From the NCBI GenBank assembly GCA_020796225.1, contig CM036758.1:30049647-30113646 (forward strand): DNA of 64,000 nt, in the 5' to 3' direction. Shown here piece after piece: positions 1 to 64,000 of this stretch. A model generated the notes under the pieces. The model was not told the origin of the DNA and made no database searches. It was given only the letters and a program-made list of their open reading frames with translations. Every line of letters begins with the position of its first letter. Position 1 is the stretch's first letter. The position numbers were made by a program, and so were the translations under genes. The stretch comes from Arion vulgaris. Lineage: Eukaryota; Mollusca; Gastropoda; Stylommatophora; Arionidae.

Positions 1-58
1 AACCTGGTACTCTTGGCACGTAAGACGAGACCCTAACCTCTACAACACAGAGATCCCT
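1..58 (-). repeat. SINE family D, 5' head fragment
   Basis: Read on the - strand this matches the first 60 bases of the full family D copies near 9393, 38745 and 52893 (the phrase around GCGTAGAGGTT and AAGGTACCAGGTT). Only the tRNA-like head is present, and the left-hand satellite begins just after it. The rest of the element is missing. Confidence 0.7.
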
Positions 59-75
59 TCTCGTTAACTTCCCCC

Positions 76-2019
76 ACAGTTCACTTAGTCACTTAGTCAC
101 TTAGTCAGATATCCAACCACAGTTCACTTAGTCAGATATCCAACCACAGTTCACTTAGTCAGATATCCAACCACAGTTCACTTAGTCAGATATCCAACCA
201 CAGTTCACTTAGATATCCAACCACAGTTCACTTAGTCAGATATCCAACCACAGTTCACTTAGTCAGATATCCAACTATAGTTAGCTGAGTCACTCAGTCA
301 GATATCCAACCACAGTTCACTTAGTCAGATATCCAACCACAGTTCACTTAGTCAGATATCCAACTATAGTTAGCTGAGTCACTCAGTCAGATATCCAACC
401 ACAGCTAGCTGAGTCACTCAGTCAGATATCCAACCACAGTTAGCTGAGTCACTCAGTCAGATATCCAACTATAGTTAGCTGAGTCACTCAGTCAGATATC
501 CAACTATAGTTAGCTGAATCACTCAGTCAAACATCCAACTATAGTTAACTGAGTCACTCAGTCAAATATCCAACTATAGTTAGCTGAGTCACTCAGTCAG
601 ATATCCAACCACAGCTAGCTGAGTCACTAAGTCAGATATCCAACCACAGTTAGCTGAGTCACTCAGTCAGATATCCAACTATAGTTAGCTGAGTCACTCA
701 GTCAGATATCCAACTATAGTTAGCTGAGTCACTCAGTCAAATATTCAACTATAGTTAGCTGAATCACTCAGTCAAACATCCAACTATAGTTAACTGAGTC
801 ACTCAGTCAAATATCCAACTATAGTTAGCTGAGTCACTCAGTCAGATATCCAACTATAGTTAGCTGAATCACTCAGTCAGATATCCAACTATAGTTAGCT
901 GAGTCACTCAGTCAAACATCCAACTATAGTTAACTGAGTCACTCAGTCAAATATCCAACTATAGTTAGCTGAGTCACTCAGTCAGATATCCAACTATAGT
1001 TAGCTAAGTCACTCAGTCAGATATCCAACTATAGTTAGCTGAGTCACTCAGTCAAATATCCAACTATAGTTAGCTGAATCATTCAGTCAGATATCCAACT
1101 ATAGTTAGCTGAGTCACTCAGTCAAATATCCAACTATAGTTAGCTGAGTCACTCAGTCAGATATCCAACCACAGCTAGCTGAGTCACTCAGTCAGATATC
1201 CAACCACAGTTAGCTGAGTCACTCAGTCAGATATCCAACTATAGTTAGCTAAGTCACTCAGTCAGATATCCAATTATAGTTAGCTGAGTCATTCAGTCAA
1301 ATATTCAACTATAGTTAGCTGAGTCCCTCAGTCAGATATCCAACTATAGTTAGCTGAGTCACTCAGTCAGATATCCAACTATAGTTAGCTGAGTCACTCA
1401 GTCAAATATCCAACTATAGTTAGCTGAGTCACTCAGTCAGATATCCAACTATAGTTAGCTGAGTCACTCAGTCAGATATCCAACTATAGTTAGCTGAGTC
1501 ACTCAGTCAGATATCCAACTATAGTTAGCTGAGTCACTCAGTCAGATATCCAACTATAGTTAGCTGAGTCACTCAGTCAGATATCCAACTATAGTTAGCT
1601 AAGTCACTCAGTCAGATATCCAACTATAGTTAGCTGAGTCACTCAGTCAAATATCCAACTATAGTTAGCTGAATCATTCAGTCAGATATCCAACTATAGT
1701 TAGCTGAGTCACTCAGTCAAATATCCAACTATAGTTAGCTGAGTCACTCAGTCAGATATCCAACCACAGCTAGCTGAGTCACTCAGTCAGATATCCAACC
1801 ACAGTTAGCTGAGTCACTCAGTCAGATATCCAACTATAGTTAGCTAAGTCACTCAGTCAGATATCCAATTATAGTTAGCTGAGTCATTCAGTCAAATATT
1901 CAACTATAGTTAGCTGAGTCCCTCAGTCAGATATCCAACTATAGTTAGCTGAGTCACTCAGTCAGATATCCAACTATAGTTAGCTGAGTCACTCAGTCAG
2001 ATATCCAACTATAGTTAGC
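76..2019. repeat. 35-bp minisatellite (27-bp variant at left)
   Basis: About 50 copies of a 35-bp unit containing AGTTAGCTGAGTCACTCAGT and CAGATATCCAACTAT. The first 220 bases use a shorter 27-bp form, AGTTCACTTAGTCAGATATC plus CAACCAC, which lacks an 8-bp CACTYAGT duplication. Positions 1001-1420 and 1596-2015 share the same private variants (CAATTATAG, GTCCCTCAG) 595 bp apart, which is 17 units, so there is a higher-order duplication. No coding content. Confidence 0.97.
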
Positions 2020-2593
2020 TAAGCCGATTGTTGCGCACTGAGCACCCTTCGAGATATCTTTGGTGATTGCCAATTTAGCGCCTTAATCACCAGTTTTATT
2101 ATATGTTTTATATGTCAAGCGGAAACATAAGCTGGGAAGGGCGTCATAAGCAAAATGAAAACCACAATTGAAGGTTATTTTAAAGAATAAAACATTTAAG
2201 AGGCGGCATTTCGAAGACTTGCATCATACTGAGAAAATATACCGCACGGCCCTGGAAACACCTATGACAAGACAGTAATACATTTTAAAAAGTAAACGAA
2301 AAAGAGTGTGGGGTGGAAACGTCTCTATTCTCTATTTAAGACAGAATCTGATATTTGAGACGATAGACAGAGAAATTTAATCCTCTTGAATGTTACTTTT
2401 TATTATTTCACAGCAATTGAAGGATGTAATATAAAACTGGTATTGCTGAACAATAGATATTACTACACTGAGAGAGCATGTATATACAAACATATATACT
2501 TCTATATCGTCATTTGTTGACTTAAGCTTGACAACAACTTGTAATAGTAATATTACCAGCATGAGTTCATCAGATTTTCTAAATATTGCAACT
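2020..2593. other. unassigned AT-rich stretch
   Basis: No splice-bounded open frame or recognised repeat. 2030-2095 vaguely resembles the J-type repeat ends seen at 8690 and 62310 (GCACTGAGCACC, GATATC), but too weakly to call. Confidence 0.4.
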
Positions 2594-2840
2594 GTATAGC
2601 TGTAGCTTAAGCAGTAGTGAGCTCGATTACAACCCAAGCGTACCTGGTTCAAACACCGCGGTGGGCAGTTTGAAAGCAAAATTCGTTACCTTGGATTTTT
2701 ACGAACGGTAAACATAGACCTCACTGTTCAGAAAACAATGGGAAACTACTAACATATAAGTTGTGTCTAGAAAATCGACGACTCGTTTACTGTGGTTCAT
2801 GGCTACATTCTGTAAAGGATATGCCACGATTTCATCCAAT
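2594..2840 (+). repeat. SINE family C, near full length
   Basis: tRNA-like head with an A-box-like TAGCTTAAGCAGTAGTGAGC and a B-box-like TGGTTCAAACACC. The body includes GTTCAGAAAACAATGG and GTTTACTGTGGTTCATGGCT, ending near GGATATGCCACGATTTCA. Matches copies near 26935, 46655(-) and 58695. Confidence 0.88.
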
Positions 2841-3169
2841 ATGGTGAAAGTAGGAAGTCACTTGAGAATGCATAAGGAAAGTGTGGAACCAGCTAGCAAT
2901 GGGAACTATCAGCATGTATAAGCCTTATTATGTACTCACAGAAAGTGGGGGGGAAAGAGTATTTCCGAAATGCAGTCAAATCGCTGCTGGTAATCAATAA
3001 GAAAAAGATATTCTGTGTTATGTTATTTTTCGTTGTAACGGAGGGGGGAAGAATTTGATTACATTCATTACGTGGACTATTGTTACAAATGTAATTTTTA
3101 GTTTTAATAATTTTTTGTACAATATTTGAATATATATTTTATTTTTGTTTGGTGAATTAATTCGATGAT
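2841..3169. other. unassigned AT-rich stretch
   Basis: Contains short G runs and a T/A-rich block at 3040-3160. I see no gene or family match. Confidence 0.4.
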
Positions 3170-3222
3170 TTTCTTCTTCTTTGAACGCTCCACTTCGACA
3201 ACTTGTTAACTACTCTTTGTGA
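3170..3222 (-). repeat. SINE family B tail fragment
   Basis: Reverse complement of the family B 3' end (ATCACAAAGAGT, GGTTAACAAG, CGATATGGAGCG-like, then a GAA-rich tail). It abuts a family A copy in the same orientation, which suggests tail-to-tail targeting of GAA-rich tails. Confidence 0.65.
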
Positions 3223-3224
3223 TA

Positions 3225-3420
3225 CTTCTTCTTCTTCTTTGCGTTCGTTCTTTACCACCAATTTTAATCACTCTTTGTGATATGTTTGATCTTTGCCAAG
3301 AACGTGTATACGTTGCACATTGGTTTGGTAGGCCCATAAACGCATAGACTTCTACAAGTTTAGGACACATGCATCCGATTTCAGCCAAATCTCCTTAGTT
3401 GTCTCTTACGACATGTGTTG
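3225..3420 (-). repeat. SINE family A, 5'-truncated
   Basis: On the - strand it has CATGTCGTAAGAGACAACTA, AAATCGGATGCATGTGTCCT, GTAGAAGTCTATGCGTTTA, CTTGGCAAAGATCAAACATA and a GAAGAAGAAG tail, like the fuller copy at 39682-39932. The head is lost where the 25-bp array begins. Confidence 0.88.
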
Positions 3421-3612
3421 CCTCTTACTCGGTTGCTTGTTTGCTATCTAGTCTTGGTTGCTTGTTTACTAGCTAGTCTTGGTTGCTTGTTTGCTAGCTA
3501 GTCTCGGTTGCTTGTTTGCTAGCTAGTCTCGGTTGCTTGTTTGCTAGCTAGTCTCGGTTGCTTGTTTGCTAGCTAGTCTCAGTTGCTTGTTTGCTAGCTA
3601 GTCTCGGTTGAC
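3421..3612. repeat. 25-bp tandem array
   Basis: About 7-8 copies of TTGCTTGTTTGCTAGCTAGT plus CTCGG, with small substitutions. No coding meaning. Confidence 0.95.
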
Positions 3613-3642
3613 AGATATCTGGTCAGGACACAGATGTAGCGG

Positions 3643-3897
3643 CTATTTGTTAATTGTGTCATGATCAATCCTGATAATGAACCATTCAGGTTGCTGTAAG
3701 AGGCAGCACAGTACTTGGTCATACCTACGACTCTGGTATTCGAAGATGTCGGTTGTATGATGAGCAAGAAAATCTAATTCAAAGTGATAGTTGTCAGGGA
3801 ATCTGTCATGCCTGCTCAGTACCTCTGTTGAAGTTCGTTTGGTAAATGTTGACCAGATAAATCGCATACCACAAGTTTGTCTGTTTCCATGATGCAT
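3643..3897 (-). CDS. uncertain 84-residue open frame, unknown product
   Basis: Open on the - strand from an ATG near the 51-bp array to a stop next to the 25-bp array. The composition is protein-like (stretches such as DRFPDNYHFELDFLAHHTTD and WFIIRIDHDTI), not repetitive. No splice signals of good quality frame it and I recognise no domain. It may be a relic of a transposon-encoded protein or chance. Non-coding remains quite possible. Confidence 0.2.
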   Translation of the reverse strand: MHHGNRQTCGMRFIWSTFTKRTSTEVLSRHDRFPDNYHFELDFLAHHTTDIFEYQSRRYDQVLCCLLQQPEWFIIRIDHDTINK

Positions 3898-3950
3898 CGC
3901 GTAGGATAACTACAATCTTTGGTTAACTCTGTACCTTTGATATTTCTACA

Positions 3951-4155
3951 AGAGCAATGTGAATATGAAAAAAGAACAAATGCTTCTGTTCTGCAACCGA
4001 TTGAGCAATGTGAATATAAAAAAAGAACAAATGCTTCTGTTCTGCAACCGATTGAGCAATGTGAATATAAAAAAAGAACAAATGCTTCTGTTCTGCAACC
4101 GATTGAGCAATGTGAATATGAAAAAAGAACAAATGCTTCTGTTCTACAACCGATT
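3951..4155. repeat. 51-bp tandem array, 4 copies
   Basis: Four near-identical units beginning GAGCAATGTGAATATRAAAA and ending CTGCAACCGATT. Because 51 is 17 codons, three frames stay open (+ strand frame repeat EQCEYKKRTNASVLQPI). The uniform third positions show tandem duplication, not selection, so I do not call a protein. Confidence 0.93.
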
Positions 4156-4184
4156 GATATTAAAAAGGGTTAGCTATTAAAGAG

Positions 4185-4435
4185 CATAACATTAATTTCG
4201 GACACAGTAAACGACATGAGTACCTAGAGAAGATAATTTTGGAGAGAATGGTGCCTGGAAGAAGAATGAGAGGAAGAACGAGAAGACGATGTATGCAAGA
4301 TGTCATTGACGATCTGAGAATGATTGCTGCTGGCACCGGTCAACTTGCACAGAACAGCGAGTTTTTCAGGACTGATGTCATGAGAGCCAAGTTCCGGACA
4401 AGCTACTTGATGATGATGAATGTGAATATATAAAT
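4185..4435 (+). mobile_element. non-LTR retrotransposon 3' ORF end, degenerate
   Basis: The + frame gives ILERMVPGRRMRGRTRRRC and QDVIDDLRM, the basic GRxRGRxRRRW-like tail found at the C-terminus of many LINE ORF2 proteins. A closely related copy lies at 10745-11010 (VPGRRIRGRPRRRCVQDAV). No reverse transcriptase core remains. Confidence 0.8.
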
Positions 4436-4453
4436 GTATCACAAAGCAGGTTG

Positions 4454-4795
4454 GGGGACTGCCTAGAGTAGTTGATAGTAGCTCGGCCTGCTAGCTGTGA
4501 GACGCCTCATAGCTCGGGTTCGAACCTGCTGTCCGGCATTTGTTCGAGTCCCTGGTCTTACTCAGGACGATAACGTGAGTACCTCTGAAGTCGGAGAAAA
4601 TCTGCCTGTATGGCGAGGAATACTAATTACGAGTACATTGAGCACACGGCTACCAGTGTAAAGTAATTTACAATGTGCACGCTGCTGCCATTGTAAGAAA
4701 TTGGGAAAAAACGGATTTTCACGCAAAAATCAGTTTCAGAGATGAAACTTCGTCCGAGTTGAAAGCGGACGAAAAAAAGAAGAAACAAAGCAGGT
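4454..4795 (+). repeat. SINE family E, full length
   Basis: Head GGGGACTGCCTAGAGTAGTT and a tRNA B box GGGTTCGAACCTG. The body includes GGTCTTACTCAGGACGATAA, CTCTGAAGTCGGAGAAAATC and GATTTTCACGCAAAAATCAG, then an A/G-rich tail. A second copy at 21075 matches over its whole length. B-box spacing from the head fits RNA polymerase III transcription. Confidence 0.92.
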
Positions 4796-4858
4796 TCTAA
4801 ACTTTTTTTAAAAAAGCATTTTAAATTTGCATATTAACTTCCCATACATATATTTCAG

Positions 4859-5204
4859 AAAGCCACGTATCCGAGACCCGCTATGACAGACATGTAACAA
4901 CATGAAGATATGAACGGATTACGTACACCTTCAAGACTTAGAGTATCATGTTACAGTATTACGATATTGAATGACAATCATGTCATCAATGCCATCTTAC
5001 ATCCATAATGGAGTATCACCTTTGACTCCTATGATGAACTTCAACCATCAGTATCAATCACAGCCTAACTACCAACATACAATCCCAGTCATTTCATCAC
5101 CCAGTACAGCACTACCTGCTCCTACTATAAGTACTTCTGTATCCAGTCAAATATCATCTAGCCAAAATGGTTACACTCATCATCAACCAGAAACTATTCC
5201 ACAT
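4859..5204 (+). CDS. possible 5' exon with start codon, S/T/P/Q-rich product
   Basis: An acceptor (TATATTTCAG) ends at 4858 and a near-consensus donor CAT|GTGAGT starts at 5205. All three frames carry stops at the 5' side, so coding must start inside, at ATG 4971 (preceded by an in-frame TGA) or ATG 4980. This leaves 78 codons ending in phase 0. The predicted peptide is rich in Ser, Thr, Pro and Gln (MSSMPSYIHNGVSPLTPMM, SSPSTALPAPTISTSVSS), as in activation or linker regions of transcription factors. It lies on the same strand and 15 kb upstream of the p53-like exon at 20475, but the phases do not join directly (phase 0 donor against a phase 2 acceptor). An unseen small exon, the weaker acceptor at 20448, or a 5'UTR/uORF role would be needed. 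It could also belong to another gene. Confidence 0.42.
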
Positions 5205-5211
5205 GTGAGTA

Positions 5212-5290
5212 TTTTTTCATCATTCTCATCATCATCATCATTATCATTATCACAAGGTCAACCACATCATCATCATCATCATCACTATCA
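5212..5290. repeat. TCA/CAT trinucleotide microsatellite
   Basis: Imperfect ATC/CAT repeats just inside the intron after the 5205 donor. The reading frame of the preceding exon continues through it as Ser and His runs to a stop at 5310, so an unspliced read-through would end in poly-His. Confidence 0.9.
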
Positions 5291-5294
5291 TTGT

Positions 5295-5405
5295 GCAGAG
5301 AATGATTTCTAAATTGATTGACTTGTTTAGTTCGTAGTCTTCTTCTAATTTCTTGATTTTTAATTTTATCTCTCATTGTTACTCCTGCAGTTTTTTCTCT
5401 CTCTC
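5295..5405 (-). mobile_element. LINE ORF2 C-terminal fragment
   Basis: The - strand reads TAGVTMRDKIKNQEIRRRL, matching the block AGVTIRDKIRNEEIRRRL at 12408-12480 and VTRRDRLRNEDIRKK at 45250. This is the segment just before the retrotransposon C-terminal GRPxxRW region. Confidence 0.75.
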
Positions 5406-5409
5406 TCTC

Positions 5410-5738
5410 CTCGATCACCGCCTAGATTGATGTACCAGATATCCCCATAAATTCTATTCTTGTGGAAATCTGATTCATGCAGCGTTAGCATTGGTGTGTT
5501 TTACGTCACATCTTCAGCACCATTTGGAGCTCTGGTGCCTATCCTACGGTGATGTGTCCAGTTTCAGCCAGCGTTTACTCGGTTCGCTCTCCGTTCTGTA
5601 GCCATCTAGTGTTTTATATGGTGTGGGGTAGCTAGCACTACATTCAACCTCCTTAGTCGTCGCTTAAGACATGCGTGGCAGGTAACAGTGGTTCTATTCT
5701 TTACACCCCAATTTGGGCCCCGGTAACAACTCGGGCGT
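5410..5738 (-). repeat. SINE family A' (A-type head, distinct 3' half)
   Basis: On the - strand it starts with the family A head (GGGGCCCAAATTGGGGTGTA, CCACTGTTACCTGCCACGCA). It then diverges to GTAGCTACCCCACACC, CACTAGATGGCTACAGAACG and a 3' part with AATCAGATTTCCACAAGAAT. The same structure occurs at 32055(+) and 35015(-). Confidence 0.87.
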
Positions 5739-6104
5739 ACGCAGCTCTTTTAAGACATCTAATCTCTGTTGTTATGCTTTTCCGTCCAACAGCTGTTGTC
5801 AGCGACCACGTTTGACATTGACAACAAAACGTTGACCAAATAACAGTTTTTATGAGATTTGGCTTACTACTCACAATCATCTCTATATGTGTCAGAAGAG
5901 TTGTTTGTTGTCCCCGTACCTGGTTTGTCTTTGTTCAGCGTATGTTGATTTCTATATCCATTTTCCAGTCTGAAGTGAGAACTTCTAGATATTTTAACTT
6001 TCTTGTTTGTGTAATAACTGTGTTTAAAAAAAGTTTTATTGGAACTGTTGACTGTCAAAAACTTTCTCCTGGCCTACACATACAACTCGCCTGTATGTTG
6101 TCAG
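5739..6104. other. unassigned stretch
   Basis: No recognised repeat. A + frame from 5852 is open but runs into the neighbouring SINE and shows no domain, so I leave it uncalled. Confidence 0.4.
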
Positions 6105-6350
6105 TGCTCTCAAGGGGAGCAAAGAATAGTAACACTGTGACCTACAAGGCATGTCGTAAGAGACGACTGGTGTAGGACCTAGGAAGCTACCTAGTAAATA
6201 AAAAGCATCGTAGAAATCGGTTGTGCTGGCCTGCTTGTAGGTCACTAACTGGCACAACGTACAATCGCTTTAGGCTCGGATCACATACAAATTACAAAGA
6301 GTGGTTTAACAAGTGGTCAAATGGAGCATTCAAGAAGAAGATACGTGAAC
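6105..6350 (+). repeat. SINE family B
   Basis: Contains GCAAAGAATAGTAACACTGT, GACCTACAAGGCATGTCGTA, CTAGTAAATAAAAAGCATCG, GGCACAACGTACAATCGCTT and ends with the AACAAGTGGTC...GGAG motif. Head partly lost. Confidence 0.9.
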
Positions 6351-6404
6351 TTTAAGCTGGTGTCATATAATTTGATTTTTCTGTCAGTTTTTTATCTGAG
6401 CTTT

Positions 6405-6580
6405 ATCTTCTTATTTCAACGCTTCATATCGACCACTTGTTCAAGCATTCTTTGTGATTTCTATGTGATCTGAGCCTAAGAGCGATTGTACGTTGTGCCA
6501 GTTATGCACCTACAATTAGGCCAGCACATCATATTTCTGCGACGCTTTTTATTTACTAGGTAGCTTCTACCCTCTACCTC
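6405..6580 (-). repeat. SINE family B, partial
   Basis: Reverse-strand copy covering the 3' two thirds of family B (GCACAACGTACAATCGCTCT, CTAGTAAATAAAAAGCGTCG). It faces the 6105 copy and is followed by another + copy, making a cluster of three. Confidence 0.87.
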
Positions 6581-6639
6581 AGCTGGCATCACACCGGCGA
6601 CTGTGAATCTGTATTGAAGTTTTAGTGATATCAGTCTCC

Positions 6640-6860
6640 AGTCTGGTTCCGGGACCCGCATGGGAAGCAAAGAATAGTACCACTGCGACCTACAAGACAT
6701 GTAAGAGGCGACTGATTTAGGACCTTGGGAAGCTACCCTAGTAAATAAACAGCATTACAGAAATCACATGTGCTGGCCTACTTGTAAGCGCATAACTGGC
6801 ACAACGTACAATCACTCTTAGGCTCAGATCGCATACAAAGCACACAGATTGGTTAACAAT
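6640..6860 (+). repeat. SINE family B
   Basis: Starts with the head CCGGGACCCGCATGGGAAGC and runs to the CACACAGATTGGTTAACAA end. Several one-base gaps relative to other copies. Confidence 0.9.
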
Positions 6861-6865
6861 AAGTA

Positions 6866-7140
6866 AAAAAGGTAAAGGGACCCTTTCATACCTCGTGGTA
6901 TATAGGTCAATACAGTGTTAGGCCTGTATTTTTCATTGACCGTCGCACACGATGGGTGATGTGGTCAGCATCACGCCGGCCGCCTTTACTTTCCCAGAGC
7001 AGTTTGACCCAGTTGAGCTGGGTCGACCTGAGAGCCATCGCGGTCGGGAAAAATTCCACGCGCATTGCGAGTGAACCAGACCACCAGCCTGAGAAGCGAG
7101 TTGACTAAACTACGCTACAGCGGCTCTCTGTTAACAAGTG
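6866..7140 (-). repeat. SINE family G
   Basis: On the - strand the head is GAGAGCCGCTGTAGCGTAGT, followed by a GGTCTGGTTC B-box-like segment. The body includes CATCGTGTGCGACGGTCAAT and ATACCACGAGGTATGAAAGG. It matches 57166-57420(-). This copy lacks scattered single bases compared with the other. Confidence 0.85.
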
Positions 7141-7164
7141 GTCATAGAAACGTTGAGAAAGAAT

Positions 7165-7690
7165 ATCGATGTTACATTTGCATTGACTAACACTGCGATT
7201 GACTAACTATCGCATTGACAACTACGCGTATTGACTAACTACTGCGCATTGACAACTCGCGATTGACAACTACGCGTATTGACAACTACGCGCATACAAC
7301 TACGCGATTGACACTATCGCGCATTGACAACTACTGCGCATCCATTGCAACATGCGCTTGACTGACACTGATGCGTATTGACTAACTACTGCGTATTGAC
7401 TAACACTGCGCATTGACTTGATACACTGCGCATTGACTAACTACTGCGCATTGACTAACTACTGCGCATTGACTAACTACTGCGCATTGACTAACTACTG
7501 CGATTGACTAACTACTGCGCATTGACTAACTACTGCGCATTGACTAACTACTGCGATTGACTAACTACTGCGCATTGACTAACTACTGCGCATTGACTAA
7601 CTACTGCGTATTTACTAACTACTCGATTGACTAACTACTGCGTCATTGACAACTACTGCATTGACTAACTACTGCGCATTGACTAACTAC
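7165..7690. repeat. 18-bp tandem array (TTGACTAACTACTGCGCA)
   Basis: About 28 copies. The right part is regular. The left part (7165-7400) is riddled with single-base losses, for example GACAACTACGCG, suggesting poor consensus quality as well as decay. Confidence 0.93.
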
Positions 7691-8385
7691 TCATATCATT
7701 ACATTCAGACCGTGACAGTCCTCTCTCATCAAATGTTTGCATTGACTAACTACTGCATATCTATCACATTCAGACCGTGACAGTCCTCTCTCATCAAATG
7801 TTTGCATTGACTAACTACTGCATATCTATCACATTCAGACCGTGACAGTCCTCTCTCATCAAATGTTTGCATTGACTAACTACTGCGTATCTATCACATT
7901 CAGACCGTGACAGTCCTCTCTCATCAAATGTTTGCATTGACTAACTACTGCGTATCTATCACATTCAGACTGTGACAGTCCTCTCTCATCAAATGTTTGC
8001 ATTGACTAACTACTGCATATCTATCACATTCAGACTGTGACAGTCCTCTCTCATCAAATGTTTGCATTGACTAACTACTGCATATCTATCACATTCAGAC
8101 CGTGACAATCCTCTCTCATCAAATGTTTGCATTGACTAACTACTGCGTATCTATCACATTCAGACTGTGACAGTCCTCTCTCATCACATGTTTGCATTGA
8201 CTAACTACTGCATATCTATCACATTCAGACTGTGACAGTCCTCTCTCATCAAATGTTTGCATTGACTAACTACTGCATATCTATCACATTCAGACCGTGA
8301 CAGTCCTCTCTCATCAAATGTTTGCATTGACTAACTACTGCATATCTATCACATTCAGACCGTGACAGTCCTCTCTCATCAAATG
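7687..8385. repeat. 65-bp tandem array, about 10-11 copies
   Basis: Unit: ATCTATCACATTCAGACCGT, GACAGTCCTCTCTCATCAAA, TGTTTGCATTGACTAACTAC, TGCAT. Its last part contains the 18-bp motif of the adjacent array, so the 65-mer grew from an 18-mer joined to unique sequence. Confidence 0.96.
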
Positions 8386-8990
8386 ACCAACATGATAAAG
8401 CCTCATCTAAAGCTGACTTGTCCTCAATCTGTGATGGCAATCCCAAGCAATCGTCCAAACAATCTGTCAAGCAGTATACCAGAGTCTTGCAACACTCGAA
8501 TGACAACAATCAACTTGAACCCAAACTGTCGGTGAGTAAATTGTCAATACAGAGAATATGAATAAGTGTGTCAGATATCAACATTAATCTCGTGATATAA
8601 ATGCGATGTACGACAATCTATAAATCTGAGGTGGTCAGATCGAATCTGATCGTTATTGGTTATTGGTTACTAAACTGACGTCATTGCACTCCGGGCAAAC
8701 CCATAGGTGCTCAGTCTCCCCAACAGATATCGAAGAGTTTGCATACTGATGGTTCCTGTGGCTCGTTGATTAAACACACCTCTCACTCTGCCTCTCAGGC
8801 ATCCAGTTCGACTTGAACAACGGGTCGATATAGAATCTGATCAGATCTATGGAGGAAATCGTTTGGGTGGATGCGGTAATACTGAGTAAATATGCGATTG
8901 AACAAAGACAGGTATATACAGTATTATATAAGTAGTGAAAAATGAATGATTAAATATTAAAATAAACAGCACTCGACATATATCTTGTGA
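8386..8990. other. mostly unassigned; J-type repeat at about 8650-8790 (-)
   Basis: 8650-8790 resembles, in reverse orientation, 62265-62350: AACGAGCCACAGGAACCATC, then GGGGAGACTGAGCACC and GTGCAATGACGTCAGT. This may be another tRNA-headed SINE. The rest shows no gene. Confidence 0.5.
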
Positions 8991-8999
8991 TATATAGTA

Positions 9000-9345
9000 A
9001 CAACCGATCTCTTCAGCGAATTTTCAAACTGAGATGGTATGATAGAGTTACAAACACAGACCTGTGGATAAGAACAGAACAGGAATCCATGATGACCCAG
9101 GTTAAGAGGAGAAAATGGCGATGGGTCGGGTATACCCTATGGAAGACACATTCGAGTGTCACTAAACAAGCACTTGAGTGGAACCCGCAAGAGAAACGGA
9201 AAAAGGACGCCTTAAACAGACCTGGAGACGAAGTCTTCTTGAGGAACTGAAGAGTGTTGACTATCTTAGGAGACCATAAAGAAAACAGTCAGAAAAGTGG
9301 CATTAGGCCTATGCTCCACCAGGAGCAGAGAGGAGTAAGGAAGGA
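9000..9345 (+). mobile_element. LINE ORF2 C-terminal remnant
   Basis: The + frame reads WYDRVTNTDLWIRT, KRRKWRWVGYTLWK and VTKQALEWNPQEKRKKD. This is the W-x-GH-x-LRK / QALxWNPQGKRKRGRP block typical of LINE ORF2 C-termini. A frameshift at 9240 separates it from a short downstream tail ending CCACCAGGAGCAGAGAGGAG. Confidence 0.85.
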
Positions 9346-9392
9346 AAGATATAAAGTAAAATAAAGTTTGTGAGAAAGAAAACTAATCACGT

Positions 9393-9825
9393 GATCTCTG
9401 TAGCGTAGAGGTTCGGTGATCGTCTCTCGTGCCAAAGGTACCAGGTTCGCTTCCTCGTGGAGCCATCTGATATTTTCCCAGAGATCTCTGATATCAGTGT
9501 AGGTGAGATCGAGTTCCTGGTCCTATCGGAGACGGATGAGAAAACGTAGATCTCGTGTTAAATTTGAGCACGTAAAATAACCCTTGTCAGTTCAAAGTCG
9601 AGAAGAACAGGCTGGAAATCACTGCTGGCAAAATTCATGAGAAATATTACAAATAAAATTACTACAAAAATATCACTTCTTCAAAATTAAATCCGTAACT
9701 CTCGCCGGTGCTAGGGCTCGTGCACTGCAGCTAAGATCTTTGTAAACAAGAGATCGGAGCACACATGGTTTACTCACCGAAGTGCAGTGATGATGGTCCT
9801 CTATCAATCAATCAATAATCACATG
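9393..9825 (+). repeat. SINE family D, full length
   Basis: Head CTCTGTAGCGTAGAGGTTCG with a B-box-like region CAGGTTCGCTTCC. The body includes GAGATCGAGTTCCTGGTCCT, ATCGGAGACGGATGA, TTTGAGCACGTAAAATAACC and a 3' half CTCGCCGGTGCTAGGGCTCG to GAAGTGCAGTGATGATGG with a CAATCAATCAAT end. Family D is the longest SINE here, at about 430 bp. Confidence 0.92.
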
Positions 9826-9974
9826 ATTTCAAAATGTTAGTACTGTGAGATTCCCAAAACATAGAATTGCGATGCGGTTATAAAATTACTTTAACTTAAT
9901 TTGTTAAGAAATTGTAGAATAACTTGTTTACTACATAGTACACAAACAAAGTTAGGTATCTACTTCTTCTTCTT
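9826..9974. other. short AT-rich spacer
   Basis: Nothing recognised. Confidence 0.4.
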
Positions 9975-10620
9975 CAGCGATCTCTGGTCATGCGCTTAAT
10001 TTACTGTGGACCACAAACTGGGAAGTCAGCTTCAGGTCTGTCAGGTTTCCCAAAGCTTAGTTTTCAGGTCGACTGGGTGTGGCCACATGTTGATTCTCAG
10101 CTCACCCAGGAGAGGACAATCTTGCAGGATATGCTCTGGTGTCTGTTCCGCCTGCTGACACTGGCAGAGAGCGGTTTGACTTATTCCTAGTCTATATAAG
10201 TGTTTGTTGAGTCTGCAGTGTCCGGTGCGTAGTCGAAATATAAAATGACCTGGTTTGTTCTGCGTAGGTCTTTGAGAGAGTCTTTTCCATAATCATATCC
10301 AGTGTTTGTCTTCCAGTCTACTGCAAACTTTCTCTGTGTGAGGGGATTGACCTCTTGAAAAGACAGTGGTTGGTAAATTTGCTCTTTGGCACTGCCTCCT
10401 TAGCTAAGACATCGGCACTCTCATTGCCTGCAATGCCACAGTGAGATGGAATCCACTGCAAGTGAATTTCTGCCTTTTCTGAAAGCTGAGCAAGTTCTCT
10501 TTTAGGTTTTGTACTGTGCTGTCAGCGGATTTAGCCTCCAGGGCTTAGATATGTACGAGAATTGTGTATTTTCTCTCTTCCTTCGATATAGTCTGCCTTA
10601 TGGGCAATACTCGCAATCTT
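9975..10620 (-). mobile_element. LINE RNase H and zinc-knuckle end, degenerate
   Basis: The - strand contains LQWIPSHCGIAGNESADVLA, the C-terminal RNase HI signature (W-x-PSH-x-G-x-x-GNExAD) of jockey/I-type LINEs. It continues through broken frames with CQQ/C-rich and H-x-x-C remnants to about 9975. The related + copy at 30846-31640 has WIPSHCKIKSNEDADRLAK. Several stops make it inactive. Confidence 0.83.
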
Positions 10621-10689
10621 TTACTCATCAAACTCAGCAACCAAGAACTACTCTGTCAAAGCACAAAGAAAATATGTAAACATAAATAA

Positions 10690-10741
10690 TATATAGATAA
10701 TAATAATAATATAAATAATAATATTAGAGAGAGAGAGAGTG
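10690..10741. repeat. ATA-rich and GA microsatellites
   Basis: TAATAATAATAATA-type repeats followed by GAGAGAGAGAGAG, directly before a LINE fragment. Confidence 0.9.
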
Positions 10742-10744
10742 TTG

Positions 10745-11010
10745 TCTATTAGAGCATAACATCAAGGATAATTAAATATTTCGGACACATCAAACGACAT
10801 GAGTGCATAGAGAAGGTAATTTTGGAGGGAATGGTGCCTGGAAGAAGAATAAGAGGAAGACCTAGAAGACGATGTGTGCAAGATGCCGTTGACGATCTGA
10901 GAATGACTGCTGCTGACGCCGGTCAACTTGCACAGAACAGAGTTTTTCAGGACTGTTGTATTGGGAGCCAAGTTCCGGCAGGACAAGCTACATGATGATG
11001 ATGATGAAAT
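10745..11010 (+). mobile_element. LINE 3' ORF end, same family as 4185
   Basis: The + strand reads VILEGMVPGRRIRGRPRRRC and VQDAVDDLRMTAADAGQL. It aligns base for base with 4185-4435, apart from small gaps, and ends in a GATGATGATGATG tail, a likely 3' microsatellite terminus. Confidence 0.83.
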
Positions 11011-11136
11011 CATACATGATGTTTATAAAGTCACTGTGCAGTGAATTTTGAAAATATTTTAGTAATTACGTCACGAATGATGGAAATTTACGTATTGATA
11101 TTCTGAGTTCTATAATCCTGTATGCAGCACTACACA

Positions 11137-11510
11137 ACAAGCCGTTGTTATTGTTGAGTTCGTACTTTGTGCAATACTCTCGGCAGGTGGCGTGCCATTT
11201 CTGCGGAAAGGGACCGAGCCATATGGGTTTTTTTTTTTTTTTCGATCCAGAAGCACTTGAGCTTTTCAGCTCTTCGGCTCGGTGCCATGGACATCGTAAC
11301 CCTTCGGTTCGGTGCCACGAACACCGTGAATCTGGGAACCTGTGGCTTTTCTGCCAGTCCCAGAATTGAACCGCACACACAGAGGACTAGTCACCCGCAG
11401 TCCAACGCGCTACGAACACGCTGGGCAGGCGGACAGCCATATGGGGTAAAACCCGGTGCAATGACGTCAATCCTTTGGTTTAAAATCCCTTTAAAGCCGT
11501 TGTTATATTC
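11137..11510 (+). repeat. SINE family H, split by a family F insertion
   Basis: Left part 11137-11227: GAGTTCGTACTTTGTGCAAT, GGCGTGCCATTTCTGCGGAA. Right part 11435-11510: GGGTAAAACCCGGTGCAATG, ACGTCAATCC. The halves join into the continuous sequence seen at 61592-61712 when the central family F copy is removed. Confidence 0.87.
11228..11434 (-). repeat. SINE family F nested in family H, with 11-bp target duplication
   Basis: On the - strand: CAGCGTGTTCGTAGCGCGTT, a B box GGTTCAATTCTGGG, CGGTGTTCGTGGCACCGAAC, TGTCCATGGCACCGAGCCGA, CTTCTGGATC and a poly-A tail. Flanked by AGCCATATGGG at 11217-11227 and 11435-11445. Confidence 0.9.
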
Positions 11511-11530
11511 ACGATTTCATTGCTAAAAGG

Positions 11531-11708
11531 AAATGGTGTTAACTATTGAAAACAGCGTATTTTTGATGGAACATGTCTTTCGTAATGGTGGCAAATATAC
11601 TAAAGAAGTAATTCGACAATATGTGCTGAAATTTCCAGACTCCCAAGTCGTGTTCACAGCCACTTTACCGAATACAAGCCAGCCAAGAGCAGTAGTATCT
11701 ATATGAAT
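11531..11708 (+). pseudogene. fragment resembling the DUF4817 helix-turn-helix N-terminus of a transposon protein
   Basis: The + frame from ATG 11533 reads MVLTIENSVFLMEHVFRNGG, then KYTKEVIRQYVLKFPDSQVV, followed by a stop at 11704. The pattern (FLxExVFRxGxxYT..V...F..KFP.s.v) resembles DUF4817, a short helical domain commonly found at the start of transposon-encoded proteins in invertebrates. The C-terminal catalytic part is not visible. The family assignment comes from memory of the motif, not a search. Confidence 0.5.
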
Positions 11709-11709
11709 A

Positions 11710-12149
11710 ATAACAATCTACGTTACAGTTTTTTAGGCGTCTCTAAAAACCACATTTCTCGTGACGTATTTCGCCCTGGCGAAAATTTCACTGCACAGTT
11801 ACTTTGTAACTATCATGTACTTGGATGTTGGAATATAATTGACGACAGGAAAGGATTTGCTGGAAATCTATTGCAGTCAACCTTCTATTTGGAAACGTCA
11901 CAAATTGGTGACGTAATAGTGATGTAATAATACATAATATTTCCTATGTGCTATTGGGTACTTTGGATCCAGGCAGCAATAGGTATTCGAGCACATCTGA
12001 GAGTTGCTATAGGGGGATGCCCAATGAACGCATGTTGGTTGAAGACATGAACATTGTCGTAGAATCAATACACCGCTTTCGGGAGTTTGAATCACTTGTT
12101 TCAACCAGAAAACCTTACAATAAAACTCCAAAACGTAGACATAAAACAA
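11710..12149. other. unassigned, possibly more of the same relic
   Basis: A 74-codon + frame from 11703 (NHISRDVFRPGENFTAQLLC) has protein-like composition but no recognised domain. Confidence 0.3.
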
Positions 12150-12490
12150 ACAATTGAGGCCAAATACTTAGGAGCAATTTTCACAGCAAATGGAAGTATC
12201 GATATCGAAATCAGTAATCGTTGCACAAAATCTAACTAGGTACTGGAACAGTTAACATCACTGTTGTCACATAAAGAGATACCGCTAACAACTAAAGCAA
12301 ATCTCATAAGAACGATTTTCTGGCCAACACTGTTACCAGTGTCAAACATGGCCAATAACAGCAGCTAATGAGCGGAAAATCATAAGGACAGAGATGAGGT
12401 GTCTTAGAAGAGCTGCAGGTGTGACAATAAGAGACAAAATTAGAAATGAAGAAATCAGAAGGAGACTGGATGTGAAACCAGTCATCTTCT
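12150..12490 (+). mobile_element. LINE ORF2 thumb/C-terminal fragment
   Basis: The + strand reads IEAKYLGAIFTANGSIDIEI, then frame-broken LLSHKEIPLTTKANLIRTIF and AGVTIRDKIRNEEIRRRLDV. KYLGxxxxxxG is the strand after the reverse transcriptase YADD region. It ends abruptly where an inverted relative begins. Confidence 0.85.
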
Positions 12491-12950
12491 TCTTCTTTTG
12501 TCGTCACACTGCTACCGGGTTGTTGCCCAGTGTCGTGGTTTTCTGTTTTTGTCTTGCGCTGTTCTGGTGGCTTGTGTGATTGTTATCTTTGCTCTTTCAC
12601 AGTATTCTGCTACGCCATCTAACCATCTTTTCTGTGGTCTTCCTCTTGCCTTCTTTCCCGATGTTCTGTTATAGAAGACTCTGTATACTGTGGAGTTTGG
12701 ATGTATTCTTATGAAGTGGCCAAACCACTTCATTCTTTGTTTCTCTATGTAATTCAAGCACGGTTTTGTGCCAACTTTCTTTCTTATGCTGATGTTAGTG
12801 ATTCTGTCTTTTCTTGTGTTCTTGGTAACTTTTCGCAGGCAACGTATTTCACACGTAGTTATTTTTTGTGACTGCGTTTTCCTCAATGTCCATGTTTGTC
12901 TCTGGTAACACAAAGTAGGTATAAAATGCTGTTGATCATCTGTTGCTTAG
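12486..12950 (-). mobile_element. LINE ORF2 C-terminus, open over 133 codons
   Basis: The - frame reads WTLRKTQSQKITTCEIRCLR, KQRMKWFGHFIRIHPNSTVY and GKKARGRPQKRWLDGVAEYC, a complete LINE C-terminal module (TWTL.. CLR.. K.. R..WFGH..R.. GRP..RW.D). It faces the + fragment at 12150 head to head, and is the same family as the + copy at 14600-14885 (MKCFGHLIRMHPNSTVY). Confidence 0.88.
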
Positions 12951-12959
12951 GTGCCTGTG

Positions 12960-13266
12960 AAATTGTTGGGTACCTTAACAGTCATGCAATTCATAAAAGA
13001 ACAACAGATTAAATAGTTTGGACACCTGACCAGAATGCCCTGGTATCGCCTACCACAGAGAGCCACACAGAAAAAAATATAATGAGTGCACGGCAATAGG
13101 AAGACCACGCAAAAGATGGAGCGACGGCATGAAGAACAGTTTTATGAACATGAATATTAGCTTACAAAGTGCCTTAAAACAAGCACACACAAGATCACTA
13201 CGTTTCTCCCCACACTTCTATAAAGAAGTAAATGGTGGGAGAGAAGAAGAAGAAGAATCACATGTT
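12960..13266 (+). mobile_element. LINE 3' end, degenerate
   Basis: The + strand reads MQFIKEQQIK*FGHLTRMP and then CTTACAAAGTGCCTTAAAAC, AAGCACACACAAGATCACTA and CACTTCTATAAAGAAGTAAA. The second half recurs at 35395-35530, so this is a shared LINE 3' end, closing with a GAAGAAGAAGAAG tail. Confidence 0.8.
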
Positions 13267-13394
13267 TCACGACCTGGAATGATTAGAGAGGAAGCATGAC
13301 CATTGAGTTTAACCAGCGAACCATCTATTAGCATGCATATCCGATATCTGCCCGACAAGACAACACATTGGTCTATTAGGATTGATAGGATGTC

Positions 13395-14885
13395 CGTTCA
13401 ACAACTAAAAGCGATGTAGAATAGTTAGAAGAACCAGTAAATACCACCGGAGCAAAAATGGCAGCAGGGATAGATGGTATAACAACACAAATGTTACTTG
13501 CATGTAAAACAACAGCAATAACCTGGCTGACCAGAATTTTAAACATAGTTTGGGAGGCACAAGAAGCTCCAGACGACTGGCAGAGCGCAGTTAGTCACAA
13601 TATGGAAGAATAAGGAAGACAAAAGAGAATGTGAAACATACAGGGTATCTCTCTTTTGAGCCATAAAGGAAAAATGTTTGCAAAAATATTGGAGCGAAGA
13701 GCAAGACATATATTAGAGCCCCAGTTAAGCAATAGCCAGTTTGGGTTTAGGAGGGGTAAGAGCTGCACAGATGCAATATTTACATTAAAACAGATATGCG
13801 AACAAACAATTGAATACAATCAAAGTAAACAGCTTATATTTATAGACCAAGAAAAGGCATTTGATAGAGTAAACAGATGCAAATTATGGAAGATCCTTGA
13901 AGAAGTTGTCCAGGGACAACTATTAGGCAATATCATGGCCTTATATCAAGATAGCCAGAGTACAGTAAGAACAACAGAGGGATGACCAACTGGTTCTCCA
14001 TTACATCAGGTGTCAGACAAAGCTGTGCCCTTTCACCCCTGCTCTTTATTGCATATATGGATAAAATAACTCAAAAGTTATATATTCAGGTAATGATGAA
14101 ATAAATGAACTGCTTTTCTCAGATGATCAGTGCTCGATACATCAAAATGAACAAGATCTACAACATCATATTGACACCCTGAATCAAAATTGTTTAAATC
14201 ATGACATGAAAATCAACAACACTAAAACAGAAATAATGAATATGGGAAGAAAACATAATAAACTAGATATCCATGTCAATGGCACTACAATCAACCAAGT
14301 GAAAGAATTCAAATACTTAGGAAGCATATTCACAGAAGACTAGATAGAGGCTAGAGTGCAAAAAAGCAAATGCTGTAACCTACCAACTAACCCCATTGCT
14401 AAGGCACCCAAACATTTCACTGACAGCTAAGAAACAGATGATCAACAGCATTGTCCTACCTACTTTGTGTTACCAGATCCAAACATGAACAATGAGCAAA
14501 GCGCAGTCACACACAAAAATAACTACCTGTGTAATGCGCTGCCTGGGAAAAGTTACCAACAACACCAGAAAAGACCAGAATCACCAGCGTCAGCTTAAGA
14601 AGGAAGTTGACACAGAACCTTGAGAATTACATTGAGAAACAAAGAATGAAGTGTTTTGGCCACTTAATAAGAATGCATCCAAACTCCACAGTATACAATC
14701 TTCTACAACAGAACATCAGAGAAGAAGGCGAGAGGAAGAACACGAACAAGATGGTTAGATGGTATAGTAGAATTCTGTCAAAGGGCAAAAATAACAATCA
14801 CCCAAGCCACCAGAACAGCGCAAGACAAAAACAGAAAACCACGACACTGGACAACAACCCGGTAGCAGTGTGATGACAAAAGAAG
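13395..14885 (+). pseudogene. LINE reverse transcriptase, frame-broken
   Basis: Domain order on +: fingers KMAAGIDGITTQMLL (about 13456), FAKILERRARHILEPQLSN and SQFGFRRGKSCTDAIFTLKQ, and motif A LIFIDQEKAFDRVNRCKLW near 13839. Motif C appears as LLFSDDQC (about 14110-14130), in place of the usual YADD. Next come MKINNTKTEIMNMGRK, VKEFKYLGSIFTED and a stop, and a C-terminal part MKCFGHLIRMHPNSTVY up to an AAAAGAAGAAGAAG tail. At least three frameshifts or stops separate the blocks. The N-terminal endonuclease is absent, as expected for a 5'-truncated insertion. RT catalysis would be lost. Confidence 0.92.
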
Positions 14886-16089
14886 AAGAAGATTGGCCTG
14901 CACGATCTGATATAACCAAAAAAGGCTCATCATTTTGTCGAAAGCTCGGCTTTAAGGAACAGTTATGAAAGATGTCAAATTACTCATGGAACTCAAGTTG
15001 GAAAGGTTATCATATATGGGATGTAAGGTGGAAGTAAAAATTCTCAATTACTATTTCCACCACTCTAACGGGGGCGTTATAGTTACGCACACTATTTGGT
15101 ATCGTCGCATTTAATGTGGGTTAGTTAAATTTTGTTTAAAGTAAAGAAACATGTTAACACTTTTATTTCGAGAGTCAAAATTATTTTGCAGGTCCAAAAC
15201 ATACATATAAATAAATGACAATGTATTATTTATTTACTGAATATTCCCACCCCCTCCCATACATTTTCTGCGGAAGTGTTCCCGCGCAAACTGCATGTGA
15301 TAACACCAACGTATAAAACTACTACGCGAATCGAAATATGTATAATAAAACGATTACCGTTTAATATATATTGACTATATCTTCAACTTTTTAATACTTA
15401 TAATGTTACGTTGCATGATAGTATGTGATAAAATTAGTGTAAGTATAAAGTAATATAAACGTTACATTAAGTTAACAAATATTTCTTGGAGCTGCGCGTA
15501 TGGATACACATTACCCAGTGCCCATCCCACGTGGTTTGTGTGTACTGTTTGGCGAGAAGTGTGTGTGTGTAGTCTTTGTTTTGATTGTGCACCTAGCCTG
15601 TGTTATAGCAACTGACCGTTGGATTGTACCTACACGTATGACAGTTTGTTGTAAACGTTGCTATTATATCATTACCTAGTGCACCAGCTTAAGATGCTCA
15701 TTTGCATTTTTGAAATGCGTTTTTGCCGGTTAACACACATTCAATTGTGACATTCCTTCATCATTCATTGATTTTGAATTGCATTCATTCATTTATCATT
15801 ATATGAAAGTCGTAGCCAATACAAAACAAACACTTAAAACATATTTCTACTACTCACTCAACCTTATGTGTCGCATATAATAAAAGTATAGATAGCTATA
15901 GAATTGCAGGTTTGACAAATAACATACTATAATTTCAGTTTTAACTACTTAGGCTTACTTAGAAGTTAGAGTACTATCCTCGAATCTAGCATACGCCTCT
16001 ATCTATTAATATAGACTATATTAACTTTAAGATAACACAAATACATGAGATCAAGAGCTACATATTATTTTAATTTATTTAAATTATTA
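14886..16089. other. unassigned AT-rich DNA
   Basis: No open frame with splice signals, and no repeat family seen elsewhere in the window. This is one of the longer repeat-poor stretches. 15520-15700 is relatively GT-rich. Confidence 0.4.
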
Positions 16090-16265
16090 TATATGGCCTT
16101 TTTCTTCTTTACAGGTCAATTGGCAAGTGTTTCACTGTGACAACTTCTGAGTTTTCATTTGTCTTTCAGCTCATATCTCCCCATCATAATCTTGGTCACC
16201 CCTGGTTTGTCTTCCAGGAACCATGCCCTCCATTATTCTTTCTGTGATGTAACAGTAATGGTTAC
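16090..16265 (-). mobile_element. LINE 3' end with 3' tail
   Basis: On the - strand: IMEGMVPGRQTRG, then the tail TTGTCACAGTGAAACACTTG, CCAATTGACCTGTAAAG, AAGAAAAAGGCCATATAT. The same tail occurs on the + strand at 17937-17996. Confidence 0.72.
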
Positions 16266-16364
16266 CAACAATTTTGAGTCATGATATTGTTTGTGAGTCA
16301 TCTATTCATTTGTTTATATGGGTAATACGTCACATTACAATGGGTGTAATGTAACCTAATGGGG

Positions 16365-16612
16365 GGTCTCTGTAATGAAGTGGTTAAGACATTTGTTTTG
16401 CACACTGAAAGTTGTGGGTTAGAATCAGGACAGCATCATTCAGCTCACATGTGCATTTCTCCAGAGATCCTATAATTGTTGTTGAGTTTGTGTTTTGTGC
16501 AGCACTAATGGCAGCTGCTGTGCCATTTCTTCAGAGAGAGGGACAGAGCCTTATGGGGAAACCTGAAACAGTGATGTCAAATTTTCACCTTTAGAACCCA
16601 TTAAAAAATGTA
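16365..16612 (+). repeat. SINE family H, long copy
   Basis: A tRNA-like head (GTCTCTGTAATGAAGTGGTT, TGGGTTAGAATCAG as a degenerate B box) precedes the body TTGAGTTTGTGTTTTGTGCA and GCCATTTCTTCAGAGAGAGG. It is longer than the 61592 copy, so this copy defines the head of family H. Confidence 0.75.
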
Positions 16613-16629
16613 ACATAAGAAATGTAACA

Positions 16630-17410
16630 TAAACAACTAAAAACAATATGGAATGAAACTGAAAGGAAAACAAAGATCAGAATACTAAGAGCATGCATAT
16701 TCCAAGTGGCAACGTATGTGTATGAAGCATAGACATTTAACTCTTCCTTTAAGCGCACACTGCGTCACGCGGAAGTCCGTTGCACGCATTAAGCAGCACA
16801 CTGCGCCATAGAGTTGCTTCCTTATAAGAAGTCTTACTAGTTTTACTTCTACTATTTTATTTCAATTCTTTTTTAACCTTGTTATTCTATTGGGTTGTCC
16901 AGTTTTCTTCAATTTAGTATATAATAATATATATATGTTTATTTATTGACAAGTAGTTGGGATCGTTTTTTTTTTACTTCCCTTGAATTAACTGCTTAAA
17001 AATTGAGGAAATAACTGTGCGTGGAAAGAGTTAACAAGGCAGTAGAAAAAATATATGCGCTTTTGAATATAAGTTCTACAGGAGAGTCCTTCATATATCA
17101 TGAACAGAGAAGAGAAAATAGATACATCCAGAAAGAAATCAAAGAAAACTGGCTGATGCTACAAATAAGAAAGAAAAAAAAAGGTATTTTGAACATATAA
17201 AAAGACACAAAGGGCTGGAGAAGGCCATCATGGAAGGATGCATACCGGCAAAGAAGAGAAGAGGAAGACCACGAAGAAGATGGATTCAGTATGTAACTGA
17301 TTGTCTGAGCAGATGGCGGCTGCAGAGGCCTATGAGAGAGAAAAATTCAAAAGGACTGTTGGGGGGACAAAGCTCTGCTCAGGACAAGATATTTGATGAT
17401 GATGAACGTA
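16630..17410 (+). mobile_element. LINE ORF2 C-terminus interrupted by a TTAA-flanked MITE
   Basis: The left part reads RILRACIFQVATYVYEA, up to the TTAA at 16737. The right part from 17031 reads NKAVEKIYAFEYKFYRRVLH, then FEHIKRHKGLEKAIMEGCIP and KKRRGRPRRRWIQYVTDCL. Dropping the insert and one TTAA restores one continuous frame (TF|NKAVEK) through the typical ESWTL-NKAxEKxIxAFExxxYRRxL block. It ends in a GATGATGATGA stretch. A - strand copy of the same family is at 48745-49000. Confidence 0.87.
16737..17034. mobile_element. piggyBac-type MITE, 290 bp with TTAA target duplication
   Basis: Bounded by TTAA at 16737-16740 and 17031-17034. Terminal inverted repeats are CTCTTCC..AAGCGCAC at left and CTCTTTCCACGCAC (reverse complement) at right. 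The interior is AT-rich after a GC-rich subterminal block (GCGTCACGCGGAAG) and has no coding capacity. Exact TTAA duplication in a once-coding LINE frame is the piggyBac superfamily hallmark. Confidence 0.85.
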
Positions 17411-17532
17411 AGAAAGCATCAAGCTTAAAGCAGCTAAAAACTGCAATTAAACGAATTCTTCTATAACTATTATATCAATATCCATTTATCACTTCGCAAT
17501 GCTACTGTCCTATCAAAAATAACAGCCCTCAC

Positions 17533-17818
17533 CCAGTTGATCAAAGCTGGAGAACATGAGCATGGGAAATGAAGCTCTGTTATATACATCTTCAAGGTCT
17601 GTCGCAGCTGCTCTCATTTTCATCCCTGACTGGAAGTCCTCATAGGTATTATGCAAAAACAGCAGCACCGGATCAGGTATCCTTACCAGGACATTACTCT
17701 TTAAGATTTGGAGTACTTTTTCCATATCCAAGATAGTTTTATCTTCACTATTGTTTGAAGTGGCCATTGAAAATGTTGCAGGGGCCAAACTGACATCAAT
17801 TAGATGGAAAGAAGACAT
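17533..17818 (-). CDS. unidentified splice-bounded exon, minus strand
   Basis: On the - strand an acceptor TCTTCCAG ends at 17819 and the exon opens with ATG at 17818. It is open for 95 codons plus one base to a strong donor CTGG|GTGAGG at 17532. The product begins MSSFHLIDVSLAP and includes EDKTILDMEKVLQILK, VLVRIPDPVLLFLHNTYEDF, MKMRAAATDLEDVYNRASFP and MLMFSSFDQL. Composition is like a soluble helical protein. I do not recognise the family. No partner exons are identified on the - strand, where the next hundreds of bases on both sides hold LINE pieces. A gene nested on the opposite strand of the p53-like intron, or a fragment captured by a transposon, are both possible. Reading through the donor gives a stop after five residues. 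Confidence 0.42.
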
Positions 17819-17880
17819 CTGGAAGACTTGGATTTTGAAGATGATATTGCAATAATTGAGTAAATACAACCAAGATATAC

Positions 17881-18320
17881 AACGAAAAACATAACTTATT
17901 CATATCGTTAAAATTTAGACTGCAGATAAGCTACGAAGTTGTCACAGTAAACACTTGCCAATTGACCGTCTGTAAAGACGAAAAAGGCCATATATGACAA
18001 GTAATGCAGATATCACGCTAGAATCCAAAATAATAAAAATAAGAGCCGTTCACCTATTTGGGTAGAAGTTATGACTGCACAGGAAGACACCAAAAATTGA
18101 ATTATTCTAATATTTGTCAAAGCAGCATAGCTTTTAAAAGTCTAAATGAAATATGGAACTCACAAGTTATAGTTTTAAAACAAAATTTGAAAATAAATGT
18201 CTGCAAAAAATAATGATAATGAACATAAAATGTAACAAATTCAGAAGGGATGAAATCAAGAGAAATGTCTGGTCATTAGTAACATTTTTTATAAAAGAAG
18301 ATGGAGATATGTTTGGCAAA
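17881..18320 (+). mobile_element. LINE 3' tail and degenerate LINE fragment
   Basis: 17937-17996 matches the LINE 3' tail at 16090 in inverse orientation (GTTGTCACAGTAAACACTTG, AAAAAGGCCATATAT). 18000-18310 has weak resemblance to LINE C-terminal coding (CNKFRRDEIKRNVWSLV). Low identity. Confidence 0.5.
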
Positions 18321-19125
18321 TAGATGTTAAAGGGTATGCATATTGATGGTTCCTGTGGCTCTCTGGTTAAAACTTTCAGCATTACTCCATTACCAAGGAT
18401 GATTGCAGATTTCTTTCAAAATAACAGTTTTAAAAATTAAATTCATAAATAATTTGAAAAGAGATATACTGCTTGCAAATTTTATGAAGACCATTATGAA
18501 TGGCTGCTACATCCAAAAAAATATTTTATGCAATTAAGTCACATGATTATAGCAGCCGTCTTGATCTATCTATATCCTCTATGTGTCCCGATTGACACAT
18601 ATTTTTCCATGAAATAGCGTTCAGCCTGTCCTGATGTTGTGGTCTTGAAGGTGTCACATTTCATTGAAGAATAGCATGTTCAAGAAAAGTCATACTGACA
18701 TCCTGCCTAAACCTCCTTGCTGTGATATTTATTGTGGAGTTAGCAGTGTTGTAGCTTATGAGCCTATTGACCTGAGCAGTTTCAACTACAAAATAATGTA
18801 ATAGCAGGTTCATTTATAGGATCTGTGTGGGTGGGGTTATCTTGCACCCAGTTGGCTGAAGTGGTCGACACCCCCATACTTTTATTTTTCTGCAAGTACT
18901 GGCTTCTTGATTATTATGAATTTTCTGACTGTTTTGTCTATAACACCATTGGAGTGAACAGTAGAGTAAATATGATGGTAACTCTTCTGTTGCACAAAAT
19001 ATAGGCCTTTTTAATTTGATTTACTATTTCTTTGGGAAAATGATTCCTGTTTTCAGATACTGTTCCACATGGACCAATCTGCATTTTTTTCAGCTCTTGA
19101 AATAAAGCTTGGCTTGAATGCAAAA

Positions 19126-19377
19126 CTAGCCTGAGTGGTTACCGGGGCCCAAATTTGGGATGTAAAGAATAGAACCACTGTTACCTGCCATGCATGTTGT
19201 AGAAGGCGACTAAGGAGGTTTGGTTGAAATCAGATGCACATGTCCTAAACATGTAGAAGTCTATGCGTTTGGGGCCTACCAAACCAATGTGCAACGTATA
19301 CACGTTCTTGGTAAAGATCAAACATATCACAAAGAGTAATTAAAATTGGTCGTAAAGAAGAACGCAAAGAAGAAGAA
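19126..19377 (+). repeat. SINE family A nested in piggyBac copy 1
   Basis: Full family A copy (GTGGTTACCGGGGCCCAAAT to GAAGAAGAAGAA). Flanked by GAATGCAAAA at 19116-19125 and 19378-19387. Copy 2 of the piggyBac element has the uninterrupted equivalent, GAATGGAAAA, near 23680, which confirms the insertion boundaries. Confidence 0.92.
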
Positions 19378-19482
19378 GAATGCAAAAGTATTACAGTAGA
19401 GTATATGTCTTTTGTTTCGATCAAGGTCTTTCACAACCGTGGATGTTGCCTCAACACAACCTTAATTATTACACCAGTAGTC

Positions 19483-19617
19483 TTCGTTCGCCTGCTATGA
19501 AATCAGGCGCAGCCATGCGTCTGGTGTGGTACTTCTGGCTGATTTTTGCGTGAAAGCCTGCTTATTGTTTTATTGGTTTCCTCGCCATACAGGCAAGCTT
19601 TCTCCAACTTCAGAGGT
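19483..19617 (-). repeat. SINE family E fragment nested in piggyBac copy 1
   Basis: On the - strand: GGTACCTCTGAAGTTGGAGA, CTTGCCTGTATGGCGAGG and TCACGCAAAAATCAGCCAG. Flanked by ACCAGTAGTC at 19473-19482 and 19618-19627. The empty site is preserved at about 23805 in copy 2 (ACCAGTAGTCTGAGACTGCT). Confidence 0.88.
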
Positions 19618-20159
19618 ACCAGTAGTCTGAGACTGCTGGTTTACAATACATTGCCATACCAATCTGAAGGTCTATCAATGCAGAAAGTGTGATCACAAGT
19701 AAGATTTTTGTACATGGCACTTCATGTGTACTGATATGTGATTTTCACAGTACCTATTCACTTCATCAGTGATCAGATCTATGGCAATATCAGAAAAAAA
19801 GAAGCTTGAAAGAAATCAATGGGCATGTGCCCAGTTGCGTCTGACATGACACGTTATTCTTTGTATAGAAAAATGTGAGGCTCAAATAGTTCATTTTGAG
19901 AACTTTTTCCATCTCCAAAGATTATTTACTTGTGCAGTTCTGCTCTAGTCTCTTTTACCACGCCAACTTCTTACTTCAGATATACCTACATCAATCCTAT
20001 CGTCTAGTCCAACATCGTTGTCGGTACTGTCACTTGTGCTATTACTCACTGATACATCTCTGCTTAACCTTGCGGTATCACCTTTGTCACAATATTGGCT
20101 GGCAGAGTCAGAATCATCTATGTTACAAGTCTAGTTTCCGTTATCAGAATAATAAAAAC

Positions 20160-20445
20160 AAAATGTTGCTATCTGATAAGGAAATAATCAAAGAATCCCA
20201 AAGCAGGAGTTGCTGTGGGAGAAGAAGGGTTCAAGAAAGGAAGGACACCGTAAGAAACCTGAAACAAACTTGACAGAGAGGTGAGATATATTGGACTAAA
20301 TTCCATAGAAGAGATTGAATGAGTTGCCCAGGATAGAGAGGTATGAAGAAATCGCTTGCAGGTCCTATGTAACCAATAATGGTGTGAGAGAAAGCCAATC
20401 TTAATGTCACGTAACACTTTCATTGTCTCTTTAGTTGATGTAATA
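20160..20445 (+). mobile_element. possible LINE C-terminal relic
   Basis: GRRRVQERKDTVRNLKQT and GEIYWTKF / AGPM*PIMV fragments are basic and LINE-like, but no diagnostic motif survives. It lies just before the p53-like exon. Confidence 0.3.
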
Positions 20446-20474
20446 CAGTCATTTCTCTCTCTTATTCCTTACAG

Positions 20475-20603
20475 CTATGGAAGAGTGAGTGTGCCAGTTG
20501 GAATGTCCCAGCTTTCTGCCACAAGCTCTGCAAGTCAATTAAGTGCTCCAATGTCTCAGGACACATTTGTCCATCTCTGGCAACTACTACAGAAAGAGAA
20601 TAC
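20475..20603 (+). CDS. p53/p63/p73-family transactivation-domain exon
   Basis: Acceptor with a long pyrimidine tract (CTCTCTTATTCCTTACAG, ending 20474) and donor AATAC|GTAAGT at 20604. In the frame entering with one base, the exon gives YGRVSVPVGMSQLSATSS, ASQLSAPMSQDTFVHLWQLL, QKEN. The core SQDTFVHLWQLL has the p53-family TAD signature SQ[ED]TFxxLWxLL, with F (20566-20568), W (20578-20580) and L (20587-20589) spaced exactly as the three MDM2/coactivator-contacting residues of p53 TAD1. An in-exon ATG at 20503 could initiate translation. If upstream coding exists it must arrive in phase 2. The role would be a stress-responsive transcription factor N-terminus. The DNA-binding, tetramerisation and SAM regions are not seen in this window. 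A second open frame on the same strand (LWKSECASW...) is cysteine-rich and not protein-like. Intron sizes on both sides are unusual only because of transposon load. Confidence 0.82.
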
Positions 20604-20870
20604 GTAAGTAGTTATCCTCAGATTTTGAATCAGATTGCCAACTTTATATTTTGATGTTTGTTCTCTTGCTTGTTACACTTATTTCATACTGCATGTATGG
20701 AGTATGTGCGCATTAATAACAAAATTTCACAAATGTTATAATTCTAATTTGCTTATGATGTCCCTGAAAAAATAACATTTCTTCTTATATTTCCTTTGTG
20801 CATTATCTGTCCATATTCTGTTGTAGATTATCATAGGATTCTTCTGCCTCTTCCAGTGATTATGTTTATT
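20604..20870. other. intron sequence
   Basis: AT-rich and unassigned, between the donor at 20604 and a family B SINE. Confidence 0.5.
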
Positions 20871-21025
20871 TATTCTTCTTTGAATGCTCCATATCGACTA
20901 CTTGTTAACCACTCTCTGTGATCTGAGCCTAAGAGCAATTGCACATTGCTGACCTACAAGTAGGCGCCAGTACATCGATTTCTGCAGCTTTTATTTACTA
21001 ACTTTGCTTCCTTGCAGGCCCAGCA
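20871..21025 (-). repeat. SINE family B, partial
   Basis: On the - strand: AGTAAATAAAAGCTGCAGAA, GGCGCCTACTTGTAGGTCAG-like, TGTGCAATTGCTCTTAGGCT and ACAGAGAGTGGTTAACAAGT. The left side has lost its head. Confidence 0.83.
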
Positions 21026-21074
21026 CCACACAGCAGTTTACTTATTCAAACTTTTGATTCACTTTCAGTTACAC

Positions 21075-21398
21075 TATCGGGGACTGCCTAGAGTAGTTGA
21101 TAGTAGCTCGGCCTGCTAGCTGTGAGACGCCTCATAGCTCGGGTTGAACCTACTGTCCAGCATTTGTTGAGTCCCTGGTCTTACTCAGGACGATAACGAG
21201 TACCTCTGAAGTCGGAGAAAATCTGCCTGTATGGCGGAATACTAATTACGAGTACATTGAGCACACGGCTGCCAGTGTAAGTAATTTACAATGTGCACGC
21301 TGCTGCCATTGTAGAAATTGGAAAAACGGATTTTCACGCAAAAATCAGTTTCAGAGATGAAACTGTCTGAGTTGAACGACGAAAGAGAAAAAAAAAAG
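21075..21398 (+). repeat. SINE family E, full length
   Basis: Same order of blocks as 4454-4795, about 95 percent alike by eye, with an AAAGAGAAAAAAAAAAG tail. Lies in the intron after the p53-like exon. Confidence 0.92.
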
Positions 21399-21654
21399 TT
21401 ACACTCTCTTCATTTGATATTTTTGGGAAGAATTCCTGCAATTTTATCCAAATCTGCTACTGCTATTCTTATCTCTATTAATGGATCTGTAACTTCAGTC
21501 TGATGTGTTAAAATACTTTGATGCTCATTTGGATTTATCAACCATTTTTCAATTTAGACTAGTCTTTACTTTTTTAAACTATCATCATGAATCGTCTTTG
21601 ACATCTGCTGAGAAAGACGTTAACTATGATGTCAGCTCAGTATTTATTTCTCAT

Positions 21655-21905
21655 TTTCTTTAATCCTGTTTTGCCTCACAGCTTCAGGATAAGATGAGAT
21701 TTCTAGTACAGGTTCTTCATAAACTGTTTTTCATTGCTAATGTTATTTCTGTGGTCCACCTTTTGCGTGGAAGACCCTTTTGCTTTGTATCCACTGTATC
21801 GGAGTAGAATTGTTATTTGAGGCGAACTGTCTGTTGGTATTCAGTATTGATGTTGTAACCACTTTTTTCCTCATGTCTCTATTTCTAAACTAGTCTCTAA
21901 ACATA
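21655..21905 (-). mobile_element. LINE ORF2 C-terminal fragment
   Basis: On the - strand it matches the 32388-33020(-) and 44960-45545(+) LINE family: CGATACAGTGGATACAAAGC, then GTCTTCCACGCAAAAGGTGG, upstream of a CTGAAGCTGTGAGGCAAAAC 3' end. Confidence 0.72.
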
Positions 21906-21907
21906 TT

Positions 21908-22085
21908 GTAAGGAGGGGACTGATGTAGGACCTAGGAAGCTACCCCAGTACATAAAAATGTCAAGAAATCAGAGCGCTGGCCTACTTGTAGGTGCATAAC
22001 TGGCACAATGTGCAATCTCTCTTAGGCTCAGCTCACATACAAACCACACAGAGTGGTGAACTAGTGGTCGATATGAAGAAGAATC
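21908..22085 (+). repeat. SINE family B, 5'-truncated
   Basis: GATGTAGGACCTAGGAAGCT, GCATAACTGGCACAATGTGC and CTAGTGGTCGATATGAAGAA. Intronic. Confidence 0.88.
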
Positions 22086-22292
22086 CACTTCAAACATGAC
22101 AATGGAGGTAGCTCTCTAGGGCAGTTTTGTGGGTAGAGGGGAAAAAATAACGCATACAGTGATACTAGCAGACTTTATGAGTACTTAGGAGGACATATGC
22201 AGACAAGCTTCATACTGAATGAGAAACAAAAGTTAGTAATCTTTAGTTACTTGTATTAACCATATTATTATTTGTGTAAAAACTCATTTCAG

Positions 22293-22396
22293 AGACTATA
22301 CCCAGATTGGTGCTAGAAATGATTCAGTTATGGGAGGAGGAAGAAAAACTAACCTTTCAGGTGGATAGATTTCAGATCAGGCATGAGTTGGACTTG
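22293..22396 (+). CDS. candidate exon after the p53-like exon, frame ambiguous
   Basis: Acceptor CTCATTTCAG ends at 22292. Joined to the two leftover bases of the 20475 exon, the reading is T-DYTQIGARNDSVMGGGRKT until TAG at 22366. DYTQI recalls the residues that follow the TAD in squid-type p53, as I remember them. To avoid the stop, that frame needs the weak donor CAG|GTGGAT at 22361. The stronger donor, TTG|GTGAGT at 22397, suits a different frame that starts at the second AG (22294) and reads TIPRLVLEMIQLWEEEEKLT, FQVDRFQIRHELDL. That is acidic and helix-like, and phase 0 at both ends. Only one can be right unless a base error lies in the GGGAGGAGGAAGAAAAAC run. A piggyBac copy begins 19 bp downstream. 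Confidence 0.48.
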
Positions 22397-22414
22397 GTGA
22401 GTAAATTTACCATT

Positions 22415-24652
22415 TTAACACTTTGCTGACCAGCCATCCTGAGTATTACTGTCTCCCATTACCAAGGGTGTTTGCAGTTTTCTTACAAAATAACTATTTT
22501 TAAAATTAAATTCATAAAAAAATTTTAAAAGCGACATACGCTCAAAATTTTCTAGCACCATTATGAATGGTTGTAACATCGAAAAAAATATTTTATGTAA
22601 ATTTGTCTCATAATTATGGCTGACCATCTTGATTTTGTGTGGCTATTTATAGAAATTATAGAATATGTTTTAAAACCAGCCACTTTTCTTAGTTTTTAGT
22701 GAGTTTGTTAAATTTCAAGCAATAATATGTTAGGGACATGGTTGTCAATGAATAAAACAAGCTAATTATGAGTACTGGTTTAACGATTGACAACATATTT
22801 CAACATAAAAACATAAGTTTGAATAAAATGCAAAACATTTTAATTTTCTTTGGAGTGTATGTGTTTATCGCATCTCGCTAATGAGTGTTTTAGAATGTTA
22901 AATGAATAAACTACACTCTGAATTATAGTCTTATCTGCTTCCTCATGAACTGGGGTTTATATTGTGCTGTATGCCTCTGCAGGAGTTTTGCAGGGACGTT
23001 GATAATCCTCAACTGTGTGGTATAACTTGATGCAGTGTCAATCATAGAAGTAAACATTGAAATTTGGGAAAGCATATGCAAGTCAGGCTTCTTTTCCCTG
23101 CAGCTGTACATAATTTACAGTCTAGTCTGTATCTTGGGTTTACATATTTGCAATGAAATGACACTCACTAAATCATGATCTTGCTGACATGAAGGCGTCA
23201 CATTTCATTGAAGAATAGCAGGTTCAAGAAAAGCGATACTGACATCCTGCCTAAACTTCTTTGCTGTGATAGTGGTTGTGGAGCTTGCAGTGTTGTAGCT
23301 TATGTGCCAATTGAACTGAGCAGTTTCAACTATGAAATGATATAATAGCATGTACCACTCATAGGATCTTTGTGGGTTGGTCAAGTGGTGATACCCCCAT
23401 ACTTTTGTTTTATTTTCTGCAAATACTGGCTTCTTGGTTATTATGAATTTTCAGACTGTCTTGTCCATAACACCATTGGAGTGAACAGTAGATATGAGGT
23501 GTCATGCCAGATAACTGCCAGCATGAATTTATCTTCTGTTGCACAAAACACAGGTTGATCTGTCGTGTTAATTTCAGTTGCGCAGTTGCATTTTCTTCAG
23601 GAAAATTATTCCTGTTTTCAGGTACTGTTCGCATGCACCTATCTGCATTTCTTTCAGCTCTTGAAATAAAGCTGGGCTTGAATGGAAAACTGTTACAGTG
23701 GAGTATATATCCTTTGTTTTTATATCCATAAAGAAGTTCTTTTACAAACTTGGATGAAACACAACCATAGATGATACCTAACACAATCTTAATTATTACA
23801 CCAGTAGTCTGAGACTGCTGGTTTACAACACATTTCCATATCAATCTGAAGGCACACTATGAATCCATACATTTCAAATGCACCAGTCTGGTCACAAGTA
23901 CGATTTTGGTACATGACACTTCATGTGTACTAATATATGTAATTTTCACAGTACCTATTCATCACTTCATCAGTGATCCAATCTTAGGCAGTATCAGGAA
24001 AAATAAGCTTGAAAGAAATCAATGGTCATATGCTTATGATATACCCAGTTTCAGTTCGTCTGGACGTGACACGTCGGTCACACTACTCACACACGATGTT
24101 ATTCGTATAGAAGAATAAGGTCAAGCTCAAATAGTTCGTTTTGAGAACTATTACTCCATCTCCAAAGATTATTTACATGTGCAGTTCTGTTCTGGTCTCT
24201 TGTACCACGCCCACTTCTTACTTCAGATGTACCAACATCAACATTATCGTGTAACTCAACATGTTTGTCACTACTGTCACATGCGGTTATTGCCCATACA
24301 TCTCTGCTTAACCTTGCGGTATCACTTTCATCACAATATTCGCTGGCAGAGTCAGAATCATCTATGTTATAAGTCTAGTTTATGTTATCAGACATTATAA
24401 AAATACTGAAGTGTACTTTTAACAAAATAACGAATTTTCAGAAAACATTGCTGCAAACGGGTCTAACTTTCGATATCGCGGGCGCAGCCATTTTGGAATA
24501 ATAAAATGCCGGATGACACGTCAGCGCTAAAGTTATCGATACTGCCGTCTGTTTGAATTGAACATGTTTGAAATTCGACGATGTCAAGTTGGTCTCTAAG
24601 ACTTATATCCGAAATTCGACGACCAGTCGAATTTGGTCAAATAAAGTGTTAA
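22415..24652 (-). mobile_element. piggyBac-like element copy 2 with TTAA target duplication
   Basis: TTAA at 22415-22418 and 24649-24652. Both ends begin CACTTT when read inward (CACTTTGCTGACCAGCC against CACTTTATTTGACC). The - strand encodes an acidic piggyBac-type N-terminus (IDDSDSASEYCDESDTARLS, near 24370-24100). It then has a decayed MTIDFFQAYFS segment and a central block KGYILHCNSFPFKPSFISRA, RTVPENRNNFPEE and a stretch like VHSNGVMDKTV.KFIITKKP (about 23840-23390). Most of the DDD catalytic core between the acidic N-terminus and KGY is missing, and stops are frequent, so it is not autonomous. The length, 2.24 kb, fits an internally deleted element. Confidence 0.87.
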
Positions 24653-24739
24653 TGTAATTCTGAAATGCTGATTATGTTATGCGATCGGGTCATGGTGCAT
24701 TGGGCATTCTGATGCATGCTCTTTCCTCTGCTGTAGCAG

Positions 24740-25690
24740 CCATTCAGATGTAAGACCACATACTCATCATACATACACATGAAAAGTTGACTATTATATC
24801 TTCTCTTCTACCACAAAGACAACACTTCCTGGAATGCCCACACGTAACTCGTAATTCTTGCAACCGTTCCAGTGTATGATACTCACCCATATCACATAAC
24901 AGAGTGCGTACTGCATTAATGACATTTGTTCTGTCCATACATCTGCCATTTGAGTAGGGACATTATTTGCAAGAAATTCTGCACATTCGTTGTTTTGCAC
25001 TCATGTTCAGTGTGTACAGCCAAACCAAGGGTCTTGAGATATGACCGCCCAGTGCTGTCCACCAATTCCGTGCACAGACTTCCGGTGTCAATCCTTTGAA
25101 GCATACTCATTGAGTCTGATATGATGATCGCGTCGGTTGACTGTTGTTCACACCACGAGAAAGTCCTAGAGGCAGCAATGATCTCTATAGTCATTCTCAA
25201 CGTTATTTCAAAGGCACCAGCCACAGTCCTCATTAATCGTGTTCCTGTCACTTTGTGCTCAATAAGCCCATGCTGATCTGGGTTCTACATCTGACAGCCA
25301 TCATGGTAAATAATGATATGCAGTGGATGGGAGTGCTGATTCACGAGTGTTATAATCTCAGAATCGACGATGCCAGGGCCCCATTCTCTACCGTGGTGTC
25401 CAAGTGTAACGACAGCCCTGGTGTAATCAATCATATCCTCTGGTACATGCATCCATTTTTCTTCACGCTTTAGCTCATCTCGAATACATTGTCTGTTGTC
25501 TTTCTCCAGGTGGATGAGGGAAATGGTTGTCCAATCTTTCCGTTAAGTGTAAGGGTTGGAGCTTTAATTTGCATGCCAGGGCCAGATGAGTCACCCTTGT
25601 TATGTTATATCCATGATTATTTAGTGGGGTCTTGATATTGTCTAGCCATCTTTTTCTTGGTCTTCCTTCGGTCTAGTCCCTGATCTCTTA
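24740..25690 (-). mobile_element. LINE RNase H domain and C-terminus, degenerate
   Basis: The - strand reads WGPGIVDSEI, GTRLMRTVAGAFEITLRMTI, EIIAASRTFSWCEQQSTDAI and IISDSMSMLQRIDTGSLC, with the catalytic E (TIEI) and D (ISDSMSML) of RNase HI, then AVHTEHECKTTN. Further on come MDRTNVINAVRTLLC and HTLERLQELRV. Frames shift at least three times. 25620-25690 adds RPKKKMARQYQDPTK. The same family lies in + orientation at 49345-49880. Confidence 0.85.
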
Positions 25691-25769
25691 TTGTATGCTA
25701 TTATTGGTGGTGTTATTGGTTTTTATTTAATGCATTATTGTATGCACAGGAGCATTTATTGTATGCTTC

Positions 25770-26012
25770 TTCTTCGAACACTCCATATCGACCACCTGTC
25801 AACCACTCTGTGTGATTTGTATGTGATCTGAGACTAGGAGCGATTGTACCTTCTGCCAGTTATGCGCCTACAAATAGGCCAGCAGATCCGATTTCTGCGC
25901 AGCTTTTTATTTACTAGGGTAGCATCCATAGTGCCTACATTAGTCGCCTCTAACGACATGCATTGTAGGTCGCAGTGGTACATTCTTTGCTTCCCTTGCA
26001 GACCCCGGCACC
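25770..26012 (-). repeat. SINE family B, near full length
   Basis: On the - strand: GGGGTCTGCAAGGGAAGCAA, GACCTACAATGCATGTCGTT, ACTAATGTAGGCACTATGGA and CACAGAGTGGTTGACAGGTG to a GAAGAAGAAG tail. Confidence 0.92.
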
Positions 26013-26229
26013 ACATGGGTGGAATTGTATGCTATTGTTTGTACACACAGCGCAGGCAAAATCATAGGGAGGGGTGTGTGTAAAATGTATACAATAAAGC
26101 AAATGATAAATGCTCTTTGGCGTAGATCCTAGCCCAAATATACAGCATTAAAACTATTAAAAGGGAATGTACATGCAAAGGAAATAAAAGTGTTTGACTG
26201 TCTGTAAGACAGACTCGAACATTTCAATA
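26013..26229. other. unassigned
   Basis: No gene or repeat seen. Confidence 0.4.
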
Positions 26230-26372
26230 AGCCAAAAACTTTGGATGCGCCTGCTCTACACCAGTAGGGGCCTTATGGGGTGCGCAACGTCTAGTCGTTC
26301 TTGGCAAAGACCGTTTATACATCACAATAAGAATGATCAAATGGTAGAAGAACGTTGCAAACAAACAAACCA
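26230..26372 (+). repeat. diverged SINE family A-like 3' part
   Basis: GGGGCCTTATGGGGTGCGCA, GTTCTTGGCAAAGACC and TACATCACAATAAGAATGAT parallel the family A 3' half at lower identity, so this looks like an old copy. Confidence 0.5.
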
Positions 26373-26479
26373 TTCTCAGCACAAGTCCCTGCTAAGGAAG
26401 GAGAAGCAGGCGTTTAGTATCAGCCCCCGCTGTATCCCTCAGAGGGTTAGCCCTTTCCGACCTTTATGATTACCTTATC

Positions 26480-26810
26480 GTCATGACTCCTAAATGATAA
26501 GCTTCTGTCAACAGTAATTCTTGTAATGTGTGTTTCAAAATGAGCAGCAGCAATCCACTAGACCAAGCCTGACTCCACCTGCATATCTATTAATAACTGC
26601 ATAAGAAAGTTGTAAGAGACATTGTTATACACATTTTGCAGATCAATGGCAGCCTCTATGCAGGATATCCAACAACTATCTTTGGTGCTTTTGTGTTCAG
26701 CTTCCTGTGCTCTGAAATCCAAATATAGAATATAGTTGCATGATCCTGAAAATCTGAGTTCTTAGTGTGTGGCATTTGCTCCCTACCGCTTCAGACCCTT
26801 TGAAGCAATC
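26480..26810 (-). mobile_element. LINE reverse transcriptase fragment
   Basis: The - strand reads SCWISCIEAAIDLQNVYNNV, SYNFLMQLLIDMQVESGLV and WIAAAHFETHITRI. This matches RT motif A and what follows (DIEGAFDNVxHxxLxxxLxxxGVxxxLVxWIxxxLxxRxxxV) of jockey-type elements, with motif A's aspartates altered. Confidence 0.77.
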
Positions 26811-26934
26811 ATTTTATTTTGTTACTGTATGTCATGAAAAATAAAAATACCAAGTAACCTTCTCAGACATAGAGTGTGAAATGTCTACCACTTTACATTT
26901 CAAAGTCAAATTATGCTGGAGTTTGGTGGTCAGT

Positions 26935-27185
26935 GAGTGTCTGTAGCTTAAGTGGTAGTCAGCTCAATCACAAGCCAAGAATACCTGGTTCAAACTACAC
27001 TGCGGGCAGGCTTGGAAGCAAATTAATTCCCTTGGATTTTTACGAATCATAAAAGTAGACATCACCATTCAGAAAGCAATGGTAAACTACTGAACGTATA
27101 AATGGTGCCTAGAAAATCAACAACTCATTTACTGTGGTTGATGGCTACGTCCTGTGAAGGATATGCCACGATTTTCAGTTGGTCA
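26935..27185 (+). repeat. SINE family C, full length
   Basis: Head GTCTGTAGCTTAAGTGGTAG, B-box-like TGGTTCAAACTAC, body GTTTACTGTGGTTGATGGCT, end GGATATGCCACGATTTTCA. Confidence 0.93.
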
Positions 27186-27199
27186 GGTCCTTTCCTTGT

Positions 27200-27930
27200 T
27201 GAGCAACATCATCATCAAGGTGCGTATCCTTTATATGACGTTGCTCTCTTTGCAGCACATCTGAAATTCACCCTGTCTCTTACCAGTTCACCCACTTCGT
27301 CGATGGTCATGTTCATGGTTTCTTTAATATCTTGTAGCCATCTTCTTCTTGGTCTGCCTCTGCATCCTGGGACCCTGCCTTCTAGTATTGTTCTTTCCAG
27401 GCCATCGTGACGCTTGATGTGACCAAAGTATGTAATTTTCTGTATAGTATGTTGTTTATCAGCCAATTCTCTTTAACATTTAGTTCTTTCAGGACATCAG
27501 TGTTTTTTTTCTTTCTGTCCATGGTATTCGTAGGATCTTTCTGTAGCATTTAGTTTGAAGGACTGGATTTTCATTCTTAATTTTTGTGTAATAGTCCATG
27601 ATTCACAACCATAAGTAGCCACTGGGAAAATGCATGCTCTCAATATTTTTAATTTTAGTATTTCGCTGGTGCTTTGCCACATGTTCTTCATTGTGTTTAA
27701 CTTCTTGATTGCTATTGCCAATCTTCTTGAGATCTCTTTGGAGCAGTCACCCTTTTGTTAATTATTGAGCCCAGATATTCGTAGCTCTCTACACATTGGA
27801 GTTCTTCATTGTTTACTTGGATGTTAGGTGAGCCTTTTGCTTTGTCAGTTGACATGATTTTGTTTTTGTGTATTCAAATATAGATGTTGGTCTTCACTAT
27901 GTTTCTTGGCCGTCATGATTAGGTTTTTGT
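27200..27930 (-). mobile_element. LINE ORF2 3' third
   Basis: The - strand has, in order, an ESYEYLGSIIN-like strand (about 27790), AIAIKKLNTMKNMWQSTSEI, LKILRACIFPVATYGCESWT and ITQKLRMKIQSFKLNATERS. After a shift come KITYFGHIKRHDGLERTILE and GCRGRPRRRWLQDIKETM. Two frames cover 27215-27721. 5'-truncated. Confidence 0.92.
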
Positions 27931-28049
27931 TGAGCATAGGTTGTGTGAATTGAAACCACATCCATCTTTTCCTTCATTGAAAACGCAAATATTCTACATT
28001 TAGCACAATTGTCTCACTATGTCTATGACGTTATCAGCTACACGTTATA

Positions 28050-28326
28050 TACCCGGAATGGTAAAATACATAAAAACAAAGTACTGTGGTTTTACAAAAT
28101 ACAATAACAATACACAACGTTTCAACTAAAAGATTTATCAAGCAAAGCATGCAAGAGAAGTGAAGAATTCACTTCTTACATATCACATAACATGTAGAAT
28201 CAAACAATAAATTCCTGTGTATTGTTTTTGTATTTTGTCAAACTACATTACTTAATTTTTATGTGTTTCGCCATTGCTACAGTTTTACTGCAGCCTTGCC
28301 GTATATCGATAATTTACCCGGAATGG
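28050..28326. mobile_element. foldback element, 253 bp, with 12-bp target duplication
   Basis: TACCCGGAATGG at 28050-28061 and 28315-28326 flanks an inverted structure. Left arm: AACAAAGTACTGTGGTTTTA, CAAAATACAATAACAATACA, then CAACGTTTCAACTAAAAG. Right arm: TGTATTGTTTTTGTATTTTG, CAAACTACATTACTT. The right end alone carries the tag GTTTTACTGCAGCCTTGCC. Same family as 45771 and 62412. Confidence 0.85.
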
Positions 28327-28626
28327 ACAATTTAATCTTAATCTATCAAACAGGGAAGGGAAACTATTTCACTATGCTACTGAGCCATCATTGCAATATT
28401 CAGTAGTGTCCCTTAGATGATTCTCAATTTGTTAAAACCATTCATTTCTTGACCAACTAATATGAATCTGAACATTCAACATGAAGACAAAATATTTTAA
28501 TGAGCCACGTCTTCAGTAAGTGGAAGATATTAGAGATTGCAAACTTAAGCATTTTTTGAAATACACAAACAAACAGTATCCTAGCAACATCTGGACTACT
28601 CTTTGTGGGATGAATGTGGGCGGAAA
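28327..28626. other. unassigned
   Basis: No gene or family match before the 36-bp satellite. Confidence 0.4.
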
Positions 28627-30600
28627 CCATGAGTGATAGTAAATATCGTGCATATGTTGTGCCATTGAGCGATCTTAAATGTCGTTCATATGTTTTGTTA
28701 TTGAACGATAGTAAATGCCATTCATATGTTGTGTCATTGAGCGATAGTAAATATCGTGCATATGTTGTACCATTGAGTGATAGTAAATTATTCATATGTT
28801 GTGCCATTGAGTGATAGTAAATGTCATGCATATGTTGTGCCATTGAGTGATAGTAAATATCGTGCATATGTTGTGCCATTGAGCGATGGTAAATGTCATG
28901 CATATGTTGTGTTATTGAACAATAGTAAATGTCATGCATATGTTGTGCCATTGAGCAATAGTAAATGTCATGCATATGTTGTGCCATTGAGCAATAGTAA
29001 ATGTCATGCATATGTTGTGCCATTGAGCGATAGTAAATGTCATGCATATGTTGTGCCATTGAGCGATAGTAAATGTCGTTCATATGTTTTGTCATTGAGC
29101 GATAGTAAATGTCATGCATATGTTGTGTCATTGAGCGATAGTAAATTTGCATATGTTGTGTCATTGAGCAATAGTAAATGTCATGCATATGTTGTGTCAT
29201 TGAGCGATAGTAAATGTTGTGTCATTGAGCAATAGTAAATGTCATGCATATGTTGTGTCATTGAGCAATAGTAAATGTCATGCATATGTTGTATCATTGA
29301 GCAATAGTAAATGTCATGCATATGTTGTGTCATTGATCAATGGTAAATGTCATGCATATGTTGTGCCATTGGCATAGTAAATGTCGTTCATATGTTTTGT
29401 CATTGGCGATAGTAAATGTCATGCATATGTTGTGTCATTGACAATAGTAAATTTGCATATATTGTGTCATTGAGCAATAGTAAATGTCATGCATATGTTG
29501 TGTCATTGAGCGATAGTAAATGTCATGCATATGTTGTGTCATTGAGCGATAGTAAATGTCATGCATATGTTGTGTCATTGAGCGATAGTAAATTTGCATA
29601 TGTTGTGTCATTGACGGTAGTAAATGTCATGCATATTTGTGTCATTGAGCAATGGTAAATACCATGCATATGTTGGTCATTGAGCAATGTAATGTCATGC
29701 ATATGTTGTGTCATTGAGCAATAGTAAATGTCATGCATATGTTGTGTCATTGAGCAATAGTAAATTTGCATATGTTGTGTCATTGAGCAATAGTAAATGT
29801 CATGCATATGTTGTGTCATTGAGCAATGGTAAATGTCATGCATATGTTGTGTCATTGAGCAATGATAAATATCGTTCATATGTTGTGTCATTGAGCGATA
29901 GTAAATGTTGTGCATATGTTGTGTCATTGAGCGGTAGTAAATGTCATGCATATGTTGTGTCATTGAGCGATAGTAAATGTCATGCATATGTTGTGTCATT
30001 GAGCAATAGTAAATGTCATGCATATGTTGTGTCATAGGGTAGTAAATGCATGCATATTTGTGTCATTGAGCAATAGTAAATGTCATGCATATGTTGTGTC
30101 ATTGAGCAATAGTAAATGTCATGCATATGTTGTGTCATTGAGCAATAGTAAATGTCATGCATATGTTGTGTCATTGAGCAATAGTAAATGTCATGCATAT
30201 GTTGTGTCATTGAGCAATGGTAAATGCCATGCATATGTTGTGTCATTGAGCAATGGTAAATGTCATGCATATGTTGTGTCATTGAGCGATGATAAATATT
30301 GTTCATATGTTGTGTCATTGAGCGGTAGTAAATGTCATGCATATGTTGTGTCATTGAGCAATAGTAAATGTCATGCATATGTTGTGTCATTGAGCAATGG
30401 TAAATGCCATGCATATGTTGTGTCATTGAGCAATGGTAAATGTCATGCATATGTTGTGTCATTGAGCAATGATAAATATCGTTCATATGTTGTGTCATTG
30501 AGCGATAGTAAATGTTGTGCATATGTTGTGTCATTGAGCGATAGTAAATGTTGTGCATATGTTGTGTCATTGAGCGATAGTAAATGTTGTGCATATGTTT
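28627..30600. repeat. 36-bp satellite, about 54 copies
   Basis: Unit AGTAAATGTCATGCATATGT, TGTGTCATTGAGCRAT. Each unit holds CATATG and ATGCATAT. Since 36 is 12 codons, long open frames appear on both strands (up to 251 codons). They follow the repeat exactly and break where single bases drop out (29370-29440, 29600-29700, 30030-30060). Not a gene. Confidence 0.97.
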
Positions 30601-30845
30601 ACATAAACGAACACAGCCTCTTGTCAGTGTCTCCTAAGTATACTATATCACAAATATTATTTTCATATTGTTATATAATTGACGTTGCAAGACTTACACA
30701 TGAAACTATCCTCAATAATAAACACGGTTTTATAAAAGGATACAGTAGGTGTCTGTATCATATAAGCACATAAACTGCAACACTGACGGTCACACCGGAT
30801 TGTTTCAGAGTGCCATATAAAATTGTCTTATAGATGCCTGTGAGC

Positions 30846-31640
30846 CAACATAGAAACATTTATGAAGTCTGAGAGAACCAGAATTATTGGAGTTCCTTTG
30901 GTTGAATCGTCCACAGTAGAACTAACCTTAGCTCTGGTCACTGGCAAGTTCTCAACCAATTTCAGGGCTGAGGTAGAGGCCCTCAGTGCAGATGCAAAAA
31001 TGGCACTACAAAATATGAACCAAATACATGGAAAAATAGTGCTCTTGACTGACGCATTGTCTGCTATCTCAGCACTGAAATCTGAAAGGAACACAGAACT
31101 AAGTGATCTCAGGTCAACGTAGCCCAGTTATCCCATGAATCTGAGAGGGTAGTAATCCAGTGGATACCCTCACACTGCAAGATCAAGAGTAATGAAGATG
31201 CTGACAGACTGGCTAAGAGGAGCAGAATGCCCCAAGATGACAACCTGGTTAGCTATGAAGAAGCAAAAACCATCGCCAAAGGGCACTACAAAGCAAAATG
31301 GGATAAAGAACACCAAAACACAAGAATGATGGATATTACCAACTGTCCAGAAGGGACCAGACAGCTATACTTCACCTTCGGACGGGTCACAACAGAATGA
31401 GACACCACCTGTACACCAAATTCAAGATAGGCACCAACGACCTGTGCCCCTGTGGCTTAGCAACTATGACAACAGAACATATCCTACAGAACTGCCCCCA
31501 GTATGCAAACCTGAGAAGAAAGAGGTGGCCCACTTACACCAGCGTCAAGACAAACTGTATGGCGTGGCTGATAATCTGAGGCAGACGGCTGCCTTTATTA
31601 GAGAATCCAAAATCCCAATCTAGTGAGAGCAAAGAAGAAG
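30846..31640 (+). mobile_element. LINE RNase H and zinc-knuckle 3' end
   Basis: Order on +: LALVTGKFSTNFRAEVEALS (catalytic E), KIVLLTDALSAISAL (catalytic D), VVIQWIPSHCKIKSNEDADR (catalytic-region histidine and aspartate), LYTKFKIGTNDLCPCGLATM and TEHILQNCPQY (C-x-C..H....C knuckle). One stop near 31120 and one shift near 31390 break it. Ends with an AAGAAGAAGAAGAAAAAAT tail, a proper LINE 3' end. Confidence 0.9.
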
Positions 31641-31978
31641 AAGAAAAAATCGTCCACAGCAAAAAAACCTTGTTTTTTAAAAAAAACACTACATTACTTG
31701 TATTTGATAGCTTCTCCTTTGATATTAGAATCAAGCTCGGCATATCATGGTTGGCACAGTCAGAAAGGAGATAAATGCATTCTTCTTATTAAAGTGACTA
31801 TGACAAACTTGCACATTATCATTCATCTTGAACTAACATGTAAAATAGATTAGAGCAATGGGAAAACAGACATTGAAATGAGTCTACTAATCGCAGTTAT
31901 TAACTCCAGGGAGGAGGATGATCTTGTTATACACATATAGTTTTGTGCATTGTAATGAGATATCTGGTTGGTGTTTTA
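31641..31978. other. unassigned
   Basis: AT-rich. Nothing recognised. Confidence 0.4.
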
Positions 31979-32050
31979 TAGATCTTTCTTTTCTCTAAGT
32001 CTGTTTTATCTCACAGTCTCAGGATAAGAAGAGATTTCTTTAACGGGCTT
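31979..32050 (-). mobile_element. LINE 3' end piece
   Basis: AGATCTTTCTTTTCTCTAAG and ATCTCACAGTCTCAGGATAA recur at 32388-32443, on the other side of the SINE at 32055. This is a 55-bp direct repeat. Confidence 0.6.
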
Positions 32051-32054
32051 TTGT

Positions 32055-32390
32055 GTGTGGTTGTCGGGGCTCAAATTGGGGTGTAAAGGATAGAACCACT
32101 GTTACCTGCCTCGCATGTCGTAGAGGCGTCCAAAGGAGGTTGAGCGTGGGGCTGGCTACCCCACACCCTGAAAAAACACTAGATGGCTACAGAGCGGAGA
32201 GCGCACAGAGTAAACGCTGGCTAAAACCGGACACATCGTCGAAGGATAAGCACCAGAGCTCCAAATGGTGCTGAAGATGTGACGTAAAACACACAAATGT
32301 TAAGGCTGCATGAATCAGATTTCCACATGAAAAGAATATTTAGGGAAATCTGGTACATTGGTCTGGGCTGTGATCGCGAGAGAGAGAGAG
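32055..32390 (+). repeat. SINE family A', full length
   Basis: From GGGCTCAAATTGGGGTGTAA through GTAGAGGCGTCCAAAGGAGG, CACTAGATGGCTACAGAGCG and CCACATGAAAAGAATATTTA to TGATCGCGAGAGAGAGAGAG. Confidence 0.9.
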
Positions 32391-33020
32391 ATCTTTCTTT
32401 TCTCCAATCCTGTTTTATCTCACAGTGTCAGGATAAGAAGAGGCACTGGCTTTTGTGTGCACTTCATAGAGAGTGCCATTCGTTGCCTCTGTTATCTCCG
32501 ATGTCCACCTTTTATCTGGCCAGCCTTTTGCTTTGTATCCACTGTATCGGAGTAACATTGTTCTTTGTGGCGCACTGTCGGTTGGTAATCTGCTTATGTG
32601 GCCGAACCATTCATTTTGTTGTTTCTTGATGAAGTTCAGTACTGATGTTGTACGCACTTTTTCCTGATGTCTTCATTTCTAAACCAGTCTCTTCTTGTTA
32701 CTCCCAGCTTTCTGCCTAGACATTTCATCTCTGCCTTGACTAGTTTTCTTCTATCGTTTGATGTCAGCGTCCAGGTTTAGCACTGATAGCATAATGTTGG
32801 AAAAAGATTGCGTTGAACAATGTTCTTTTTAATGTTCATGGTGACATGTTTGCATTTTAAAATTGGTGTCATTTGTCCTATTATTTGATTTGCTTTGTTC
32901 AATCTATATTGGATTTCGTTAGTTATTCTTTCTTTGGTGAAAAAATGCTGACTAGTGTCAAGTCGTTGATTTGTTTTAATAAGTGTTTATCGAAGGGGAT
33001 ATTGATAATGTTTTTCCTCT
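32388..33020 (-). mobile_element. LINE ORF2 C-terminus
   Basis: The - strand reads TTSVLNFIKKQQNEWFGHIS, RLPTDSAPQRTMLLRYSGYK and KGWPDKRWTSEITEATNGTL. It is nearly the same protein as the + copy at 45300-45545. Upstream broken pieces (AGATGAAATGTC..., CATGAACATTAAAAAGAACA) extend to about 33020. Confidence 0.9.
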
Positions 33021-33072
33021 CTAGCGATTGTATTTGTTGATGTTTATTCTCACATTATATCTCCTTGTATAG

Positions 33073-33198
33073 ATACACAAGTACTATTGTAGTTATGGGA
33101 CTAGCTTTTTAGCAAATACTAGGAATGAAAAATTGAATTTAGTTCAAGATATCAAAGTGACAACAGAAGATTTGGACATGAAAAAAGACGTTGTTTGA
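33073..33198 (+). CDS. candidate terminal exon, unknown product
   Basis: After an acceptor-like CTCCTTGTATAG (ends 33072), a phase 0 frame runs 41 codons to TGA at 33196: IHKYYCSYGTSFLANTRNEK, LNLVQDIKVTTEDLDMKKDV, V. It is lysine/acid mixed, protein-like and phase-compatible with the alternative frame of the 22295-22396 exon. That join (HELDL|IHKYYC) may be coincidence. No domain recognised, and no polyadenylation signal within about 50 bases. Confidence 0.25.
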   Translation: MHKYYCSYGTSFLANTRNEKLNLVQDIKVTTEDLDMKKDVV

Positions 33199-33244
33199 AA
33201 TCCTTGTTGGAGGTTAGACTGTAAATAAGAGAAAGACTTTAGTT

Positions 33245-33490
33245 AAAAGTTAATTGCATATCCTTTACAGGACTTTGCGAATCAACCCTAGCTTTTAACG
33301 CAGTTTGTGATTTTTCTAGGCATTATTACGTTCAGTAGTTTGCCATTGCTTTCTGAACGGGTGGTGCCATCGTCCTTTGTAAAAATCCACGCGAAACAAT
33401 TTGCAACCAAAGTGTCGCGCGTGATTCGAACTCAGAACGCCGGGGTTAATAGACCAAGTCACTACCCCCTAAGCCACAGGCGCCACCGAG
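33245..33490 (-). repeat. SINE family C, diverged
   Basis: On the - strand: TGTGGCTTAGGGGGTAGTGA, B-box-like GAGTTCGAATCAC, TGGATTTTTACAAAGGACGA and GCAATGGCAAACTACTGAAC. It has a better B box than other copies, so possibly an older or separate subfamily. Confidence 0.82.
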
Positions 33491-33699
33491 AAAGACTTTA
33501 CTGAGTGAAAATATAAAAAGTATGGCTAGATGTATTAGAGACTTGACTGAGAAGATATGATCCAAATTTCAGTTTATGTGAAAAAACAACAAATCAGTAC
33601 TGATTCGACGAGATTTTATCATCAATTTATAGGTATCTTAGCAGATACATTGAATATGGACACAATTTATTTGAAAATAAAAGGTTTAAAATAAAATTC

Positions 33700-33860
33700 C
33701 ACAATATCTGACCATCTTCAGAATTACATCGGAGACCGTCATTGGTGCTGCGGAGTTTGCGCACTGCAGTTGAGATCTTCCTGTGTTAGAAAGATATCGG
33801 ATCACACATGGCTACTCATCAAAGTGCAGTGATAATGGTCATATCAATCAATCATGTCAT
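33700..33860 (+). repeat. SINE family D, 3' half
   Basis: ATTACATCGGAGACCGTCAT, GTGCTGCGGAGTTTGCGCAC, GATCGGATCACACATGGCTA-like and AAGTGCAGTGATAATGGTC to TCAATCAATCAT. Confidence 0.87.
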
Positions 33861-33867
33861 CAAAAAT

Positions 33868-34130
33868 CTGCTTCTTATTCTTCTTTGCGTTCGTTCTTTA
33901 CGACCAATTTTAATCACCCTTCGTGACATGTTTGATATTTGCCAAGAACATGTATATGTTGCACATTGGTTTGATAGGCCCCTAAACGCATAGACTTCTA
34001 CACGTTTAGGACAGTGCATCCGATTTCAGCCAAATCTCCTTAGTCGCCTCTTACGACATGCGTGGCGAGTAACAGTGGTTCTATTCTTTACACCCCAAAT
34101 TTGGGCCCCAGTAACCACTCAGGGAATAAT
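33868..34130 (-). repeat. SINE family A, full length
   Basis: On the - strand from CCTGAGTGGTTACTGGGGCC to GTAAAGAACGAACGCAAAGA and the GAAGAATAAGAAG tail. Confidence 0.94.
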
Positions 34131-34527
34131 CTGCTGAAATGGATTGAACCTTGATGTTCACAATTCTAATAGACTTTTCAATTCTGTATAACTTTGAATA
34201 CAAGAGAAATGTAGTTATTTCATACCATACGGAAAAAAAACATGGAAATATTGTTAGATATGCGCTTAACTAGAAACCACAAGGAAATAGAAGAGGTGGG
34301 ATGTTGAATAAGTAGTATGCGGTTAAGAACATCAGAAAAATGTGGAGAAAACCATGGAGAGAATATAAATAAACCTGTGATAAGAAGTCAAGACACTTGC
34401 CACCTCCAGAAAAAATGGAGAGAAAAAAAAAGGTGTAATGTCTGTTGTATGTTCCGATATCTTGAAAGACTTGATAATACCATGTATTTCTGGCAGAAAA
34501 CGTTCTATTATTCCAACCCGTGGTCAA
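34131..34527. other. unassigned AT-rich stretch
   Basis: Frames of 70-90 codons on both strands overlap each other and lack splice signals or domains. Confidence 0.4.
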
Positions 34528-34850
34528 CGGCAACATAAGGCCAACTAGCTCAGACGGGACAATTCAAATTCATGTTTAATGTGCGCTGGTTTTTATTAGT
34601 GTTTGATAGAACACTGTAATGTTTTCTCCACTTTTACACTATTCTACAAGTTGATGGTTATTTATTAACGAAAAGTTTGATTAATACTGATATTCTTTAT
34701 TGTTATTCAACTTCATTTGTAACATAATATAACCTGGATTTATTATGTTGTATTGTTTTTAAAATGAATTCGTCTTTACCCAAAAAATACCGAAATGCGA
34801 CGGTTGTGGTCTGATTTCCTAGAATATTTTATCTGTGCTCGCTGGCTTCC
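34528..34850 (+). repeat. interspersed repeat K
   Basis: GGCAACATAAGGCCAACTAG, TTGATAGAACACTGTAATGT, GATTAATACTGATATTCTTT, AACATAATATAACCTGGATT and GATTTCCTAGAATATTTTAT recur at 42803 and 61811. AT-rich and non-coding. No inverted ends found, so the class is unknown. Confidence 0.85.
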
Positions 34851-35014
34851 TGTGTATATTCTAATATCTCTGAAAACTTGATAATACCACGTATTTCTGG
34901 CCGATAAATGTTCTAGTATTCCAACCAAAATATTTATCACGAGGTACAAGAAATCATTTGGCTTCTTTGTTGTCAGGTTTTGTTTGACGAATATTGACAA
35001 AAACTTTGTTCTTG

Positions 35015-35356
35015 TTTACTTTCTCTCTCGCGATCACCACCCAGACCGATCTACCAGATTTCCCCATATATTCTATTCATGTGGAAATCTGATTCATGTA
35101 ACTTTAGCATTGGTGTGTTTTACGTCACATCTTCAGCAACATTTGGAACTCTGGTGCTTATCCTTCGGCGATGTGTCCGGTTTCAGCAGACAGTTTACTC
35201 GGTTCGCTCTCCGTTCTGTAGCCATCTAGTGTTTTTACAGTGTGGGGTAGCTAGTCCCACGCTCAACCTCCTCAGTCACCTCTTACGACACGCGGGGCAG
35301 GTAACAGTGGTTCCATTCTTTACACCTCAATTTGGGCATCAGTAACCACTCGGGCG
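35015..35356 (-). repeat. SINE family A', full length
   Basis: Matches 5410-5738 in the same orientation: on +, CGATCACCACCCAGACCGAT, CATCTTCAGCAACATTTGGA, GTGTGGGGTAGCTAGTCCCA and TTTACACCTCAATTTGGGCA. Confidence 0.92.
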
Positions 35357-35394
35357 CCGTTTACTGATTTTAAACTGTTTAGTTATTGATTATC

Positions 35395-35530
35395 ACGCAA
35401 AAGATGGATCGACGGCATCCAGAACAGCCTTACATGAATATCAGCTTATAAAGTGCCTTAAAACAAGCACACACAAGACCACTACGTTTCACCTCCAACA
35501 CTTCTATAAAGAAGTAAATGGTGGAAGAGA
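35395..35530 (+). mobile_element. LINE 3' end
   Basis: CACGCAAAAGATGGATCGAC, AAAGTGCCTTAAAACAAGCA and ACTTCTATAAAGAAGTAAAT repeat the 3' end at 13090-13240. Only about 135 bp was inserted. Confidence 0.85.
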
Positions 35531-35699
35531 AGTTATTGATTAGATTTCATTGAATATACAATCACCCTTTTTTCTATTGTATAAACTTGACTGTCTTTTG
35601 TAGCTGGCACATAGGTCCGTGTAGTTTTATGTCGAGTACACTTTAACTACTGGTGTGTTTAAAGATGAAGGTTTAACTTGATTGTACCGGGTTTCCCCA

Positions 35700-36790
35700 T
35701 ATTGCTCTGTTATTGTCGGTAGAAATGGGACATGAAGGTTTAACTTCATTGTCGGTAGAAATGGGACATGAAGGTTTAACTTCATTGTCGGTAGAAATGG
35801 GACATGAAGGTTTAACTTCATTGTCGGTAGAAATGGGACATGAAGGTTTAACTTCATTGTCGGTAGAAATGGGACATGAAGGTCCAACTTCATTGTCGGT
35901 AGAAATGGGACATGAAGGTTTAACTTCATTGTCGGTAGAAATGGGACATGAAGGTCTAACTTCATTGTCGGTAGAAATGGGACATGAAGGTTTAACTTCA
36001 TTGTTGGTAGAAATGGACATGAAGGTTTAACTTCATTGTCTAGAAATGGGACATGAAGGTTTAACTTCATTGTCGTAGAAATGGGACATGAAGGTTTAAC
36101 TTCATTGTCGGTAGAAATGGGACATGAAGGTTTAACTTCATTGTCGGTAGAAATGGGACATGAAGGTTTAACTTCATTGTCGGTAGAAATGGGACATGAA
36201 GGTTTAACTTCATTGTCGGTAGAAATGGGACATGAAGGTTTAACTTCATTGTCGGTAGAAATGGGACATGAAGGTTTAACTTCATTGTCGGTAGAAATGG
36301 GACATGAAGGTTTAACTTCATTGTCGGTAGAAATGGGACATGAAGGTCTAACTTCATTGTCGGTAGAAATGGGACATGAAGGTTTAACTTCATTGTCGGT
36401 AGAAATGGGACATGAAGGTTTAACTTCATTGTCGGTAGAAATGGGACATGAAGGTTTAACTTCATTGTCGGTAGAAATGGGACATGAAGGTCTAACTTCA
36501 TTGTCGGTAGAAATGGGACATGAAGGTCTAACTTCATTGTCGGTAGAAATGGGACAGGAAGGTTTAACTTCATTGTCGGTAGAAATGAGACATGAAGGTC
36601 TAACTTCATTGTCGGTAGAAATGAGACATGAAGGTTTAACTTCATTGTCGGTAGAAATGGGACATGAAGGTTTAACTTCATTGTCGGTAGAAATGAGACA
36701 TGAAGGTCTAACTTCATTGTCGGTAGAAATGGGACATGAAGGATTTACGCTATTGTACCGGGTGTCCCATATATTGCTCCACCATTGTCG
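35700..36790. repeat. second 36-bp satellite, about 29 copies
   Basis: Unit GGTAGAAATGGGACATGAAG, GTTTAACTTCATTGTC. Unrelated in sequence to the 28.6-kb satellite despite the same length. Open frames (to 414 codons on the - strand, DNEVKPSCPIST repeats) are products of the 12-codon unit. The first and last units share the unusual flank TACCGGGT..CCCATAT. Confidence 0.97.
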
Positions 36791-36834
36791 GTAGATGTTT
36801 AAAAAAAATCCTGCACATTTTTTGGCCAAAACCA

Positions 36835-37150
36835 TAACAAATGAGGAGCTTTTGAAACGAGCAGACCGCATCCTTGGAGACCATCAATAAGAGACGAAGA
36901 TGGAGGTGGTTTGGACATGTATGTCGTATGCCAGTGGGGGCATTGGCTAGGACAGCTCTCAGATGGACAGTGGATGGGAAGAGAAGGCCTGGACGTCCAA
37001 ATGAAACATGGAGAAGAACGGTGGAGAGAGAGTTGAAGGAGTGTGGCCTGACGTGGAAGACGGTTGGTAGAAAGGTAGCAGAACGGAAAGAGTGGAAGTC
37101 TCTTGTGCAAGTCTTATGTGTCAGTCAGGACACAAAGAGGATATAGAGGT
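36835..37150 (+). mobile_element. LINE ORF2 C-terminus, well preserved
   Basis: One open + frame: METINKRRRWRWFGHVCRMP, GALARTALRWTVDGKRRPGR, PNETWRRTVERELKECGLTW and GRKVAERKEWKSLVQVLC. A full C-terminal module (WFGHVxRM..ALRW..GKRRxGRPxxTWRRTxExEL). No RT upstream. It sits within the edge of the 36-bp satellite, whose diverged units continue at 37152. Confidence 0.9.
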
Positions 37151-37151
37151 A

Positions 37152-37310
37152 GATTGTCGGTAGAAATAAAACATGAAGGATTTACTTCACTGTACCTGGT
37201 GCCCCCATATTGCTTCACCATTGTCGGTAGAAATGGGACGTCAACTTCTGAGAGTGTTGCACAAAGCACGAACTCCGTAGCTCCCGCAACAATCATAGGG
37301 ATCTCATGAA
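37152..37310. repeat. outlying 36-bp units plus SINE family H fragment (-)
   Basis: ATTGTCGGTAGAAATAAAAC, ATGAAGGATTTACTTCACTG and ATTGTCGGTAGAAATGGGAC are diverged satellite units. 37235-37310 is the - strand of family H (GAGTTCGTGCTTTGTGCAAC). Confidence 0.78.
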
Positions 37311-37364
37311 AAATTGCACATGCGACTCAGTCCGAATATTCGAACACAGATAATCGCCCGTGGG

Positions 37365-37605
37365 ATGTCGGGACTCGCAAGGAGAGCAAAGAATAGTAAC
37401 ACTGCGACCTACAAGGCATGTCGTAAGAGGCGATTGAGGTAGAGGCCCAGGAAAGCTACCCTAGTCAATAAAAAGCGTCGCAGAAATCGGAAATGCTGGC
37501 CTACGCATAGGCGCATAACTGGCACAACGTACAATCGCTCTTATGTTCGGATCATATTGCAAATCACAAAGAGTGGTTAACAAGTGGTGGATATGGTTTC
37601 AAATG
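37365..37605 (+). repeat. SINE family B, full length
   Basis: GTCGGGACTCGCAAGGAGAG through AAAAAGCGTCGCAGAAATCG to GAGTGGTTAACAAGTGGTGG. Confidence 0.93.
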
Positions 37606-37607
37606 GG

Positions 37608-37915
37608 ACTTGGTGAGAATGAACCCAAATACACCAGTTGCAAGAGCGTACAATCTGAAAATGGAATCATCAGGCGGAAGAGGCAGTCCAAGATAAAGAT
37701 GGATTAATGAGCGTACCTGGTTCAAACCCCACGGTGGGCAAGTTTGTAAGCAATTTCGTTTCCGTGGGATTTTTACGAAAGGTAAAAATAGACCTCACCG
37801 CTCAGAAAGCAATGGCAAACTACTGAACGTATAAGTGGTGCCTATAAAAATCAACGACTCGTTTACTGTGGTTGATGGCTACGTCCTTTGGGATATGCCA
37901 CGATTTTCATTCATT
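37608..37915 (+). repeat. short LINE piece fused to headless SINE family C
   Basis: 37608-37700 reads NPNTPVARAYNLKMESSGGR, a LINE C-terminal scrap. From 37708 family C continues from its B box (GTACCTGGTTCAAACCCCAC) to CATATGCCACGATTTTCAT-like sequence. The SINE's A-box half is missing. Confidence 0.75.
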
Positions 37916-38584
37916 AAGCGACTGAGCGTGCACTATCTTGGAAACCTATCATCAGTTAAACCTGCTACGCCTAACAGAAAAAGGCATAGGACAAAAGAAG
38001 AAAGAAGAATCATACTACTTTCATTTTTGTATCCTAATTTCCATTTGTCAGTGTTCATCGATATCGAATATGTACACTCTTTTCTTGAGAATTCATTTTC
38101 ATTCTTTTATTCTTCTTAAGCTGTGCTTAAAAATGGCACGATCGAACTACTAATATATTTAGCTGTCTGGGTTTGATGCATACACTAGACACCTATCTTT
38201 TATGGGCACCATTTCGCCTTTTTTTTGTTGGTTTGGCTTGATAAAGTACTCACGTCCATATATCTAATTTTAGCGCTGACACAATACTAGGTAACGGATT
38301 TAAGTTGGCCTTTTCAGAGCTCGAGACCAGTTCTTATCCAGTGCTGATGTAATGTCTGACACGTTTACTTTCTTTTTGTGTTACCTCTCTCGCCTCTTCC
38401 TTTACTTTCACAGGACACTGATGATGATGTTGCAGTCTTAAACAATAACAGATAAAACGCTGGACACGTTTAGGATTCCGCGGATGACCTATTTCAAAGG
38501 GTTGTTAGGAACGTTGTCGGATCGTTATGGTTGTGTCTCACTATATGACACTGGAAAATTATAATTTGTTTATCGTTCAGTGCC
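37916..38584. other. unassigned
   Basis: AT-rich with no recognised family. A 94-codon + frame (37835-38119) overlaps the SINE and is not called. Confidence 0.4.
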
Positions 38585-38742
38585 TTATACAGCGTGTTCG
38601 TAGCGCGTTGAACGACGGGTGATAAGCCCTCTGTGAGTGCGGCTTCAATTCCGCGGGCTGGCAGAAAAGCCACATATTCTCCAGATTTACGATGTCCATG
38701 GCACCGAGCCGAAGAGAAGTGCTTCTGGATCTGAAAAAAAAA
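38585..38742 (+). repeat. SINE family F, internally shortened
   Basis: ACAGCGTGTTCGTAGCGCGT, GCGGCTTCAATTCCGCGGGC (B box), GATGTCCATGGCACCGAGCC and CTTCTGGATC with poly-A. Lacks the CACCGAACCGAAG block present at 63425. It is directly followed by family D. Confidence 0.87.
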
Positions 38743-38744
38743 AT

Positions 38745-39475
38745 TGGGGTCTCTAGCGTAGAGGTTAGGTGTTCGTCTTTCGTTCCAAAGGTACCAGTTC
38801 GCTTCCTCGTAGAGCCATCTGGATATTTTTCTAGTGATCCATGATCTTAGTGTAAGTGAGATCGAGTTCCTAATCCTATCGGAGACGGATGATAAAACGT
38901 AAGTCCCGTGTTCAATTTGAGCACGTAAAAATATAATGGCAGGTCAAAATTGAGAAGAGCCTGACAGGAAATCTGCGGCCTCCACTCCACTAGCACAATT
39001 CATTAGAAAATATTTTTTTTTTAAATTTCTGCAACATATATTCAACATTACTTTGCAACATATATTCAACATTACTTTGCAACATATATTCAACATTACT
39101 TTGCAACATATATTCAACATTACTTTGCAACATATATTCAACATTACTTTGCAACATATATTCAACATTACTTTGCAACATATATTCAACATTACTTTGC
39201 AACATATATTCAACATTACTTCGCAACATATATTCAACATTACTTCGCAACATATATTCAACATTACTTCGCAACATATATTCAACATTACTTCGCAACA
39301 TATATTCAACATTATTTCGCAACATATATTCAACATTACTTCGCAACATATATTCAACATTACTTCGCAACATATTCAATTACTTGCACAATATTCAACA
39401 TTCGCAACATATATTCAACATTACTTCGCAACATATATTCAACATTACTTCGGTGACCCTCCAGGTGTCCCTTTT
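38745..39475 (+). repeat. SINE family D expanded internally by a 24-bp array
   Basis: Head GGGGTCTCTAGCGTAGAGGT to TTGAGCACGTAAAAATATAA and AGAAGAGCCTGACAGGAAAT, then the 24-bp array, then GGTGACCCTCCAGG, where other copies have GGGGACCCTCGCTGG. The remaining 3' half is lost or diverged. Confidence 0.85.
39028..39453. repeat. 24-bp tandem array, about 17 copies
   Basis: Unit CAACATATATTCAACATTAC TTYG. The left half uses TTTG and the right half uses TTCG. It matches the corresponding single region of another family D copy (53130-53165: CAAATATATACCAACATTCC). Long frames across it on both strands are spurious (24 is 8 codons). Confidence 0.95.
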
Positions 39476-39681
39476 TTCAACCTGACGCTGAAAGACAAAA
39501 CAGGATTAAAGAATAGATAGATTAATGTTACTGCCGACTCTATTCTATCGCCATTGCTACAGTTGCATTTCTGCAATTTCGTTAATCAATTCAACAAGTT
39601 GAGTCCACAAGAGCAGCAGTACGACCTGACATTGACAATTAGACATTTGGTTGAGTAGACAGCTCTCTTAACCGTAGCCAC

Positions 39682-39932
39682 GCCCGAGTGGTTACCGGGG
39701 CCAATATTTGGGGTGTAAAGAATAGAACCACTGTTACCTGCCACGCATGTCGTAAGAGGCAACTAAGGAGGTTTGGCTGAAATCGGATGCATGTGTCCTA
39801 AGCGTGTAGAAGTCTATGCGTTTAGGGGCCTATCAAACCAATATGCAACGTATACACATTCTTGGCAAAGATCAAACATATCACAAAGAGTGATTAAAAT
39901 TGGTCATAAAGAATGAACGCAAAGAAGAAGAA
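39682..39932 (+). repeat. SINE family A, full length
   Basis: GAGTGGTTACCGGGGCCAAT to AAAATTGGTCATAAAGAATG and AAGAAGAAG. Reference copy for the family. Confidence 0.95.
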
Positions 39933-40144
39933 CCGTAGCCATACCGACACCTTATTCCGGCTATATGCCATTTTAGGCACGAGCTGAAGGAGGCTTAACG
40001 ACGAGGGGCTAAAATGAAATCGTTAACGAATGACAGTTGTAAGCGTGTAGTCCGCAGGGACCGGAACGTATCAAGAAAGGATTCGTAGTTTATCTTTGTT
40101 TCCCTCCCGTATTTTCACATTTGCGTTGGTCGCGTTTTAAATAG

Positions 40145-40395
40145 TACTTCTTCGAACGCTCCATATCGACCACTTGTTAATCACTCTGTGTGGTTTGTAT
40201 GTGATCTGAGCCTACGGACGATTGTACGTTGTTCCAGTTTTGCGCCTACAAGTTGGTCAGCACATCTGATTTCTGTTATGCTTTTTATTTACTAGGGTAG
40301 CTTCTCTAGGTTCTACATCAGTCGCTTCTTACGACATGCCTTGTAGGTCGCAGTGGTAATATTCTTTACTTCCCTTGCAAGCCCCGACGACCACA
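40145..40395 (-). repeat. SINE family B, full length
   Basis: On the - strand: CGTCGGGGCTTGCAAGGGAA, ACCTACAAGGCATGTCGTAA, CCTAGTAAATAAAAAGCATA and CACAGAGTGATTAACAAGTG. Confidence 0.93.
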
Positions 40396-41040
40396 CTGGC
40401 AAAATAGTACAACGACATAACTGTTTATATCAATTGTTTTGTCATTAATTTATTCTGTTCATTTTAAATGATGTATTATTGGCAAATATCATAGACATAA
40501 TAAACACTATTGACCACTCTCAACGTTTTCCCCCTCCTTACTACAACTGAAGTTGCTTCTGCACTTTTCACTTGATTTTGTTTGCACACAATGATGTCTA
40601 ATTATACTGCTGATGTTATATAAGCCAGCGTATGGGATATAAGGCCGGGCATAAAAGAAACTGGTTTCCGCGTGCACGTGTATTCTAGCTACCGAAACAC
40701 GGACACTTGTTAAACAGGTCTGTACACGTTGGTTAGTAGTACTATTTCTTTTTTTTTTTTTTAATGTGTAAACCTCTGGTGACTTTGAAGATTATGTAAA
40801 TAGGGTGGTTAAGTGAAGGAATGACCTGGTGTGGTTTCTGTTGTGATGTATCTTGTTGATTGTGACTACTTCGCGATTTGTAAAGATTATTCTTGTTAGA
40901 TAGTATATGTGTAGTTTACCAGTGTTGTGCGTGTATGTAAAGCCATGACTTTATGATTGATGAAGATTAAACAGGTAAGTACATCATTACAATTTGCAAA
41001 TATATATGTCATGTAAAGGAATGCTTTGATTATAATGTAC
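40396..41040. other. unassigned AT-rich DNA
   Basis: Poly-T run at 40748. No gene signals of quality. Confidence 0.4.
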
Positions 41041-41283
41041 GCCCGTGTGGTGCCGGGTCGACCCGCAAGGGAAGCAAAAATAGTACCACTGCAACCTACA
41101 ATGCATGTCGTAAGAGGCGGCTGATGTAGGCCTAGGAGGCTACCCTAGTAAATAAAAAGCAGCACAGACATCGGATGCGCTGACCTACTTATAGGCGCAT
41201 AACCGGCACAACGTACAATCGCTCTTGAGCCAAGATCACATACAAATCACACAAAGTGGTTGACAAGTGGAGCGGAAGAAGAT
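41041..41283 (+). repeat. SINE family B, full length
   Basis: CCCGTGTGGTGCCGGGTCGA and CCCGCAAGGGAAGC show the complete head. It ends GTGGAGCGGAAGAAG. Confidence 0.94.
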
Positions 41284-41529
41284 TATTATGAAGCTTCTGC
41301 TGGTATCATTTGTATATTTCTTGTGTAGAGATCCGTAGTAACTTGATGAAGATTATGCAGATGCGACTTTGTGGGTTGTATTTAACTTGGTGACTCGCGA
41401 TGTTTCCGAGCCATACAGTAACACAGATTTCACATTTGAGCTGAATATCGTGAGCTTTGTCACACTGTGTGCAGGGTATCCTAGGCTTGTCGGGCTTTCC
41501 TAATCCTGGCTTTAATGTCCTGATTGACT

Positions 41530-41995
41530 GATCTTGCTTCCAAGCTAGACACATTCACCATCTTGCTTCCAAGCTAGACACATTCACCATCTTGCTTCCA
41601 AGCTAGACACATTCACCACCTTGCTTCCAAGCTAGACACATTCACCATCTTGCTTCCAAGCTAGACACATTCACCATCTTGCTTCCAAGCTAGACACATT
41701 CATCATCTTGCTTCCAAGCTAGACACATTCACCACCTCTTCTAAGCACACTTCACCATCATGCAAGACTAGCACATTCACAACTTCCGAAGACTGGAGCA
41801 TTCCCATCTTGTTAACTTGAATCAGTAGCAATTTATACCAGCAGAACTTCACCATTTGCTACAAGCAGGACAATTACATCTTGCTTCCAAGCTAGACACA
41901 TTCACCATCTTGCTTCCAAGCTAGACACATTCACCATCTTGCTTCCAAGCTAGACACATTCACCATCTTGCTTCCAAGCTAGACACATTCACCAC
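41530..41995. repeat. 29-bp tandem array with a decayed centre
   Basis: Unit CTTGCTTCCAAGCTAGACAC ATTCACCAT. Copies at 41530-41740 and 41879-41995 are near perfect. The centre 41741-41878 is scrambled by many single-base losses. Confidence 0.95.
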
Positions 41996-42179
41996 CATCT
42001 TCTATATCCAGTCTCTCCTACACAGGAAGATCTCAGCGACAGTGCACAAACACCGAAGAATCGTGGAGGTTCCCCGGTGTAATTTTGAAGTCAGTAGGAA
42101 TTTATACACAGGAACCAGAACTGCAAATTATAGTACAAGAAGGATATACATATTTCGTATTGTACCTGAAAATGAGAGG

Positions 42180-42655
42180 CATTATATGTAACACGTCACT
42201 GTCAATTGAGGTCAGAATGAGAGTTATTCAGTGATACATAGAGCCAATATTGACATACGGATGCGAGTCATGAACGGTAAAGTAACAGATAGCAAAAATA
42301 TCTGGGAGGTCACATACATGTGGTTTGACAAAAGTAGCTTTTAATTGCATGGACTGCTAAAATGACGAATGTGAAGATGTTGAATGTGGCCAAGACACAA
42401 AGCTTATTATCAATATAAGAAAGAGGCAATCATCATTTTTCGGACGTGTGATGAGAAGGGATGGCTTAGAACACACTGTGACAACAGGTAAAATCGAGGG
42501 GAGACGAGGCAGAGGAAGACAGAACGAAAATAATTTGGACATCCCGACTTCGTGGCACGGAAGAGCGTCAACATTTGAGATGATAACACACACCAGGAAC
42601 AGAGATTTGTTGAGATCCATGATCGCCTACGCCAGCCGGCACGGCACCTGATAAT
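42180..42655 (+). mobile_element. LINE ORF2 3' end
   Basis: Broken + frames: VEVRMRVIQ, EPILTYGCES, then RQSSFFGRVMRRDGLEHTVT, TGKIEGRRGRGRQNE and NRDLLRSMIAYASRHGT, closing with TGATAATGATGATGATC. The family recurs on the - strand at 54886-55330 and 63852-64000, and as a scrap at 53946. Confidence 0.88.
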
Positions 42656-42802
42656 GATGATGATCGTACTATTCTGAAATCTTTAGAAACGTGACATCTA
42701 ACCCATGCATCAGCAAAAGCAAAGAGCCATGAAGATTACTGTTCCACCTTACACCAGTGGTATACAGGAACACTAGTTTCTTGTTCGTTATGTTTAACCT
42801 GG

Positions 42803-43165
42803 CCCCGGCAACATAAGGCCGACTAGCTCAGACAGGAAAAACTAAAATTTATGTTAAATGGGTGCTGGTTTTTGTGTGCATATATTTGATAGAACACTGT
42901 AAGCTTTTATTGTAAATTTACTCAATTCTATGAGTCCATGGCTATTTATTGATGAACAATATTATCGTTAAACTGAACTTGTTGCATAATATAAACTTGA
43001 TTTAGCGTGTTGTGTTGATGTTAAAATAAATTCCTCTTTATGCAACAATACTGGAATGCGAGGTCACGCGACGCTTGTGATCTTATTTCCTAGAATTTTT
43101 ACCTGAGCCTGTCGGCCTTTTGTTATTGGAGGCCACGGTTTAACCAAGCATGTTGTAGATGAAGA
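42803..43165 (+). repeat. interspersed repeat K, longer copy
   Basis: GGCAACATAAGGCCGACTAG to GGAGGCCACGGTTTAACCAA. The 3' end CCACGGTTTAACCA also closes the 61811 copy, so the element is at least 360 bp. Confidence 0.88.
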
Positions 43166-43431
43166 CTGGCGAGGATGATGTGACGTGCACTCTAAACTTG
43201 TGCAATGGTGTATTGCAGAAACATGAAGTTCTCGTTTGTACAAAGATGCTAACAGTCATGTTATACTCCATATGAAGCGATAACGGACACCGTTATCTAG
43301 TGTTATTGGGGGGAAAAGGATAACTCGTTATTGGTAACGTGACCGACTAACACATTCATTGGAGAGGGGGGAGAGATCCATTGGTGTTCAGTCTCATCGC
43401 TTTCGTTAGATGACAGCCAGTCGCCCGTATG
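43166..43431. other. unassigned
   Basis: No match. Confidence 0.4.
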
Positions 43432-43665
43432 TTGCCGGGACCCGCAAGGGAAGTAAAGAATAGTACCACTATGACCTACAAGGCATGTCATAAGAGGCGA
43501 CTAATATAGAACCTACCTAGTAAATAAAAGCATCGCAGAAGTCGGATGTGCTGGCCGGCCTACTTGTAGGCGCATAACTGGCACAACGTACAATCGCTGT
43601 TAGGCTCAGATCACATACAAATCACAAATTGTGGTTAACAAGTCGTCGATATGGAGCGTTGGAAG
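43432..43665 (+). repeat. SINE family B, full length
   Basis: GCCGGGACCCGCAAGGGAAG to GTCGTCGATATGGAGCGTTG and AAGAAG. Confidence 0.94.
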
Positions 43666-44959
43666 AAGATGACGGTCAGTGCAATCTGATGGAGACGTAG
43701 TGTATCATGTGAGGTGCTGATGACTGGATAAATGCCACATGGACAGTGCTATAGACATGTCGCAGTCAGTTCAGTCAGCTACGTCCTCAGATAAGAATAA
43801 AGCCATGTCTTTACGAGATCGTTATTAGAGAAACTTCAGCGTTAGAAAAAAGGGAGTACTACAGTGGTCACAAATAGACTCTCTACCTGTGTTGGAGTCT
43901 CTGCAACACTAAGCATAGCACTACAGGCCTCGAATTGTTGGAGATTCCTGTGTCTTCAAGAAAGTACTCTCCATTCGATACAGGAAAAGGGCGATATAAT
44001 CTCAACATTCCTGGGGTTAGATAACAAACAATGAGATTGTCACCTGAACCGGAGTATGACTGGCGACTTCGTCCTGATGACAAATTGGATAATCCAACCT
44101 GACATAATTTGAGGGAAGAATTGGATGGCGAGTTTCTTAATTTCCTTCTAAAAGCTAGTACATTTGATACTAGAGCCAAGGGAAGACCAAGAAAAGATGG
44201 ATATACAATATCAAGACCACACTGCAGAAGCACGGATATAACACGGGCGACTCATCTGACACCGGAACGCAAATTAAAGCTCCCACCCCTACGCTTAACG
44301 GCAAGAGTGGACAACCAATTCCACCTGGAGAAAGAAAATAGACAATGGTTTATATTGAATAGCTTTAATTTCGCTTGCTGTACCAAGTCGAGTTGATTGT
44401 AGGATTTTGAAACCAATTTAACTGTTAATTCCCGTTTTGAGATCAAGTGAACAAGACTGAAACTTAAAATATATTTCGTTCTTCTATCATTGTCACCAGA
44501 ATTTGCTGGTGATAGACAACATATAATGTTGAAAGAAATGCAGTGCGCTTGAAGAATAACAAGCGAAAGTTGTAGTCAGTGAATGTTGTAGTCAGTGAAT
44601 GTTGTATATACTTACAGTGCATGGATCAGTAATCGATTGACCATGATAACTAGAATGTGTCTGTGAGTGTTGATCCAAGCCATTTTGAGGGCCGTTAGGG
44701 ATTTATTGTCTGGCTGTATACGTTACGTCTAGCTCGTATAGGCAGTTCGAATTTCTACTTTTGTATCATTTTGATCGAAACGTCGCTGTGTTATGTTTTG
44801 GTACTTTGTAAAACTAAATTACTTTGTCTTTATGCGTTTCGTCTTTGATTCAAGCCAGCACACCAACTTATCGTTTCTATGCTATCGTCGTTACTCTAGT
44901 CATGAATTAATTTTGTCTTGTTCTATTGTGTATGTCTATTTCTCATTCATCTAAACACA
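43666..44959. other. mostly unassigned; single foldback arm at about 44740-44855
   Basis: 44750-44840 holds TTGATCGAAACGTCGCTGTG and GGTACTTTGTAAAACTAAAT, a diverged right arm of the foldback family. A 95-codon + frame at 44109 (EELDGEFLNFLLKASTFDTR, RAKGRPRKDG) might be a transposase or LINE scrap, but no diagnostic motif is present. Confidence 0.45.
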
Positions 44960-45545
44960 GTATTTCAACTGCACAGTGGTTCTAAATCAAGTAAAAGATT
45001 TCACATACCTGGGGAACATTTTTCAGCAAATGGAAGAATAACTAATGAAATTCAACACAGATGCAACAAAGCAAATCAAATGATAGGGCAAATGGCGCCA
45101 ATTTTAAGATGCAAACACGTCACCATGAACACAAAAAGAGCAATGTTCAACACAATCTTTCTCCCACATTATGTTACCAGTGCCAAACCTGGACGCTGAC
45201 AACAAACGATAGAAGAAAACTAGTCACAACATAGATGAAGTGTCTACGCAGAATGCTGGGTGTAACAAGAAGAGACCGGTTGAGAAATGAAGACATCAGG
45301 AAAAAGTGGGTACAACATCAGTACTAGACTTCATCAAGAAACAACAAATTAAATGGTTCGGTCACGTAAGCAGATTACCATCAGACAGTGCACCCCAAAG
45401 AGCAATGCTGCTCCGATACAATGGGTACAAAGCAAAAGGCCGGCCACGCAAAAGATGGACCTCAGAGATAACAGAGGCGACGAAAGAGACTATCTACGAA
45501 GCGCATACTAGGGCCCGTTTTAGAAATCTCTTCCTGACCTGACGC
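44960..45545 (+). mobile_element. LINE ORF2 C-terminal third
   Basis: Broken then open + frames: HIPGEHFSANGRITNEIQHR (KYLGxxF-like strand), CNKANQMIGQMAPIL, MLGVTRRDRLRNEDIRKK, TSVLDFIKKQQIKWFGHVSR, SAPQRAMLLRYNGYKAKGRP, RKRWTSEITEATKETIYEAH. It ends just after TGACGCTGTGAGGCATACAG. Confidence 0.92.
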
Positions 45546-45644
45546 TGTGAGGCATACAGGATTCGAGAAAGAAAGAAAGTGGTTCTCAGCTTATTTCATG
45601 TCACAGTTTTACTTTATTTATATTTAACTTGCTCATACAATGCG

Positions 45645-46640
45645 CGTCTGTAGCTTCAGCGGTAGTGAGCTCGATCACAAACTTCGCGCCTGGCAGTTTG
45701 GAAGCAAATTCGTTTCCGTGGGATTTTTACTAAAGATAAAAATAGACCTCACCGTTCAGAAAGCAATGGTTATCGAAAAAGGGGGAAGACTGCAGTAAAA
45801 CTTGTTAAAATAGCGAAACACGTACAAACAAAGTACTATAGTTTTACAAAATACAGAAACAGTGACGATAAACAGCAACGTTTCGACCAAAGGCCTTTAT
45901 CAAGCAAACGACACAACAGGAGTGACGAATTTCACAGAACACTTACAAATGGACGATAACGAAACATTCAAACGTATCTAAATGAAAATCTGGGAATAAA
46001 AACGAATAACGAAATGAGTCCAACACAAAACTAGAAGTGGAAAAGAAGAGAAACAATATACAATCAAGTGAACATAAAAATTTATATATATGAAGCAAAT
46101 ACACATATAGCATACAAGGCATGAGATGAGAAAGTACTAAGAAGCATATGAATGTAATGCGTTGAGCCAAAGAGGCCGCAAGGTACCGCCATATAACGAA
46201 ATATTTCTTAGTACTTTCTCATCTCATGCCTTGTATGCTATATGTGTATTTGCTTCATATATATAATTTATATGTTCACTTGATTGTATAGTTTCTCTTC
46301 TTTTCCACTTCTAGTTTTGTGTTGCACTCATTTCGTTATTCGTTTTATTCCCAGATTTTCATTAGATACGTTTGAATGTTTCCGTTATCATTCATTTGTA
46401 AGTGTTCTGTGAAATCGTCATCTGTTGTGTCGTTTGCTGATAAAGGCCTTTGGGTCGAAACGTTGCTGTATATCGTCACTGTTTCTGTATTTTGAAAAAC
46501 TATAGTACTTTGTTTGACTGTTTCGCTAAAGTAATGACAAACTACTGAACGTATAAGTGATGCCCAGAAAATCAACGATTCGTTTACTGTTGTTGATGGC
46601 TATGTCCTGTAAAGGATATGCATCGGTTTTCATTTTCACA
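45645..46640 (+). repeat. SINE family C split by a foldback insertion
   Basis: The left half 45645-45770 ends GTTCAGAAAGCAATGGT. The right half 46535-46640 resumes GACAAACTACTGAACGTATA and ends ATGGCTATGTCCTGTAAAGG. Together they equal one family C copy. Confidence 0.88.
45771..46534. mobile_element. large foldback element, about 760 bp
   Basis: Left arm AGCGAAACACGTACAAACAA, AGTACTATAGTTTTACAAAA, AAGGCCTTTATCAAGCAAAC is answered by the right arm TCATCTCATGCCTTGTATGC, ATTTGCTTCATATATATAAT, GGTCGAAACGTTGCTGTATA. Arms of about 350 bp surround a 40-60-bp centre near 46180. The left end alone carries the tag GGGGGAAGACTGCAGTAAAA. 46436-46462 contains CTGATAAAGGCC..GGTCGAAACG, a hammerhead-like core. 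Frames on either strand are arm artefacts. Confidence 0.87.
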
Positions 46641-46654
46641 TACAGTGCTTGTCC

Positions 46655-46905
46655 ATGTAGAAAATGAAAATCGTGGCATATCCAAAGGACGTAGCCATCA
46701 ACCACAGTAAATGAGTCGTTGATTTTCTAGGCACCACTTATACGTTCAGTAGTTTGCAATTCTTTCTGAACAGTGAGTCTATTTTTACCTTTTGTAAAAA
46801 TCCCACGGAAACAAATTTGCTTCCAAACGTGCCTTCGTGGGGTTTGAACAGGTACGCTGGGGTTCATGATCAAGCTCACTACCGCTTGAGCTACAGAGGC
46901 TCACC
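46655..46905 (-). repeat. SINE family C, full length
   Basis: On the - strand: GCCTCTGTAGCTCAAGCGGT, ACCTGTTCAAACCCCACGAA and AGTTTACAT..ACTGAACGTA to AAATCGTGGCATATCC read on +. It starts 15 bp after the + copy's end, making an inverted SINE pair. Confidence 0.93.
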
Positions 46906-47605
46906 CATGTAGATATAATTAATTGCAATATATAAACTAGAGAGAGAGAGAGAGCAATCTGGACACAATGCTTGTCCATGTAGATATAATTAATTGTAAT
47001 ATATAAACTAGAGAGAGAGAGAAGCAATCTGGACATACAATGCTTGTCCATGTAGATATAATTAATTGTAATATATAAACTAGAGAGAGAGAGAGAGCAA
47101 TCTGGACACAATGCTTGTCCATGTAGATATAATTAATTGTAATATATAAACTAGAGAGAGAGAGAAGCAATCTGGACATACAATGCTTGTCCATGTAGAT
47201 ATAATTAATTGTAATATATAAACTAGAGAGAGAGAGAGAGCAATCTGGACACAATGCTTGTCCATGTAGATATAATTAATTGTAATATATAAACTAGAGA
47301 GAGAGAGAGAGAGCAATCTGGACACAATGCTTGTCCATGTAGATATAATTAATTGTAATATATAAACTAGAGAGAGAGAGAGAGCAATCTGGACACAATG
47401 CTTGTCCATGTAGATATAATTAATTGTAATATATAAACTAGAGAGAGAGAGAAGCAATCTGGACATACAATGCTTGTCCATGTAGATATAATTAATTGTA
47501 ATATATAAACTAGAGAGAGAGAGCAATCTGGACATACAATGCTTGTCCATGTGGATATAATTAATTGCAATATATAAACTAGAGAGAGAGAGCAATTTGG
47601 ACATA
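46905..47605. repeat. 70-bp tandem array with variable GA tract, about 10 copies
   Basis: Unit TGCTTGTCCATGTAGATATA, ATTAATTGTAATATATAAAC, TAGAGAGAGAGAGAGCAATC, TGGACACAA. Length varies through (GA)5-8 and ACA/ATACA. - strand frames (LSLSSLYITINYIYMDKHC) are artefacts. Confidence 0.96.
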
Positions 47606-48151
47606 TTGATTATATTTTCTCTGCATTGTTGGGTTAATCAGTGAACAGTCTGTAACCCGACCACTATATTTAAATGTGGTTCATGAAGCGAGCGTCCTTT
47701 GTTGATTGATGAATTCTGACACAATGTTGGTGCCTACGCTGTCTATGCTCTCTGTTTGCGTGTGAGCGGTCTCTTGAGTAATTTTGTTTCAGAATTGATT
47801 GTTTGAAAGTTACAACTGCAGTTTGTATTTTTTTTGGGTAGAAAACTTGTACAATAGTCGTGTGTCCTACAATGATGATTTTTTGGTAAACATATTTAAC
47901 TACATACAGCGTATACCGCCCCTCTAGTCATTCTACAGCACCGCTGCTATGTTATATCTGCCCTATTATTTCCATTCCCGTCGCCTACAATTTATTGACA
48001 ATGTTCAAGGTATCCCAACAGTCTGTGCATATAGACAAATAACAAGGTCATATGTAGTAAATAACATTTGTATTGCGACTTGAAATGATTCAACTGAGTA
48101 TAACATTGTTGGTTGTCCCTTATATTTGTCACGGAATCGTTGCCCGGGTAT
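47606..48151. other. unassigned
   Basis: No gene or family match found. Confidence 0.4.
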
Positions 48152-48400
48152 CTTCTTCTTCTAACGCTCCATATCGACCTCTTGTTTAATTAACCATTTT
48201 GTGTGATTTCTATGTGATCTGAACCTAAGCGCGATTGTATGTTGTGCCAGTTATGCGTCTACAAGTAGGCCAGCATATCCGATTTCTGCGATGCTTTTTA
48301 TTTACTATGGTAGCTTCCATAGGTCCTACATCAGTCGCCTCTTACGACATGCTTTGAAGGTCGCAGTGGTACTATTTGCTTCCCTTGCGGGCCACGGGCG
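48152..48400 (-). repeat. SINE family B, full length
   Basis: On the - strand: GTGCGCCCGTGGCCCGCAAG, ATAGTAAATAAAAAGCATCG and CACAAAATGGTTAATTAAAC, then the GAAGAAGAAG tail. Confidence 0.93.
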
Positions 48401-48649
48401 CACCGGTTGTCTGAAAGTTCTATCTGGAACAAGGGTGATCATATGTCACTTGTTTAAATAGGTTGCATGTACTTGCGCATATTATCTACATTGATGGATT
48501 CTGGTTTCTTCTTCCATTATATTTTACTTTAATGTACCTCTTGGCTAGCTCTTAACTTTCTTTAGCATTGGATTCAGTCGATCCGCGTGCGTGACATGAA
48601 TTGACCAGACAGTAACATGTACTGTTTTCCAGCTCACACAAATCATCAT

Positions 48650-48745
48650 CAAGTATACACGTTCTTGGCAAAGATCAAAACATATCACAGAGTGATTAAA
48701 ATTGGTCGTAAAGAACGAACGAAAAGAAGAAGAAGAAGATCATCA
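48650..48745 (+). repeat. SINE family A, 3' end only
   Basis: AAGTATACACGTTCTTGGCA, AATTGGTCGTAAAGAACGAA and an AAGAAGAAGAAG tail. 5'-truncated insertion. Confidence 0.87.
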
Positions 48746-48797
48746 AGTAGTAGCTTGTCCTGAGCAGAACTTTGTCCCCTAACAGTTCTTGGAATTT

Positions 48798-48842
<45 letters not shown>

Positions 48843-49000
48843 GGCTAGATGTCCCGCCTCTACAGCCGTCATGTTCAAACAATCAGTTACATCCTGATTC
48901 CATCTTCTCCGTGGTCTTCTCCTTTGTTGGGATGCCTTCTTCCATAATGGTTTTCTCCAGCCTTTCATGTCTTTTTATATGCCTAAATATACACAAATAC
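48745..49000 (-). mobile_element. LINE 3' end carrying GA and CA microsatellites
   Basis: On the - strand: RHERLEKTIMEEG-like and RRRWNQDV pieces, then an SSAQDKLLLDDL-like 3' end, as in 17195-17405 (GGQSSAQDKIFDDDE). (TC)n at 48793-48828 and (CA)n at 48829-48842 grew inside. Confidence 0.8.
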
Positions 49001-49344
49001 GTTAGTAATATGCTAAGAGTATAACTCTCAGTGCTTATATCTTACTCCCCTAAATATAAACTTAGGAAGTCTTGAACCATGTGAAGAATGGATTGCTGTG
49101 CCACCTGAATTTCAGACTTCTTTCACCGTTATTATATCCATTAAGAAAAACTGAACAAAATGATCCATCACTAATTAACACAGAGGCTGAGGCCATTTTG
49201 AATGAAAACGTCAACAAAACACGTAGTTGATTACACGGAAGTTCAGTCATTCACCAACAACGATGTGTGTGGCATTTTTCAGCACGTTGAGAAGGACAAA
49301 TAAGATACCAGTAGGATATACGCGACAATCACAAATAGTTTGAC
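49001..49344. other. unassigned
   Basis: Nothing recognised. Confidence 0.4.
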
Positions 49345-49880
49345 AGTGGAGGTGATGTCGGTTACAGAGGCGTTGACGTGTTTGTCATCTCATAACTACG
49401 AGTTTCGTACTCTCGTGTTTTCATATTCACTGACTCGATGAGTATTATTGGTAAAGTGAAATAAGAAAGTTGAGACGACGATGGGTGGAGGTAGTGACAC
49501 CGACAGGGATCACCTGCATTTTCGTCCTTGGGCACGCCGGTTGTAGGTCTAATGAACGAGTTGATAGATTTACTGACATGGCTCCGATATCAGGGCACTG
49601 CAATGAACCGAAATGACATTCTTAACTCATTGAGAGAGTCATTCCGAACATAAGAGTTTCAGGGTTGTGAATTCCACGCACTGACCACTTTGAGAGAGAT
49701 AGGTGTCGATATTGGTATAGCCCGAAAAGAACGACATATTAAGGGTTGATTATTATCAACATCGACCTTTCTTGTTGGGTCGTTGTACGCTGCTGGATTT
49801 GTTGAGGCGAGGATAAGAGCACCTAAGGACATGTCCGGATATGTATATCGGTGTAAATCATCAATGGGTTCGTTATTGAG
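49345..49880 (+). mobile_element. LINE RNase H and C-terminus, degenerate
   Basis: Broken + frames: VTEALTCLSSHNYEF, DSMSIIGKVK (catalytic D), ITCIFVLGHAGCRSNERVDR (W/F-x-PGH-x-G-x-x-x-NExxDR), TDMAPISGHCNEPK, and later FLLGRCTLLDLLRRG and EHLRTCPD (H..TCP knuckle). Same family as 24740-25690(-). Confidence 0.83.
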
Positions 49881-50363
49881 GGCAACTGTTTACAATAGTT
49901 GGACAGCATTTACTTATTCTCTTATCATTCACGATATCGGTACTCATGTGCAGCAGCTTGTTGAACTGAGGACTTATGGAAAATAAAAGTCTTTTGAAAC
50001 CGTGTACGTTTTGTATTTAATCCAATAGTGCAGCGGTTCCCAAATTGTGCATTACCTCGGATCCCTTTTTAAATACATTTTCCTGCCGCGGACCTTAAAT
50101 GTTTTTATATATGAAAATCTTCTAGTGATGGAGTTGTTATTACACCAACACTCAAACTGTCTTCAATATCTCAGACTACGGGAAACTTCAAACGATCTTT
50201 CATTTAGTCATGTCAGACATTTAGACTTCGGTCTGGTACGGGTCCTTTGATTTCACAGAGGAACTAGTTTACCACTGTTTTTATACATGTTTTACAAATG
50301 TATTTTTCTGTTTGAAATGTTCAAGATCATACTATATCTTCAAGCGTTTGAGGACCCACTGTG

Positions 50364-50497
50364 AGTACATCATGGACCTCAGTTTGGGATACACTGCAAT
50401 AGTGTGCAATGATCAGTACACCTTGATGTGAGTACATCATGGACCTCAGTTTGGGATACACTGCAATAGTGTGCAATGATCAGTACACCTTGATGCA
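50364..50497. repeat. 67-bp tandem duplication
   Basis: TGAGTACATCATGGACCTCA, GTTTGGGATACACTGCAATA, GTGTGCAATGATCAGTACAC, CTTGATG occurs twice in a row without visible difference, so it is recent. Confidence 0.93.
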
Positions 50498-50635
50498 ACG
50501 GACAAGTATTTGGTTGGGAAATGTTTACATTCTCACATGGAGGAGGCGTGTAATCTTGGTTCCAGTTTGACGACGCATTATCTGGTAGAAGTGAAAGCAG
50601 TATATGAATGTCGATTAGTATTTGATTTATTGCGT

Positions 50636-50750
50636 GTTTGACATGTCATATACAGTTGCGACTGTCAAGTACCCTGTCTAGCAATCAGTATGTTTGACAT
50701 GTAATATACAGCTGCGACTGTCAAGTGGTCTGTCTCGCAATCAATATATC
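50636..50750. repeat. 57-bp diverged tandem duplication
   Basis: GTTTGACATGTCATATACAG / GTTTGACATGTAATATACAG, then TGCGACTGTCAAGT and GTCTMGCAATCA in both. Confidence 0.88.
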
Positions 50751-51549
50751 AAACAATGAAAGATATAACGGTTTTCTCTGAGAAGCACACAGCTTTGCAC
50801 TTTGGTTGGTCGGCTCTTCTTAGCATGCGCTCGAGTCGAGGGACTTTGTATTCACAACTTAAAAGGTAGAAATCGCCTGGTGTTATTGTGTTGCCCTATT
50901 TAAAACTATTTTTCTATACATCTGAGAGTAGCGCTAACAATTATTATTTTTTTATTTTTTTAAAAATATTATATTATACATTGATAACGTGCCGTTATTA
51001 GCACGTTCCGCATTATACAATAAATAAAAATAGCCTGTCAATAATCGGGTCAGGTGTGTTAGTGTAAGGAAGCACGCTGGAGATATATCTTGTGTCCCAT
51101 GTAAGAATGAATGTGTTACACACACGACTGCCATGTTGCTTCTATAGTCGTAGTGGTTAACGCTGTTTATCTTGATAGAAACGATCTAATATCGCTTTAG
51201 CTGTATAGACTGTTGATGAAAGCTACGAGAAATCTGTGTGACGCAAGGACAATATTGACAATAAGATGCACACGGACATAATGTTGACACCTCGACAAAG
51301 TATTTATCAAGCATGTGGGGTAAACGAGAATGATCAGATTGCAAATCCATTAAAATTAAGACATGAAACACACAATCTGTTATTAAGACATGAAACACAC
51401 AAAAACCATCGGACAAGCTAACACACTGACCAGTCCGCAACTGCTCCTGAGTGTGTACACAGAAGATTATTGTCTGTGTGTGTGTCTTTGAAATATATAT
51501 ACTACATATTGCCATTTCATTCACGAATCTTTGAAATTTCACCACTCAT

Positions 51550-51795
51550 CTCTTCCTTTTCGAACGCTCCATATCGACCACTTGTTAACCACTCTTTGTG
51601 ATGTCTAGTGATCTGAGCCGAAGAACGATTGTGCGTTGTGCCAGTTATGCGCTTACAAGTAGACCAGCACATCCGATTTCTGTGACGCTTTTTATTTACT
51701 AGGCTAGCTTTCCTAGGCCCCTACCTCAGTCGCCTCTTACGATACGCCGTGTAGGTCGCAGTGTTTTTTGCTTTCTTGGCTGACCCGGCACCATA
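51550..51795 (-). repeat. SINE family B, near full length
   Basis: On the - strand: GTCAGCCAAGAAAGCAAA, ACCTACACGGCGTATCGTAA, TAGTAAATAAAAAGCGTCAC and CACAAAGAGTGGTTAACAAG. Confidence 0.92.
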
Positions 51796-51809
51796 CGGAC
51801 TGATTTTTA

Positions 51810-52835
51810 TCAGAAAGAAAGAACGGGGATCGCGAGAGAGAGAGAGAGACAGAAAGAACGGGGATCGCGAGAGAGAGAGAGAGAGAGAGAAGAAAGAACG
51901 GGATCGCAGAGAGAGAGAGAGAAGACGAGAGAGAAAGAAAGAGGGATCGGAGAGAGACAGAGACAGAAAGAACGGGGATCGCGAGAGAGACAGAAAGAAC
52001 GGGGATCGCGAGAGAGAGAGAGACAGAAAGAACGGGGATCGCGAGAGAGACAGAAAGAACGGGGATCGAGAGAGAGACAGAGAACAGGGATAAGAGAGAG
52101 CAGAAGAACGGGGATCGAGAGAGGAGACAGAAAGAACGGGATCGAGGAGAGAGACAGAAAGAACGGGATCGAGAGAGAGAGAGAAAGAACGGGATCGCGA
52201 GAGAGAAGAGAGAGAGAGAAAGAACGGGATCGCGAGAGAGAGAGAGAGAGAGAGAAAGAACGGGGATCGAGAGAGAGAGAAAGAACGGGGATCGCGAGAG
52301 AGACAGAAAGAACGGGGATCGCGAGAGAGAGAGACAGAAAGAACGGGATCGCGAGAGAACGAAAGAACGGGGATCGAGAGAGACAGAAAGAAGGGGATCG
52401 AGAGAGAGAGAGAGACAGAAAACGGGATCGGAGAGAGAGAGACAGAAAGAACGGGATCGAGAGAGAGAGACAGAAGAACGGGGATCGAGAGAGACAGAAG
52501 AACGGGATCGCGAGAGAGAGAGAGCAGAAGAACGGGATCGCGAGAGAGAAGAGAAGAAAGAACGGGGATCGCGAGAGAGAGAACAAAGAACGGGATCGCG
52601 AGAGAGAAGAACGGGGATCGCGAGAGAGAGAGACAGAAAGAACGGGGATCGCGAGAGAGAGAGACAGAAAGAACGGGGATCGCGAGAGAGAGAGAGACAG
52701 AAAGAACGGGGATCGCGAGAGAGAAAGAGAAAAAGAACGGGGATCCGGAGAGACAGAAACAGAAAGAACGGGGATCGAGAGAGACAGAAAGAACGGGGAT
52801 CGAGAGAGAGAGACAGAAAGAACGAATGCCGAGTA
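51810..52835. repeat. GA-rich satellite, about 35 units of 25-40 bp
   Basis: Unit CAGAAAGAACGGGGATCGCG with (AG)4-9. Length variation and one-base gaps in AACGGGG and GATCGCG are frequent, mainly 52080-52600. - strand frames of up to 413 codons (LSLSRSPFF repeats) are artefacts. Confidence 0.96.
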
Positions 52836-52892
52836 ACTGAGGCCAGAAAACCAGTAGTTTCGGGCAAATGAGATCGATGGTAGGTAACTCAG

Positions 52893-53325
52893 TTAGAGAA
52901 GTCTCTGTGGCGTATAGGTTACGTGCTCGCCTCTCATGCCAAATGTGCTCTCGTGAAGCCATCTGGATATTTTCCAGAGATCCCGGATCTCAGTGTAGAT
53001 GAGATCGAGTTCCTAGTCATATCGGAGACGGACAATAAAACGTAGGTCCCGTGTTCAATTTCAGCACGTAAAAGAACCATTGACAGTTCAAAATCGAAAA
53101 GAACAGGCTGGAAAGTCGCTGCCCGTGCAAAATTCATGACAAATATATACCAACATTCCTACAAAATATCTTCACCGTCTTTTAAATTACATCGGGGACC
53201 CTCGCTGGTGCTACGGAGTTCGTGCATTGCAGCTGATATCTTCTTGTGTAAGAAAGAGATCGGAGCACACGCGGCTACTCACCGAAGTGGAATGATGATG
53301 AGATTCCTATCATAAATCAATCTAT
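52893..53325 (+). repeat. SINE family D, full length
   Basis: AGTCTCTGTGGCGTATAGGT to CTACTCACCGAAGTGGAATG and a weak ATCAATCTAT end. The B-box region is shortened. Confidence 0.92.
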
Positions 53326-53945
53326 CTAGATAAACAGCATTAAACAGTACGATTATCAATCAATATCAGGAGTCTCTACCTCTCTGTAGAATCCTTGATA
53401 CTTCATAGACCTCACGGTAAAACAAACATAAATTGCACATACACAACAAATAATTTATATGACCTATTTATTCAACTGATTCATTCATTCATAGTTTGTC
53501 AATCTCATTGATGATTGTTATCGATCTCTTTTGTAAGCTCGTAGCGTCAAAGTACACAAAATCTATTATTTGACGTTTACCACAGAAGGCAATTACTGTT
53601 AGATCACTAACACCGATTACATTGTTTGATTTAGGAAAGGTAATATTAGAAGTCTACCTGGTCTATATGATTAAGCGGTCCACCTCGCAGATACCACAGA
53701 GTTGTAGAGTTTCATGTAATTGCCCAGTGCGATATTGAAGAAAAGTCGGGTCATGGATTGATAATTGAAATCTTTGAGTGTGCATAACATTTCTTTATTA
53801 AGATATCTATTCTTGATATTAGATATGGAGAATATGTGATAAGGATTCAACAAATTAGCCCACCAAATCACTGTTGAGAAATCCAGACAATACGGGGAAC
53901 TATTGTCAATCAAGGAGCACGTGTGAAGATATATATATATATATA
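53326..53945. other. unassigned AT-rich DNA
   Basis: An ATATATATAT run at 53931-53944. A - strand frame of 100 codons (53671-53973) has no domain and is not called. Confidence 0.4.
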
Positions 53946-54040
53946 AACAAATTGAAAAATCTCTTAAGGCCACAAAGATGTTGTTTTACAGAAGAATGAT
54001 GAGAATCCCATCGACTGCTAAAATGACTAATGTGGAGGTG
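53946..54040 (+). mobile_element. LINE scrap
   Basis: The + strand reads ATKMLFYRRMMRIPSTAKMT, matching the KCxRRMLRIxxxDxxTN segment of the 42180/54886 family. Confidence 0.65.
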
Positions 54041-54157
54041 AGCATCGCCTAACACCTGGCCTTCTCCTGATGGGACTATTTTTATAAGACAGAAAGGACA
54101 AATGGCGAGTAACTGAAACACCAGTAGCTTCGGGCAAATTGAATCGTTGAATCATTT

Positions 54158-54400
54158 AGAGGCTCTCTGTGGCGTACAGGTTAGGTGCGCGCCTCTTATG
54201 TCAAATGTCTCGCCTCTTATGTCGCTCCCTGGTGAAGACATCGGGATATTTTTTCAAGAGATCCCTGATCTCAGAGAAGGTGAGATCGAGTTCCTAGTCC
54301 TATCGGAGAGGGACGATAAAACGTAGATCCCGTGTTCAATTTGAGTACGTAAAAAAAACCTTGGCAGGTCAAAATCGAGAAGAACAGGCTTTACACACAC
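54158..54400 (+). repeat. SINE family D, 5' half
   Basis: GAGGCTCTCTGTGGCGTACA, a small CTCGCCTCTTATGTC duplication, and GAGATCGAGTTCCTAGTCCT to AGAAGAACAGGCTTTACA. The 3' half is missing. Confidence 0.9.
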
Positions 54401-54691
54401 GCACACTCTCTCGATCCCACAATATATTTACTTTCCGACAATGTCAAGTCACTTTTATTGTTCAAAACACACTAACTGTTCAAAATGTGGAGATAACACT
54501 TGAAAACTGTCTGAACAATTAGTGGAGTAAGGAAGAAGAAAATATAGCATGAGTAAAGGAGGACCAAGTATTCGCATAGACACACACACACATACATACA
54601 TACACATAGTTATGTGATAACATAACTGTTTATTATCCAGTAGTTTTTCATGTCTGAACTTGTCGTCGTTGAGAAATTGATATGTACGCAT

Positions 54692-54766
54692 ATCTGAATA
54701 AACAGTCGCTATCTATAGATGAATATACATATCTGAATAAACAGTCCCTATCTATAGATGAATATG
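54692..54766. repeat. 38-bp tandem duplication
   Basis: ATCTGAATAAACAGTCSCTA, TCTATAGATGAATATRCA occurs twice. Confidence 0.85.
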
Positions 54767-54885
54767 CAATGTGATTTTGTATCCTGTTCGGTAACGATAT
54801 ATATTTTGAAGTGCGGTTAGTTATGTATTTGATATAAGGCGTCAATAAGTTGATGCATTTTCATAGATTTGCTTTTCTTATATGC

Positions 54886-55330
54886 AGCATATATGTTCAT
54901 CATCAGGTGCCGTGTCGGCTGGCGTAGGCGATCATGTATCTCCACAAATTTCTGTCTTTGGTGTTTACTATCATCTCAGATGTTGACGCTCTTACGTGCC
55001 ATGAAGTCAGGCTATCCACAATTTCTCTTCTCTCTGTCTGGTCTACCCTCGATTTTATCGGTTGTTACAATATGTTTAAAACCTCCCTTCCTCGTCACAT
55101 GTCCGAAAAAAGGGTGACTGCCTCTTTCTTATATTGAGGACAAGCTTTCTCGGTGTCTTGACCTCATCCAAGACTTCAACATTAGTCATTTTAGCAGTCC
55201 ATAAAATTCTCATCATTCTTCTGTAAAACCACATCTTCGTGACCCTCAGAGATTTTTCAATTTGTTTGTTTTATTGTCCATGACTCGCATCCGTATGTCA
55301 ATATTAGTTCTATGCATCACTGTATAACTT
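54886..55330 (-). mobile_element. LINE ORF2 3' end
   Basis: The - strand reads like 42180-42655: a TYGCESWTI-like stretch near 55290, FYRRMMRILWTAKMTNVEVL, RGRQSGEIVDSLTSWH-like and DVNIXDDSKHQRQKFVEIHD-like pieces, ending CATCATCAGGTGCC. 5'-truncated. Confidence 0.87.
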
Positions 55331-55647
55331 GTATGCATATATGTTCATAGATAAAAAAAAAAAGGTGAAATGATAACAAGTTCTAATGTTATCGACTGTG
55401 TAACCTAGTTTTAAAAAACCAGACAGGTACAGAGATTTGTGGGTGTCCATAATAGTCTAGGCCAGCCGACACGGCACCTTATTATTATGATGATGACTGT
55501 AACCTAGAAGAATGTTGGAAACAACGGATACTAGAATAGAATATCATCCAGCAAAGAGAATACGACCTGGAGACAGAAATAAAGTTGGAAATGATTCGTG
55601 TCGTGAGCAGAGAGGGGCATTGTGAAGACATGATAAAACGTGTATTA
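55331..55647. other. unassigned
   Basis: Poly-A at 55354. No gene. Confidence 0.4.
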
Positions 55648-55898
55648 ACGCCCGGGTGGTTACCGGGGCCCAAATTTGGGGTGTAAAGAATAGAACCACT
55701 GTTACCTGCCATGCATGTCGTAAGATTCGACTGAGGAGGTTTGACTGCAATCGGATGCCCATGTCCTAAACATGTAGCAGTCTATGCGTTTAGGGATCTA
55801 CCAAACCAATGTGCAACGTATACATGTTCTTGGCAAAGATCAAACATATCACAGGGGTGATTAAAATTGGTGGTAAAGAACGAACGCAAAGCAGAACA
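55648..55898 (+). repeat. SINE family A, full length
   Basis: GCCCGGGTGGTTACCGGGGC to GGTGGTAAAGAACGAACGCA. Confidence 0.95.
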
Positions 55899-56212
55899 GG
55901 TATTAACAAGCACATTAAATTATATCAGCTTAAAACTATTTGATATCTGATTCCTTTAAAAAGACAGAGATTCTAATAGAACGAATTGCTTGACTGTATC
56001 CAAATAATTGGAACAACAAACTGTATCGCCACTTATCACCTTTCAGTCACTTCAGAAGTTTTATTAAAAATGATCATTAGAGAGTGTTGGATATTCGATG
56101 CTAAAAGGGCACTACAATGTAAGGATTGTCAGGTCAGACAAACATTTTCTTAGGCTCAAATGTTCGGGTGCTCCTGCGCTACAAAATGTGATTAACCTGA
56201 TTGATTTTATTT
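55899..56212. other. unassigned
   Basis: No match. Confidence 0.4.
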
Positions 56213-56412
56213 TTTACCGATCCAGAAGCACTTGAGCTTTCAGCTCTTCGGCTCGGTGCCGTGGACATCGTAACCCTTCGGTTCTGTGCCACGAACACCG
56301 TGAATCTGGTGAACCTGGGGCTTTTCTGCCAGCCCACGAAATTGAGCCCGTACTCACAGGGAGCTTGTCACCCGTAGAACGCGCTACGAACACACTAGGC
56401 AGACGGGCAAAC
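56213..56412 (-). repeat. SINE family F, full length
   Basis: On the - strand: CTGCCTAGTGTGTTCGTAGC to CCGAAGAGCTGAAAGCTCAA and CTTCTGGATCGG. Confidence 0.93.
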
Positions 56413-56794
56413 CTGATTGATAAGAACTAAGACAAAGATGAGGAAGTTCTCAATGTTTCAAAGTTTAAACAAGAGAGATTGTCTTTTTAAATTCACCTCA
56501 TGAACGAAGCTTACAGAGCAAGCGATGGGAACTCTCGAGGAACTCCAACTGACATGCAGCTTCATAGAGGCAACCCATCTCATGGTATAGACGAGTATAC
56601 GAATCCGAACGAAAAGAAGAAGAGTGAGGATCTATAATGTAATTCACATTTCGTGTCAGAAATCTGAGCATGATCATTAACTGTTTTGTGTACATCTTCC
56701 GCTCTTTTGATGTGTGTCCGTCACCGTTAGTACCGACATGTGAGGTCTTAGCAGGAAGAAGCTATGGAGTATTGCTGTCCATGTTCTTGTACTT
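56413..56794. other. unassigned
   Basis: No gene or repeat recognised. Confidence 0.4.
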
Positions 56795-56940
56795 TCTAGC
56801 GAAACACGTAATAACAAAGTACTGTAGTTTGACCCCCAAAAAATGACAATACACAGCAATGTTTCGACCAAAAAGGCCTTTATCAAGCAAACGATAGAAA
56901 CAAAAGTAACGAATGTCACGGAACACCACATATAGACTTT
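56795..56940. mobile_element. solo left arm of the foldback family
   Basis: TAGCGAAACACGTAATAACA, AAGTACTGTAGTTTGAC and GTTTCGACCAAAAAGGCC to CGGAACACC. No matching right arm nearby. Confidence 0.78.
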
Positions 56941-57165
56941 GACAAAGATACTACAACGGTTTAAAGTATCACTTTCTATAACATCGAGAGACGATGTACA
57001 GACATCGACAAATCTGAGGTGGTTCAGGGCAGATCAGATCTTGAGAAAACTGACTGTTAGCTGTGGTGATACTCAATAATTATTGAAAAGTTTTAGTAAC
57101 AGAGAAAACGTATGTCTGGTATCACATAAGCAAACAAAATAAATAATCAAATCATAAGTAAAAGT

Positions 57166-57420
57166 AAAGTAAAGGAACCCTTTCATACCTCGTGGTATAT
57201 AGGGCAATACAGTGTTAGGCCTGTATTTGTCATTGACCGTCGGCACACAATGGGTGATGTGGTCAACATCACGCCAGCCGCCTTTACTTTCCCAGAGCAT
57301 GTCTGGTACCCAGTTGAGGCTGGGTCGACCTGAGACCGTCGCGGTCGGGAAAAATTTCCCGACCCAGACCACCAGCCGTGAGAAGCGAGTTCACTAACAA
57401 CTACGCTACCGCGGCTCTCA
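57166..57420 (-). repeat. SINE family G, full length
   Basis: On the - strand: GAGAGCCGCGGTAGCGTAGT, GTGAACTCGCTTCTCACGGC, GGTCTGGGTCGGGAAA, CGCGACGGTCTCAGGTCGAC and ATATACCACGAGGTATGAAA. Best copy of this family. Confidence 0.92.
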
Positions 57421-58454
57421 ATCAAATAATAAAACTAACAAAAATCCTGAGCAAGCCATCAGTGGTGTAAAGAATAACATTCTCCGTTTTTGAGCTCATG
57501 TTGAACATCCGGTCGACAGATCTAGCATCTGCCGCATCCATTGAGAGCTTTCGCTGATACAGGTTTTCTTGTAGGTTACCTCATTACTAATGCCCGGATG
57601 AATTTAACCAAAATATTATGATTCTGATTTTTGTCAGCTTAGACCTCCCCAGCATGGAGTCGCTGAGGAGGTCTAAGCTGAAAAATTTCAGTTTTATTTT
57701 GTGCTAGGGCATGCAGGTGTAAGTGGAATATGAAAGCGCCGATATGCTTGCAGGTATGGATGCTGTGAAAGCGGCGAGTAATGGACCAGGCTGATATAAA
57801 TTCTCTACGGAGAGAGGGCGTGTACATGATTCAAGTAATAGTGGTGAATCTACAACACTAACCAGACTGCAAGAATTCCAAGTCAAGTGGGGTGTAGCTA
57901 GAGAAGAGCACTATGTTGGTAGCCAAAGAAGAATAGTAAACCAACAAAGAACCGGAGTCGTTAGTTGACACACGCTGAGAGACATACTGAGGAGGAGATC
58001 GGAGCACTTATGGAATAATTGGTTTGACGTGCAGGGATAGGGATAATGATCCGACAACTACACTATTTAACCAAATAGACTCCATGGTTATTGTTTGTTT
58101 TTTTGTGGTTAATTTTACGTGCAGGTCACTCGCCGGAGTGATATTAATATAAACAGGAGCATCTAATCCATTGACCGGACCACTCAATATGAAACGGTTC
58201 ATCTTATATATATAAACTATATTTCAATATATATGTACAATATCGCTATCTTTTTGTTTGTGTGTAAAAACTAGTTATCATTGATCTTTTAATGTTGTTT
58301 TCATGTCATTTCTCATCTCTTAGCTGTTAATGTTATATTCCTAGTCCATACACACCAGGAGTCATATTTCAGTTGAGACAAGCTAGTTTTCTGTTTGTTT
58401 ATTCTGTGACTCTTCGTACGATCAATAAAACAGTATTGATTCTATCTAACATCT
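57421..58454. other. unassigned, contains a perfect-looking hairpin
   Basis: No coding signal. - strand frames of 60-odd codons at 57639-57886 overlap in two frames and are not supported. Confidence 0.4.
57634..57681. other. hairpin, 20-bp stem and 8-base loop
   Basis: TCAGCTTAGACCTCCCCAGC pairs with GCTGAGGAGGTCTAAGCTGA with one mismatch around ATGGAGTC. It may be a small inverted duplication or a regulatory RNA fold. No further support. Confidence 0.8.
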
Positions 58455-58640
58455 TTTAAGCTTTTTTCTCATTCATTACTAAGGGTTTGTTGGTAATTTG
58501 TCACATTTTATCCTCATTCATTACTAAGGGTTTGTTGGTAATTTGTCAGATTTTATCTTCATTCATTTCTAAGGGTTTGTTGGTAATTTGTTAAATTTTA
58601 TCCTCATTCATTACTAAAGGTTTGTTGGTAATTTGTCAAA
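58455..58640. repeat. 45-bp tandem array, 4 copies
   Basis: Unit TCATTCATTACTAAGGGTTT, GTTGGTAATTTGTCACATTT, TATCC with small changes. Confidence 0.93.
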
Positions 58641-58694
58641 AATGTATACATCAAAGTAATAAAGCAAAACACGTTTACGGGAAGGTGGTAGTAG

Positions 58695-58935
58695 TAGTGC
58701 TGTAGCTTAAGCGGCGGTGAGCTTGATCACAACCCAAACGTACCTGGTTCAAACTCCTCGGCCAGCAGTTTTGAAGCAAATTTGTTCATCGTGGATCTTT
58801 ACGAACCGTAAAAATAGACCTCGCCGTTCAGAAAGCAATGGCAAATTACTGAACGTATGAATGGTGCCTACAAAATCGACGACTCGTTTACTGTGATTGA
58901 TGGCAAAGTACGAGCGTATGTGCCACGTTTTTTTT
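58695..58935 (+). repeat. SINE family C, full length
   Basis: GTGCTGTAGCTTAAGCGGCG, TACCTGGTTCAAACTCC, CAGAAAGCAATGGCAAATTA and GTGCCACGTTTTTTTTTTA. Confidence 0.93.
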
Positions 58936-58989
58936 TTAAAAAGTACTTTGTATAGGCTGTCATAAATATGAGCCACCTCGTATGAATTA

Positions 58990-60840
58990 CATGAAGTGTG
59001 TGTGTCCATCACGGCACCTTATGTACAAATATCGTACGTGTGTGTGCGCGCATCACGGCACCTTGTGTACAAATATCGTGTGTGTGTCCATCACGGCACC
59101 TTATGTACACATATCGTACAGTGTGTAATGCTGTGTCCATCACGGCACCTTGTGTACAAATATCGTACGTGTGTGTCGCATGCACTGTGTACAAATAGCG
59201 TGGCCATCACGGCACTTGTACAAATATCGTACGTGTGTGTCCACGGCACTGTACAATATCGTCGTGTGTGTCCATCACAGCCTTGTGTACAAATATCGCT
59301 TTGTGTGTCCATCACACCTTGTGTACAAATATCGTCGTGTGTGTCCATCACACCTTGTGTACAAATATCGTACGTGTGTGTCCATCAACCGTGTGCAAAT
59401 ATGCGTGTGTGTCATCACGACACCTTGTGTACAAATATCGCGTGTGTGTGTCCATCACACCTTGTGTACAAATATCGTGTGTGTGCGCATCACGGCACCT
59501 TGTGTACAAATATCGCGTGTGCCATCACCGTGTACAAATACGTGTGTGCATACGACACCTTGTGTACAAATATCGTGTGTGTGTGCATCACGACACCTTG
59601 TGTACAAATATCGCGCGTGTGTGTGTGCGCATCACGACACCTTGACAATATCGCGCGTGTGTGTCGCATCACGACCCTTGTGTACAAATATCGCGCGTCG
59701 TGTGTGTGTGCCATCACGACCCTTGTGTACAAATATCGCGCGTGTGTGTGTGCGCGCATCACGCACCTTGTGTACAAATATCGCGCGTGTGTGTGTGGCA
59801 TCACGGCACCTTGTGTACAAATATCGCGTGTGTGTGTCCATCACGGCACCTTGTGTACAAATATCGCGCGTGTGTGTGTGTGCGCATCACGACACCTTGT
59901 GTACAAATATCGCGCGTGTGTGTGTGTGTGCGCATCACGACACCTTGTGTACAAATATCGCTGTGTGTGTGACATCACGCACCTTGTGTACAAATATCGC
60001 GCGTGTGTGTGTGCGCATCACGGCACCTTGTGTACAAATATCGCGCGTGTGTGTGTGTGCGCATCACGACACCTTGTGTACAAATATCGTGCGTGTGTGT
60101 GTGTGCGCATCACGGCACCTTGTGTACAAATATCGTGTGTGTGTCCATCACGCACCTTGTGTACAAATATCGTGGTGTGTGTGTGTGTGCGCATCACGAC
60201 CCTTGTGTACAAATATCGCGCGTGTGTGTGTGCGAATCACGACACCTTGTGTACAAATATCGCGTGTGTGTGTGTGTGCGCATCACGACACCTTGTGTAC
60301 AAATATCGCGCGCGTGTGTGTGTGTGCGCATCACGACACCTTGTGTACAAATATCGTGCGTGTGTGTGTGTGCGCATCACGGCACCTTGTGTACAAATAT
60401 CGCGCGTGTGTGTGTGTGCGCATCACGACACCTTGTGTACAAATATCGCGTGTGTGTGTGTGCGCATCACGCACCTTGTGTACAAATATCGTTGTGTGTG
60501 TGTGTTCGCATCACGACACCTTGTGTACAAATCATCGCGCGCTGTGTGTGCGCATCACGACACCTTGTGTACAAATATCGTGTGTGTGTGTGTGTGCGCG
60601 CATCACGACACCTTGTGTACAAATATCGTGCGTGTGTGTGTGTGCGCATCACGACACCTTGTGTACAAATATTGCGCGTGTGTGTGTGTGCGCATCACGA
60701 CACCTTGTGTACAAATATCGCGCGTGTGTGTGTGCGCATCACGACACCTTGTGTACAAATATCGTGTGTGTGTGTCCATCACACCTTGTGTACAAATATC
60801 GTGTGTGTGCGCATCACGGCACCTTGTGTACAAATATCGC
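58990..60840. repeat. GT-rich satellite, about 45 units of 36-46 bp
   Basis: Unit CATCACGACACCTTGTGTAC, AAATATCGCG with (TG)4-10. GGCACC is typical of the left and GACACC of the right. 59150-59720 has many one-base losses. The 667-codon + frame (VYKYRACVC repeats) is an artefact of a stop-free unit. Confidence 0.97.
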
Positions 60841-61591
60841 AACGTATTCCCCTTCGTTTTGTTGTTGTTCGGCAATACCTGTATCTTATCGTGCTACTCA
60901 TTAAATCAATCGATCGGTTACTTCACCTGGTCCATTTACGTTTGCAATCCGTTGGTCTTACCTGTGCTGCCAGAAAGGCTGTATACCCGCTGTGGCTAGC
61001 TGATTTCATTCCCCCTACCGCTCTCTCTCTCTCTCAATAGCCGGCTCGCCTCGATACGTACTCTTATTGTCTCCGACTTGGTTGGTTGGTGATTGGCTGT
61101 TCGTGTCGATGTATGTACAATCGTTCGCTCGTTCGTCTGTGCATATAGTGCGTGCGTATAGTAAGCGTCGCCATGTTGTAACTTGTTTGAACCACCCCTC
61201 AACAAGATCGAACCTGCATCGCGTTCGATCTCTGACCCAACCGATCGTATTCCCCTTCCATTATATTACCTGTCGCTCGGTCCAAGAACCGTTATAGGTC
61301 GAAATGTCCATATCACCTTCTCACTTGTACATTTTAACTTAATGTGATAGGGGGCGATCACTGATTATGTGTTTGTGTATATCTGTTGAATGGTTGTTAC
61401 TCATTCGTTAAGGATCATATTTGTCATACATTCATCAAGTCCACAATGATTAAAATGGAAAGGTTAGGATTCACAACTTATAGGGTGAGTGGACGATAGC
61501 TGTTGAACGTCAAATGTTAATCTAACAATCAGCACACACTCATTAATGTTCTATATCCACATTGTAGATGTTGAATCTAGGATTGTTGCCG
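60841..61591. other. unassigned
   Basis: Contains (CT)n at 61021-61036. GC is higher than in the surroundings at 61050-61300, but no gene is seen. Confidence 0.4.
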
Positions 61592-61712
61592 CGTCTACGG
61601 AGTTCGTGCTTTGTGCAATGCTGTCGGAAGGTGGCATGACATTTCTAGGAAAGAGGGACCGGGTCATATGGGGTAAAACCCGGTGTAATGCTTCTACTTA
61701 AAAAAAAAAATG
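61592..61712 (+). repeat. SINE family H, 3' part
   Basis: CTACGGAGTTCGTGCTTTGT, GTGGCATGACATTTCTAGGA, GGGGTAAAACCCGGTGTAAT and a poly-A tail. Confidence 0.88.
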
Positions 61713-61810
61713 TTGAATCTATCCAGCGATTTAAGCAGTTTAGAGATACCCGCTGTGCAAGGAGAACTGAGTGGCAGAGTGATTAGTATGTTTAACCGCA
61801 GCCTCCTGTA

Positions 61811-62350
61811 ACATACGGTCGAATAGCTTAGCCGACAAATCGGAAATTCCTGTTAGTTGGGGGCTGGTTTTTGTATATGTTTGATAGAACACTGAACACT
61901 ACACTTTTTTTTTGCAATTTTACTCAATTCTATACGTTCATGGTTATTTATTGGTGAAAAATGTGAATAATACTGATATTCCTTAGTTTTTAAACTGAAC
62001 TTGTCAACATAATATAACCTTGATTTAGTATGTGAATAATACTGATATTCCTTAGTTTTTAAACTGAACTTGTCAACATAATATAACCTTGATTTAGTAT
62101 ATTATGTTGTTCTTTAAATGAATTAGTCTATATACAACAATACTGGAATGTGAGGATCACGCGACAGTTGTATTATTTCCTAGAATTTTACCTGAGCTCG
62201 CCGGTCGTATTATTTCCTAGAATTTTACCTGAGCTCGCCGGTTGTATGTTTATCGGAGGCCACGATTTAACCATCTAGCCACGGGAACCATCAGCATGCA
62301 TACTCTTTGATAGCTGTTAGGGGAGACTGAGCACCGAAGTGCAATGGCGT
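61811..62350 (+). repeat. interspersed repeat K with two internal duplications, joined to a J-type repeat
   Basis: ACGGTCGAATAGCTTAGCCG and GTTTGATAGAACACTGAACA. Two tandem duplications inside are GTGAATAATACTGATATTCC (about 69 bp, twice) and CGTATTATTTCCTAGAATTT (about 36 bp, twice). From 62265 the J-type sequence CCACGATTTAACCATCTAGC, GAACCATCAGCATGCATACT, GAGACTGAGCACC follows. Confidence 0.83.
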
Positions 62351-62411
62351 CAGTTGAGTAACCAATAATTATAAACACAATTTTTGTCATTTTAAATCGG
62401 GTACATGTATG

Positions 62412-63161
62412 TTAGTTAAACTAGTGAAACACGTACAAACAGTACTATGTTTTCAAAATACATAAACTGACGATAAACAGCAACGTTTCGACAACAAGGC
62501 CTTTATCAAGCAAACGAACAAACAGGAGTGACAAATTAAATGAAACACAAATGGACGACCAAATACCAACGTATCTAAGGAAAATCTGGAATAAAAACGA
62601 ATAACGAAATAAATGTAACACAAAACACACATAAAAACTAGAAATAGAACGGAAGAGAAACAATGAAAATCTAGTAAATATATAACTTGAATACATGCAA
62701 CATATACCCATATAGATTATAAAGCATGGGAAGAGAAAGTACTAAGAAGCATAAGAATGTAATACGTTGAGCCGCGTGCTTCTTAGTACTTTCTCTTCCC
62801 ATGCTTTATAATCTATATGGGTATATGTTGCATGTATTCAAGTATATATTTACTAGATGTTTCATTGTTTCTTTTCTATTTCTAGTTTTTATGTGTGTTT
62901 TTGTGTTACATTTATTTCTTTATTCGTTTTTATTCCAGATTTTCCTTAGATACGTTGGTATTTGGTCGTCCATTTATGTTTCATTTTAATTTGTCACTCC
63001 TGTTTGTTCGTTTGCTTGATAAAGGCCTTGTTGGTCGAAACGTTGCTGTTTATCGTCACTGTTTATGTATTTTGTAAAACTATAGTACTTTGTTTGTACG
63101 TGTTTCACTATTTACAAGTTTTACTGCAGTCTTCCCCCTATTTCGATATTAGTTAAACTAG
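62412..63161. mobile_element. large foldback element with 13-bp target duplication
   Basis: TTAGTTAAACTAG at 62412-62424 and 63149-63161. Arms of about 330 bp: TGAAACACGTACAAACAGTA, CGACAACAAGGCCTTTATCA and ACATGCAACATATACCCATA pair with GGGTATATGTTGCATGTATT, CTTGATAAAGGCCTTGTTGG and GTACTTTGTTTGTACGTGTT. Centre near 62775. The right end alone carries AAGTTTTACTGCAGTCTTCC. Frames on both strands are arm artefacts. Confidence 0.92.
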
Positions 63162-63204
63162 GATGGTTAGATTTCAACATAGGCCGACATTTTAAATCGG
63201 GTCT

Positions 63205-63412
63205 ATGTATGTTACCTTATGTGGTCACCAGTTGGAAAAAGAAAACGTGGAAGACCAAAGACCACTCTTCGAAGAACAATTCTACAAGAAAGTAAACTAT
63301 TGGGATGTAAAACCATACACGATCTCCAACTGCTAGTAACGAACCGCATCACATGGAGATCTAAAACCTCTGCCCTATGTGCCGCCTTTGGCACGAAAGG
63401 AACAAACTAACT
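63205..63412 (+). mobile_element. LINE ORF2 C-terminal module
   Basis: The + strand reads MWSPVGKRKRGRPKTTLRRT, LGCKTIHDLQLLVTNRITWR and SKTSALCAAFGTKG: GKRKRGRPKxTxRR..E.....L..A.DR..WR..V.ALC. No other part of the ORF is present. Confidence 0.9.
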
Positions 63413-63424
63413 ATGTATGTTAGA

Positions 63425-63640
63425 TAAACTAGGGCCTGCCTGCTCAGCGTGTTCGTAGCACGTTGGACTACGGGTGACCAGCCCTCGGTGAGTGCGGGTT
63501 CAATTCTGCGGGATGGCAGAAAAAGCCACAGATTCCCAGATTTACGGTGTTTGTTGCACCGAACCGAAGTGTTACGATGTCCATGGCACCGAGCCGAAGA
63601 GCTGAAAGCTCAAGTGCTTCTGGATCGGAAAAAGGTAAAC
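63425..63640 (+). repeat. SINE family F, full length
   Basis: GCCTGCTCAGCGTGTTCGTA, GAGTGCGGGTTCAATTCTGC, GTTGCACCGAACCGAAGTGT and GTGCTTCTGGATCGGAAAAA. Confidence 0.95.
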
Positions 63641-63851
63641 TATGGTGCTTAGATTTCTCGGCATAATGTCGATATTTTTTACATCCGGGTGAATTAGAGC
63701 ATGCGTTCGCACAGAAGTTTCCCGCCAAACGTCATTACTGGGTTCTTGAGATGCTGTCATAATTTGTGATTGACGTAGAAGGTTATTGTTATTGACGCGG
63801 AACGGAATTATCGACTATAGATCCCGAGTTATTTGTGCTATTATAGGTAGT
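63641..63851. other. unassigned
   Basis: No gene or repeat recognised. Confidence 0.4.
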
Positions 63852-64000
63852 CATCATCAGGTGCCGTGCCGGCTGGCGTAGGCGTTCATGGATCTCCACA
63901 AATCTCTGTCTCTGGTGTTTGCTATCATCTCAGATGTTGACGCTGTACCGTGCCATGAAGGCAGGTTGTCCCAAATTTGATCTCTCTCTGTATTCCTCGA
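63852..64000 (-). mobile_element. LINE 3' end, runs off the window
   Basis: ATCATCAGGTGCCGTGCCGG, GATCTCCACAAATCTCTGTC and TCTCAGATGTTGACGCTGTA match 54886-55020 in the same orientation. The element continues past the window edge. Confidence 0.88.

What the first reader, a model, noticed from the sequence alone, without database searches (positions are those of the whole stretch)
20475..20603. p53/p63/p73-family transactivation exon hidden in repeat-rich DNA
The exon frame contains SQDTFVHLWQLL with F, L, W, L and L at p53 TAD1 spacing, between a strong acceptor and the donor AC|GTAAGT. The chance of SQ[DE]TFxxLWxLL arising at random in an exon-like frame is negligible. It implies this window is the 5' part of a p53-family locus with very large introns.
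Basis: partly seen in the sequence, partly recalled or inferred. Interest (0 to 1): 0.85.

Follow-up and report, generated by a model that had tools for sequence, protein, structure and literature searches.

The report
Land snail p63-type gene, 5' half
The stretch is a real exon of a mollusc (probably land snail or slug) relative of the p53/p63/p73 genes; the window holds the front half of that gene, with start exons for both a long and a short protein form, and the DNA-binding part lies about 18,000 bases further on.

Summary
Confirmed and extended. Exon 20475-20603 (frame from 20476) carries the p53-family transactivation motif SQDTFVHLWQLL and matches gastropod p53/p63 proteins at scores that 0 of 100 shuffled windows reach. 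The window also holds, in order on the + strand, two upstream coding exons (4971-5204; about 8359-8531, weaker), the next TA exon (22293-22396) and a deltaN start exon (61446-61484, MIKMERLGFTTYR). In the window's own assembly the DNA-binding domain follows on the same contig and strand, 17.8 kb past the window, then tetramerisation and SAM exons. So this is the TA plus deltaN half of a four-domain mollusc p63-type gene with very large introns. A second, old copy lies on contig C26, which fits the known land-snail genome duplication. Single-base frame slips occur in exon D and the DNA-binding exon, and also in the C26 copy; assembly error seems likeliest, recent decay is not excluded. No transcript data. 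A new member of a known kind; mollusc TA and deltaN forms are already in databases.

The parts
4971..5204 (+). Exon A: coding, N-terminal extension of the TA form (MTIMSSMPSYIHNGVSPLTP...), ends in phase 0; 5' end and start Met (4971 or 4980) not settled
   Evidence: Matches Lymnaea P0034 1-77: E 6.3e-8 against 120 proteins, E 1.8e-6 on the window without composition correction but E 0.005 with it; 41.2 bits against at most 25.8 in 100 shuffles; donor 15th of 4260
8359..8531 (+). Exon B: coding, ...RMTTINLNPNC plus two bases of a split Arg codon; the 5' end is a candidate only (8413 also leaves the frame open)
   Evidence: Matches Physella P0033 and Lymnaea P0034 just before exon C; weak: 21.9 bits, reached by 1 of 100 shuffles, and with Haliotis as query by 12 of 100; donor 14th of 4260, acceptor 8359 322nd of 4024; A+B+C open frame
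20475..20603 (+).
22293..22396 (+). Exon D: second TA exon (DYTQIGARNDS... / EEEEKLTFQVDRFQIRHELDL), ends in phase 0; the frame changes by one between about 22327 and 22334
   Evidence: Matches Bradybaena P0047 47-70, E 0.002; 31.2 bits against at most 23.1 in 100 shuffles; acceptor weak, 976th of 4024; donor GTGAGT seen in the sequence, not ranked
61446..61484 (+). Exon E: deltaN start exon, MIKMERLGFTTYR, ends in phase 0 before GTGAGT
   Evidence: Matches N-termini of Pomacea P0049, Elysia P0035, Gigantopelta P0022, Mytilus P0024, Lottia DeltaNp63alpha P0026; 27.7 bits against at most 18.9 in 100 shuffles; donor 4th of 4260; identical peptide in the C26 copy

Best explanation
The exon is the transactivation-domain exon of a p53/p63/p73-family gene of a gastropod, probably a stylommatophoran land snail or slug. 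The window holds the 5' half of the gene: TA exons A to D and, 39 kb further, the first exon of the deltaN form. The shared exons (LNPIL..., DNA-binding, tetramerisation, SAM) follow beyond 64000. Mechanism, inferred from the family: an upstream promoter makes TA proteins whose F-x-x-LW-x-x-L helix recruits coactivators and MDM2-type regulators; a second promoter near 61.4 kb makes a deltaN protein that lacks the helix, binds the same DNA and can compete with TA forms. Exons D and E both end in phase 0 and the shared exon F starts with a whole codon, so either can splice to it. Shown: exon order, homology, phases, domains. Inferred: promoters, splicing, protein activity.
For: Five collinear exons on the + strand match gastropod p53-family proteins, four of them above 100 of 100 shuffles. 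The P53 domain lies on the same contig and strand 17.8 kb past the window, E 2.9e-44. Exons F to O follow in order in the 70 kb read beyond the window. Pfam: P53 185.1 bits, P53_tetramer 38.0, SAM_2 24.5. Phases agree across B|C (split Arg codon) and at D and E.
Against: Frame slips: one in exon D, two in the DNA-binding exon near RIC/CPGR/DRKADEK. The TAD hit is just under Pfam's cut-off. Exon B is weak and its start unsettled. D's acceptor is weak. Two database searches with the exon or the joined N-terminus found no protein at E<=10. No RNA evidence.
Confidence: 0.93

Rival explanations
1. The locus is a dying duplicate: after the land-snail genome duplication the C6 copy lost function recently, and the frame slips are real.
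For: Three slips in the C6 gene. Of 6 near-complete intronless HSP70 matches on C5, C8, C17 and C20, 4 are unbroken, so the C6 gene looks worse than that yardstick.
Against: The C26 copy has slips too, in its TAD exon, exon D and DNA-binding exon (my reading of the sequences); 2 of the same 6 HSP70 matches are split between frames; residues on both sides of each C6 slip are conserved; dN 0.07 with saturated dS over 258 codons. In another land-snail assembly, frameshifts in Hox genes proved to be errors by PCR (PMC12328838).
Confidence: 0.2
2. Division of labour: the C26 copy has lost its TA form and makes deltaN only, while C6 keeps both.
For: In C26, exons A and B were not found in the 36.6 kb read upstream of its TAD exon, the MSQ start reads ISK, and from that place on the TAD exon is 15 of 33 identical to C6, while the deltaN peptide is identical.
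Against: C26 keeps exon D, which only TA forms use, about as well as C6: in its second half each is 12 of 21 identical to Bradybaena. Its TAD keeps F, L and W.
Confidence: 0.2
3. The TAD-like motif is a chance match in intron or intergenic DNA.
For: P53_TAD scores just under its cut-off; the motif is short.
Against: 0 of 100 shuffles reach its score; collinear exons and a p53 DNA-binding domain on the same strand.
Confidence: 0.02

Closest known systems
Gastropod p53/p63-like proteins: Bradybaena similaris P0047, Lymnaea stagnalis P0034, Haliotis P0019, Lottia TAp63gamma P0042 and DeltaNp63alpha P0026
   Same: TAD, DNA-binding domain, tetramerisation motif, and in the alpha-type forms SAM; TA and deltaN N-termini; in the Lymnaea protein an N-terminal extension like exons A and B
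   Different: Frame slips in this assembly; TAD followed by QLLQKEN instead of the more usual -TLGEVTENG; exon maps of the relatives were not available to compare
Vertebrate TP63 (TA*, TA and deltaN forms)
   Same: A coding exon ahead of the one that carries the TAp63 start; an internal deltaN exon (3') that replaces a whole number of residues, 69 by 14 (PMC9091270, passages seen)
   Different: Exon B and the start of C show no significant similarity to the vertebrate TA* extension: 20 of 100 column shuffles score as high. TP63 intron phases are recalled or follow from those passages; no call gave its exon map
C26 copy in the same assembly
   Same: Same exon order from the TAD exon to the C-terminus, identical deltaN peptide, 87% identical over 258 codons of exons E, F, H, I and K
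   Different: Diverged TAD exon (...MAENTFNKLWQLIRKES) without the MSQ start; exons A and B not found

Membership tests
p53/p63/p73 family | N-terminal transactivation motif F-x-x-LW-x-x-L | tested here: met
   Exon C; (Pfam 19.8 bits against a cut-off of 20)
p53/p63/p73 family | P53 DNA-binding domain in the same gene | tested here: met
   Same contig and strand, 17.8 kb past the window
p53/p63/p73 family | Tetramerisation motif | tested here: met
   Exon K, 38.0 bits
p53/p63/p73 family (p63/p73 type) | SAM domain | tested here: met
   Exons M and N joined, SAM_2 24.5 bits against a cut-off of 20.5
p63/p73 type two-start layout | Internal deltaN first exon between the TA exons and the shared exons | tested here: met
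   Exon E, by homology and splice phase only
p53/p63/p73 family | Unbroken reading frame | tested here: inconclusive
   Slips in exons D and I of the assembly
p53/p63/p73 family | Transcript joining the TAD exon to the DNA-binding exons | not testable with these tools
   No RNA data
p53-MDM2 pathway | MDM2 with a SWIB domain in the same genome | not tested
   Searches with PF02201 were unanswered
TP63 TA* extension | Sequence similarity of the extension | tested here: not met
   hhalign score 7.9, reached by 20 of 100 column shuffles

The most novel reading that the evidence does not exclude
The whole 5' scheme (a coding exon ahead of the TA start whose last, split codon is Arg; a TAD exon of phase 2 to 2; a second TA exon; an internal deltaN exon; the last two both ending in phase 0) was inherited from the common ancestor of molluscs and vertebrates, so that a TA*-like long form and the TA/deltaN switch are older than vertebrate p63; the land-snail genome duplication then gave two such loci whose TADs have drifted apart.
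Probability: 0.35. Interest if true: 0.5.

Novelty: new member of a known kind. Interest (0 to 1): 0.33.

Why it matters
It gives an exon map of a gastropod TA/deltaN locus and of an old duplicate of it. With that one can ask which parts of the p63 two-start layout are ancestral, and how two copies share the work after an invertebrate genome duplication. For the scan it shows that one short motif in repeat-rich DNA led to a real gene.

Tried and rejected
Recalled human p53 and p63 DNA-binding regions against the window gave only noise, because that exon lies outside it. The exon alone in the protein database: 4 candidates, none at E<=10. The joined N-terminus: 425 candidates, none at E<=10. 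Shared ancestry of exon B with the vertebrate TA* extension was tested and not supported by sequence. Rfam: 0 matches in the window at gathering scores. The tree of 22 DNA-binding domains did not resolve the two copies and Bradybaena. In one search I ranked the donor of exon D at a wrong position (22400 instead of 22396); that number is not used.

Species: the assembly (1,519,966,189 bases, 3227 contigs) is unnamed. Arion vulgaris (Nanopore, 1.54 Gb, 26 chromosome scaffolds; PMC9392753, passages and one section seen) is a guess from size only. A paper search for a stylommatophoran assembly of '1.52 Gb' gave 0 papers.

Full report
What was checked. The p53-like frame begins at 20476, and the exon enters and leaves in phase 2. 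Pfam's P53_TAD model matches it at E 5.3e-4, 19.8 bits, just under its cut-off of 20. The nearest PDB sequences are human p53 peptides, best E 0.063. By a simple weight matrix its acceptor is the 6th best of 4024 AG sites and its donor the 86th of 4260 GT sites in the window.

Relatives. A search with a recalled squid p53 found 1152 proteins at E<=1e-5 among 5044 candidates; the best 120 were listed, and 69 of these 120 have a TAD-like pattern in their first 260 residues. By BLASTP against the 120 the exon peptide matches Lymnaea P0034 (E 7.8e-9), Bradybaena P0047 (3.7e-8) and Haliotis P0019 (7.0e-8) best. In Lymnaea and Haliotis the similarity starts at the exon's first full codon: YGRVSVP and YGKIVVP ahead of MSQ.

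More exons in the window. Tblastn of 14 listed mollusc proteins shows five collinear pieces on the + strand: A 4971-5204, B ending at 8531, C 20475-20603, D 22293-22396, E 61446-61484. Real bits and the best of 100 dinucleotide shuffles: A 41.2 and 25.8, C 40.0 and 23.5, D 31.2 and 23.1, E 27.7 and 18.9. B is weak: 21.9 bits, reached by 1 of 100; with Haliotis as query 12 of 100 reach it. With BLAST's composition correction the match of A falls to E 0.005. The donors of A, B and E rank 15, 14 and 4 of 4260; the acceptor of D is weak, 976th of 4024, and the candidate acceptor of B at 8359 is 322nd. B ends in CG and C starts with C, which gives one Arg codon across the intron; the aligned molluscs have Arg at this place, or Met in Lymnaea and Physella, while Solemya P0009 differs. 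With an acceptor at 8359 or at 8413, A, B, C and the first part of D form one open frame; with 8294 they do not.

The deltaN exon. MIKMERLGFTTYR at 61446-61484, followed by GTGAGT, matches the N-termini of Pomacea P0049, Gigantopelta P0022, Mytilus P0024, Elysia P0035 and Lottia P0026, which its source names DeltaNp63alpha. D and E both end in phase 0 and the shared exon F starts with a whole codon, so both can feed it. In human TP63 the deltaN promoter likewise lies upstream of an internal exon 3' whose 14 residues replace the first 69 of TAp63alpha, and TA*p63 starts in exon 1, ahead of the TAp63 start in exon 2 (PMC9091270, passages; PMC6746776, passages).

The rest of the gene. The window is bases 30049647-30113646 of contig C6 of a 1.52 Gb assembly; the P53 DNA-binding domain lies at 30131449-30131904 on the same strand, E 2.9e-44, 17.8 kb past the window. 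In the 70 kb read beyond the window, exons F to O follow in order: LNPIL..., start and body of the DNA-binding domain, tetramerisation motif, SAM, C-terminus. No exon was found in the 20 kb read upstream of the window. Pfam confirms P53 (185.1 bits), P53_tetramer (38.0) and SAM_2 (24.5) on typed exon pieces. In Mollusca all four family domains are conserved (PMC5543598, abstract, part 1 of 3 of its Results and passages seen). The largest gap between neighbouring exons is 39,049 bases, from D to E; for TA transcripts it lies inside an intron of about 50 kb.

A second copy. Contig C26 holds another such gene with introns: the same deltaN peptide, a diverged TAD exon, exon D and the later exons. 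Over 258 comparable codons of exons E, F, H, I and K (the other exons were not compared) the copies share 87% of residues, with dN 0.07 and saturated dS: an old duplication with both copies long under constraint. Land snails and slugs have an ancestral genome duplication (PMC9392753, passages and one section; PMC12328838, abstract and Results). That the two copies stem from it is an inference. In a tree of 22 DNA-binding domains both fall with Bradybaena, Elysia, Plakobranchus, Lymnaea, Physella, Biomphalaria and one unnamed protein (support 94/93, under the tool's starred level), unresolved within.

Against the simple picture. Exon D is 104 nt and its two conserved halves lie in different frames. 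The DNA-binding exon of C6 changes frame twice near RIC, CPGR and DRKADEK. By my reading the C26 copy has single-base slips in its TAD exon, exon D and the start of its DNA-binding exon. As a yardstick, of the 6 near-complete intronless HSP70 matches on C5, C8, C17 and C20, 4 are unbroken and 2 are split between frames (I left out two long matches on C27, which may be bacterial, and the many partial rows). Slips in both p53 copies and in other conserved genes, conserved residues on both sides, and PCR-proven errors of this kind in the Lissachatina fulica assembly (PMC12328838) make assembly error the likeliest cause. A recent loss is not excluded: three slips in about 2 kb of the C6 gene are more than the HSP70 yardstick would lead one to expect.

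How it would work. By established knowledge of the family the TAD helix binds coactivators and, where both partners are kept, MDM2; for the bay mussel pair the measured Kd is 15 uM (PMC10303687, abstract and part 1 of 2 of section 5). DeltaN forms lack the helix and can compete for DNA. None of this was tested for this animal, and the search for its MDM2 did not complete.

Novelty. Mollusc p63-type proteins of TA and deltaN kind are in the databases (Lottia entries). None of the listings of my paper searches showed a title on the 5' exon layout of mollusc p53-family genes or on duplicated p53-family genes in land snails; these listings are capped and the library holds open papers only, so this is not proof of absence. 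Verdict: a new member of a known kind.

Noticed in passing
G000 C26 about 11184600-11277100 (loci L016 to L025): A second full-length p53-family gene with introns, with an identical deltaN start peptide and a diverged transactivation exon.
   Followed up: partly
window 255-2020, 7180-8385, 28636-30599, 35712-36747, 39030-39450, 46905-47592, 51917-52824, 59542-60840: Long tandem arrays with units of about 18 to 71 bases fill much of the introns. The array of 65-base units at 7676-8385 runs into the presumed start of exon B, and its units carry the same candidate acceptor.
   Followed up: partly
window 13635-14340 (+), 31107-31397 (+), 10044-10292 (-): Remnants of retrotransposons: reverse transcriptase (RVT_1, E 2e-12 and 2e-8), RNase H (below cut-off) and zf-RVT (below cut-off).
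   Followed up: partly
window 17513-17899 (- strand): An open frame of 128 aa with a weak, sub-threshold match to the M1 peptidase N-terminal domain (E 0.017); perhaps an exon of another gene.
   Followed up: no
G000 C27:512421-1422884: Three uninterrupted HSP70-type matches, among them the best of the whole assembly; C27 might be a bacterial contig.
   Followed up: no
P0032 (Biomphalaria glabrata): This protein starts MSQLSSIESTLSDPMSQETFSHLWTVLE, a TAD, while a 2017 paper reported that the Biomphalaria p53/p63/p73 lacks it and blamed poor coverage (PMC5543598, passage).
   Followed up: no
P0002 and P0003 (cephalopods): Two different N-termini (...TVNPNCRFGTIVIPPDCKM and MDPYTSRLSVRYLTAEPNPFGTVVIPPDCKM) lead into the same TAD part, which looks like alternative first exons ahead of the TAD exon.
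   Followed up: no
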